From an uncultured Candidatus Berkelbacteria bacterium (GTDB lineage Bacteria > Patescibacteriota > UBA1384 > CAJBMM01), in contig CAJBMM010000015.1 of NCBI GenBank assembly GCA_903954185.1, positions 1-39,816 on the forward strand: a stretch of 39,816 nucleotides of DNA, read 5' to 3'. Shown in pieces: positions 1-39,816 of this stretch. The position numbers were made by a program, and so were the translations under genes. A model generated the notes under the pieces. It did no database searches. It had not been told where the DNA came from and saw nothing but the letters and a program-made list of their open reading frames with translations. Positions within the stretch are counted from its first letter, which is position 1. Every line of letters begins with the position of its first letter.

Positions 1-173
1 TGACTTTTTTGTTATTACAAAAAGAACAATGTTTTTTTCATAAAGTTAAACTACTTTAACTTTCTACGCTTGTATAGTGCTTAAATATCAACACGCTTTG
101 ACCTTTATACCCGCAATGACAGACGTTCCAAGCAATGACTTTTTTCCTGCACCCTGCTCCCTGCAAGCTATAT

Positions 174-198
174 ACTAACAACTAACAACTAAAAACTA
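174..198. repeat. heptad-period microarray upstream of the GH130 gene
   Basis: Two exact CTAACAA units are followed by a degenerate third, with a period of 7 bp. Just before it, at about 147-168, another heptad run of the type CTGCACC, CTGCTCC, CTGCAAG is seen. Both lie in the spacer before the gene at 211, and no ribosome binding site is visible between them and its ATG. Confidence 0.75.
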
Positions 199-210
199 TA
201 TAATTATGGT

Positions 211-1296
211 ATGGACCTAAGACTTTCGACAAAGTTATTATTAAAACCTGCAGATTTTGAGCCATCGCACCCAGAGCTTAAAGTAATTGGCGTATTTAAC
301 CCAGGAGTAATTAGGTTTAAAGATGAAGTAATAGCCCTTGTGCGTGTTGCGGAGGCTCCTAAAAAGGTTGAAGATAACTTTTTTTACTCTCCTAAAATAA
401 TCATCGACGATGGCAAAAAACACTTAAAGATAGATAAATTTGAAGCACAGTCATCTAAAGATCCTCGCAAAAGCAACGTTGGCGATGGTAAGAGTCGTTT
501 ATCTTCACTATCACATTTAGATATTGTGCATTTAGATAAAACTGGGTTAGAGATAAAATCTATTCAACACAACATATCACTGCAAACCAGCACAGAATAC
601 GAAAGTTACGGCATAGAAGACCCGCGTATAACACAAATTGGTGGCGAGTATTACATCTCCTATGTTTCGGTATCTGCGCTTTGTGGAGTTACTACTTCAC
701 TATTTAAAACGACCGATTTTGTACATTTTGAACGACTGGGAATGATTTTTGATCAAGATACGAAAGATGTGGTACTTTTTCCACAAAAAATTGGTAGCTT
801 GTACGGCGCATATTTACGTCCCGATAGCCACCCAACATACCACCGTTTAACTATGATGTATGCACAGTCGCCAGATTTAATACATTGGGGCAATTACCAG
901 TATTTAATGGACGCCAGACCAAATAATTGGGATGCATACCGCATAGGCGCCGGTTGCCCACCAATAAAAACCGAACGCGGGTGGCTAAGTATTTATCACG
1001 GGGTAAAATATGTGGATGGTAGTTTAGTTGGTGAATATAGCGCAGGCGCAATTTTAACAGAAATTGCATCCCCTGTTAAAATTATCGCGCGGTCTAGCGA
1101 ACCAATTTTTTCACCATCTAACCATTTTGAAACAAGCGGATTTGCTGGCAGTGTAGTATTCCCCACTGGCATAATATCCCATCATCAAAACCCAGATAAA
1201 ATACTGGTTTATTATGGCGCATCTGATAGTGGTATTGGTGTTTGTGAAATGCAAATTTCGGATATTTTGGATTCTTTAAATAATACGCGAATTTAG
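211..1296 (+). CDS. GH130-family glycan phosphorylase/glycosidase
   Basis: This 361-residue protein resembles glycoside hydrolase family 130, enzymes that phosphorolyse or hydrolyse beta-linked mannosides and related glycans on a five-bladed beta-propeller. Family marks seen are NPGVIRF near residue 30, LVRVAE near 43, GIEDPRI with the predicted catalytic Asp137, KDVVLFP near 183, GAGCPPIKTE followed by IYHG in the second half, and YYGASD near the C-terminus. There is no signal peptide, so it should be cytoplasmic. The exact substrate cannot be read from sequence; mannan-type oligosaccharide is only the family norm. No Shine-Dalgarno precedes the ATG. The upstream ATG at 206 is out of frame. 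Confidence 0.85.
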   Translation: MDLRLSTKLLLKPADFEPSHPELKVIGVFNPGVIRFKDEVIALVRVAEAPKKVEDNFFYSPKIIIDDGKKHLKIDKFEAQSSKDPRKSNVGDGKSRLSSLSHLDIVHLDKTGLEIKSIQHNISLQTSTEYESYGIEDPRITQIGGEYYISYVSVSALCGVTTSLFKTTDFVHFERLGMIFDQDTKDVVLFPQKIGSLYGAYLRPDSHPTYHRLTMMYAQSPDLIHWGNYQYLMDARPNNWDAYRIGAGCPPIKTERGWLSIYHGVKYVDGSLVGEYSAGAILTEIASPVKIIARSSEPIFSPSNHFETSGFAGSVVFPTGIISHHQNPDKILVYYGASDSGIGVCEMQISDILDSLNNTRI

Positions 1297-1320
1297 TAGA
1301 TGATTATCCTTCGAGATCGT

Positions 1321-1350
1321 GCGAGAAGTCTAATGTTTTGCAGTTCTCGC
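1321..1350. terminator. weak stem-loop downstream of the GH130 gene
   Basis: The 7-bp arms GCGAGAA and TTCTCGC are perfect and enclose a 16-nt loop, 25 bp past the stop codon. There is no clear T-run, so termination here is uncertain. Confidence 0.35.
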
Positions 1351-1367
1351 ATAAGCTTTGACAGCAA

Positions 1368-1410
1368 AAACACCCCCGATAATATGCTTACGCATTTCTC
1401 GGAGGTGTTT
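1368..1410. terminator. stem-loop between convergent genes
   Basis: AAACACC...CCGA pairs with TCGG...GGTGTTT around a loop that itself holds ATGC/GCAT. A-tract and T-tract flanks on both sides would allow bidirectional termination between the GH130 gene (+) and the DUF4870 gene (-). Confidence 0.5.
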
Positions 1411-1435
1411 ATGTTGAAAGATTATGAATTGCTTA

Positions 1436-1744
1436 TTAAATATTCAATTTTTCTGCATACTTACCAATAACTGGCAAAGGCTGTTGTTTGCCAGCAAAAA
1501 CATTCATTAAGCCCATAATAAATAGTACAAAAAGCAATATTCCGAGTAACCATCCAATAATTGGCACCCAAACAATAAATCCACAAATCACATATGCAAT
1601 TAATAAAACTAAACCTTGTTTAATGTGATATTTTACAAAAGGATCGTTCTTGGCATCGGTTAGCAGCGGTACAATTACCAAAATCCCAAGATAGGAAAGA
1701 GCTGCCATAAGGTTATTATTACTCTTGCTAGACTCTGAACTCAT
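1436..1744 (-). CDS. DUF4870/Tic20-like small membrane protein
   Basis: This 102-residue protein has three hydrophobic stretches: residues about 12-28, 46-62 and 64-85. The order is a polar Ser-rich N-terminus, a first helix ending in a DAKNDPFVKYH loop, then HIKQGLVLL and a long hydrophobic pair. The loop followed by HIKQGL is the signature of the DUF4870 family, predicted inner-membrane proteins of unknown function. A strong AAGGAG lies 5 nt before the ATG. It sits 79 bp downstream of pepA on the same strand and could be co-transcribed. Confidence 0.75.
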   Translation of the reverse strand: MSSESSKSNNNLMAALSYLGILVIVPLLTDAKNDPFVKYHIKQGLVLLIAYVICGFIVWVPIIGWLLGILLFVLFIMGLMNVFAGKQQPLPVIGKYAEKLNI

Positions 1745-1823
1745 ATTTCTCCTTTTTTTATTTTTCTCTTATTTAAGAATAGCTTATTATTGCAAGAATG
1801 CAAAACAGATAGCAAATAATATA

Positions 1824-3362
1824 TTAGGGAGAAATCGTTTTCAGCCAATTTATAATTAGCCTTACACCCACGCCAGAGGCACCAACTGAGGTATAACTGT
1901 TTAATGGTGTTCGATTGTAAGATGGCCCAGCAATATCGATATGCGCCCATGGAGTACTACTAATAAATTCTTTTAAGAATAATCCGCCCATAATGGCCCC
2001 ACCATAGCGCCCCTTGTGGATATTAGAAAGATCGGCCACATCAGATTTCATTTTTTCTTTATATTCATTTGGCAACGGCAATTCCCATATTTTTTCGCCA
2101 CTTACTGCCGATGCAGTAAGTAACGCCTTGACGACACTTGCATCTCCCATCACACCAGAATATTGCTCACCCAACGCCACAATACAAGCACCAGTTAATG
2201 TTGCTAAATCTACAATGGTATTTGGTTTTTGCTGCTCCGCGTAGGTTAACGCGTCGGCTAATATTAAACGCCCCTCTGCATCAGTATTTAAAACCTCTAC
2301 TGTTTTGCCAGATAGTGTTTTTATCACATCGCCCACCCGCATAGATCTATCCGAAAGCATATTTTCTACACACGGAATAATTCCATGAACGGTAACGTTA
2401 GGCTTGATACTTGCCAAAGATTTGAAGACTCCTAAAACTGCTGCAGCACCAGCCATATCCGATTTCATATCTTCTAAAGCTTCTCCGGGTTTTAACGATA
2501 ACCCACCAGAATCAAACGTTACACCCTTGCCGACAATCGCTAATGAGGCAGGTGAATCAACCTTCCTCACGCTGTCATCTCGAGTCGAGCTCTGCGAGCC
2601 CTGAGCGCGTGCCGAATGGGTCCGGCGAGAGATCCCGTCAAGATTATAAACCAAATGTATCAAATACGGTTCGTGTTCCGATCCACTCGCAACTGCTAAA
2701 ATTGCATTGGCACCTATCTTTCTCAACTCTGCTTTATTCATAATTTTGGCAGAGATTAAACCATTAGATTCTTTGGCAATTTTTTCTGCCTCTGCAGCTA
2801 AAACTTTTGGATATACTTGCGAGGCTGGTCTATTAACCAAATTGCGCACATACTTTACGCCACCAGTTAACTCTTCAACTTCCTTTATTTTAGATGACTC
2901 GACGTTTAGCCTAGATATAATTGTGACGTTTTCTATGGCAAATTCGTCATCGCTTTTAGTTTTATACTCTTTAAACTGATAATCACCCAAAAACAGCCCT
3001 TCAGATAACGCCATGGGGTCCAGTTCTGCAATGTCTACAACTACTTTAGCAGCCTTGTTGGCTCTTGCAGCAGCAACAATATGCCCACCTATTATCCTTG
3101 CAACTTCAGCATCCAGTTCTTTTTTCTTGCCCAATCCAATAACTGCAATCATCTTGGCTTCTTCGGGGTCTAGAGTTGAGAATGAATAAATTGAGCCGAA
3201 TTCCGATTTAATTTGATTATTCGAAATTAATAATTTGACATGATTTACAATTTTTTCATTCTTAGATGTTAAATTTTGCGGCAATTTCTCCCCATCGAAT
3301 AACCCCAAAACCAACATATCGGTTTTATTATTTGTAATTTCTTTGTTTACATTAATTTTCAT
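1824..3362 (-). CDS. pepA: leucyl aminopeptidase (M17) with an in-frame repeat insertion
   Basis: Cytosolic di-metal aminopeptidase that removes N-terminal residues from peptides. The N-terminal macro-like domain spans about 1-170 and the catalytic domain about 200-512. Metal and active-site residues are visible: VGKGVTFDSGG (Lys279, Asp284), Asp302 in SDMAGAA, and NTDAEGR with Asp361, Glu363 and Arg365. An AGGAG precedes the ATG by about 5 nt. At residues about 242-268, just before the first metal motif, a stretch rich in Arg and Ser (ISRRTHSARAQG onward) interrupts the otherwise continuous family pattern of LVYN joined to LAIVGKG. Its DNA is a palindromic intergenic-type repeat inserted in frame (see findings). 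Catalytic residues are intact, so the enzyme is probably active. Confidence 0.93.
   Translation of the reverse strand: MKINVNKEITNNKTDMLVLGLFDGEKLPQNLTSKNEKIVNHVKLLISNNQIKSEFGSIYSFSTLDPEEAKMIAVIGLGKKKELDAEVARIIGGHIVAAARANKAAKVVVDIAELDPMALSEGLFLGDYQFKEYKTKSDDEFAIENVTIISRLNVESSKIKEVEELTGGVKYVRNLVNRPASQVYPKVLAAEAEKIAKESNGLISAKIMNKAELRKIGANAILAVASGSEHEPYLIHLVYNLDGISRRTHSARAQGSQSSTRDDSVRKVDSPASLAIVGKGVTFDSGGLSLKPGEALEDMKSDMAGAAAVLGVFKSLASIKPNVTVHGIIPCVENMLSDRSMRVGDVIKTLSGKTVEVLNTDAEGRLILADALTYAEQQKPNTIVDLATLTGACIVALGEQYSGVMGDASVVKALLTASAVSGEKIWELPLPNEYKEKMKSDVADLSNIHKGRYGGAIMGGLFLKEFISSTPWAHIDIAGPSYNRTPLNSYTSVGASGVGVRLIINWLKTISP
2573..2638. repeat. palindromic repeat inserted in frame in pepA
   Basis: This 66-bp block begins GTCATCTCGAG and ends CGAGAGATCC on the plus strand. 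It has the GTCAT...ATC outline of the intergenic palindromes seen elsewhere in the window and is GC-rich against its surroundings. It adds about 22-26 codons without a stop. Confidence 0.7.
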
Positions 3363-3867
3363 CTTTTCTCCTCTTCAAATAATTCACAAACCAGAAGCTA
3401 ATTTATCTGTCATTACCGTTTCCCTTTTTATCATTCCTGCGAAGGTCATTCGATTGCGCTCAGACCCTGAGCCTGTCGAACGGGCAGGAATCTATATAAT
3501 CTTTCTTGGATCCTCGAATAGGCTGGTCGAGGATGACAAGGAAAAACAATGTTTCAAGTATTTGGACTATCTCTCCAATATGTCTTGCCATTGTAGCAAA
3601 TTATATGATTTCATAATAGATTTGTCATTGCGAGCTCTGCGAAGCAATCTGTGTGCTATATAGATAAAGAGATTGCCGCGCCTTTCGCTTCGCTCGAGGG
3701 CTCACAATGACTTAACAGTTGTGGACATCTTTGAATAAAACAATATCAACTTTTGAGTAGAGATTGCTTCGTCGAGCTCGCAATGACCCGTCGAAATTAA
3801 ACTAAAACTCGAGAAATGAAATGAAGATTGCCGCGTCGAGTACTTCGTACGCTCCTCGCAATGACTC
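3363..3867. repeat. 505-bp gene-free spacer filled with palindromic repeats
   Basis: I see no credible gene; the open frames here read through repeats. In order: a composite element at 3431-3496 (TCATTCCTGCGAAGG to GGGCAGGAATC), whose inverted copy is at 15486-15553; a CCTCGA/TCGAGG palindrome with GGATCC and GATGAC ends at about 3509-3537; a GTCATTGCGAG...CACAATGAC pair at 3626-3710; an AGATTGCTTCGTC...CGCAATGAC element at 3761-3786; and AGATTGCCGCG...CTCGCAATGAC at 3825-3863, which abuts the SOD stop codon. Confidence 0.8.
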
Positions 3868-4461
3868 TTATTTCGATATTTTCTCATAACGGGTGTTTAT
3901 TTTATCCCAATTTAGGTTTTGCATAAATGCAGCAATGTAAGCTTTTCGGTCCGCACCAAAATCTATCATATAGGCGTGCTCATAAACATCCAGGGTGATT
4001 AACGGAATAGCACCCCAAACACCGCCCTGATTTTGCGCATCGGCCTGGTAAATATGTAATTTTTCATCTGATGGATCGAAAGCTAAAATAGCCCAACCGC
4101 GCGCTGCCATGCCCGATGCCATAAATATTGCTTCAAAATTTTCCCAACTATCCCACTCGGCAACAATATCATCGAATAATTTTCCGCCTGGTTTGCCTTC
4201 GCCACCCAAAATATCAAAAAATACTTCGTGCAAAATCATGCCATTCGCTGCAAACGTTTCTCCGTCTTTTAAACCCCGATACATTGAATAAACTTGGTTT
4301 GCAGAATCTAAATCTGCAGATTCAATTTTACTTAATTTTTCTTCTACCTCGTTACGTTTGTTAACGTAACCTGTGTAAAGTTTACCAAAGTGAATATCGT
4401 TGGTTTTTGCTGATATTCCGTTTAATTCACCTGGATTTGTTGATTTTACTATATGTGCCAT
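3868..4461 (-). CDS. Fe/Mn-family superoxide dismutase (variant subfamily)
   Basis: Predicted to dismutate superoxide with a single Fe or Mn. The start is the second ATG at 4461, because GGAGG lies 5 nt before it; the ATG 12 nt upstream would consume that site. Metal ligands fit the family: a His in DIHFGK near residue 23, a His in MILHEVFF near 78, and Asp and His in LDVYEHAYMIDFG near 163-167. The usual GKHHQTYV segment reads GKLYTGYV, so the second-shell gateway His is Leu while the Tyr is kept. DAQNQGGVWG and NLNW are also typical of a divergent branch of the family. Metal preference cannot be decided from sequence. No signal peptide is seen. Confidence 0.85.
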   Translation of the reverse strand: MAHIVKSTNPGELNGISAKTNDIHFGKLYTGYVNKRNEVEEKLSKIESADLDSANQVYSMYRGLKDGETFAANGMILHEVFFDILGGEGKPGGKLFDDIVAEWDSWENFEAIFMASGMAARGWAILAFDPSDEKLHIYQADAQNQGGVWGAIPLITLDVYEHAYMIDFGADRKAYIAAFMQNLNWDKINTRYEKISK

Positions 4462-4546
4462 ATTGGCCTCCATTCTTGTTCATAGTGATACGACAGTAAG
4501 AAGGGGATAGTTTCAGCGCAAGCCGCGTATCGCAACGTGACACCCT

Positions 4547-4590
4547 CTTGCGCATAAAGCTACGGAAGGGCACGGACTGCAGAGGAGTTC
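4547..4590. repeat. AAAGCTACGGAAGGGCACGG repeat copy
   Basis: The motif AAAGCTACGG with GGGCACGG is shared with 22408-22440 and, in more diverged form, with 5654-5685, 18897-18930 and the insertion in cysS. It lies in the spacer between the sod start and the next gene. Confidence 0.6.
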
Positions 4591-4601
4591 AATACATTCA
4601 C

Positions 4602-4636
4602 CCATAACCTACAACCTACAAGCTACAACCTAACCT
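4602..4636. repeat. heptad-period microarray at the 3' end of the kinase gene
   Basis: Units of the type ACAACCT and ACAAGCT recur with a period of 7 bp and run up to the stop codon of the minus-strand gene ending at 4635. Same unit family as 14247-14277 and 36993-37013. Confidence 0.7.
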
Positions 4637-5567
4637 AATGGTGCCAGTTGAAAGATACGCTAGATTGCCTGATTGTTTCCAGCATTTTAGGATATTGCAT
4701 TAAAATTGCACCGTAAGGTGGACGAAATACTGGCTCTCGCCACTCAATTTCAATATTGTTATCACCAATATATCTTTTGATAGATTGTCGGTAATTTGGC
4801 TGCGCTAACATTAAACGGCCGGCATAACTAATAATCAACGGATCGTGGCTTGGCCAATTAGCAACAACAGTCAATAAATGCATAGCAAAATCTTTTGCCG
4901 CTTCGTCACAAATTCGAGTACATTCTAAATCACCTTGGTTAGCCAATCTAAATACCAGTTGAGCGACAGACGCAATTTTGGGTACAACCGAATTTAAATC
5001 AGCATCGGCTAAAAATATTAATTCATCTAAAGTCATATCAATTGTATCTGGAATTTTTTCAACTAATGACTTTGCTTTACATGCACCATCTCTATCGCAC
5101 AACGCTAAGATAATAGCAGCTTTTCCGATAGCAAAGGCAGATCCCGGATCACCCAATATGGCTGACCACCCAGCGCTACTTAGATTTTTACCCTTAGAGG
5201 TTTTACCATATATCACCGAACCAGTACCAGAAAGCGCCACAATTCCTACTTTAGAAGGAATTGCGCCCGTAAACGCCGTCTCTGCATCCCAATAAACTTC
5301 ACTGCGAATGCCCTCTTTTGCCAATATACTCATCATGCTTTCGGATTTTGTCTTATTTCTACCTTGTTTCCAACCTATAGAAACTATGCTTAAATCAGAT
5401 TTTTTAAGTTGCGAACTTTTTATAAAGCTAAGCAAAACATCACGCGCGGCTATTTCTGCAGCAACGCCAAAAGGGCGCACCTGATGCACCTCAAAATTAG
5501 TACCGATTTCGTTTACTGCCACACAATCTATGTTGGTTCCCCCAACATCCATTCCTATGTACCACAC
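4635..5567 (-). CDS. N-acetylglucosamine-kinase-like ATPase (BadF/BadG family)
   Basis: A 310-residue ASKHA-fold sugar kinase homologue. The phosphate-1 loop is GMDVGGTN near residue 5; YWDAETAF near 95 supplies the family Asp; ALSGTGSVIYG near 113 is the phosphate-2 motif; and GWSAILGDPGSAFAIG near 132 is characteristic of GlcNAc kinase and BcrAD-type ATPases. It probably phosphorylates an amino sugar, perhaps in peptidoglycan or glycan salvage, but the substrate is inferred. Translation starts at GTG (5567), supported by AAGGGG about 6 nt upstream. The stop lies in a heptad microarray. Confidence 0.75.
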   Translation of the reverse strand: MWYIGMDVGGTNIDCVAVNEIGTNFEVHQVRPFGVAAEIAARDVLLSFIKSSQLKKSDLSIVSIGWKQGRNKTKSESMMSILAKEGIRSEVYWDAETAFTGAIPSKVGIVALSGTGSVIYGKTSKGKNLSSAGWSAILGDPGSAFAIGKAAIILALCDRDGACKAKSLVEKIPDTIDMTLDELIFLADADLNSVVPKIASVAQLVFRLANQGDLECTRICDEAAKDFAMHLLTVVANWPSHDPLIISYAGRLMLAQPNYRQSIKRYIGDNNIEIEWREPVFRPPYGAILMQYPKMLETIRQSSVSFNWHH

Positions 5568-5650
5568 GATTTTCCCCTTCCTTGCTATCTAGCTCATGTT
5601 ACCATTACGCATGATAGTAATAATAGTTTGGTTACCAAAGTCAAAAGTCA

Positions 5651-5690
5651 AAATGCACCATCTTTCGCTAAAGCTACGGACGGCAAGAAA
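5651..5690. repeat. CACCATC-TTCGCT...CTACGGACGG repeat copy
   Basis: Imperfect palindrome nearly matching 18893-18930 (TGCACCAT, TTCGCT, AGCTACGGACGG) and the repeat inside cysS. It lies between the kinase and hisS. Confidence 0.65.
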
Positions 5691-5737
5691 ATCAAAATTG
5701 TGGAATATTTTATTATAATTAATATTTTCCTTATTCT

Positions 5738-5765
5738 GATCTTTAATCTTTGATCTTTGATCTTT
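5738..5765. repeat. heptad-period microarray at the 3' end of hisS
   Basis: Four GATCTTT-type units (one is AATCTTT) at exactly 7-bp spacing. The hisS stop codon at 5743-5745 lies inside the array, so the last residues of HisRS (SKIKD) are encoded by repeat DNA. Confidence 0.85.
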
Positions 5766-7053
5766 CCTCGGACGACTGATTAATTTCATCCACTAAAGCG
5801 GGCATATCCTTAACGTCTAACCCACTCTGTTCTCCTGTAAGCATATTTCGAACTTGAACAATATTCTTTTTTACCTCTTCTTCACCGTAAAGTAATACAA
5901 ACTTTGCTCCTATGCTATTTGCATATTGCATTTGCTTACCTATTTTTCCATCAATGGCAGAAAGTGAAACATTTATTCCCATATCACGAATTTTTTGTGC
6001 CAATTCTACCGACTCCTTTTCTAACCCCGGAAAAACTGGCATAAATATAGGAAATTCAAAATCGATTTCTTTGTCTCCTATCGCCGCGAGCATTCGATCT
6101 ACTCCAAACGAGGTTCCGATTGCCGGAACGCTAACGCCTGCCAATTGATTCATTAAATTATCGTAGCGACCACCCTGAATTATCCCCCCCACATTTTCGC
6201 CACTGGTTAAATATGTTTCGTAAATTAAACCCGTATAGTAATCTAACCCGCGCATTATAGAGAGATCGAGACGGATATTTTTCGCCACACCGCTTGGCAA
6301 TATCGATAATATTTCTTTTAAATTTTGCAATGCTGCCAGTGCTTCTACATCGCCTTCAAACAGCTGAGTTAAATCAGCCATCGCAACTTCTTCATCTACA
6401 GCTTCGATAAACTTCATAATATCGTCAATTACTTTTTGCTCTAGAACATCTGACAAGATGCTTTTTACTTTTTCTGGTCCAATTTTTGCAATTTTATCAA
6501 CTGTGCGCATTACCAATGGTATGTCTTTAGACAAAACACCAATGTTGCGTAACATGCCGTTAATTACGCCACGATGATTTACTTTTATTGCATAGTTAGA
6601 TACGTCTATAGCCTTCATTATTTCGGTCATAATAATAAGAATTTCAGCATCGGCCAAGGGCGATGAGCTGCCAATTATATCGGCATCAAATTGCTTAAAC
6701 TCGCGCAAACGCCCTTTTTGCGGAGAATCGGCTCGCCAAACAGGTGCAACGTGGTAGCGCTTAAACGGCTTAGGGAGCTCGGGGTGATTGGCTACAAAAC
6801 GGGCGAGCGGCACAGTTAAATCGTAGCGCAAAGCAACATGTCTATCGCCATGGTCTTGAAAGTGATAAATTAATTTTTCATCTTCTCCATATTTGCCCAT
6901 TAATAGTTCTGCATATTCTAAGGCAGGTGTATCTATTGGCTCAAAGCCAAACCGCTCATAAACAGTTTTTATGCAAGCTATTAAATACTCCCTTTTGCGC
7001 ATCTCTGCAGGGGTATAATCTCTAAAGCCTTGTAGTGTTTGCATCTTATCCAT
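5743..7053 (-). CDS. hisS: histidyl-tRNA synthetase
   Basis: Class II aminoacyl-tRNA synthetase charging tRNA-His, 436 residues, close to the usual length. Motif 1 region GFRDYTP is near residue 9; motif 2 is RYHVAPVWRAD near 119 with REFKQFD after it; the histidine-specific loop RGLDYYTG is near 270; motif 3 is GTSFGVDRM near 321; the anticodon-binding domain follows from about 340. The tail after DEINQ is SSEERSKIKD, derived from a 7-bp repeat array. Two starts are possible: the ATG at 7053 and one three codons later. Neither has a clear Shine-Dalgarno. Confidence 0.95.
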   Translation of the reverse strand: MDKMQTLQGFRDYTPAEMRKREYLIACIKTVYERFGFEPIDTPALEYAELLMGKYGEDEKLIYHFQDHGDRHVALRYDLTVPLARFVANHPELPKPFKRYHVAPVWRADSPQKGRLREFKQFDADIIGSSSPLADAEILIIMTEIMKAIDVSNYAIKVNHRGVINGMLRNIGVLSKDIPLVMRTVDKIAKIGPEKVKSILSDVLEQKVIDDIMKFIEAVDEEVAMADLTQLFEGDVEALAALQNLKEILSILPSGVAKNIRLDLSIMRGLDYYTGLIYETYLTSGENVGGIIQGGRYDNLMNQLAGVSVPAIGTSFGVDRMLAAIGDKEIDFEFPIFMPVFPGLEKESVELAQKIRDMGINVSLSAIDGKIGKQMQYANSIGAKFVLLYGEEEVKKNIVQVRNMLTGEQSGLDVKDMPALVDEINQSSEERSKIKD

Positions 7054-7078
7054 GGTTTAAGAATAGCAGATTGTCGCA

Positions 7079-7246
7079 GAACATAGAACATAGAACAAAG
7101 ACCATTGAACAGAGAACATGAAGCATGTAACTTGAAACTTGGAGCAGGGAACGAAGATGTAAAACAGAGATCGGAGATCAGAGAACAAAGATCATAAAGC
7201 ATGGAACTTGAAACTTGGAGCATGGAGCATATGGCATAAAACACAT
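7079..7246. repeat. 168-bp heptad-period array upstream of hisS
   Basis: About 24 consecutive heptamers stay in phase across the whole block. Units include GAACATA, GAACAAA, GAACATG, AAGCATG, AAACTTG, AACTTGG and AGCATGG. Neighbouring units usually differ by one to three bases, so the sequence drifts while the 7-bp period holds. The last third is duplicated, in inverted orientation, at about 31505-31556. No gene is seen in 7054-7416. Confidence 0.85.
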
Positions 7247-7250
7247 AATG

Positions 7251-7281
7251 CTAATCGCCTCATACCCCCTGAGGCGATTAG
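7251..7281. repeat. perfect 12-bp hairpin within a dispersed ~100-bp element
   Basis: CTAATCGCCTCA and TGAGGCGATTAG flank the 7-nt loop TACCCCC. Together with the preceding heptads (from about 7198), it forms a unit whose inverted copy with the same palindrome is at 31470-31500. Confidence 0.85.
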
Positions 7282-7321
7282 GTTTAGGGTTCAACTCTAC
7301 GCGCATTGCACACCTCGAGCT

Positions 7322-7378
7322 GCAGGTTTCAAGTTTCAAGCTCCATGTTTCATACTCCACATCTTGCATTCTATAATA
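7322..7378. repeat. heptad-period array before the small Lys-rich gene
   Basis: Units such as AGGTTTC, AAGTTTC, AAGCTCC, ATGTTTC and ATACTCC follow one another at 7-bp intervals. The downstream end overlaps the promoter at 7349-7377. Confidence 0.7.
7349..7377 (+). promoter_or_regulatory. predicted sigma70-type promoter for the gene at 7417
   Basis: TTCATA, a 17-bp spacer and a consensus TATAAT at 7372-7377 place a start site near 7384, about 33 nt before the ATG. Confidence 0.5.
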
Positions 7379-7416
7379 GAAGTACTAATATGATGGTAAG
7401 AATGAAAGGAGAATAA

Positions 7417-7650
7417 ATGGTAGAGAAAAAAGGTATTAACCCAGCTTTAGCAGGAGCAATTGGTGCAGCCGTTGGCGTAGCCGCCGGTGTAGCAGCAGTT
7501 AATTTAGCCGATCCTAAAAAGCGCGCTAAAATTAAAGAAGCCGCAAATAAAGTTAAGGATACAGCCACAAAAGCTGTAAAAAAGCTAGAGAAAGAGGCTG
7601 GAAAACTAAAAAAAGAAGTTGAAGATAAAGTTGATGAGCTAAAAAAGTAA
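7417..7650 (+). CDS. small membrane-anchored Lys/Glu-rich protein (YtxH-like)
   Basis: A 77-residue protein with a Gly/Ala-rich hydrophobic segment at about residues 9-29 (two GVAAGVAA-like runs), followed by a highly charged amphipathic helix of Lys, Glu and Ala to the end (KKLEKEAGKLKKEVEDKVDE). This is the layout of YtxH-type or apolipoprotein-like helical proteins tethered to the membrane. The function is unknown. AAAGGAG lies 4 nt before the ATG. It is monocistronic: a predicted promoter sits upstream and a strong hairpin terminator downstream. Confidence 0.75.
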   Translation: MVEKKGINPALAGAIGAAVGVAAGVAAVNLADPKKRAKIKEAANKVKDTATKAVKKLEKEAGKLKKEVEDKVDELKK

Positions 7651-7984
7651 GTACTTTAACTTCTATTATGTAGATTCCCGTTTTCACGGGAATGACAGAA
7701 TAAGAAAAGCTGTGATAATTCACAGCTTTTCTTTGTTTCTTAAATAACAGCTATGGTTCACTATCAAAATAATTGCCTGTAGTCACTGCGAGGGACGTCT
7801 GACGTTCCGAGGAGCGTACGAAGTAGTAGGCCAAGCAATCTATGGTTAAACAAATGACAAGATAGCCGCGCCTTTCGCAATACTTAATGGCTCGCAATGA
7901 CTAGAACTCGTCCTATTAAAAACGTTGGGTATTTGATATTTATCCCAGTTTAATAGAAAATAGGTGTAAGCATAAGGATAATAT
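7651..7984. repeat. 334-bp spacer with terminator and palindromic repeats
   Basis: No gene is seen. It holds an ATTCCCG-TTTTCA-CGGGAATGAC hairpin at about 7671-7697, the terminator at 7703-7732, and two elements of the GTCACTGCGAG...AGCAATCT and AGATAGCCGCG...CTCGCAATGAC type at 7782-7842 and 7858-7902, just before murA. Confidence 0.75.
7703..7732 (+). terminator. strong rho-independent terminator
   Basis: A perfect 13-bp stem, AGAAAAGCTGTGA paired with TCACAGCTTTTCT, encloses a TAAT loop and is followed by TTGTTT. It ends the transcript of the gene at 7417. Confidence 0.9.
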
Positions 7985-9295
7985 ATGACACAAATTTTAC
8001 GCATTAAAGGTGGAAAACCGCTTAAAGGCAAAGTTAAAATTTCGGGCGCAAAAAACGAAGTAACTAAATTGATGGTAGCATCAACTTTGTTTGATCGTCC
8101 GTTCTACATCGAAAATGTTCCAGATATCGAGGATGTGCGCATCACTGCCGATATGTTACGCCGCATGGGTGTAGATGTTGCTTTTAGGCCAGATAAGCAT
8201 GTAATAGCTTTAAACGCCACTCGCATGTCTAAGCACGAGGCTGTTTTTGGCGAAGGAAAGGCAAATCGGTTATCAATTTTGTTAGCGGGGCCATTGCTAC
8301 ACAAATTTGGCAAAGCGGTGGTAGAAAAGCCTGGTGGATGCAGAATTGGTGAGCGGCCGTTAGATTTACACCTTTATTACCTTAAACAATTGGGGATAAA
8401 TATTGAAGAAGATGATTATCAAATTTCCTTAAATGGTAAATTAACAGGTGGTTCAATTGAGTTCCCCTATAAAAGTGTCGGCGCAACTGAAGGCGCACTA
8501 CTTGCCTCGGTTTACGCCAAAGGCACAACTGTTATATCAAATCATGCTAACGAACCAGAGATTATTGAGCTAATTAAGGTGCTACAGCAAGCGGGCGCTA
8601 TGATTGAATACGATTCAGAGGGCAGAATTAAAGTGACTGGAGTCGATTACCCCCTACATGTTGACCATCCAATTGCGGTTATTGGTGATAGAGTTGAGGC
8701 TATATCGTACTTTGCCGCAGCGCTGGCAACAAATGGAGATATAATTGCTGAAGGGATAGACCAGAGACACATTTTTACAGCGTTGGCGGTACTGCGTCGC
8801 GCGGGGGCGAAAATTGATATTACGAATGAAAGGATACGCGTTTCTCGTAACGGAATTTTATTGCCGCTAAATGTTGAGACAGATCCGCATCCAGCACTCG
8901 CTACCGATTTTCAGCAAGTCATTGCTGTTTTACTTTCGCAAGCTGAAGGAATAAGCCATATTCACGAAACAGTCTTTGAACATAGATTTACTTATCTTGA
9001 GCAATTAAATAAATTAGGCGGAAAATTCACCGTTTCTACAGACTGTAAACCGTTTAAAGATTGTCGCTTTGTAAATAAAAATGAACACATGGCAACTATT
9101 AAAGGCCCGGCATTTTATCATGGAGGAGAAGCAGAAATTACCGATTTGCGTGCAGCATTTGCCCTTGCGATGGCTGGGCTTTTATCAGATAACGTCACAA
9201 CACTAACTAACGTTCATCATCTATTGCGTGGATATGATAGAGTAATCCAAAAACTACAATCATTAGGCGCAAACGTAGAACTCGAAGAAAGCTAA
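7985..9295 (+). CDS. murA: UDP-N-acetylglucosamine 1-carboxyvinyltransferase
   Basis: First committed step of peptidoglycan synthesis: enolpyruvyl transfer from PEP to UDP-GlcNAc in the cytoplasm. 436 residues with the two-domain EPSP-synthase fold. SGAKNE at 20-25 supplies the catalytic Lys/Asn pair; PGGCRIGERPLDLH contains Cys119, the residue normally alkylated by fosfomycin, so the Cys-to-Asp resistance form is not present; TDFQQ near residue 305 supplies the catalytic Asp; LLRGYDR is near 417. AAGGA lies about 6 nt before the ATG. It implies a peptidoglycan wall, in line with the amidase at 17507. Confidence 0.95.
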   Translation: MTQILRIKGGKPLKGKVKISGAKNEVTKLMVASTLFDRPFYIENVPDIEDVRITADMLRRMGVDVAFRPDKHVIALNATRMSKHEAVFGEGKANRLSILLAGPLLHKFGKAVVEKPGGCRIGERPLDLHLYYLKQLGINIEEDDYQISLNGKLTGGSIEFPYKSVGATEGALLASVYAKGTTVISNHANEPEIIELIKVLQQAGAMIEYDSEGRIKVTGVDYPLHVDHPIAVIGDRVEAISYFAAALATNGDIIAEGIDQRHIFTALAVLRRAGAKIDITNERIRVSRNGILLPLNVETDPHPALATDFQQVIAVLLSQAEGISHIHETVFEHRFTYLEQLNKLGGKFTVSTDCKPFKDCRFVNKNEHMATIKGPAFYHGGEAEITDLRAAFALAMAGLLSDNVTTLTNVHHLLRGYDRVIQKLQSLGANVELEES

Positions 9296-9301
9296 GAAAT
9301 G

Positions 9302-9352
9302 ATGAATTTTAAATTATGAATTTTAAATCAATTTCAAATTTCGAAATTCGAG
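9302..9352. repeat. AT-rich heptad-period array after murA
   Basis: Units such as TGAATTT, TAAATTA, TAAATCA, ATTTCAA and ATTTCGA stay in 7-bp phase immediately after the murA stop codon. Confidence 0.65.
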
Positions 9353-9459
9353 CTTGATTCGTCATTTTTAAATTCATCAATAATCATTCCTAATAAAGTT
9401 CATCAATAGCAATATTTGATATTCCATAGCATCTACCAGCAACCCGCTACAAATTATCG

Positions 9460-10473
9460 TTAGAACTCAATGGCACTCTTAATTCTGTTATCAGAATAAC
9501 TAGATGCGTCGATAAATGCTTTAGGAGTATCGGCAAATTTATAACGATGAGTAATTAAACCATCCGTTAAGATATGTTTATTTGCCAATAGGTGCAATGT
9601 GGGCTCAAATGAATTTAGACAAGTCCAAGAGCCTAAAACGTGAAGTTCTTTTTTCACGATATCCATCATATTTATGCTTGCGTCATGCTCAAAAACACCC
9701 AAAACTGCTACTTTGCCATCTGGGCGCGCAATGGAGAGAGATAGGTCTATTGTTTCATCCCGTCCAACTACTTCAAATACTACATCAGCACCGGCATAAT
9801 TAGTTTCTTTTTTATATTTTTCCGCTACGTCGCCATTTTTCGAATTTAGCGCAATATCTACTAGCTGCTTTTTAGACGCATAATCTAAGCGAGGCTGCAT
9901 AACATCTATTCCACACACCGATGCTCCTGCTGCTTTTGCTACTTGATCAATAAATAACCCTATAGTACCCTGGCCAACAACCACAACGTTATCACCCACG
10001 CCAACACCGGCACGTCTGATGCCATAAACGGCTATCGATAGTGGTTCTACTAATACACCGTCGTCATATGTAAGCTCATCTGGCAACCTATAAACTAATC
10101 GAGCGGGAATGGCTACATATTCCGCTAGGGCGCCAGGTCTATGTAAACCAATAACAGTTGGCTTAATGCATAAATTGCATTTACCAAAATTACAAAATGT
10201 GCAATTTCCACAGCCAATTACATGTTCGGCAACCGCTCTATCGCCTACTTTAACGTTAGTGACATCCAAACCTACTTCGGCAACATCACCCACAAATTCA
10301 TGCCCCATAATTAAGGGCAACGGTACTTTCATTCCACCGTGATAAATATGTAAATCGGTACCACAAATTCCCACCTTTTTAATTTTGAGCAACACCTCAT
10401 CTGCCTTTATCTCAGGCTTTGGCACCTCGGCAAATTTAAATTTTTCTTTCCCAATTAACTGTAATGCTTTCAT
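9460..10473 (-). CDS. zinc-dependent medium-chain alcohol/polyol dehydrogenase
   Basis: A 337-residue MDR-family oxidoreductase. The start is ATG 10473, where AGGAGGG lies 4-5 nt upstream; an earlier in-frame ATG at 10512 lacks such a site. Catalytic zinc ligands are Cys37 in GICGTD and His58-Glu59 in GHEF. The structural zinc lobe CxxCxxCx7C (Cys88, 91, 94, 102) is complete. The Rossmann motif VGQGTIGL lies near residue 163, and an Asp at the end of the second strand (CGID) favours NAD over NADP. It is related to threonine, sorbitol and butanediol dehydrogenases; the substrate is not assignable. It stands alone, convergent with murA. Confidence 0.85.
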   Translation of the reverse strand: MKALQLIGKEKFKFAEVPKPEIKADEVLLKIKKVGICGTDLHIYHGGMKVPLPLIMGHEFVGDVAEVGLDVTNVKVGDRAVAEHVIGCGNCTFCNFGKCNLCIKPTVIGLHRPGALAEYVAIPARLVYRLPDELTYDDGVLVEPLSIAVYGIRRAGVGVGDNVVVVGQGTIGLFIDQVAKAAGASVCGIDVMQPRLDYASKKQLVDIALNSKNGDVAEKYKKETNYAGADVVFEVVGRDETIDLSLSIARPDGKVAVLGVFEHDASINMMDIVKKELHVLGSWTCLNSFEPTLHLLANKHILTDGLITHRYKFADTPKAFIDASSYSDNRIKSAIEF

Positions 10474-10619
10474 TTTCCCTCCTATTTGCCATTCCAAGCT
10501 AATTTTTTCCATTCGGAGCGATTCAATAATATCTAATGAGAGGCTCTAGTATAAATTATGCTCGGTTAATTATTCACATTATATATAAGCATATCACACA
10601 CGACGCACTTAAATTAGTC

Positions 10620-10648
10620 TTGACAGTCTTAATAATTAATGTTACACT
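10620..10648 (+). promoter_or_regulatory. strong promoter of the GC-rich orphan gene
   Basis: Perfect TTGACA at 10620, a 17-bp spacer and TACACT at 10643-10648. Transcription would start near 10655, about 23 nt before the ATG at 10678. Confidence 0.75.
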
Positions 10649-10677
10649 ATCGATAATCTGTCGCACGAGGTAGCAAG

Positions 10678-11316
10678 ATGCAAAAATCGGTCCACGGTCT
10701 TCAAGTCGTAGTGCCCGGCATCGGCCGGTTGATCCTACAGGGGCGTGCAGAAGAGATAGCTGCACATGCCAGTTGGTGTCTCGCGCAGGAAGCAATACGA
10801 ACCGATTCATCGGCTTTCGGAGATCCTCCGGGCATTCCTTGGCTGTATCGCTTGCGCTCGAGACTAAAGCGTCTTTTCAGCGCCAAGAAAGCCGATCGAA
10901 TTGGGCCACACGGATTCTTCTATGACAGTTGGGACCACCTACTGAAAGGCACGTTCATAATGCCCGACCTTACGTGGGACGGTTCGGAGGTGCTCGCTAT
11001 CTTTGATGCACAAGGAGGGCGTGAAATAGTCATGGGAGATCACTTTGAGGAACTCCCCCTGTCTCAAGCCAAACTCCCTGCGTCTTACGTAGACTGGGCA
11101 AACAGGTTGGTAGCAAGGCTGAACCAATGTTGGAGTGACTCATTTGTGTCTATTGGAGATGACCCAGACGGTTCAATGAACTTAATGGTAAACATCCCTA
11201 TAGTAATCACAAAGGCTGGCGAAGTTGCCAGATATACAAGACGCATCATGGAGATCATGCAGGAATGCGCCACTCAGATCGCCAACGATATGGCGCCCAA
11301 TCAGCCGCCCCCGTAG
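10678..11316 (+). CDS. orphan protein of unknown function, GC-rich cassette
   Basis: I do not recognise this 212-residue protein. It starts MQKSVHGLQVVVPGIGR, has a basic stretch (LYRLRSRLKRLF) near 56-67, then a mixed alpha/beta segment with FIMPDLTWDG near 94 and VNIPIVITKAGE near 171, and ends in a predicted helix and QPPP. No signal peptide or membrane segment is seen. GAGG lies about 7 nt before the ATG. Codon use is much richer in G and C than any neighbour (CGC, GCC, CTG, GGC common), while the flanking promoter is AT-rich. With its own consensus promoter and a hairpin terminator overlapping the stop codon, it looks like a self-contained acquired gene. Confidence 0.7.
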   Translation: MQKSVHGLQVVVPGIGRLILQGRAEEIAAHASWCLAQEAIRTDSSAFGDPPGIPWLYRLRSRLKRLFSAKKADRIGPHGFFYDSWDHLLKGTFIMPDLTWDGSEVLAIFDAQGGREIVMGDHFEELPLSQAKLPASYVDWANRLVARLNQCWSDSFVSIGDDPDGSMNLMVNIPIVITKAGEVARYTRRIMEIMQECATQIANDMAPNQPPP

Positions 11317-11329
11317 CCGGGGGTGGCTG
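11302..11329. terminator. GC-rich terminator overlapping the stop codon
   Basis: CAGCCGCCCCC pairs with GGGGGTGGCTG (11 bp, one G-U) around a 6-nt loop that includes the TAG stop, followed by TTACCTTTT. The DUF4342 gene stops at 11330 on the other strand, so it may serve both genes. Confidence 0.85.
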
Positions 11330-11596
11330 TTACCTTTTCTCGACAATAATAGTGCAGTTTGTAACCAATGCAGCTAAGGCGCCTACGGCGGCTAGAACGG
11401 GTGCGAGAACGACGCCGATTGCACCAACGGTTAAAGGAAACTCAGCAATTACTTGATCTGCTTCATTTTTTACGATAATTTTTCTAGCATTACCCTCTTT
11501 GATAATGTTTTCGATCTTACTTTTTAGCTCTGCTCCAGAAACTTTAAATTGCTCAAAATTTTCGCCTTGACTAGACCCATCATTTTTGATTGCCAT
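11330..11596 (-). CDS. DUF4342-domain protein
   Basis: An 88-residue protein from the ATG at 11596, which has AAAGGTGG 4 nt upstream; a longer in-frame reading to 11755 runs through a heptad repeat and lacks a start site. After a polar N-terminus the pattern FEQFKVSGAELKSKIENIIKEG, then RKIIVKNE, then a hydrophobic Val/Ala/Leu segment (about residues 55-80) ending in TNCTIIVEK, matches DUF4342. These are small proteins with an amphipathic helix, a beta hairpin and one or two membrane helices; their role is unknown. Confidence 0.8.
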   Translation of the reverse strand: MAIKNDGSSQGENFEQFKVSGAELKSKIENIIKEGNARKIIVKNEADQVIAEFPLTVGAIGVVLAPVLAAVGALAALVTNCTIIVEKR

Positions 11597-11800
11597 TTTT
11601 CCACCTTTATTTTTATCTTTATTATAACATTTTGGCAAATAAATAGAAACGGAAAAACGTTGACAAATGAATCTCGAGTCTTGAATGTTACAGAAGTTAA
11701 GAAACATTAGGCCAATATAAAAGCTCACCACCTTCCTTAATTCTGCATTCTGCATTTTGCATTTTGAATTGTACTTCCCCTATTGCAATGCATACATACC
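11597..11800. other. AT-rich spacer with a heptad array
   Basis: ATTCTGC, ATTCTGC, ATTTTGC and ATTTTGA run in 7-bp phase at 11740-11770. Nothing gene-like is seen in 11597-11780, the part of the 391-bp gap before the nrdD promoter and leader. Confidence 0.65.
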
Positions 11801-11813
11801 AATATGCTATGAT
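11783..11813 (+). promoter_or_regulatory. predicted nrdD promoter
   Basis: TTGCAA at 11783-11788 and TATGAT at 11808-11813 with a 19-bp spacer. The predicted start near 11820 coincides with the first base of the structured leader. Confidence 0.5.
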
Positions 11814-11819
11814 ACTAAC

Positions 11820-11935
11820 AGCCCCTACTTAAAGAGACTTTGTAAGGATTTAACCAACACTTTGGTTGTTTTCCATACTGTTTTTGGCGACTAAACTTTA
11901 AGCAAGCGGGGTATATTGACCTGGCTTTTTTATTT
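11820..11935 (+). ncRNA. candidate structured leader or small RNA upstream of nrdD
   Basis: A closing helix is built from CCCC (11822-11825) with GGGG (11908-11911) and CTTAAAG (11828-11834) with CTTTAAG (11896-11902), separated by an asymmetric internal loop (TA against CAAGC). Inside, AACCAA pairs with TTGGTT (11852-11867) around a 4-nt loop. The block begins at the predicted transcription start and is followed by CTTTTTTATTT at about 11925-11935. It could be a riboswitch-like leader or a short terminated RNA. I could not match it to a known riboswitch class. Confidence 0.45.
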
Positions 11936-11987
11936 GATTACAATTATAAATCACATCAAAATAGGCACTTCATAAGGAGGGAGTAAA

Positions 11988-14144
11988 ATGTACAAAACGA
12001 TACGAAAACGCGACGGAAAGCTAGTTGCCTTTGAGTCTGAAAAGATAGCCATTGCTATTGCCAAAGCTGGTAAAGCTACAGGTGAATTTGGGGATGAAGA
12101 AGCTCAAGAGTTAGCTGATTTAGTTATGGAGCGCGCGCCTAAAATGATAAGGCGTCGCATTCCAACGGTTGAGGAATTGCAAGATGTAGTTGAAGAAGTA
12201 TTGGTTAATTCCGAATACCGCGGCACTGCTAAAGCATATATAATCTATCGTCAAAAACATGCCGAAATGCGCGATTTAGAAGAAAAGCAACGCGTCGATT
12301 TAATGGATCAATACTTACAAAATTTAGACTGGCAAGTGAATGAAAACTCTAACATGTCGTACTCTCTTCAGGGTTTAAATAACTATATTGCCAGCGAAGT
12401 ATGTAAAAGTTATTGGCTACACAAAATTTACTCCCCAGAAATTCGTCGCGCTTATACCGAGGGTGATCTTCATATTCATGATTTAAATATACTTTCAACA
12501 TATTGCGTTGGTTGGGATTTGCAAGATTTGTTACGCGTTGGTTTTCAAGGCGCCGCCGATAAGATTGAATCAAAGCCCGCTAAACATTTACGCACAGCCA
12601 TGGGGCAATTAGTTAATTTCTTTTACACTCTGCAAGGAGAATCGGCTGGTGCCCAAGCCGTATCTAACTTTGATACTTTGCTTGCTCCATTTATTCGATA
12701 CGATAAATTAGAGTATTCCGATGTCAAACAAATGATGCAAGAATTTATGTTTAACATGAATGTGCCAACTCGTGTAGGTTTTCAAACTCCATTTACCAAT
12801 GTAACCCTAGACTTAACGCCACCCTCAACATTGGCAAATGAGCCTGTAGTCATTGGTGGCGTGCCTCAAAAAGAAACATATTCCGAATTTCAAGAAGAAA
12901 TGAATATGTTTAATAAGGCATTTTACGAGGTTGTTGGAGAAGGCGATGCTAAGGGGCGTGTTTTTACATTCCCAATTCCGACGTATAACATAACCAAAGA
13001 TTTTGATTGGGATAACCCAAATTACGAAGGCTTATGGCAAATGACCGCAAAATATGGCATCCCGTACTTTTCTAACTTTGTAAATTCCGATATGAGCCCA
13101 GAAGATGCTCGAAGCATGTGCTGTCGCCTGCGCCTAGATAATCGCGAATTGCGCAAACGTGGCGGGGGTTTATTTGGCGCCAACCCATTAACTGGATCTA
13201 TCGGCGTCGTTACCATCAACATGCCGCGTTTAGGTTATCGATCGCGCGATAAACGAGAGTTCTTATTTAATCTAAGTTATATAATGGATTTAGCCAAAGA
13301 TAGTTTAGAGACAAAAAGAAAAGTATTAGAACGATTTACTGATGCGGGTTTATATCCATATAGTAAATTCTACCTTAGAGATATTAAAGAGAAAAATGAT
13401 AAATTCTGGGCGAATCACTTTTCGACCATTGGGTTAGTTGGGCTAAACGAGGCAGCCATCAACTTATTTGGTAAAGATTTGACCACGGCAGAAGGACAAA
13501 AATTTGGCATAGAAGTTTTAGAGTTTATGCGCGAAAGAATGCAAAAATATCAAGAAGAAACCGAAAACTATTACAATCTAGAAGCAACCCCCGCAGAAGG
13601 TACTGCGTACCGCCTAGCCAAAAAAGATAAAGAAAAATATCCAGATATTTATGTTGCCAACGAAGATTTTGTACAAGACAAAGTACAAGAGCCATATTAT
13701 ACAAACTCATCGCACATCCCCGTAGATTATACTGATGATGCATTTGAATTATTAGACTTGCAAGATACTCTACAGACTAAATATACTGGGGGCACCGTTG
13801 TTCATCTGTTCATCGGTGAAGAAATTAAAGACGCAAACTCTGTAAAATCGATGGTGCGCACGGTTTGTAATAAGTATCATCTGCCATACTTTACCATGAC
13901 CCCTACATTTTCAGTTTGCCCAACGCACGGTTATGTTGCCGGAAAAGTTCCCACTTGCGAAAAATGCGGCGCTGAAAATAATGTTTATTCTCGCATAGTT
14001 GGTTATATTCGCCCTGTTAAGCAATGGAATGTGGGCAAAAAAGCAGAGTTCTCTAACAGACAAACATTCAAAATGGAGCATTCTGCCCCCAAACCAGCCA
14101 AGGGCATAAAGAAAGTAAAAGAGAAAGAACTAGTATTAGTCTAG
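11988..14144 (+). CDS. nrdD: anaerobic ribonucleoside-triphosphate reductase
   Basis: Class III glycyl-radical reductase making dNTPs from NTPs without oxygen. 718 residues: an N-terminal ATP-cone (about 1-95, starting KTIRKRDGKLVAFESEKI) for allosteric control, then the ten-stranded barrel. The C-terminal zinc site is CPTHGYV plus CEKCG near residues 645-665. The radical-bearing loop SRIVGYIRPV lies just after it, followed by QWNVGKKAEF, as in the family. AAGGAGGG lies 6 nt before the ATG. nrdG follows 133 bp later. Confidence 0.95.
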   Translation: MYKTIRKRDGKLVAFESEKIAIAIAKAGKATGEFGDEEAQELADLVMERAPKMIRRRIPTVEELQDVVEEVLVNSEYRGTAKAYIIYRQKHAEMRDLEEKQRVDLMDQYLQNLDWQVNENSNMSYSLQGLNNYIASEVCKSYWLHKIYSPEIRRAYTEGDLHIHDLNILSTYCVGWDLQDLLRVGFQGAADKIESKPAKHLRTAMGQLVNFFYTLQGESAGAQAVSNFDTLLAPFIRYDKLEYSDVKQMMQEFMFNMNVPTRVGFQTPFTNVTLDLTPPSTLANEPVVIGGVPQKETYSEFQEEMNMFNKAFYEVVGEGDAKGRVFTFPIPTYNITKDFDWDNPNYEGLWQMTAKYGIPYFSNFVNSDMSPEDARSMCCRLRLDNRELRKRGGGLFGANPLTGSIGVVTINMPRLGYRSRDKREFLFNLSYIMDLAKDSLETKRKVLERFTDAGLYPYSKFYLRDIKEKNDKFWANHFSTIGLVGLNEAAINLFGKDLTTAEGQKFGIEVLEFMRERMQKYQEETENYYNLEATPAEGTAYRLAKKDKEKYPDIYVANEDFVQDKVQEPYYTNSSHIPVDYTDDAFELLDLQDTLQTKYTGGTVVHLFIGEEIKDANSVKSMVRTVCNKYHLPYFTMTPTFSVCPTHGYVAGKVPTCEKCGAENNVYSRIVGYIRPVKQWNVGKKAEFSNRQTFKMEHSAPKPAKGIKKVKEKELVLV

Positions 14145-14155
14145 AACGGTAGCTT

Positions 14156-14181
14156 GTAGGGGCGGACCCGAGTGTCCGCCC
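14156..14181 (+). repeat. GTAG-led REP-like hairpin
   Basis: GTAG is immediately followed by a perfect 8-bp stem, GGGCGGAC and GTCCGCCC, with a 6-nt loop. This is the organisation of REP sequences recognised by RAYT (TnpA-REP) transposases. Lies 12 bp past the nrdD stop. Confidence 0.75.
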
Positions 14182-14246
14182 AAATAAGATTTATAATAAA
14201 GGAGTGTTGTATTTGTGGGCTAGACTATAAATGATTATTCATTCTT

Positions 14247-14277
14247 CTACAACCTACAACCTACAACCTACAACCTA
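14247..14277. repeat. heptad-period array abutting the nrdG start codon
   Basis: Four exact CTACAAC units and a partial fifth end directly at the ATG of nrdG, so the position of the ribosome binding site is occupied by repeat DNA without a Shine-Dalgarno. Confidence 0.9.
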
Positions 14278-14964
14278 ATGCTCATTGGTGGTTTACAAAA
14301 AACTACATTAGTAGATTATCCAGGCAAGGTAGCCGCAACTGTATTTACCCTAGGATGTTCTTTTAGATGTCATTTTTGCCATAATCCTGAGTTAGTTTTG
14401 CCAGAACAATTTAACCCAGTTATCCCAACAGAAACGGTGATGGACTTTTTTAAATCACGTATTGGCAAATTAGAAGCGGTTTGTATTACTGGCGGCGAGC
14501 CAACAGTTCAAAAAGATATTGGAAAGTTTATCGCAGACCTTAAAGCACTTGGATACTTGGTTAAACTAGATACCAACGGCACTATGCCAGATGTATTACA
14601 AAAATTAATCGATGCAAAAAACATCGATTATATTGCCATGGATATTAAAGGCCCTATAGAACGCTATGCTGAGATTACGTCATCGAAAGGTTTTGAAGAA
14701 AAAATTCAACAAAGCATTAAAATGATAATGGCATCTGGTATTCCATATGAATTTCGCACCACCATCGCCAAACCGCTGCACAGCATTAACGATTTTAAAG
14801 GCATCGGTCAATTAATAAATGGATCGAATTTATATTATATTCAAAATTTTGTTTCTTCCAAACAAGTTGACGATAAAATGACACTTCAACCTTTTTCACA
14901 AAGCGAGCTTGAACTTGGCTTATCATTTATTAAAAAATATGTAAATAAAGCGTATATTAGATAA
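14278..14964 (+). CDS. nrdG: anaerobic RNR-activating radical SAM protein
   Basis: Radical SAM enzyme that installs the glycyl radical on NrdD using a 4Fe-4S cluster and S-adenosylmethionine. 228 residues: CSFRCHFCHN at about 27-36 supplies the CxxxCxxC cluster ligands; CITGGEPT near 75 is the SAM-binding GGE motif; KLDTNGT near 99 and MDIKGP near 121 fit the activase family. There is no Shine-Dalgarno; a heptad array ends at the ATG. The neighbour nrdD fixes its role. Its stop codon touches the next ATG, suggesting coupled translation. Confidence 0.92.
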   Translation: MLIGGLQKTTLVDYPGKVAATVFTLGCSFRCHFCHNPELVLPEQFNPVIPTETVMDFFKSRIGKLEAVCITGGEPTVQKDIGKFIADLKALGYLVKLDTNGTMPDVLQKLIDAKNIDYIAMDIKGPIERYAEITSSKGFEEKIQQSIKMIMASGIPYEFRTTIAKPLHSINDFKGIGQLINGSNLYYIQNFVSSKQVDDKMTLQPFSQSELELGLSFIKKYVNKAYIR

Positions 14965-15360
14965 ATGGATGCACAAACATATTACAAAAGCTTAAAACTT
15001 CCGCCGCTGGCGCCGCCAACTTGGGCTTTTGGCACAGTGTGGCCCATTTTGTACGCAATAATTTTTATTAGTTATGGCAATGTTCTATTCAAAGCAATTA
15101 AAGGCGAGGTTAGCTGGTTGTTTACTTTACCATTTGCAATTAATTTAATTGCCAACTTTGCTTTTACCTATTTTCAATTTGGATTAAAAAACAATTATTT
15201 AGCAGCTGCCGACGCCTTAATAATGTGGATAACTATCATTATTACAATTATTTTACTTTGGCATAATTATCGAGCACTCGCCTATTGGCAAATTCCATAT
15301 TTTGTCTGGGTTAGCTTTGCTTCATATTTACAGATAAGCATCGCTATTTTAAATAAATAA
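14965..15360 (+). CDS. TspO/MBR-family tryptophan-rich membrane protein
   Basis: A 131-residue protein with five predicted membrane helices, the TspO fold. N-terminal YYKSLKLPPLAPPTWAFGTVWPILY (discontinuous family motif of Pro and Trp residues) and the Trp-rich C-terminal helix region LAYWQIPYFVWVSFASYLQ are diagnostic. TspO proteins bind porphyrins and steroids and modulate stress responses in bacteria. The start codon follows the nrdG stop without a gap, so it is probably translated from the same message. Confidence 0.85.
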   Translation: MDAQTYYKSLKLPPLAPPTWAFGTVWPILYAIIFISYGNVLFKAIKGEVSWLFTLPFAINLIANFAFTYFQFGLKNNYLAAADALIMWITIIITIILLWHNYRALAYWQIPYFVWVSFASYLQISIAILNK

Positions 15361-15440
15361 TTTGACATTTGCGTTACTAATATGTATAATTAATATATCC
15401 AAATCGGGATTTTTTTATTTACTAGACGAATAATAATTTT

Positions 15441-15466
15441 GTCATCCCTGCGCAGGCAGGGATCCA
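15441..15466. repeat. GTCATCCCTGC...GCAGGGATCC palindrome
   Basis: The perfect arms ATCCCTGC and GCAGGGAT enclose a GCAG loop. It carries the outer GTC...ATCC ends of the palindrome superfamily. Confidence 0.75.
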
Positions 15467-15485
15467 GTCTTTACATATTTATCAT

Positions 15486-15553
15486 ATAGATTCCTGCCCG
15501 TTCGACAGGCTCAGGGTCTCTAGTGCAATCGAATGACCTTCGCAGGAATGACA
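15486..15553. repeat. composite palindromic repeat before typA (inverted copy of 3431-3496)
   Basis: Reads ATAGATTCCTGCCCG to TTCGCAGGAATGAC. Compared with the reverse complement of 3431-3496 it differs by only a few positions and one single-base indel in the middle (GTCTGAGCGC against GTCTCTAGTGC). It ends 13 bp before the typA ATG. Confidence 0.85.
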
Positions 15554-15566
15554 GTTGAAAGAATTG

Positions 15567-17387
15567 ATGGAAAAACAAAGTATTAGAAACGTTGCTATCA
15601 TCGCTCATGTAGACCATGGTAAAACTACCTTGGTAGATTTTTTGTTAAAACAATCTCACACCTTTCGCGATAACGAAGCCGAAATGTCTCAAGATTTAAT
15701 TATGGACTCTAGCGATCAAGAGCGCGAACGTGGTATTACAATTTTAGCTAAGAATACCGCCGTTATTTATAAGGATACGAAAATAAATATAATTGATACT
15801 CCTGGGCATGCCGATTTTGGTGGTGAGGTTGAGCGAACCCTAAACATGGCAGATGGCGCACTATTAGTCATCGATGCTCAAGAAGGGCCAATGGCGCAAA
15901 CTAAATTTGTGCTTAAAAAAGCGCTAGATTTAGGCCTAAAAGTAATTGTCGTCATTAATAAAATTGACAAACCAAATGCTCGCATAGATACAGTTATTAG
16001 TCGCACACAAGATTTGTTTTTAGACTTAGCCACAGACGAAGCTCATTTAGACTTCCCTGTTTTTTACGCTATCGGGCGTGAGGGAAAATCTTGGCCAGAA
16101 TTACCAGAAAATATGAATGAGCGGGCAGATTTGATCCCAATTTTTGATGCAATTTTAGAGTATGTACCAGAGCCAACCGTAACTGATGGCGATTTTCAGA
16201 TGTTGGTCACCGCGCTAGATGCCGATTCATATAAAGGCACATACTCAATTGGTAGAATTAGCCGCGGAACGGCAAAACCAGGTTTGAATGTAACCGTTAT
16301 CGACACACTGAATCATCAAACAAGCGCTCGCATTGAAAAGGTTTTTGTTAACAGGGGATTAAAACGCGTTGAAACAGATATGGCACAAGCAGGAGATATT
16401 GTAGCTATAACTGGAATTAAGGGCATTAAAATTGGCGAAACAATTGCCGATAGTAACAATCCCGAAGCTTTGCCAACCATGGCTATAGAAGAACCAACTC
16501 TTAAGATGTCATTTTCGGCCAATACTTCTCCTTTTGCCGGCAGAGAAGGCAAATTTGTGACCAGTAGACAAATATTAGAACGTATTCAAAAAGAATTAGA
16601 AACAAACGTTTCAATGCGATTAAATATGGCAGACGACGGAACATTTTTAGTGTCTGGCAGAGGTGAACTTCACCTTTCGGTATTTATCGAAACATTGCGC
16701 CGCGAAGGATTTGAACTACAAGTAGGTAAGCCACAAATTATCACCAAAGATATTGATGGGGTAACATCAGAGCCAATTGAAGAATTAACAGTAGATGTTG
16801 CCAGTGAATTTGCTGGTGCGGTAACAAGTGAAATTAGCCGACGCCGTGGCATCATGCAATATCAAGAAGAGCAAGGCGATGGATCTACAAGTTTGTGTTT
16901 TCACATCACTACCCGAGGTTTGCTTGGTTTAAGAAATCAGTTATTGACTCTTTCTAAAGGAACAGCGGTTATTAACTCATTATTCTTGCATTATTCGCCC
17001 ATGGGCGCACCGATCACTAAAATGCGTCTTGGAGCACTTATGGCTTCACAAAGTGGCAAAGCCGTTACTTATGGTTTGGCCAACGCCCAAGAACGCGGTA
17101 TTACCTTTATTCCCGCCCAAACAGAGGTTTATGAGGGCATGGTTGTAGGTTTACATTTACGCGAACAAGATATTGAGATTAATGTTTGCAAAGAAAAACA
17201 GCTCACTAACGTGCGTGCATCTAGCTCCGATATTGCAGTTCAGTTAACCCCACCAACAATCTTTTCACTCGAACAATCTATCGATTTTTTAGAAGATGAC
17301 GAGCTATTAGAAGTCACTCCAAAATCGCTTCGAATACGCAAAAAACTACTAAACGCCACCGATCGCAACCGTGCCAGATCTAAATAA
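15567..17387 (+). CDS. typA: ribosome-associated GTPase TypA/BipA
   Basis: Translational GTPase of the EF-G superfamily acting on the 50S subunit in stress and ribosome assembly. From the ATG at 15567 it has 606 residues, the family length. G1 AHVDHGKTT, switch region RERGITI, G3 DTPGHADFGG and G4 NKIDKP are all intact in the first 135 residues, followed by domain 2, the EF-G-like domains III and V, and the TypA-specific C-terminal part (SMRLNMADDG, RGLLGLRNQLLT, ANAQERG). A TTG four codons upstream at 15555, with AGGA 7 nt before it, is an alternative start formed by the repeat end. Confidence 0.93.
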   Translation: MEKQSIRNVAIIAHVDHGKTTLVDFLLKQSHTFRDNEAEMSQDLIMDSSDQERERGITILAKNTAVIYKDTKINIIDTPGHADFGGEVERTLNMADGALLVIDAQEGPMAQTKFVLKKALDLGLKVIVVINKIDKPNARIDTVISRTQDLFLDLATDEAHLDFPVFYAIGREGKSWPELPENMNERADLIPIFDAILEYVPEPTVTDGDFQMLVTALDADSYKGTYSIGRISRGTAKPGLNVTVIDTLNHQTSARIEKVFVNRGLKRVETDMAQAGDIVAITGIKGIKIGETIADSNNPEALPTMAIEEPTLKMSFSANTSPFAGREGKFVTSRQILERIQKELETNVSMRLNMADDGTFLVSGRGELHLSVFIETLRREGFELQVGKPQIITKDIDGVTSEPIEELTVDVASEFAGAVTSEISRRRGIMQYQEEQGDGSTSLCFHITTRGLLGLRNQLLTLSKGTAVINSLFLHYSPMGAPITKMRLGALMASQSGKAVTYGLANAQERGITFIPAQTEVYEGMVVGLHLREQDIEINVCKEKQLTNVRASSSDIAVQLTPPTIFSLEQSIDFLEDDELLEVTPKSLRIRKKLLNATDRNRARSK

Positions 17388-17402
17388 CATATTCCTTTGC
17401 AC

Positions 17403-17426
17403 GTAGGGGCGATTCACGAATCGCCC
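17403..17426 (+). repeat. GTAG-led REP-like hairpin next to the RAYT remnant
   Basis: GTAG followed by GGGCGATTC and GAATCGCCC, a 9-bp stem with a 2-nt centre. A second partial copy of the arm (ATGAATCGCCC) lies at 17438-17448, so the transposase remnant is flanked by an inverted REP pair. Confidence 0.8.
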
Positions 17427-17435
17427 GTCCATTAT

Positions 17436-17579
17436 TCATGAATCGCCCGCGCTATGTTTTAACGTCCAACGTAGTGGATTAGTCGTAATATATTCTCTAA
17501 TTTCTTTTAGATCTTTATCATTTCTAATAACATGATCAAAATAACTGCGCTGCCATACGAATCTATCAAATTTTGGCCA
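17436..17579 (-). pseudogene. C-terminal remnant of a REP-associated tyrosine transposase (RAYT)
   Basis: Translating the minus strand from 17579 gives 47 codons ending in TGA. It contains FVWQRSYFDHVIRND and then LKEIREYITTNPLRW, the highly characteristic C-terminal signature of IS200-like Y1 transposases of the RAYT group (W-Q-R-x-Y-x-D-H-x-I-R, then NPLRW). The N-terminal part with the HUH motif and catalytic Tyr is missing. The first 73 bases overlap, in another frame, the 3' end of the amidase gene. REP-like hairpins lie at its 3' side. It is a dead fragment. Confidence 0.85.
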
Positions 17580-18136
17580 ACGGAAGAGGAGATGAACAAA
17601 TCGTCTTTTTTATTCGTTAAAACACACATTTCGACTAGGACGGTTGGTACAAGGGAAAAAACCGAGGCGGTTAAATCTCCCCCTTGTTTGTGCCCAATAT
17701 AAGTATCTTCATCGGTTTTAACCGTATTTACCGGTAAATCGCTGCCTAACGATTGTTTTAATACTGCAGCAATTTTTATTGCCGCCAACCTACTACTTTG
17801 CTGTACAGCAACTGGCGGGCCGGTAACCCCTTCCTTTTCTATAAAGCAGTTTGGATAAAATAAAGTAACGCCGCTTTTGCCCCCAATATCGCAATGCAAC
17901 CTCAGTAATAGTACTGCATGCGCTTCATTGGCAATTTCGGCTCTTTGGCGATTTGTAACAAACTTATCTTCTGTATCTTTTGTAAGAACGCATTTAATAT
18001 TATCTTTTTTAAGCGCCTCAACAACATCGTTAGCAATAACCCAATTTAAATGAAGCTCCGATAAACCGTTAGCAGATGCGCCCTTTGATGTTTCAGAAGG
18101 ATGTCCTGGGTCTATACACACAACCGTGTGTGGCAT
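17507..18136 (-). CDS. N-acetylmuramoyl-L-alanine amidase (Amidase_3) with a replaced C-terminus
   Basis: Zinc amidase cleaving the MurNAc-L-Ala bond of peptidoglycan. 209 residues. Zinc ligands fit: His12 in IDPGHPSE, Glu27 in LSELHLN, His81 in LLLRLHCD; the catalytic Glu169 is in VLVEMCVLTN. No signal peptide is evident, so export is unexplained unless the upstream DsbA-like gene context implies a shared route. After about residue 182 the codons are shared, in a different frame, with a transposase remnant, so the last ~25 residues (GQNLIDSYGSAVIL onward) are not ancestral or have been overwritten. The start is ATG at 18136, 22 bp after the dsbA-like stop: a two-gene operon. Confidence 0.85.
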   Translation of the reverse strand: MPHTVVCIDPGHPSETSKGASANGLSELHLNWVIANDVVEALKKDNIKCVLTKDTEDKFVTNRQRAEIANEAHAVLLLRLHCDIGGKSGVTLFYPNCFIEKEGVTGPPVAVQQSSRLAAIKIAAVLKQSLGSDLPVNTVKTDEDTYIGHKQGGDLTASVFSLVPTVLVEMCVLTNKKDDLFISSSVGQNLIDSYGSAVILIMLLEMIKI

Positions 18137-18158
18137 GCTTTACCCCAATCGTAATGAT

Positions 18159-18806
18159 TTATTTTGCTTTAGAGACTGCAGAATCTATGGCACTTTTTAG
18201 TGAATCGTAATCTATATTACCTAAATATTTTACGCCGTTGATGTAGAATGTTGGGGTAGCATTTACTCCTAAAGTGTTGCCATCGGCCGTATCGCGATCA
18301 ATTTTAGCTTTTGCTTTCTGAGCGGCCACATCGCTTTTAAATTGATCTACATTTAACCCTAAATCTTTAGCGTAGTTGGCAAATATTCCAGCCGCATCGC
18401 TACTTTCGCTCCATTCACTTTGTTTTACATATAATAATTCGTGCATTTCCCAAAATTTGCCCTGCGCACCAGCTGCCTCGGCAGATTCTGCTGCCATTGG
18501 AGCATTTGCATGTTGAGGTAATGGAAAATTTCGATATACGTATGTTACGTTATCCTTATTTTCATCGGCAATCTTTTTGATGCTAGGAGCCACCGTGCCA
18601 CAAGCAGGGCACTGATAATCTGCGAATTCAGCAACTACTACCTTTTTCATATCGGATGTTGATTTGTAGCTATTATCGCGTACTAACAAACTAGTATCTA
18701 CTGTTTCTTCGCCTTTAAAGGCAAAAAATATTACTGCTAAAATAAGTACTAAAACTATGCCAGCAACGGTAATTATTATTCCTGAATCGTTGTTTTTCTT
18801 TTTCAT
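18159..18806 (-). CDS. membrane-anchored DsbA-like thiol oxidoreductase
   Basis: A 215-residue thioredoxin-fold protein outside the membrane. A single N-terminal membrane helix spans about residues 9-31 and acts as an uncleaved anchor. The active site is CPAC (Cys66, Cys69) in EFADYQCPACG; the cis-Pro loop is NATPTFYING near 180, both typical of the Thioredoxin_4/DsbA group. It would catalyse disulfide exchange in exported proteins. The start at 18806 is chosen for the AAAGGAG just upstream; an earlier in-frame codon at 18863 has none. The amidase follows in the same operon. Confidence 0.88.
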   Translation of the reverse strand: MKKKNNDSGIIITVAGIVLVLILAVIFFAFKGEETVDTSLLVRDNSYKSTSDMKKVVVAEFADYQCPACGTVAPSIKKIADENKDNVTYVYRNFPLPQHANAPMAAESAEAAGAQGKFWEMHELLYVKQSEWSESSDAAGIFANYAKDLGLNVDQFKSDVAAQKAKAKIDRDTADGNTLGVNATPTFYINGVKYLGNIDYDSLKSAIDSAVSKAK

Positions 18807-18861
18807 AAGCTCCTTTTGTATAGTCAATAGTAGCACAAAAATTACAGAATTTCCAAGTATC

Positions 18862-18884
18862 AATTTTCAATTTTCAATAAATCT
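18862..18884. repeat. heptad-period array, CAATTTT type
   Basis: Two exact CAATTTT units and CAATAAA in 7-bp phase upstream of the dsbA-like gene. Confidence 0.6.
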
Positions 18885-18892
18885 TTATTAGC

Positions 18893-18935
18893 AAAATGCA
18901 CCATCCTTCGCTTAGAGCTACGGACGGAACGGCGG
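18893..18935. repeat. CACCATCCTTCGCT...GCTACGGACGG repeat
   Basis: Intergenic copy of the element found inside cysS at about 20094-20125; the shared core CCATCCTTCGCT then AGAGCTACGGA differs by one base. Confidence 0.75.
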
Positions 18936-18974
18936 TCAGCAAAGGATACAAAGGTCATAGTGATTGAGTATTCT

Positions 18975-19006
18975 TTGAAAATTGAAAATTGATAATTGAT
19001 AATTGT
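18975..19006. repeat. heptad-period array upstream of cysS
   Basis: GAAAATT twice and GATAATT twice, all in 7-bp phase. The last unit supplies TTGATA, a possible -35 element. Confidence 0.75.
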
Positions 19007-19026
19007 AGCCGCAGGCTTTTTATAGT
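18996..19026 (+). promoter_or_regulatory. possible cysS promoter partly made of repeat DNA
   Basis: TTGATA at 18996-19001, a 19-bp spacer and TATAGT at 19021-19026. Transcription would start about 8 nt before the ATG at 19041, giving an almost leaderless message, which would agree with the missing Shine-Dalgarno. Confidence 0.4.
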
Positions 19027-19040
19027 ACTATCAACTCATC

Positions 19041-20477
19041 ATGAGCGAAATTAAATTATATTCCACCCTTACTAAAACTATCGAAACTTTTAAGCCAATC
19101 AAAACTGGCGAAGTTGGCGTTTACTCTTGTGGCCCAACTGTTTATAACTTTGCCCATATTGGTAATTTACGCGCATATGTGTTTGCCGATACCTTGCGGC
19201 GCATGTTTGAGTTTAATAATTACAAGGTTAATCAGGTAATAAATATAACCGATGTTGGTCATTTATCTAGCGATGCCGATGAAGGCGAGGATAAGTTAGA
19301 AAAAGGGGCAAAACGTGAACATAAAACTGTCTGGGAAATTGCCGAATTTTACACCAATGCATTCAAAGCCGATTTACTGGCATTAAATATCGAAATACCA
19401 GAAAAAATGCCTAAAGCAACCGATAATATTGATGAGATGATCGAAATTGTTAAAGTATTAGAAACAAAAGGGTTCACCTATAGCGCTGGTGGTAATATTT
19501 ACTTTGATACCGCAAAATTCCCTAACTATTACAATTTGCAAGGCGCAAAGCCAAAAGACCAAGATTTAAGCGCGCGGGTAGAGTTAGACCAAAATAAGAA
19601 ACACCCAACAGACTTTGTGCTGTGGTTTACGCAACATAAATACGGCGAGCATGCGATGCTTTGGGATTCACCATGGGGAAAAGGTTTTCCTGGGTGGCAT
19701 ATTGAATGTTCGGCTATGGCTACTAAATATTTGGGCGAACATTTTGATATTCATACAGGCGGGATCGATCATATTTCTGTTCACCACACTAACGAAATTG
19801 CTCAAAGTGAAGGTGCTTTTGGCCATAAATGGGTAAATTGCTGGATGCACAATAACTTTGTTAATGTAAAAGATGGCGAAAAAATGGCCAAATCTTCTGA
19901 TAATTTTTTACGCCTACAAACACTTATTGATGCGGATTACGATCCGTTAGATTATCGCTACTACTTACTGGGTGGACATTATCGTAGTGTTATGAATTTT
20001 AGTTACGAAGCGTTAGATGGAGCGAGGAATGCTAGAAATAGGTTAAAGAACATGTTGTCTGGCCTAAAAAATGAGGTGGCAGAAGGCAAGGATCCCATCC
20101 TTCGCTCAGAGCTACGGAGGGCACAGCAGGAAGCAGACGTAAATGACAAATATTTTCAATTGTTTACTGAGAAAATAAATGATGATTTAAATACCCCAGA
20201 GGCATTAGCAGTGCTATGGAGTATGCTTGGAGATAAAGTATTGTTACCTGAATCGAAGATTGAATTGACTAAAAAATTTGACGATGTTCTTGGATTAAAA
20301 CTTTTAGATAATGAAACGGATGCTATCCCAGAAAAAGTTACGGGTCTCGCCCAAAAACGTCAGGTTGCCCGTCAAAACAAAGATTGGTCAGAATCTGATA
20401 AACTGCGCGAAGAACTTGCTAATTTAGGATATGAAATATTAGATCGAGAAGATAGGTACGAACTCAAAAAGAAATAA
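19041..20477 (+). CDS. cysS: cysteinyl-tRNA synthetase with an in-frame repeat insertion
   Basis: Class I synthetase for tRNA-Cys, 478 residues. HIGN at 39-42 is the HIGH motif; KMAKS at 281-285 is the KMSKS loop. Zinc and cysteine-binding ligands Cys30, Cys223, His248 and Glu252 are all present. Helical anticodon domain from about 320. At residues 351-366 (DPILRSELRRAQQEAD) the DNA is a copy of the intergenic CCATCCTTCGCT/CTACGGAGGG repeat, inserted in frame in a helical linker after the Rossmann domain. Downstream residues resume the family pattern (DLNTPEALAVLW). No Shine-Dalgarno precedes the ATG. Confidence 0.95.
   Translation: MSEIKLYSTLTKTIETFKPIKTGEVGVYSCGPTVYNFAHIGNLRAYVFADTLRRMFEFNNYKVNQVINITDVGHLSSDADEGEDKLEKGAKREHKTVWEIAEFYTNAFKADLLALNIEIPEKMPKATDNIDEMIEIVKVLETKGFTYSAGGNIYFDTAKFPNYYNLQGAKPKDQDLSARVELDQNKKHPTDFVLWFTQHKYGEHAMLWDSPWGKGFPGWHIECSAMATKYLGEHFDIHTGGIDHISVHHTNEIAQSEGAFGHKWVNCWMHNNFVNVKDGEKMAKSSDNFLRLQTLIDADYDPLDYRYYLLGGHYRSVMNFSYEALDGARNARNRLKNMLSGLKNEVAEGKDPILRSELRRAQQEADVNDKYFQLFTEKINDDLNTPEALAVLWSMLGDKVLLPESKIELTKKFDDVLGLKLLDNETDAIPEKVTGLAQKRQVARQNKDWSESDKLREELANLGYEILDREDRYELKKK
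20091..20130. repeat. palindromic repeat inserted in frame in cysS
   Basis: Core CCATCCTTCGCT, AGAGCTACGGAGGG, CACAGCAGG; compare 18893-18935 and 5651-5690. It stays open in the cysS frame and adds about 13-16 residues. Confidence 0.75.
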
Positions 20478-20506
20478 TTGTAACCCACTTTTTAGCGTGT
20501 TAAAAG

Positions 20507-20535
20507 CCAGACTAAAGTCTGTACTACATTTTTTT
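20507..20535 (+). terminator. possible terminator after cysS
   Basis: CAGACT-AA-AGTCTG hairpin, then TACTACA and a run of seven T. The gap between stem and T-run is long, so confidence is limited. Confidence 0.4.
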
Positions 20536-20553
20536 AATTAACGCGCTATTTCT

Positions 20554-20583
20554 TTGCAATCATTACAAATTCGGTGGTAGAAT
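20554..20583 (+). promoter_or_regulatory. possible promoter for the gene at 20601
   Basis: TTGCAA at 20554, an 18-bp spacer and TAGAAT at 20578-20583. The leader would be very short, with GGAGGG just after it. Confidence 0.4.
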
Positions 20584-20600
20584 AATATTATTGGAGGGTA

Positions 20601-21473
20601 ATGAAAAACACTAAAGAACTATCTTTAGCTATAACTGTAATCATTAGCGCGGCTTTAGGTTTTACTATCCTTAATCTTGCGACAAATAATCCTTGGTTAT
20701 TACTGATAGCATTAATTCCCTTGCCATTATTTTGGGCCATTCAAATATCACTTTCTAAAAACTATTATGTTTTTTTAGCCACAGCAATCATTTCAGTTGC
20801 CACTTTCTTTATCATATTCCCAAATAAACCTTACTATTGGGCATCTGCATTATTTGCCGTTATTTTAATGTTTTACGGATTTGTTGTATGTAATAATGCT
20901 AAAAAGACTTTACTTAAAGTATCTGTTGGTAGCATTGCTAATACACCACTGTCGTATATAATGTATGGCTTGGTAACTATTTTTTCGTTGGCGGCCTATT
21001 ATTCAACACCAATTCAAAACATGAAGACCAGTTTTCACATACCGCCTAAATTGATCGAGATTTCTGCTAGCAAAATTATTCCTGGATACGATAGCGACGC
21101 TACAATAGATTCTTTAATTTTAAATGCTATCAAATTGCCAGATGGTGAAATGATTTCTAGCGAAGAAAAAGTTTTGATAATGCAACAGCTAGGAATTGAT
21201 AAATATAATTTGCAAGGCGATGAAAAACTTTCTGATAAACCCCAAGTTTTAGGCGATATTGTCAATTCGCAAATTGAGAAATCTATTGGCAGCTTAGGAG
21301 ACTTTATCCCATTAGTAGTTGCATCAACACTTTGGACGGTTTTAATCGTAGTTGCCAAAATGCTAATTCCGATAATTTTACTATTAGATTCATTGTTACT
21401 AAAATTGTTGATAAAAATTGGATTTGTTACAGTTACAACAACCACCGTGGAGCGCGAAGAATTAGGCTTTTAA
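20601..21473 (+). CDS. polytopic membrane protein of unknown function
   Basis: I do not recognise this 290-residue protein. About five hydrophobic helices occupy residues 8-150 (the first, ITVIISAALGFTILNLA, starts near residue 11), followed by an extracytoplasmic or cytoplasmic loop of about 85 residues with two short EEKVLIMQQLGID/DKYNLQGDEK-like amphipathic stretches, then two more hydrophobic segments at about 237-280. The C-terminus is TTTTVEREELGF. GGAGGG lies 3 nt before the ATG. It is monocistronic, ending in a strong terminator. Confidence 0.75.
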   Translation: MKNTKELSLAITVIISAALGFTILNLATNNPWLLLIALIPLPLFWAIQISLSKNYYVFLATAIISVATFFIIFPNKPYYWASALFAVILMFYGFVVCNNAKKTLLKVSVGSIANTPLSYIMYGLVTIFSLAAYYSTPIQNMKTSFHIPPKLIEISASKIIPGYDSDATIDSLILNAIKLPDGEMISSEEKVLIMQQLGIDKYNLQGDEKLSDKPQVLGDIVNSQIEKSIGSLGDFIPLVVASTLWTVLIVVAKMLIPIILLLDSLLLKLLIKIGFVTVTTTTVEREELGF

Positions 21474-21479
21474 ATACAA

Positions 21480-21521
21480 AAAAAACCACCCGCAGGTATT
21501 TCTACCCTTGGGTGGTTTTTT
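21480..21521. terminator. bidirectional rho-independent terminator
   Basis: AAAAAACCACCC and GGGTGGTTTTTT form a perfect 12-bp stem around an 18-nt loop, with A- and T-runs on both sides. It serves the gene ending at 21473 (+) and the RRM gene ending at 21537 (-). Confidence 0.92.
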
Positions 21522-21536
21522 ATTTAGCTTGTTAGC

Positions 21537-21890
21537 TTAACGTCGGTCTGAACGATAGTTGTTACCACCGCCACTATGGCTTCCACCATAGCTACCGCCA
21601 CCAAAACCACCACGATCTTGGCGTGGGCCACGATCGTCGCGTTCTCTAGGTGGTCTAGCTTCATCAACAGTTAATTTTTTACCATTAACATCTTGATTAG
21701 CTAAAGCTGTTTTGGCTGCTTGTGCTTCTTCTTCTGTTTCAAATTCAACAAAAGCGAAACGCACGTTACCGGTAAATCTATCGGTTACCATAAAAACAGA
21801 TACGATGTTTCCATAAGGTGAAAACATTTCACGTACTTGCTCTTCGGTAGCGTCAGATGCAATACCAGCTACAAATAATTTTTTAGCCAT
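21537..21890 (-). CDS. RRM-type RNA-binding protein with Gly/Arg tail
   Basis: A 117-residue single RNA-recognition-motif protein. RNP2 is LFVAGI at residues 5-10 and RNP1 is VRFAFVEF near 43-50; the alpha helices and VDEARPPRE end complete the domain at about residue 82. The tail from 83 is Arg-, Gly- and Ser-rich with RGGFGGGSYGG, like cold-inducible RNA-binding proteins of cyanobacteria and candidate phyla. It probably acts as an RNA chaperone in cold or stress. AGAGGAA precedes the ATG. A long leader and strong promoter lie upstream. Confidence 0.92.
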   Translation of the reverse strand: MAKKLFVAGIASDATEEQVREMFSPYGNIVSVFMVTDRFTGNVRFAFVEFETEEEAQAAKTALANQDVNGKKLTVDEARPPRERDDRGPRQDRGGFGGGSYGGSHSGGGNNYRSDRR

Positions 21891-22022
21891 TATTCCTCTT
21901 TACAAATCTTACTTAAAAAACTGTAGGTCGACCTTTCAACTTGCTTAAGACTTTCAAAGAGGAACGAATGAGGGTAATCCCCAAATTTAGACTCTATACT
22001 TACAGGCAAATGAAATCCTACT
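21891..22022 (-). promoter_or_regulatory. ~130-nt leader of the RRM gene
   Basis: Between the predicted start site near 22023 and the ATG at 21890 is a long untranslated leader. It contains the complementary segments CTTTGAAAGTC and GACTTTC-like repeats, compatible with a thermosensitive fold as in cold-shock leaders. No protein is encoded in it. Confidence 0.4.
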
Positions 22023-22029
22023 TTGTTTT

Positions 22030-22058
22030 ATTATACTCTGCAGTGTTTTAAAAAGCAA
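22030..22058 (-). promoter_or_regulatory. strong promoter of the RRM gene
   Basis: On the minus strand: TTGCTT, a 17-bp spacer, then consensus TATAAT (plus-strand positions 22053-22058 and 22030-22035). Confidence 0.75.
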
Positions 22059-22172
22059 TAGCACAACGATAAAAGAGGCTTGTCAAACACTTTTGCAAAT
22101 GCAGAGTGCAGAATAGGTTCGACAAGCTCACTACAGGTGCAGAATTTTGGAATATCTATTATAGGGTAGTCC

Positions 22173-22445
22173 TCATCCGATGTGGACAGCCTCTGTACTC
22201 ATCGGATGGTGCAAAAGGGTTGTTCCCTGCGGAGCTTCTGGCGAAGTAGGGTGCAACCCTAAACACGTATGCACACATGTTGGAGGGTTGCACCCTCATC
22301 AGATGAGGGAACAACCCTTGTTGCGCAAAGCGCTTCCGCCCTGTCGACCAAATTATCATTTATCCGCACACCTCCGAGGAGTCCAGCGACTGTCCACCCT
22401 CCTACGCGTAAAGCTACGGAAGGGCACGGCCTACGCAGGAGCGCT
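22173..22445. repeat. repeat-dense gene-free region with nested palindromes
   Basis: No gene is supported here despite several short open frames. CATCCGATG and CATCGGATG flank 22173-22206. A nested palindrome occupies 22215-22319 (separate entry). CACACCTCCGAGGAGTCCAGCG near 22369 recurs, with changes, near 29946. AAAGCTACGGAAGGGCACGG at 22409 matches 4555. Confidence 0.7.
22215..22319. repeat. 105-bp nested palindrome
   Basis: Outer arms AAGGGTTGTTCCCT and AGGGAACAACCCTT (14 bp, perfect) enclose inner arms AGGGTGCAACCCT and AGGGTTGCACCCT (13 bp, perfect) with a 23-nt centre at 22261-22283. Confidence 0.9.
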
Positions 22446-22449
22446 ACAC

Positions 22450-22491
22450 GTTTCATGCTCTATGTTCTTTGTTCTATGTTCGCTGCTCGCT
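22450..22491. repeat. heptad-period array ending in the small ORF
   Basis: Units ATGCTCT, ATGTTCT, TTGTTCT, ATGTTCG and CTGCTCG stay in 7-bp phase and touch the stop codon at 22490-22492. Confidence 0.75.
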
Positions 22492-22627
22492 AATTAGATG
22501 CGGGAAAAATGGAGTTATTAACCGTATCGGCAAATCCCACGATTTCATTTCTAAAAAAGAGAAAGAAGGCAATGGCTATGGCTATGCCAATGCATCCTAA
22601 AATTAAAATCATCCGATCTTTGTTCAT
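22490..22627 (-). CDS. 45-residue single-helix membrane protein
   Basis: A small gene on the minus strand: ATG at 22627, stop TAG at 22490. The protein starts MNKDRM, has one hydrophobic helix (ILILGCIGIAIAIAFFLFF) at about residues 7-25, then a polar tail RNEIVGFADTVNNS. AGAGG lies 4 nt before the ATG, which supports translation. It follows the LytR_C gene by 44 bp on the same strand, so the two are probably co-transcribed. The function is unknown. Confidence 0.65.
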   Translation of the reverse strand: MNKDRMILILGCIGIAIAIAFFLFFRNEIVGFADTVNNSIFPASN

Positions 22628-22671
22628 CTTACCTCTTCTATCAATAAAGTTGATTTAATATTAATAAGTAA

Positions 22672-23316
22672 TTACTGAACGGCAAAAACGACAATATCCG
22701 CATCTGGTTTTGTCTCACCAGTGGGAAAGGTTCCTACTTCGCCACCAAGCAAAGATGCTATTTGAGTTGCTTGACTAGAAAAACCACCAGCAAGGTCAAC
22801 GACAATTGTTTGAGCATATGTTTTATTTTGTGCGCTTTTACCATCATTAGTAATTGTAATATCCGCAACATCTTTTATCTTTGTCTGAGCCTTATCGGTT
22901 ACCCCTGCTTTTGTTGTACCATTTAGCAACGCCACTCTTGCTGTCGATGTAACTAGAGGCGAAATTTCAATTATCTTGTTCAAAGATGGCCTGTAAAGAA
23001 TTGCTTTTTTCGCATCCATAAACACTAGAATTTTATCGCCGTTTTCTGAGTTATTAAAAAAAGCTTGATCTTTTAATTTTTCTTTATCCAAAACGGTTGC
23101 TACCGTTGGCGTTCCAAAAGGCAGGACCATCAGCTTTGATACTTTTTCGACCAACCATGTAGTTTCTTCTTGAGAAATAATATTTGGATCTTTTTTTACT
23201 TTTTGATATTTATTATAAAAATAATAAGTCGTGCCTGCCATCCCCCCAATAATCAATAATACAGCAATAATCATTAATGTTTTCCAAGATACAAATTTTC
23301 TGAAAAATCTTTTCAT
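22672..23316 (-). CDS. LytR_C-domain membrane protein
   Basis: A 214-residue protein with a basic N-terminus, one membrane helix (about 14-33) and an external part. The C-terminal ~90 residues, starting TARVALLNGTTKAGVTDKA near 126, match the LytR C-terminal domain seen in envelope proteins of Gram-positive and candidate-phylum bacteria. The segment from 50 to 120 is a mixed alpha/beta domain I do not recognise. The catalytic LCP domain is absent, so it is an accessory envelope protein and not a phosphotransferase. TAAGGAG precedes the ATG by 6 nt. Confidence 0.8.
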   Translation of the reverse strand: MKRFFRKFVSWKTLMIIAVLLIIGGMAGTTYYFYNKYQKVKKDPNIISQEETTWLVEKVSKLMVLPFGTPTVATVLDKEKLKDQAFFNNSENGDKILVFMDAKKAILYRPSLNKIIEISPLVTSTARVALLNGTTKAGVTDKAQTKIKDVADITITNDGKSAQNKTYAQTIVVDLAGGFSSQATQIASLLGGEVGTFPTGETKPDADIVVFAVQ

Positions 23317-23350
23317 TTTTCTCCTTAATATTGCGTCTTTTCGACTTCAT

Positions 23351-23388
23351 TATATGTCATTCCGAGCGCAGTCGAGGAATCTATCATG
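23351..23388. repeat. GTCATTCCGAGCG...GAGGAATCTATC palindromic repeat
   Basis: Outer GTCATTCC and GGAATCTA ends with GAGCGCAGTCGA between; member of the GTCAT/ATC superfamily, between the LytR_C and surface-protein genes. Confidence 0.7.
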
Positions 23389-23434
23389 TACTTCAATAGA
23401 CCACCTCTTCAACCCTTATGATGACACCAGTGTG

Positions 23435-26257
23435 TTAATTTATCAATAGCCAATTCGCGCTATTTACGGTTCCGTCTGACATATATATTTTATGATTGGT
23501 TGTATCAACATAAATATCCCCAACCCTTACTGGCGTTGTAATTGGCGCAGCAGTACCGGTGGTAACTCCAGGAATCGCCTGTCTTTGCGTTGAACCAGCA
23601 ACTCCACCGGTTGCTGTCATATAAAAAGTATCTCCTACAAATTCAATCGCACCCGCCTCTTCAGTTGCCAGTAAAGTTCCTGTTGTAAACTTAAGTGGTG
23701 CAGTAGAAACAGCAGCGGTGCCAGCAGGCAAATGCAATCTTGCAGCAGGAGAAGTAACAGCAATACCAAGATTTCCGGTTGAAATTGATGTCCCCGTAGA
23801 TGTTAAACCAGTTCCATAAAGTAAATTACCAATGTCTAGTGAGTTACTTGTTGTAACGGCCGGGGCATCAATATCGTGGCCAATAATTATATTATTATTG
23901 CCAGAGGTTAATGCATCTGCAGCTTGATATCCTATTAGAATATTATTATCTGCACCAGCAATAAGTCCATATCCCGCTTTGTAACCAATAATAATGTCGT
24001 TATTTATTTTGCTATTTGAATAAGTACCGCCCGTGCCTGCAGCGTAACCAATTCCAATATTATTGCTACCGCTAACATTGTTAAGCGCAGCCCAACCCAT
24101 AGCAACATTGTAATTACCGCTTGAATTAAACTGAAGTGCGTTAAGACCGACTCCAGTATTACCAATGCCAGTGATATTACCGTTTACAGACTGCAAACCA
24201 ACGGCAGTATTGTCGCTACCAACCGTATTGTTATATAAAGATGTATATCCAACTGCAGTATTATTGTTTCCGGTTCTATTCATAGGCATCGCGTTCCACG
24301 AGCCTATTGCAGTATTGTATGATCCTGTAGTATTACCAGTTAAAGCATAATAGCCAAATGCTCCGTTTCTCGAGCCTGTTGTATTAGCATATAGCGCCTT
24401 AAATCCAAAAGCGGAATTAAGGGTGCCAGAGGTATTATTGAACATTGCCTGATACCCAACCGCTGTAGCTCTAATACCGGTTGTCAGACCTTTTAGGGCC
24501 TGGTAGCCAATACCCACGCTTTGTGTGGCAGATGTTGTAGCCGAAAGCCCAACGCCCTCACCAATAAACGTGTTTCCAAGGGTTGATCCGCCACTCGCAC
24601 CACCACTGCGCATCTCAACACCTAATACACCACTGCTGTTTAACAAATTACCAATCGAAGCCGTAGTTGTTATTTGTTTTACAGAAATACTATCTAATGT
24701 TCCAGTCCAAGTTGCGCTTGGAACAAAAGTTAATGGATCGGATGTTGTTGCGGTAATAACCTGAATGTCACCATACGTACCAGCGGTCTGGCCGATGGGT
24801 ACGCCGCTCACGCTACCAATTGTTGGGGTTATTGAACCATAGCTTACGTCCTTAACAGAAACAGCATCAATTGTTCCCGCCCAAGTGGCGCTAGGAGTAA
24901 ATATTAATGCTCCAGTACCGCTTGCAGTAATTGCCTGTGTTTGAGTGGTTGTGCCAGCATAATGGCCAATAGGGCTGCCGTTAGCTCCACCAATATTTGG
25001 CGTTAATGTTCCTGCAGTTGTAGTTACAGCTGTAAATGTTACCTGATATTTATGTCCACTAATTGGCGCAAGGGTAAGTGCGGTGTTGTCGAGCGTTACT
25101 GCGTTTGCTCCAGCAACATGAGTGTTAACATTTCCTGCAATTGTCCAGCCAACTCCGGTCCATTTGCCTGTATCTGATGAAAAATCTCTATCTGCTGCAG
25201 CAACAATCATTTCTGTAGCTGCAGAAGTTACTGCGGTAAAACTAATTTGATATGTTTTTCCCGCAATTGGCGCTGTAGTAAGAGCTGCACTATTAAGCGT
25301 AAGAACATCTGCTCCAGATACAGAGTGATTTTCTTTTGATCCAGAAACAGCCCAATTTGTTCCAGTCCAATTACCTGTATCAGCAGAAAAGTCACGGTCA
25401 GCAAGATTGGTGATTAGCTCAGATCCAATTACCGCTTCTGTTGTAACGCCCTTAATGGTTAACATTGCTGTTGGACTAGTTGTACCAATACCAACATATC
25501 CGTTTGTTGTATCTACATTTAGCACATTAGAAATACCGTCTGCTTTATTAATTTGAAATGCGGTAGTTGAATCAGCTTCTGGTCTAATTTTTGATGTTAC
25601 AAGACCACTAGAGAAAGTGCTTTCTGTTGATGTAGAAGCACCACGTCCAGTGACCAATGCTAGAGTAGCTAGTTCTGATGAAAGCTTGCTATTAAAAATA
25701 CTCCAATCACTAGAAGAAAGAGCGCCAGTTGATGAGGTAGAAGATAATCCTAAACTTAAAGCTTGACCAGATAAACTTAAGCCACTTGATGTGCCTAATG
25801 TAAGTGAATCATGAACAGAATCTGCTGTTAGATATAATCCGGCTGGCTGTTTACTGTTAAATAACCGCCAATCACTAGAAGAAAGAGCGCCAGTTGATGA
25901 GGTAGAAGATAATCCTAAACTTAAAGCTTGACCAGATAAACTTAAGCCACTTGATGTGCCTAATGTAAGTGAATCATGACTGCTTAGTTGCAAACCATCT
26001 TCTTTATCTGATAAAGATGTAAACAGATCTTTCAATTCAGTTATTTGCTTACTATCTATGCTTTGGCCAAACTCAATACCAGTAATAGCAGTTTGGTTCT
26101 GATTATTTTTATTTACAATTTCTTGATAATTACTTTCTAAGCGTTTATTAAACACAGTCCCAGCTAAAGATGCCGAAATTAACAAACCACCAAAGATTAA
26201 TACAACTGGTACAGAAAAAGCACGATAATAGTGTTGTCTTAAATATTTAAAACGCAT
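23435..26257 (-). CDS. 940-residue repetitive surface protein (adhesin/tail-fibre-like)
   Basis: An N-terminal membrane helix at about 15-33 (VPVVLIFGGLLISASLAG) anchors a very repetitive Ser/Thr/Gly/Asn-rich extracellular part. In order: two copies of a unit starting HDSLTLGTSSGLSLSGQ (identical at DNA level); a VGIGTTSPTAMLTIKG motif as in phage tail-fibre head repeats; two ~90-residue carbohydrate-module-like repeats beginning DRDFS.DTG.W.G; two shorter repeats ending W.GT.D..SVK; about ten ~23-residue YadA-head-like repeats of the type NTTGSYNTAIGS; and a C-terminal segment with VGDIYVDTTNHKIYMSDG. A predicted -10 (TATAAT) lies at 26280-26285. It probably mediates attachment to a host cell or surface. 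Confidence 0.85.
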   Translation of the reverse strand: MRFKYLRQHYYRAFSVPVVLIFGGLLISASLAGTVFNKRLESNYQEIVNKNNQNQTAITGIEFGQSIDSKQITELKDLFTSLSDKEDGLQLSSHDSLTLGTSSGLSLSGQALSLGLSSTSSTGALSSSDWRLFNSKQPAGLYLTADSVHDSLTLGTSSGLSLSGQALSLGLSSTSSTGALSSSDWSIFNSKLSSELATLALVTGRGASTSTESTFSSGLVTSKIRPEADSTTAFQINKADGISNVLNVDTTNGYVGIGTTSPTAMLTIKGVTTEAVIGSELITNLADRDFSADTGNWTGTNWAVSGSKENHSVSGADVLTLNSAALTTAPIAGKTYQISFTAVTSAATEMIVAAADRDFSSDTGKWTGVGWTIAGNVNTHVAGANAVTLDNTALTLAPISGHKYQVTFTAVTTTAGTLTPNIGGANGSPIGHYAGTTTQTQAITASGTGALIFTPSATWAGTIDAVSVKDVSYGSITPTIGSVSGVPIGQTAGTYGDIQVITATTSDPLTFVPSATWTGTLDSISVKQITTTASIGNLLNSSGVLGVEMRSGGASGGSTLGNTFIGEGVGLSATTSATQSVGIGYQALKGLTTGIRATAVGYQAMFNNTSGTLNSAFGFKALYANTTGSRNGAFGYYALTGNTTGSYNTAIGSWNAMPMNRTGNNNTAVGYTSLYNNTVGSDNTAVGLQSVNGNITGIGNTGVGLNALQFNSSGNYNVAMGWAALNNVSGSNNIGIGYAAGTGGTYSNSKINNDIIIGYKAGYGLIAGADNNILIGYQAADALTSGNNNIIIGHDIDAPAVTTSNSLDIGNLLYGTGLTSTGTSISTGNLGIAVTSPAARLHLPAGTAAVSTAPLKFTTGTLLATEEAGAIEFVGDTFYMTATGGVAGSTQRQAIPGVTTGTAAPITTPVRVGDIYVDTTNHKIYMSDGTVNSANWLLIN
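25703..25814. repeat. exact 112-bp direct repeat, copy 1
   Basis: Identical base for base to 25868-25979; the period between copies is 165 bp (55 codons). Lies within the surface-protein gene. Confidence 0.95.
25868..25979. repeat. exact 112-bp direct repeat, copy 2
   Basis: Second copy of the repeat above. Recombination or slippage between copies would add or remove 55 residues without shifting the frame. Confidence 0.95.
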
Positions 26258-26432
26258 TTACCAATCTCACTTTGTAATAATTATACAATAATAGACAATA
26301 CAGACCAACAACATCCTATATTTGTTCATCAAAATCCTTGTTAATTATAATATTACCACATTTTGTAATTCTTCTAATACTGACGACATTCATGACAATG
26401 TAAGTATCGGATTTATATCATTTATATTATGT

Positions 26433-26460
26433 AGATTCCTGCCTTCGCAGGAATGACAAT
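26433..26460. repeat. AGATTCCTGCC-TTC-GCAGGAATGAC palindrome
   Basis: Member of the GTCAT/ATC superfamily, in ATC...GTC orientation, directly before the poly-C tract. Confidence 0.7.
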
Positions 26461-26465
26461 GGATT

Positions 26466-26477
26466 CCCCCCCCCCCC
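26466..26477. repeat. homopolymeric C12 tract
   Basis: Twelve consecutive C in an otherwise AT-rich spacer, 14 bp upstream of the predicted -35 box of the ABC exporter operon. Confidence 0.9.
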
Positions 26478-26490
26478 TCATGCCCTTCCA

Positions 26491-26519
26491 TGGACATAAC
26501 CCAATAATTCCTTTACAAT
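26491..26519 (+). promoter_or_regulatory. predicted promoter of the ABC exporter operon
   Basis: TGGACA, a 17-bp spacer and TACAAT, each one base from consensus, place the start near 26526, about 20 nt before the ATG. Confidence 0.75.
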
Positions 26520-26545
26520 ACTAACTGTCACATTAGGGAGATTAT

Positions 26546-27478
26546 ATGGAAACAGTCATAAGTGTTAAGAATTTAGAAAAAAAATATGGCGCATTTACTG
26601 CCGTTAATAATATATCTTTTGAAGTACAAAAGGGCGAAATTTTCGGGCTGCTAGGCGAAAACGGTGCTGGTAAAACCACCACGCTAGAAATGATTGAGGG
26701 CTTAAGAAAACCCACGAGTGGCGAAATAACCATTTTAGGTATGAATGCAGAGAAGGAAAAAGACAAAATTAAAGTTAAAATTGGTGTACAACTACAATCT
26801 AGTGCTTATTATGCATTTTTGACCCTAAAAGAAATTTTGCAACTATTTGGACAGTTTTACCCAACTCACCAAGACCCAATGCAATTATTAGAATCGGTAA
26901 ACCTTAAAGAAAAAGCTAACTCTTATATCGGAAAACTCTCTGGAGGTCAAAGGCAACGCTTTTCCATAGTGGCTAGTTTAATTAACGACCCAGATATTGT
27001 CTTTCTAGACGAGCCAACTACAGGGCTAGATCCACGCGCTAGGCGCAAATTATGGGATTTGATTACCGAAATTAAAAAACAAGGTAAAACTATCGTATTA
27101 ACCACCCACTACTTAGAAGAGGCAGAGATGCTGTGCGATCATATTGCCATTATGGAAAATGGCAGCATTATTGCTAAAGATAAAACGCACAAACTTATCG
27201 AGATGGCCAAAACACCGTTTAAATTAAACTTTTTTGCACCTAAAATAACTGGCGCAGAAGTTGCAGAGCTTGGTAAAATTGCACCAGTGCATGAGTTAGT
27301 GGGCAAATCTCATTATTATGAAATGGGTATTCAAACACAAAAAGATTTAGATACTGCCATTACATTATTACAAGCTGGATCACCAGAAAGCTTTACTGTT
27401 GGCCGCGCTAGCTTAGAAGATGTGTTTATTGAGTTAACTGGCAAGAAACTGCAAGAAGACGAGGGCAAAGATGATTAA
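26546..27478 (+). CDS. ABC-2 type exporter, ATP-binding subunit
   Basis: A 310-residue cytoplasmic ATPase. Walker A GENGAGKTT near residues 39-47, the LSGGQRQR signature near 132, Walker B IVFLDEPTTGLDP near 151 and the H-loop TTHYLEE near 187 are intact, followed by the ~90-residue C-terminal extension common to CcmA/DrrA-type drug and lipid exporters. AGGGAG lies 5 nt before the ATG. The stop overlaps the permease start by 8 bp, which fixes the partner. The substrate is unknown. Confidence 0.93.
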   Translation: METVISVKNLEKKYGAFTAVNNISFEVQKGEIFGLLGENGAGKTTTLEMIEGLRKPTSGEITILGMNAEKEKDKIKVKIGVQLQSSAYYAFLTLKEILQLFGQFYPTHQDPMQLLESVNLKEKANSYIGKLSGGQRQRFSIVASLINDPDIVFLDEPTTGLDPRARRKLWDLITEIKKQGKTIVLTTHYLEEAEMLCDHIAIMENGSIIAKDKTHKLIEMAKTPFKLNFFAPKITGAEVAELGKIAPVHELVGKSHYYEMGIQTQKDLDTAITLLQAGSPESFTVGRASLEDVFIELTGKKLQEDEGKDD

Positions 27479-28553
27479 TTTATTTGTTTCTAACTTAAAA
27501 ATGTTGGTGCGCAATCGCCAACAACTGTTTTGGTCGCTCGCTTTTCCATTGATTTTTACCGTAATTTTTGGCTTCTTCTTTGGCTCTGGATCATCTTCTG
27601 CTGGAACAGTGGCGTTAGTAAAGCAATCTAATTCTAATGTCGCCAACACCTTAAGTGATGGCATTACCCAAACTGATTTATTCAAAGTTAAAACGTATGC
27701 GACAGAAGACGAAGCCAGAACACAGTTAAAAAAGAACCAGGTAACTGCCATAGTGGTTATTCCAACATTATTTGGAGAGCAGAGCGCAAATGGCACAACC
27801 ACCGTCAATATCATTTCCAACCCCAGCAACGCGCAATCGAATTCGATTATAAATGGTTTTATTAGCCAATATTTAACCCAAATAAACTACCAAATTCAAA
27901 ATGCCAAACCAATCTATTCTACTTCGACCGAAAACTCATCAAGTGGCAGCTTTAGCTACTTTGATTTTGTGCTAGTTGGCTTAATTGGCATGGCGCTAAT
28001 GAACTCTAGCATTCAAGGCGTTAGCATCACCATGTCTAAATATCGCGAAGATCAGATATTAAAACGCCTTACCACCACCCCATTAAAACCATGGAAATTT
28101 ATCGTATCCGAAGTAGCGGCAAGATTATTGGTTAATGTAATTCAAATTAGCCTAATTCTTGGCATTGGTATTCTTGGTTTTCACGCAAAAGTTGGAAGCG
28201 CAATTCCAATTATCATGCTGCTATCACTTTTGGGAGCAATTTTATTCCAATTAATTGGATTCTCAGTTGCTGCTAGCGTAAAAACTGCCGATGCTGCAGA
28301 GGGCATGTCTACCGCAGTTGCCATACCGATGATGTTTTTAGCGGGTGTATTCTTTCCTATCGATCAATTACCAAAGTGGCTATTTTCAATTATTCAATAT
28401 TTACCCCTCGCTCCACTTTTACGGCTGATGCGTGGCGCTGCCCTTGAATCGACATCAATATTTGAAAACCCAATTAACATTGCCATTGTTAGTGGATGGA
28501 TAGTTGTTCTATTAATTTACTCTTCAATGAGGTTTAGGCTGACAGAAGAGTAG
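27471..28553 (+). CDS. ABC-2 type exporter, permease subunit
   Basis: A 360-residue membrane protein of the ABC-2 family: first helix at about 20-38 (LFWSLAFPLIFTVIFGFFFG), an external domain of about 120 residues (including VVIPTLFGEQ), then five further helices from about 162 to the end. SKYREDQILKRLTTTPLKPW near 182-202 is the cytoplasmic coupling loop characteristic of DrrB/YhhJ-like permeases. It starts within the ATPase stop region, so the two are translationally coupled. It probably exports a drug, lipid or toxin. Confidence 0.9.
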   Translation: MINLFVSNLKMLVRNRQQLFWSLAFPLIFTVIFGFFFGSGSSSAGTVALVKQSNSNVANTLSDGITQTDLFKVKTYATEDEARTQLKKNQVTAIVVIPTLFGEQSANGTTTVNIISNPSNAQSNSIINGFISQYLTQINYQIQNAKPIYSTSTENSSSGSFSYFDFVLVGLIGMALMNSSIQGVSITMSKYREDQILKRLTTTPLKPWKFIVSEVAARLLVNVIQISLILGIGILGFHAKVGSAIPIIMLLSLLGAILFQLIGFSVAASVKTADAAEGMSTAVAIPMMFLAGVFFPIDQLPKWLFSIIQYLPLAPLLRLMRGAALESTSIFENPINIAIVSGWIVVLLIYSSMRFRLTEE

Positions 28554-28556
28554 AAC

Positions 28557-28595
28557 GTTAGGTTTTAGGTGATAGGTTGTAGGTTGTAGAGGCTA
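28557..28595. repeat. heptad-period array after the permease gene
   Basis: AGGTTTT, AGGTGAT, AGGTTGT and AGGTTGT in 7-bp phase; reverse complement of the ACAACCT unit type seen before nrdG. Confidence 0.75.
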
Positions 28596-28634
28596 GATCG
28601 TTATTTTATTATAAGTAGGGCATTACTGTAGAAC

Positions 28635-28661
28635 GTAGGGGCGAAACCCATGTGTTCACCC
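28635..28661 (+). repeat. GTAG-led REP-like hairpin, decayed
   Basis: GTAG followed by GGGCGAA and TTCACCC with one mismatch and a 9-nt loop. Third copy of the GTAG type in the window. Confidence 0.6.
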
Positions 28662-28737
28662 GCAAATAGATATTCCACCTAAACCCTATTGCCTTAAACC
28701 GTATTCAATTAATTAGATACCTTTTTCGCAAGAGGAA

Positions 28738-28784
28738 GGGTCGCCTTGCTTCGTTGCGCGCTGCGCACGAACTTGGGGCGACCC
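28738..28784 (-). terminator. long hairpin downstream of the 74-residue orphan gene
   Basis: GGGTCGCC and GGCGACCC close a stem that continues internally with TTCGT/ACGAA and GCGC/GCGC pairs. In the minus direction it lies 25 bp past the stop at 28809 and is followed by TTCCTCTT, so it may be a terminator. Confidence 0.6.
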
Positions 28785-28808
28785 GATTTTGATTGGTGCG
28801 GACAACTT

Positions 28809-29033
28809 TCATTGCCCCTGCCACCTAAACTGAGAGATACCAAACACTTTCCTAGATTCTACCAGTCCCGCGCCCAGTAGCTCCAAAACGATTAACCTCA
28901 CCATTTCATAGTCTGGGCTGTAACTGCCGTTTTCGGGCTTCTTTAAAGCAGCCATGAGCCCGGTAATCGACCACCATACGTCATCGTAGCCGATTATATC
29001 GCGTACTACTGTTTCTAAGGTTCTGTATAGCAC
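28809..29033 (-). CDS. 74-residue orphan protein
   Basis: I do not recognise it. GTG start at 29033 with AAGGAGG 5 nt upstream, a strong site. The protein starts MLYRTLETVVRDIIGYDD, has a Trp pair and predicted helices (SITGLMAALKKPE, MVRLIVLELLGAGLVESRK) and ends FRWQGQ. The two helices before a short strand resemble a small winged-helix-like fold, but this is only a shape guess. Base composition is richer in G and C than its surroundings, as for the gene at 10678. It is monocistronic. Confidence 0.6.
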   Translation of the reverse strand: MLYRTLETVVRDIIGYDDVWWSITGLMAALKKPENGSYSPDYEMVRLIVLELLGAGLVESRKVFGISQFRWQGQ

Positions 29034-29446
29034 CTTCTCCTCCTTGGAGCAGCAAGCGTTAGTATACTTATACCATTTTTATGCTTAAGTTACCACTCAT
29101 TTTAACTCATCACCCCTTGCCATCATTGACATTCGGCTTATGTTCGGTCTATTATTAAAAGGCGGGGCGTGAGTTTCATATGTCACAAAGAAATCACGAC
29201 AGAAATCATGTCATTCCCATTAACGCTGTCATTCCCGTGAAAACGATGGGAATCATGTCGTTCCCATTAACGCTGTCATTCCCGTGAAAACGGGAATCTA
29301 TATAAATAATAATATTAATGGATTCCCGTTTTCACGGGAATGACAATTAAATAAAGCAAGAATGACAATCGAATAAGGTTGTAATGACAGTTAATAAGGT
29401 GCGAATGACAATTAAATAAAGTGGAAGTAACACGTTAGGAAATGGA
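29034..29446. repeat. 413-bp gene-free spacer: palindromes and a ~22-bp array
   Basis: Degenerate and perfect copies of GTCATTCCCGTGAAAACGGGAATC run from about 29207 to 29302, with GTCATTCCCATTAACGCT units between them. An inverted copy at 29318-29345 opens a series of AATGACAATTAAATAAAG units of 21-22 bp (starts about 29339, 29361, 29383, 29404). No gene is seen. Confidence 0.85.
29318..29356. repeat. 39-bp direct repeat, left of the GIY-YIG gene
   Basis: Starts ATGGATTCCCG, contains the hairpin arms TTCCCG and CGGGAA, ends AATTAAATAAAG. Identical to 29741-29779. Confidence 0.92.
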
Positions 29447-29740
29447 ATGCAAAATAAACAATTTTATATTTATATCTTAACCAGTCACCACTATGGCACA
29501 TTATATATTGGTGTTACTAACGATCTTACCAGACGCATTTATGAGCATAAACATGATTTAGAAGACGGATTTTCGAGAAAATACGGCGTTCACACTTTAG
29601 TTTATTTTGAAACTACACCGGATATCTATTCTGCTCTAACAAGAGAGAAACAGATGAAGAAATGGAATAGAAAATGGAAAATAGAGTTGATAGAATCCAA
29701 AAACCCAGAATGGAAAGATCTTTATCAAGATTTATTGTAG
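29447..29740 (+). CDS. GIY-YIG family endonuclease (small, COG2827-like)
   Basis: A 97-residue single-domain nuclease. FYIYIL at 7-12 and LYIGVT at 19-24 are the two halves of the GIY-YIG motif; TRRIYEHK near 28-35 gives the catalytic Arg and His; ALTREKQMKKW near 63-73 supplies the metal-binding Glu. No DNA-binding or other domain is attached, unlike UvrC or homing endonucleases. AGGA lies about 7 nt before the ATG. The stop codon touches a 39-bp repeat, an identical copy of which lies 90 bp upstream of the start: the gene is packaged between repeats. The cellular role of this subfamily is not established. Confidence 0.88.
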   Translation: MQNKQFYIYILTSHHYGTLYIGVTNDLTRRIYEHKHDLEDGFSRKYGVHTLVYFETTPDIYSALTREKQMKKWNRKWKIELIESKNPEWKDLYQDLL

Positions 29741-29779
29741 ATGGATTCCCGTTTTCACGGGAATGACAATTAAATAAAG
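29741..29779. repeat. 39-bp direct repeat, right of the GIY-YIG gene
   Basis: Begins at the base after the TAG stop. Identical to 29318-29356 and continues into a second array. Confidence 0.92.
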
Positions 29780-29900
29780 TGGGAATGACGATCGAATAAG
29801 GTGTTAATGACAATCGAATGAAATGAGAATGACAATTAAATAAAGCAAGAGTGACAATAAAAGAAATGTGTACGACGATTAAATAAAAAGAAAATGACGA
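29759..29900. repeat. degenerate ~22-bp tandem array
   Basis: Seven units start AATGAC or a near variant (AGTGAC, ACGACG) and continue with an AT-rich core near ATTAAATAAAG, with spacings of 21-22 bp. Sequence between units varies at the last 4-5 bases. Confidence 0.8.
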
Positions 29901-30136
29901 CCGTTATAAGCTTTTGACTTTTTACTTTAACTTCTGGCCATCAAACACACCTCCAAGGAGTCCAGCGGCCGTCCAACGTCAAAAGTGTCAGATTTGCCAC
30001 ATTGATACATTCATTGAAAATTGAAAATTGGGATTTGAAAATTATTTATACGGGTTCCCGTTTTCACGGGAATAACAATTAAATAAGCCGCGGATGACAA
30101 TTAAATAAAGCAGGAATGACGAATGGCGGAGGAGCA
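29901..30136. repeat. repeat-filled spacer before the polymerase gene
   Basis: Contains CACACCTCCAAGGAGTCCAGCG (compare 22369), a heptad array of GAAAATT type at about 30016-30045, another TTCCCG-TTTTCA-CGGGAA hairpin at 30053-30069 and three more AATTAAATAA array units that run into the start of the polymerase gene. No gene is seen. Confidence 0.75.
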
Positions 30137-31360
30137 GTGTCAATTTTTAATCAGACTCCAGAAGACTATGCAATCCTGTTTTTAGATATGGATGCGTTTT
30201 TTGCTAAATGCGAGCAAGAATGCCATGCAGATTTGCGGGGAAAGCCGGTTGGCATTACCCCGCAACTAGTTGGCTCGGGCTGCATTATTGCCTCTTCCTA
30301 CGAAGCTAAAAAGTTTGGCGTTAAAGTGGGCGTTACTGTGTCCGAAGCTCAGCGCATTTGCCCACAAATTATCATCGTAGAGGCTAATCCTAAACTCTAC
30401 ACCGTATTTCACAAAAAAATCTTAGCCGTTTTACAAGATATTTCGCCGTGGGTTAGCGTTAAGAGTATTGACGAGTTTTCGCTCAAGATTCCCCCTACCG
30501 AGCGCGATTATTTTAAGGTAATGTCTGTTGGCCAATTGATTAAAACCCGCATTAAGCAAGAGGTGGGCGAATACACCACCACCACTGTTGGCATTGGGCC
30601 TAATTATTTTTTAGCTAAAATGGCTGCCGAAACACACAAACCAGACGGGCTGTATGCCACCAATTTAGAACGGATCGATATCGATTTCGGAAAATTATCT
30701 TTAACCGATTTATGTGGCATTGCCAAAGGGTTATCACGTAAATTAAAATCGGAGGGTATTTTTGATACTGCTCAATTTTTAGCCGCCGATATTAAAGTAT
30801 TACGCCATATTTTAGGTTTTGCTGGCGAACTTTGGTGGCATCGGCTACGCGGGTATGAGGTAGATGATGTGCAATTCAATCGCTCTAATATTGGACACTC
30901 TCATGTTTTGCCACCAGAGTGGCGCAGCCCAGCAAAAGCCGAGCACGTTTTACATAGACTAGTGCACAAAGTAGGCCAACGTTTACGCAACGAGGGGTTT
31001 TGGGCTAAAAACTCTTATTTAGTGATTAATTACTTAGATAGTGGCGTTTATTTTGATCACCGCAAAACAATTCCTTATTGCGACAGTCAAACTATGGTTA
31101 ATTTAGCATCGGAAATGTATCAGCTGCGTGATTGGCCGGGCAAGCAAATTCTGCGCCTTTCGTTTAGTGTTAGCGAGCTAGTAGAGGGTAAAGCTTATCC
31201 CGAACCACTCTTTCCAGAAATGCAACGCTCGCTTCATTTAACTCGCGCACTAGATAGAATTAACGATAAATTTGGCCGCGACACCATATTCTCGGCTGTT
31301 ATGCTGGGTGCACAGGAGACTGCCCCAGACAGAATTGCATTCGGCAAACCAATCAGCTAG
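30137..31360 (+). CDS. Y-family DNA polymerase (DinB/UmuC-like)
   Basis: Translesion polymerase, 407 residues from the GTG at 30137, chosen for the GGAGG 4 nt upstream. An in-frame ATG at 30116, formed by the repeat end, would add seven residues. Catalytic acidic residues are Asp17 and Asp19 in LDMDAFF, and Asp112-Glu113 in SIDEFS; Phe22 is at the steric-gate position. A helix-hairpin-helix region (DLCGIAKGLSRKL near 195) and a little-finger domain follow. The C-terminal beta-clamp motif is not obvious. It stands alone with repeats on both sides. Confidence 0.92.
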   Translation: MSIFNQTPEDYAILFLDMDAFFAKCEQECHADLRGKPVGITPQLVGSGCIIASSYEAKKFGVKVGVTVSEAQRICPQIIIVEANPKLYTVFHKKILAVLQDISPWVSVKSIDEFSLKIPPTERDYFKVMSVGQLIKTRIKQEVGEYTTTTVGIGPNYFLAKMAAETHKPDGLYATNLERIDIDFGKLSLTDLCGIAKGLSRKLKSEGIFDTAQFLAADIKVLRHILGFAGELWWHRLRGYEVDDVQFNRSNIGHSHVLPPEWRSPAKAEHVLHRLVHKVGQRLRNEGFWAKNSYLVINYLDSGVYFDHRKTIPYCDSQTMVNLASEMYQLRDWPGKQILRLSFSVSELVEGKAYPEPLFPEMQRSLHLTRALDRINDKFGRDTIFSAVMLGAQETAPDRIAFGKPIS

Positions 31361-31427
31361 GCAGCGGCTGACGGGTTGCAGACGGCAGGAGTAATGGCTT
31401 GGAATGACAAATCAAATCTAAAAAGGG

Positions 31428-31572
31428 TTGTTCTCTGCGAAGCTTGACGCATTATGGTTCAACCCTAACCTAATCGCCTCAGGGGGTATGAGGCGATTAG
31501 TATTATGTGTTTTATGCCATATGCTCCAAGTTTCAAGTTCCATGCTTCATGCTCCATGTTCCCTGTTCATTA
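31428..31572. repeat. composite element: AGGGTTGTTC block, 12-bp hairpin and heptad array
   Basis: AAAAGGGTTGTTC...GCGAAGCTT at 31425-31446 resembles 22213-22236. CTAATCGCCTCA/TGAGGCGATTAG at 31470-31500 is the same palindrome as 7251-7281, inverted in context. Then ATGCTCC, AAGTTTC, AAGTTCC, ATGCTTC and ATGTTCC heptads run to 31568. No gene is seen in 31361-31605; an extended reading of the response-regulator frame into it lacks a start site. Confidence 0.8.
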
Positions 31573-31605
31573 ATAATATGTTACGATTATATAAAAGAGG
31601 AAAAT

Positions 31606-31974
31606 ATGACAGAACAGAAATCTATTCTTATTGCCGAGGACGAAAAGGCAATCGCAAAGGCATTACAACTTAAGTTAGAGCATGAGGGATATTTGGTTAT
31701 AGTAACAAATAACGGCAACGAGGCATTAGAATCAATGAAACACAATCGCTTTAATTTGGCCATTTTAGATTTAATGATGCCAGAATTAGATGGCTTTGGC
31801 GTACTAGAGGAAATGAAAAAAACTGGTGACCATACACCAACCATTGTAGCTTCAAACTTAAGCCAAGATGCAGACGTAGAGAAAGCCAAAAGTCTGGGCG
31901 TAACCGATTATTATGTTAAATCGAACACATCTTTAGCACAAATTGTTGAAAACATTAAAAAAATTATCGGATAA
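31606..31974 (+). CDS. stand-alone response regulator receiver (CheY-like)
   Basis: A 122-residue single receiver domain. Acidic pocket Glu11-Asp12-Glu13, phospho-acceptor Asp55 in AILDLMMPELDG, the switch Ser/Thr region TIVASN near 92 and Lys in YYVKSN near 106 are all present. No output domain, so it acts by protein contact. It starts 26 bp before pilB, whose ATG has its own strong AGGAGG; it may tune pilus assembly or motility. The start is the ATG at 31606 with AGAGG 5 nt upstream; longer in-frame readings use heptad DNA. The cognate kinase could be the sensor at 39442, but that is inference. Confidence 0.9.
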   Translation: MTEQKSILIAEDEKAIAKALQLKLEHEGYLVIVTNNGNEALESMKHNRFNLAILDLMMPELDGFGVLEEMKKTGDHTPTIVASNLSQDADVEKAKSLGVTDYYVKSNTSLAQIVENIKKIIG

Positions 31975-32000
31975 CATAAAGATCGTTACTTAGGAGGGGC

Positions 32001-33674
32001 ATGAGTACTTACAACGATCAAAAGATCGCGGAAATTCTATTACGCGAGAATTATATTTCTCGTGAAGATTTAGATAATGCAACAACCACGGTTAGTAAAA
32101 ATAAATCATCTCTGATTGATTATTTAATTTCGAGCGGGCTCATTACCAACCAACTCCTTGGGCAAGCGGTGGCAGAGTCAATTAACCTACCTTTTGCCGA
32201 TTTAGCATCACGCTTACCTACTCGCGATCAAGTACTAATGACACCTGAAGAAGTGGCAAAAAAATATCGTTTTACGGTGTTTACTCAAGATAACGACAGT
32301 ATAACTTTAGCCACAGACAACCCTGAGCTGAATACTAAATTGAAGGTTATAACAGATTTATTTGGCAAGCGAAAAATTAACATTGCTTTTGCCTTAACCA
32401 AAGAGTTAGACGAAGCATTTGATTTTTATCGCAAACCACTTTCTACTAGGTTTACTTCTATTATTAAAGATGACCAACATGTTGCACCTGAGTTGATAGA
32501 TGAGATATTCAAAGAAGCACTTTCTTACCACGCTTCTGATATTCACTTTGAACCGCAAGAAAACGATGACGTAGTTATTCGTTTTAGGGTAGATGGTGTA
32601 TTAAATGAAGCAGGTAGAATTCCTAAAGAATTTTACAAAAATGTTGTTAACCTAATCAAAGTAATGTCAAGATTACGTGTAGACGAGCATACCGCAATTC
32701 AAGATGGTGCAATTCGCTACGAAAAAGATGAAAAAATCGTCGATATGCGTATTTCTATTGCGCCAATACTAGATGGGGAAAAAATTGTTATTAGATTGCT
32801 AGCAGAGTACATCCGCGGATTTTCTCTAGAAGATATTGGGCTTTCACCCTCAAACCAAAAGAAGATTAGCGATGCAGCAAAGAAACCATTTGGAATGATT
32901 CTAGTTTCTGGCCCAACCGGATCTGGCAAAACAACAACGCTTTACTCTCTATTAAAATTATTGAACCGTGGTGATGTAAACATCACAACCATCGAAGATC
33001 CAGTTGAATATCGCATCGCAGGTGCAAATCAGATTCAGGTAGATGCTAAAATAGATTTGACTTTTGCCCGTGGATTACGCTCAATTATTCGTCAAGACCC
33101 AAATATTATCTTAGTTGGAGAAATTCGTGATAAAGAAACTGCCGAAATTGCAGTAAATGCCGCCTTAACCGGACATTTATTATTTTCCACTTTTCATGCC
33201 AACGACGCCGCCACTGCTATCCCCCGCCTTCAAGAAATGGGTGCCGAGCCTTTCTTATTAGCATCAACACTCGAGATGCTTGTATCACAACGTCTTGTCC
33301 GCAAAATTTGCGAGAGTTGTCGATATAGTCAAGAAGTTGAGCGTGATACTTTTGCGCCAATATTACCCAACATTACCGATTTTTTTGCAAGCAAAACTAT
33401 AACTATTTATCGTGGCAAAGGATGCAATACTTGCAATCAAACAGGATATAAGGGCCGATCAGCTATTTTTGAAATTATAGATATTACACCAGAAATGAAA
33501 GATTTAATTCTTACCCATCCTTCAAGCAAACAAATATGGGAGCTGGCAAGTAGCCAAGGTTCTATAACTATGTTTCAAGACGGCATTTTAAAAGTGGAGA
33601 AAGGTGTTACAACACTAGAAGAAGTAATACGAGTAGCCTCTCCTACAATTTACAAAAAAGAGAGTAGGGGTTAG
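32001..33674 (+). CDS. pilB: type IV pilus assembly/type II secretion ATPase
   Basis: Hexameric ATPase that powers pilin polymerisation. 557 residues: an N-terminal GspE-N domain (about 1-145, LISSGLIT near 42), then the ATPase core. Asp-box region HASDIHFEP near 177, Walker A GPTGSGKT at 304-311, Walker B IILVGEIRD near 369, and the His-box FHAND near 398. Two CxxC pairs (CESC near 437-440, CNTC near 475-478) form the zinc site of PilB/GspE. AGGAGG lies 4 nt before the ATG. pilC follows directly, forming the pilus operon. Confidence 0.95.
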   Translation: MSTYNDQKIAEILLRENYISREDLDNATTTVSKNKSSLIDYLISSGLITNQLLGQAVAESINLPFADLASRLPTRDQVLMTPEEVAKKYRFTVFTQDNDSITLATDNPELNTKLKVITDLFGKRKINIAFALTKELDEAFDFYRKPLSTRFTSIIKDDQHVAPELIDEIFKEALSYHASDIHFEPQENDDVVIRFRVDGVLNEAGRIPKEFYKNVVNLIKVMSRLRVDEHTAIQDGAIRYEKDEKIVDMRISIAPILDGEKIVIRLLAEYIRGFSLEDIGLSPSNQKKISDAAKKPFGMILVSGPTGSGKTTTLYSLLKLLNRGDVNITTIEDPVEYRIAGANQIQVDAKIDLTFARGLRSIIRQDPNIILVGEIRDKETAEIAVNAALTGHLLFSTFHANDAATAIPRLQEMGAEPFLLASTLEMLVSQRLVRKICESCRYSQEVERDTFAPILPNITDFFASKTITIYRGKGCNTCNQTGYKGRSAIFEIIDITPEMKDLILTHPSSKQIWELASSQGSITMFQDGILKVEKGVTTLEEVIRVASPTIYKKESRG

Positions 33675-33675
33675 G

Positions 33676-34752
33676 GTGAAGGCAAAAGGGGCAGGTTTTA
33701 GCCTTTTCGGAGTAAGCCAAAGCGAATTGGCTAACTTTACAAAAAATTTATCTGTAATTATTAAATCGGGTGCCACAGTCTCTGATGCACTAAATGCAGC
33801 AATCAGCCAGCTTCGAAATGGATATTTTAAACGCGTATTGCAAATAGTTTTGAGCGATATTAAAGAAGGATCGGCTTTATCAACCTCACTCGCAAAGTTC
33901 CCGCGCGTATTCGATAAATTTTTTCTTAGCGTCATTAGTGTTGGAGAAGAATCTGGTACACTCGAAAAAAATTTGCAATATCTGTCTGTTAGGGCCGCTA
34001 AAGACTTAATGTTAAGGCGCAAAGTTAAAGAAGCATTGTTTTACCCCACCATTGTCATTTCTGCTACCCTAATAGTTGGTTTGGGGATAAGTATTTTTAT
34101 ACTGCCAAAAATGAGTGATTTATTTAAATCTTTCGATGTTTCGTTACCAACAATTACACTCTGGCTACTAAAATTTTCTGACTTTATGAGACAATATAAC
34201 ATATTGGTTGTTGTAGGCGTAGTTCTAATATATTTTGCTTTCAAGTTAGTGACGCAAGCAAAACCCATTAAGCCTAGTTGGCTAGCTTTTTTAACAAACA
34301 TGCCCGCTATCGGCAACTTCTTAGTAGCTGTCGAAACATCATCATTTTGTCGCAACTTGGGAATTATGATGGAAAGCGGCTTACCGATAAACCACGCTCT
34401 TAAAGTAATGGACAACACAACTCAAAACGGAATATTCCTAAAGTACATTAATCTTTTACACAAAGGGGTTAACAATGGGCAATCTATTTCTGATCAGCTT
34501 AGCTCTGCCTTGTATCCAAAATTCCCCGCTATGGCCAAAACAATTATTAGCACTGGAGAAAAAAGTGGCCAATTGAGTGAGATGTTAATTTACTTGGGCG
34601 ACTATTACGAATCAGAAACAGAATCGCAGACAAAGAATCTATCAACAGTATTAGAACCTGTACTATTACTTTTTATTGGTCTAATAGTGGCGGCTGTTGC
34701 TTTGGCAGTGATATTACCAATATACCAGCTTACCGGCTCAATAAAGAGATAG
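33676..34752 (+). CDS. pilC: type IV pilus platform protein
   Basis: Inner-membrane platform of the pilus, 358 residues with two cytoplasmic GspF domains (about 15-140 and 215-340) and three membrane helices (about 116-138, 166-190, 332-352). ESGTLEKNLQYLS near 95 and GEKSGQLSEMLIYLGDYYE near 295-313 are the paired GspF motifs. GTG start 2 bp after the pilB stop. Confidence 0.93.
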   Translation: MKAKGAGFSLFGVSQSELANFTKNLSVIIKSGATVSDALNAAISQLRNGYFKRVLQIVLSDIKEGSALSTSLAKFPRVFDKFFLSVISVGEESGTLEKNLQYLSVRAAKDLMLRRKVKEALFYPTIVISATLIVGLGISIFILPKMSDLFKSFDVSLPTITLWLLKFSDFMRQYNILVVVGVVLIYFAFKLVTQAKPIKPSWLAFLTNMPAIGNFLVAVETSSFCRNLGIMMESGLPINHALKVMDNTTQNGIFLKYINLLHKGVNNGQSISDQLSSALYPKFPAMAKTIISTGEKSGQLSEMLIYLGDYYESETESQTKNLSTVLEPVLLLFIGLIVAAVALAVILPIYQLTGSIKR

Positions 34753-34756
34753 ATTT

Positions 34757-35179
34757 ATGAAAATATTACGCTCATTCAGTTTTATAGAATTATTATTAAT
34801 AATTAGTATTATTAGTATATTACTAGCTAGCGCTAGTCCATTTTATAGCAGATTTGTTAATCAAAACAACGTAACTAACATAAGCGATCAGATTGTAAGC
34901 AATATTCACAAAGCGCAAAGTTATGCAATTGCCAGTAAAAACAACAGTGATTGGGGCATAAACTACAGCGCACCTTCTTTAACACTTTATCGTACCAGTG
35001 ATAATCAAGTCTTTGATACATTTAATGTTGACAGCGCCACCACAATTTCTGGTCTAACCACATTAGTATTTAGTAAGCCGACTGGCCTACCAAGCGCAAC
35101 CCCAACCATAACAATATCTGCTAGTGGCAACTCTAGAGTTATTACAGTTAATAGCCAAGGAGTGGTAGATGTTCAATAA
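34757..35179 (+). CDS. minor pseudopilin (GspH-like)
   Basis: A 140-residue class III signal-peptide protein: MKILRS then FSFIELLLII. Predicted cleavage lies after Ser6 with Glu at +5. The hydrophobic N-terminal helix leads to a beta-rich globular domain with Ser/Thr-rich strands (KPTGLPSATPTITISASG) and is likely part of the initiation tip complex. Starts 4 bp after pilC and overlaps the next gene by 11 bp. Confidence 0.88.
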   Translation: MKILRSFSFIELLLIISIISILLASASPFYSRFVNQNNVTNISDQIVSNIHKAQSYAIASKNNSDWGINYSAPSLTLYRTSDNQVFDTFNVDSATTISGLTTLVFSKPTGLPSATPTITISASGNSRVITVNSQGVVDVQ

Positions 35180-36968
35180 GAGAAAATTAAATTCATATTC
35201 CTTAATAGAGTTAATATTAGCAGTAGCGCTTTTTGCCATCTTTGCCTTTGGCGCGACTGGAGTAATTGTACAAGGCATTGAAGCAAACCGGTTAGCCTCT
35301 GAACAGTCTGTTGCCACCAACTATGCAAATGAAGGTATAGAGGCGGCTAGATCTATCCGCAATCAAGCATTTTCTAATTTAACGAACACAGCAGGAACAG
35401 GGATTACGCAATCCGCAGGTCTTTGGGCATTTAATGGCGCAAATAACGTCTTTGATTCTAGGTTTACCCGCATTATTAGCATCTCTAGTGTCAATCGAGA
35501 CGGCAGTGGGAATATTGTGGCCTCTGGCGGAACAACAGATACTAAAACAAAAAAAGTTACCTCAACGGTAACTTGGAATGCAGGACCGTTGCGTAACAAC
35601 TCAGTTGCACTATCTGAATATTTTACCAATTGGTCTGCTGCAATTCCTCAGACGGCAAAAGGAGGCGTGCTCGTATATGGCGATGGAGGAGTAGCTACGG
35701 ATTCTGTATTGTATAAAATTTTCGATGCTAATGCCTCTACATGGAGTGCGCCACAAAGCGTGGCAGATATTGACGGTGCAACAACTAACAGGTCGCTCCG
35801 CGCCACAAAACTTTATGCCTCCGCAACGCGCAATGAAAAAATATTATTAACCAGACATTCAAATAATACAAATCAATATATCTATGGGCAAGTTTTTAAT
35901 GGAACCACTTGGAGCAATGTTCAACTTTTATCATCTTGGGCCAATAACACTTTCTTAGATGTACAAAACTTTGATGGCACGTATTTAGCAAACGGTGATT
36001 TTTTAACCATGTATTCCGATAACTCTACGACGCCGAAATTTAGAGTTTGGAATGGCTCTGTTTGGGGATCTCAAATCTCATCACAAAATGTTGGTGGTGT
36101 CCCAAATTATATTATCACTCGCACAAGGCCAGGAACAAATGAGATTATGGCAGTAACTTTTGATCAATCAAGTGACACAAATAGCGAATACTTTAATGGT
36201 GGAACGTATATATCTGGCAACTGGGTTCTATCTTCTGAACACGCAACACAGGCGCCTGTTAATACTAAACGTATTGTTGACTTTGAATGGAGTTCGGGAT
36301 CATCAACAAAAGGTTTGATGACATATAGCAATAACGCAAACGACAGGTCTATAAGATATAAAGTATTTACAGCCAATGGCTCTGGAGGTGGAACTTGGGG
36401 CACTGTTTCTAACGGGGCAAATGAGGGATCAGCTGGTACAAGACTTGGGGTTCTGAGGACAATAACCAGACCGAGTTCGAATGAATTCTTAGCTTGTAGC
36501 CAAAATACAGTACCTCAAATAATCTGTTACCGCCGGGACATCGCTCAAACACTTACAAATCCAATTAATCAAATTATTGCCTCAGTGGCTGATGCGGGAA
36601 TACAAAAATCATTTGACATAGGCTACGAACAACCAGGTGGAACATACGCAATATCGGTATACAGTGATAACTCAATCACACCTCGGATTAAAAAGTATAA
36701 CCCTTCAAACAATACATTTGATGCGACGACAACAGATATGACTAATCTTAATGGTACGCTAAAAACAGCGAGAATTATCTCTCAACCAACCACTAACAAC
36801 ATAATGATCCTATTGGCAGATAGCAACATGCGCACATACAGCCAAGTTTGGGATGGGACTAACCATGCGCTATTTTCAACCGCAAATGCGTGGGGATTTA
36901 ATACACATGGCATAAATGGCTCTGCAGTTGTTAATTATTATTACGACTTTGCTTGGGACAATTTTTAG
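35169..36968 (+). CDS. prepilin fused to a repeat domain, candidate pilus-tip protein
   Basis: 599 residues. The leader MFNKRKLNS is followed by YSLIELILAVALFAIFAF, a type III prepilin signal with Glu at +5. A short stem (about 32-150) with conserved ANEGIEAARSIRNQAF leads to a large C-terminal region (about 155-599) of repeating units of roughly 50-60 residues. Each holds an aromatic Trp strand such as FNGTTWSN, WNGSVWGS, GGTYISGNW, GGGTWGT or KYNPSNNTFD, and a preceding DxxIMxL-type strand. This looks like a beta-propeller. Such very long minor pilins usually sit at the pilus tip. The N-terminal codons overlap the previous gene. Confidence 0.85.
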   Translation: MFNKRKLNSYSLIELILAVALFAIFAFGATGVIVQGIEANRLASEQSVATNYANEGIEAARSIRNQAFSNLTNTAGTGITQSAGLWAFNGANNVFDSRFTRIISISSVNRDGSGNIVASGGTTDTKTKKVTSTVTWNAGPLRNNSVALSEYFTNWSAAIPQTAKGGVLVYGDGGVATDSVLYKIFDANASTWSAPQSVADIDGATTNRSLRATKLYASATRNEKILLTRHSNNTNQYIYGQVFNGTTWSNVQLLSSWANNTFLDVQNFDGTYLANGDFLTMYSDNSTTPKFRVWNGSVWGSQISSQNVGGVPNYIITRTRPGTNEIMAVTFDQSSDTNSEYFNGGTYISGNWVLSSEHATQAPVNTKRIVDFEWSSGSSTKGLMTYSNNANDRSIRYKVFTANGSGGGTWGTVSNGANEGSAGTRLGVLRTITRPSSNEFLACSQNTVPQIICYRRDIAQTLTNPINQIIASVADAGIQKSFDIGYEQPGGTYAISVYSDNSITPRIKKYNPSNNTFDATTTDMTNLNGTLKTARIISQPTTNNIMILLADSNMRTYSQVWDGTNHALFSTANAWGFNTHGINGSAVVNYYYDFAWDNF

Positions 36969-36986
36969 CTTTTAGCGAATAAAATT

Positions 36987-37541
36987 ATGAAAAACCTACA
37001 ACCTACAACCTACCACCCACAAACTCAGAAGTCATTTACTCTAATCGAATTATTGTTGTATCTTGCAATTGTGACAGTAGTATTAACTTCACTGGTATTA
37101 TTTGCTTGGAATATTATTGAAACTGGTGCAAAAAGTGGCAACCAAGAGATGGTGACGTCTGAGGCCAAAATGTTAAGCGAAAAAATTGGATATCAAATCC
37201 GCAATGCCAACGATATCAACATTGCTTCCTCAAATTTTGGAGTAAATTTAGCAACAACTCCCGGTAATAAAATATCACTAGCTAACAACGCCCCTAATAA
37301 TCCGACATTAATAGATGCACTTAACGGCCAAGCGCGCATAACTCTTGGCGCAAGTGCAGCTGTTACTTTAAATTCTACGAATACAAATTTGACAAATTTA
37401 ACATTCATCAACTACACCTCTGTCGACGGAAAAACCAAAAATTTGCAATACACCCTAACGCTACAATCCAAGTATCCCAGCCATGGCAATGTTTACGAAT
37501 CGGTTACTTTAGAAAATGCTGCCGAAGTTAGGAGTCACTAG
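36987..37541 (+). CDS. minor pseudopilin (PilW/GspJ-like)
   Basis: 184 residues; leader MKNLQPTTYHPQTQKS then FTLIELLLYLAIVTVVLTS with Glu at +5. The leader is partly encoded by a 7-bp repeat (units AACCTAC). The globular part has NANDINIASSNFG and Asn/Thr-rich strands, as in PilW. It precedes the PilX-like gene without a gap. Confidence 0.85.
   Translation: MKNLQPTTYHPQTQKSFTLIELLLYLAIVTVVLTSLVLFAWNIIETGAKSGNQEMVTSEAKMLSEKIGYQIRNANDINIASSNFGVNLATTPGNKISLANNAPNNPTLIDALNGQARITLGASAAVTLNSTNTNLTNLTFINYTSVDGKTKNLQYTLTLQSKYPSHGNVYESVTLENAAEVRSH
36993..37013. repeat. heptad array coding for the pseudopilin leader
   Basis: Three exact AACCTAC units from 36993 continue as CACCCAC, AAACTCA in the same 7-bp phase, right after the ATG at 36987. 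Confidence 0.88.
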
Positions 37542-37982
37542 TTGAATAATTTCAAATTTCAAATTTCAAATTTCAAATTAAACCGTCCGCAACATTTAGA
37601 TTACTCGAATCAATCTAAGGGTTTTATCGCAATAACTACAGTCCTCATAATATCACTGGTTACTTTGGCAATTGCCACAACTGTCGCAATGCTTTCAATT
37701 AACGAGGCTCAATCGTCTTTGGCTACTTCGATGGGCAATGATAGCCTAACTTTAACAGAAGGATGCGCTGAAGATGCTTTGATTAAGTCATGGGCAGATA
37801 ATGCGTATTCAGGAGGAAGCATTACTCGCCCAGAAGGAAGTTGCACCATAACTGTTACCAAAGCGAGCAATGTATGGACAATCACAGCAACGTCAACAGC
37901 TACAAGTTACCGCAAAACGGTACAGATAACCGCAACAAGAACAAGCTCATCGTTAACTGTTTCCAGCTGGAAAGAAATATAA
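37542..37982 (+). CDS. PilX-like minor pilin
   Basis: 146 residues from TTG at 37542, adjacent to the previous TAG and with AGGAG 7 nt upstream. A long leader NNFKFQISNFKLN... of 27 residues ends in SKG, then FIAITTVLIISLVTLAIATTVAM, the pilin helix without the usual Glu at +5, as in PilX/GspK-type tip subunits. Much of the leader is encoded by a 7-bp repeat (AATTTCA). The globular part contains CAEDALIKSWADN and CTITVTK, a likely disulfide pair. Confidence 0.82.
   Translation: MNNFKFQISNFKLNRPQHLDYSNQSKGFIAITTVLIISLVTLAIATTVAMLSINEAQSSLATSMGNDSLTLTEGCAEDALIKSWADNAYSGGSITRPEGSCTITVTKASNVWTITATSTATSYRKTVQITATRTSSSLTVSSWKEI
37548..37580. repeat. heptad array coding for the PilX-like leader
   Basis: Four exact AATTTCA units plus AATTA. 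In translation a 7-bp unit yields a peptide period of seven residues. Confidence 0.92.
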
Positions 37983-38040
37983 CTTGTGAATTCCCCCAAA
38001 GTTGATAAACTTAAATTAATATAATAAAAGGAGGAAAACA

Positions 38041-38502
38041 ATGAGAAAAACCATTAAAGGTTTTACTTTGATTGAACTACTTATAGTAGTGGCAATCATT
38101 GCAGTATTAGCAGTTGTAGTATTCGTAGCTCTAAACCCAGCAAAAAGGCTTTCAGACGCCAAAGATTCACGGCGCAGTACCGACATTGAATCTATTTTAA
38201 CAGCCGTACACACGTCTATTGTGGATAATAAAGGCGCTTACCCTGCCGGCCTGGCCGCCTCAACATCTGAAGTTCAATTGGGCACGGCTGCAACCGGCGC
38301 CGCAATTGCTACAGGTGGATGCTCTGCTGCAGTAACTGCTGCGCTAGATTTAACCACTCCTCTAGTAAAATACCTAAAATCCATACCAGTAGACCCAGAT
38401 GGAACTAGTGCACTGACAGGTTACACTATTACTGTTGATGCTAATGGCATTATTACAGTTAAAGCTTGTAAGGCTAGCTCAACTCTATCGATATCTAGAT
38501 AG
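38041..38502 (+). CDS. major type IV pilin
   Basis: 153 residues. MRKTIKG then FTLIELLIVVAIIAVLAVVV: a canonical prepilin with cleavage after Gly7 and Glu at +5. It continues with ALNPAKRLSDAKDSRR, characteristic of pilins in candidate phyla, and a short beta domain with two Cys (GGCSAA near 98, VKACKA near 142) likely forming a C-terminal disulfide. An AAGGAGG site 6 nt before the ATG is the strongest in the cluster, in keeping with the major subunit. Confidence 0.92.
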   Translation: MRKTIKGFTLIELLIVVAIIAVLAVVVFVALNPAKRLSDAKDSRRSTDIESILTAVHTSIVDNKGAYPAGLAASTSEVQLGTAATGAAIATGGCSAAVTAALDLTTPLVKYLKSIPVDPDGTSALTGYTITVDANGIITVKACKASSTLSISR

Positions 38503-38545
38503 ATATTATCTACAAATAATTGAAGACAACTGAACAAGGGGTCTG

Positions 38546-39256
38546 ATGACTGTTGAGCAGAGTAAATTTGAAGTAATAGCCGACGTTCTTAAAGACGCAA
38601 TAGTTATTGCTGACGATAAAGATATAATTATTTTTTGGAATAAAGCCGCCGTAACAATGTTTGGATATAAGTCTGCAGAAGTGCTTGGGAAGCAGTTGCA
38701 TAAAATTATTCCTTTGCAGATGGATAACACTAAATTCAAACACGACTTTAGTCAATTTGGCAAAACCGGAAAAAACTGGGTGGTTGGCGGCACTTTCGAT
38801 CTTGAAGTTAAAAGAAAAGATAAATCTTCATTTAACATAGAGCTTTCTGTCGGCTCTTATAAAGAAAAGGGGCACTGGCTTGCCGTTGGAATAATGCGCG
38901 ATATTTCTGCTCGAAAACAGATGGAAAAAGAGTTTCAAGAAAGACTAGAGGAATCCGAAAAATTTAATCAATTAATGGTAGGCAGAGAACTTAAAATGAT
39001 TGAATTAAAAGAAGAAATAAGCCGGCTAAAAGCTGGCGAATTAGTTAAGAAAAATTCGAATAAATACGAAAAGGGTATAGAACTTGAAGAAAAAGTAATT
39101 AGAGACCTGGGTAGTGAATATCATATCCTAATAAAAGACGCAACGTTGCCAAATGATGTCAAAAATAACATTACGGCAATGCTAGATAGACTGATTGAAG
39201 ATAGTCAAGGTCACGAAAAGGCACTCATGAGATTGGAAAATTATGAAAATAAGTAG
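38546..39256 (+). CDS. PAS-domain protein with a helical C-terminal extension
   Basis: 236 residues. PAS domain at about 5-125 (IVIADDKDIIIFWNKAAVTMFGY, then the DISARKQ linker). A coiled coil follows with FNQLMVGRELKMIELKEEI, a connector found after PAS domains of histidine kinases, but no kinase core. The C-terminal ~50 residues, with SEYHILIKDATLPNDVKNNI and EDSQGHEKAL, look like a helical hairpin with acidic and His residues, broadly similar to the next protein. It may sense a small ligand or redox signal and pass it on by contact. The downstream ORF overlaps by 14 bp. Confidence 0.8.
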   Translation: MTVEQSKFEVIADVLKDAIVIADDKDIIIFWNKAAVTMFGYKSAEVLGKQLHKIIPLQMDNTKFKHDFSQFGKTGKNWVVGGTFDLEVKRKDKSSFNIELSVGSYKEKGHWLAVGIMRDISARKQMEKEFQERLEESEKFNQLMVGRELKMIELKEEISRLKAGELVKKNSNKYEKGIELEEKVIRDLGSEYHILIKDATLPNDVKNNITAMLDRLIEDSQGHEKALMRLENYENK

Positions 39257-39452
39257 TAGCCAGCTAGTTCACAGCTTTGAAGAACTATATGAGATAGAAA
39301 AAACTGCTCGAGATTATTACGAGGGCTTGCTTGGCGAAGATATTCCCAAAAATGATCGAGATGTGATAACAAGAATAATGCATGACGAAATAAGACACAT
39401 GCAAGTTGCTAAAGAAATTATTCAATTAATTAAGGATAACGATGCGGATTAG
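39243..39452 (+). CDS. 69-residue two-helix ferritin-like protein
   Basis: Predicted helical hairpin. Helix 1 has EIEKTARDYYEGLL (Glu19), helix 2 has RIMHDEIRHMQVAKEI with an ExxH pair (Glu49, His52), the pattern of half a diiron ferritin-like bundle. Two copies would be needed for a complete site. Too short for classical rubrerythrin. Function inferred only from pattern. Overlaps the genes on both sides by 11-14 bp, suggesting tight co-expression with the PAS protein and the membrane sensor. Confidence 0.65.
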   Translation: MKISSSQLVHSFEELYEIEKTARDYYEGLLGEDIPKNDRDVITRIMHDEIRHMQVAKEIIQLIKDNDAD

Positions 39453-39816
39453 AACGCGCATTTTTTCATTTCTTATTGGCGTTTCACTTTTTTCGATATT
39501 ATGCGTATTCTCGCTTGCAGCATATTATTTTCATACAAATGTTGTAGAAGCTTCAAGAAGTAAGTTGGAAGCTGTAGCAAACATCCAAAAAAACAGAATA
39601 GAAACCGGCATAAGAGAAGACAAAGAGCACTTGGCAATCATTCGAAATAGAGTTGGTTTAATTGACTATCTTGTCAGTTATAAAAAAACGAATAGTGAAA
39701 CAGACCAGCAGGCAATTGTTTCTAGAATTATCGACAGTAAAAAAGCGATTGATTCATTTGAATGCATCACTATCTACAACATAGATGGTACATTAGTCGC
39801 GAGTAGTAACCCGGAA
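39442..39816 (+). CDS. membrane sensor protein, N-terminal part (cut by window edge)
   Basis: The open frame runs from ATG 39442 to the end without a stop: 125 codons. MRIRTRIFSF, then a membrane helix LIGVSLFSILCVFSLAAYYF, then an extracytoplasmic helical domain with ASRSKLEAVANIQKNRI and IVSRIIDSKKAIDSFECITIYNIDGTLVASS, the latter a dCache/PAS-like sensor strand set. Such proteins usually continue to a HAMP and histidine-kinase or cyclase domain. AAGGA lies 7 nt before the ATG. Overlaps the previous gene by 11 bp. Confidence 0.75.
   Translation, partial: MRIRTRIFSFLIGVSLFSILCVFSLAAYYFHTNVVEASRSKLEAVANIQKNRIETGIREDKEHLAIIRNRVGLIDYLVSYKKTNSETDQQAIVSRIIDSKKAIDSFECITIYNIDGTLVASSNPE

Follow-up and report, generated by a model that had tools for sequence, protein, structure and literature searches.

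The window, by which we mean the whole 39,816-nucleotide stretch of DNA analyzed here, very probably holds what is left of the 3′ part of a REP-RAYT unit (RAYT, REP-associated tyrosine transposase) that became fused to an N-acetylmuramoyl-L-alanine amidase (Amidase_3) gene through an insertion and then a deletion. The last ~20 residues of the amidase are, from their translation, RAYT DNA read in another frame. These results support the inference of the original prediction in substance, and we regard the site as a clear but modest, ordinary example of a known process, with out-of-frame reuse as its uncommon outcome. The site makes the death of a REP-RAYT unit readable, with the REP and one quarter of the gene left over and a neighboring gene given a new end. 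It also shows past REP-RAYT activity in a ~1-Mb genome belonging to a class that almost lacks this RAYT type.

The RAYT relic and its REP hairpin

The minus-strand frame through 17600 reads FVHLLFRWPKFDRFVWQRSYFDHVIRNDKDLKEIREYITTNPLRWTLKHSAGDS*, with its stop directly after RFVWQRSYFDHVIRNDKDLKEIREYITTNPLRWTLKHSAGDS. Within this frame, profile searches, tblastn, and alignment place the C-terminal ~38 codons of a RAYT gene (RFVWQRSYFDHVIRNDKDLKEIREYITTNPLRWTLKHS) at 17451..17564, and translation shows that the gene then closes, at 17436..17450, with the codons for AGDS and a TGA stop of its own, running into a REP arm. A RAYT fragment had been proposed for minus-strand positions 17579-17436; profiles confirmed the peptide, but RAYT homology begins only at ~17564, and the first codons of that span are amidase DNA.

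The identity of the relic is directly supported by several searches. A leave-out profile, built from 39 related RAYT genes with the relic excluded, scored the relic at 66 bits when run against the window (E=1.8e-19; next window match, 0.57), compared to 10 bits for the best shuffled control. NCBIfam NF047646 (REP_Tyr_transpos) also matched it (E=7.8e-10, model positions 104-141 of 146), so that two profiles hit a fragment whose reading had been said to fall if none did. The suggested alignment to Pfam Y1_Tnp (PF01797) was less telling, reaching 13.2 bits under a cut-off of 23, because the relic spans just the last 28 positions of that profile. By tblastn, the relic was 64% identical (E=4e-8) to a RAYT gene on a Leptolinea plasmid, with further matches that included annotated transposases and RAYTs of Coriobacteriaceae and Clostridia. 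Among a sample of 380 genomes from the same phylum, 45 other genomes contained matches, the best at 63-66% identity.

Conserved in the relic are WQ and YI..NP, the latter being the motif with the catalytic tyrosine, and all four invariant alignment columns (motif WQ...IRN...YI..NP) are retained. A profile of relic-related RAYTs matched the solved E. coli TnpA_REP structure 4er8 (E=2.9e-11), and in the relic's EYITTNP the tyrosine aligned both to the invariant Tyr (Y170) and to the DYIYINP motif of 4er8, whose tyrosine is the catalytic one in E. coli. RAYTs of same-class genomes with "NPVR" ends matched the relic at just E 0.04-0.7, and we rejected them as its kin, since they belong to a different subfamily. 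We also set aside three Chloroflexus loci (L060-L062), where ITTNPLRW matched by chance in frames of 700-900 residues that otherwise lack the RAYT motif.

The truncation of the relic is likewise observed directly. It spans positions 136-173 of the 177 in our A1 profile, which includes the relic's own peptide, so that its A1 score is not independent. The RAYT part before profile position 136, which holds the HUH metal-binding motif, was absent from the window by profile search, the leave-out profile found no other RAYT pieces there, and the relic's open frame contains no ATG, GTG, or TTG. Given that it lacks both the HUH part and a start codon, we conclude that the relic is a 5′-truncated dead copy. 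As judged from the alignment, the N-terminal three-quarters of the gene are missing and the last quarter remains. The relic thus shares with the RAYT/TnpA_REP family (NF047646, PF01797, 4er8) the C-terminal WQ..Y(F/Y)DHVIRN...YI..NP and an adjacent GTAG hairpin, but, as a last quarter without HUH site and start codon, it is not an enzyme; it is a fragment that cannot act, rather than a working member of the family. We did not find the relic to be "ancient" or "decayed," as had been supposed: apart from its 5′ truncation its codons are unbroken, with no interruption of the frame ahead of the relic's stop, and nothing in it therefore indicates great age.

The window is contig C15 of a draft genome that totals 998,031 bases over 43 contigs, with a completeness of 96.6%. 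Neither a Y1_Tnp search of this genome nor the A1 profile, which matched the relic only, detected another RAYT. The intact RAYT that the original prediction suggested seeking could still hide there, since contigs break inside repeat arrays (e.g., at the end of C23).

Beside the relic, on the plus strand at 17403..17426, lies a REP hairpin, GTAG-GGGCGATTC-AC-GAATCGCCC (in full, GTAGGGGCGATTCACGAATCGCCC), with its tag directed away from the relic. Both the hairpin and this orientation are direct observations. The hairpin lies where it had been predicted and is perfectly palindromic, its stem measuring 9 bp (17407-17415/17418-17426). The expected partial inverted arm is present too: a truncated second copy (ATTCATGAATCGCCCGCGC; strand unassigned), consisting of one arm and the loop, occupies 17434..17452, with the arm proper at 17434-17448, and pairs with 17407-17421. 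In GTAG REPs, a complementary palindrome comes after the GTAG head, and in REPtrons inverted REPs flank the RAYT gene, REPs often lying between convergent genes (PMC3733652; PMC2817692; PMC6006769). The hairpin, with its GTAG head, perfect palindrome, and loop within the accepted 2-4 bases, matches the REP architecture of PMC2817692 and PMC3733652. The site differs from REPtrons in keeping the 3′ REP (plus the partial copy) alone, with the 5′ half of the unit missing.

Related RAYT genes show the same association: the 39 genes have 31 GTAG-type hairpins at distances of up to 300 bp, versus 4 in shuffled flanks. At locus L086 of genome G158, from the same phylum, an intact minus-strand RAYT has a REP (GTAGGGGCAATTCATG...AATTGCCCC) just past its stop, tag outward, and a second, inverted REP ahead of its start. 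The position and orientation of the REP at the relic equal the 3′ geometry of this intact unit, and the 24-mer of the L086 REP, GTAGGGGCAATTCATGAATTGCCC, has an exact copy at C8 (proS) of the genome to which the window belongs.

The amidase and its replaced tail

The amidase gene occupies 17507-18136 on the minus strand (209 codons); 22 bases separate it from the DsbA-like gene that precedes it. It is convergent with typA (BipA GTPase; 15555..17387, plus strand), which, with homologues aligning to query residue 608/610, is intact through its normal C-terminus. Translation bears out the claim that the amidase frame reads the same DNA as the relic out of phase, stopping at 17507.

Pfam PF01520 matched the amidase (E=5.9e-26) to residue 191 (17564), at profile position 164/174. 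Among the 400-odd genomes searched, only genome G010 contained a good homologue, to which the amidase is 46% identical up to Q188 (17573) and thereafter unrelated. Our comparison is therefore with this one good homologue and with the Pfam profile running to residue 191. Plasmid and phage matches stop by residue 185, and a DNA-level search of plasmids gave nothing of use. The divergence point is thus directly observed: homologue alignment and Pfam identify residues 1-188 (17573..18136, minus strand) as the ancestral part, while residues 189-209 and the TAA (17507..17572, minus strand) are essentially RAYT DNA in another frame. After residue 188, G010 ends in EKMVFALAKGIEHYLNTP and the window amidase in NLIDSYGSAVILIMLLEMIKI; the tail is not shared, in agreement with the predicted new C-terminus. 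Compared to Amidase_3 in general, the window amidase has the whole domain to position 164/174 and differs in its last ~20 residues, which are replaced, the native C-terminal segment being absent. The amidase also lacks the N-terminal membrane segment seen in the G010 homologue, its catalytic domain starting directly at 18136.

In a four-member alignment, the amidase retains the invariant H12, E27, H81, and E169. A structure model made from four aligned sequences had a mean pLDDT of 73 and matched the amidase fold (E 1.9e-11), with Nostoc AmiC2 and mycobacterial Rv3717/Ami1 as its top matches among PDB amidases. The tail was modeled as a helix (185-207) at a pLDDT of ~60 or lower. In this model, the native terminal helix is replaced by an unrelated predicted helix, and an amidase with these conserved catalytic positions may still work.

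It is possible, though unlikely, that the gene is instead a decaying pseudogene whose new tail is without consequence. The replaced tail would fit such decay, as would the missing N-terminal membrane segment or signal, unlike the G010 homologue, and the absence of the amidase from most same-class genomes, but the 209-codon frame is open, the four invariant residues are retained, and the model shows a normal amidase fold. Selection might alternatively have retained the fused tail as a new functional C-terminus, domesticating the out-of-frame reading. We consider this less likely still: a helix is predicted for the tail, at the place of the last helix of the native amidase, but the tail occurs in no second genome and its model confidence is low. 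Less probable again is the stronger proposal that the host amidase took up a C-terminal helix, overprinted on transposase DNA and fixed in a reduced genome, and has come to depend on it.

The fusion point and its probable history

Amidase homology extends to 17573 and RAYT homology starts between 17564 and 17558, which gives a fusion point interval of 17558..17573 on the minus strand. No more than 15 bases lie between the ends of the two homologies, as a fusion would predict. The original prediction held that a RAYT inserted at the 3′ end of the amidase gene, and RAYT DNA is indeed found there, but insertion alone would be insufficient, because one joint lacks both the end of the amidase and the start of the RAYT. 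The simplest account, we infer, is an insertion downstream of the amidase followed by one deletion.

A REP-RAYT unit would once have been located between the convergent typA and Amidase_3 genes. A later deletion would have taken the original end of the amidase and the first approximately three-quarters of the RAYT gene, so that amidase codon ~188-191 now runs on, in a different frame, into RAYT profile position ~136. The amidase would thus have come to end at 17507 in ~20 out-of-frame residues of RAYT DNA, while the RAYT frame, silent, would still run as far as its stop at 17436, next to the 3′ REP. Both this order of events and the singleness of the deletion are presumed. We found no close relative with an empty or intact site, and no close genome has an amidase at this place: G010 carries its homologue elsewhere, and the same-family genome G001 is without the amidase, its typA contig ending inside typA. 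The direction of events is therefore read from homology alone. Intragenic REPs are known to overlap or end coding regions (PMC3733652), and the site resembles these cases in that mobile REP-type DNA altered the end of a host reading frame; it differs in that out-of-frame transposase coding sequence, not the REP, supplies the new end.

A misassembly at the REP repeat, which would mean that the relic does not adjoin the amidase or typA in the cell, is very unlikely. The assembly is a 43-contig draft with contigs that break in repeat arrays, as at the C23 end, but the fusion point at 17558-17573 is unrepeated in the genome and lies outside the REP, and a 20-24-bp repeat is short for misleading an assembler. 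A chance or convergent resemblance of the frame to RAYTs would fit the Pfam score, which alone is under the cut-off, but can be dismissed: the profile statistics (shuffled controls at 10 bits versus 66) and the tblastn and NCBIfam matches already refute it.

Related and other repeats in the genome

The GTAG hairpin pattern of the fusion site occurs at 5 places in its own genome, compared to 0 for a reversed control, with copies related to the 17403-17426 hairpin on C17, C19, C2, and C8; the head is GTAG in 4/5 and GAAG in 1/5. These 4-5 copies are fewer than in typical REP families. The C8 copy (L014; C8:9233-9256) lies in frame inside proS, where GTAGGGGCAATTCATGAATTGCCC is read as VGAIHELP. 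Solved ProRS sequences align without net length change, which speaks against a plain 8-codon insertion there; an insertion with compensating loss may be the explanation. The intact RAYT gene of G158 also contains an in-frame REP (L086:432-455), read within ISGAIHELPLHA.

A third GTAG hairpin family is represented in the window at 28635-28661 on the plus strand (GTAGGGGCGAAACCCATGTGTTCACCC), after an ABC-2 type permease-like gene, and related copies of the GTAGGGGCGGTACCCATGTGTCCGCCC type occur on C7, C10, C23, C27, and C30. More abundant is a REPIN-like family, GTAGAACA(C/G)ACTTTAGT(C/G)TGG, with 107 matches at <=3 mismatches and 0 for the reversed pattern. Its members form inverted pairs with GTAGCACAAGCTTTAGCTTGG and tandem arrays with a period of ~58 bp between housekeeping genes, especially on C23 (L164) and C27 (L165), and no RAYT was detected in the genome. 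Given so large a REPIN population without a detectable transposase, the persistence of repeats after transposase loss becomes testable in this ~1-Mb genome. The window itself contains one hairpin copy of this type, GTAGTACAGACTTTAGTCTGG, at 20507-20527 on the minus strand, just downstream of cysS.
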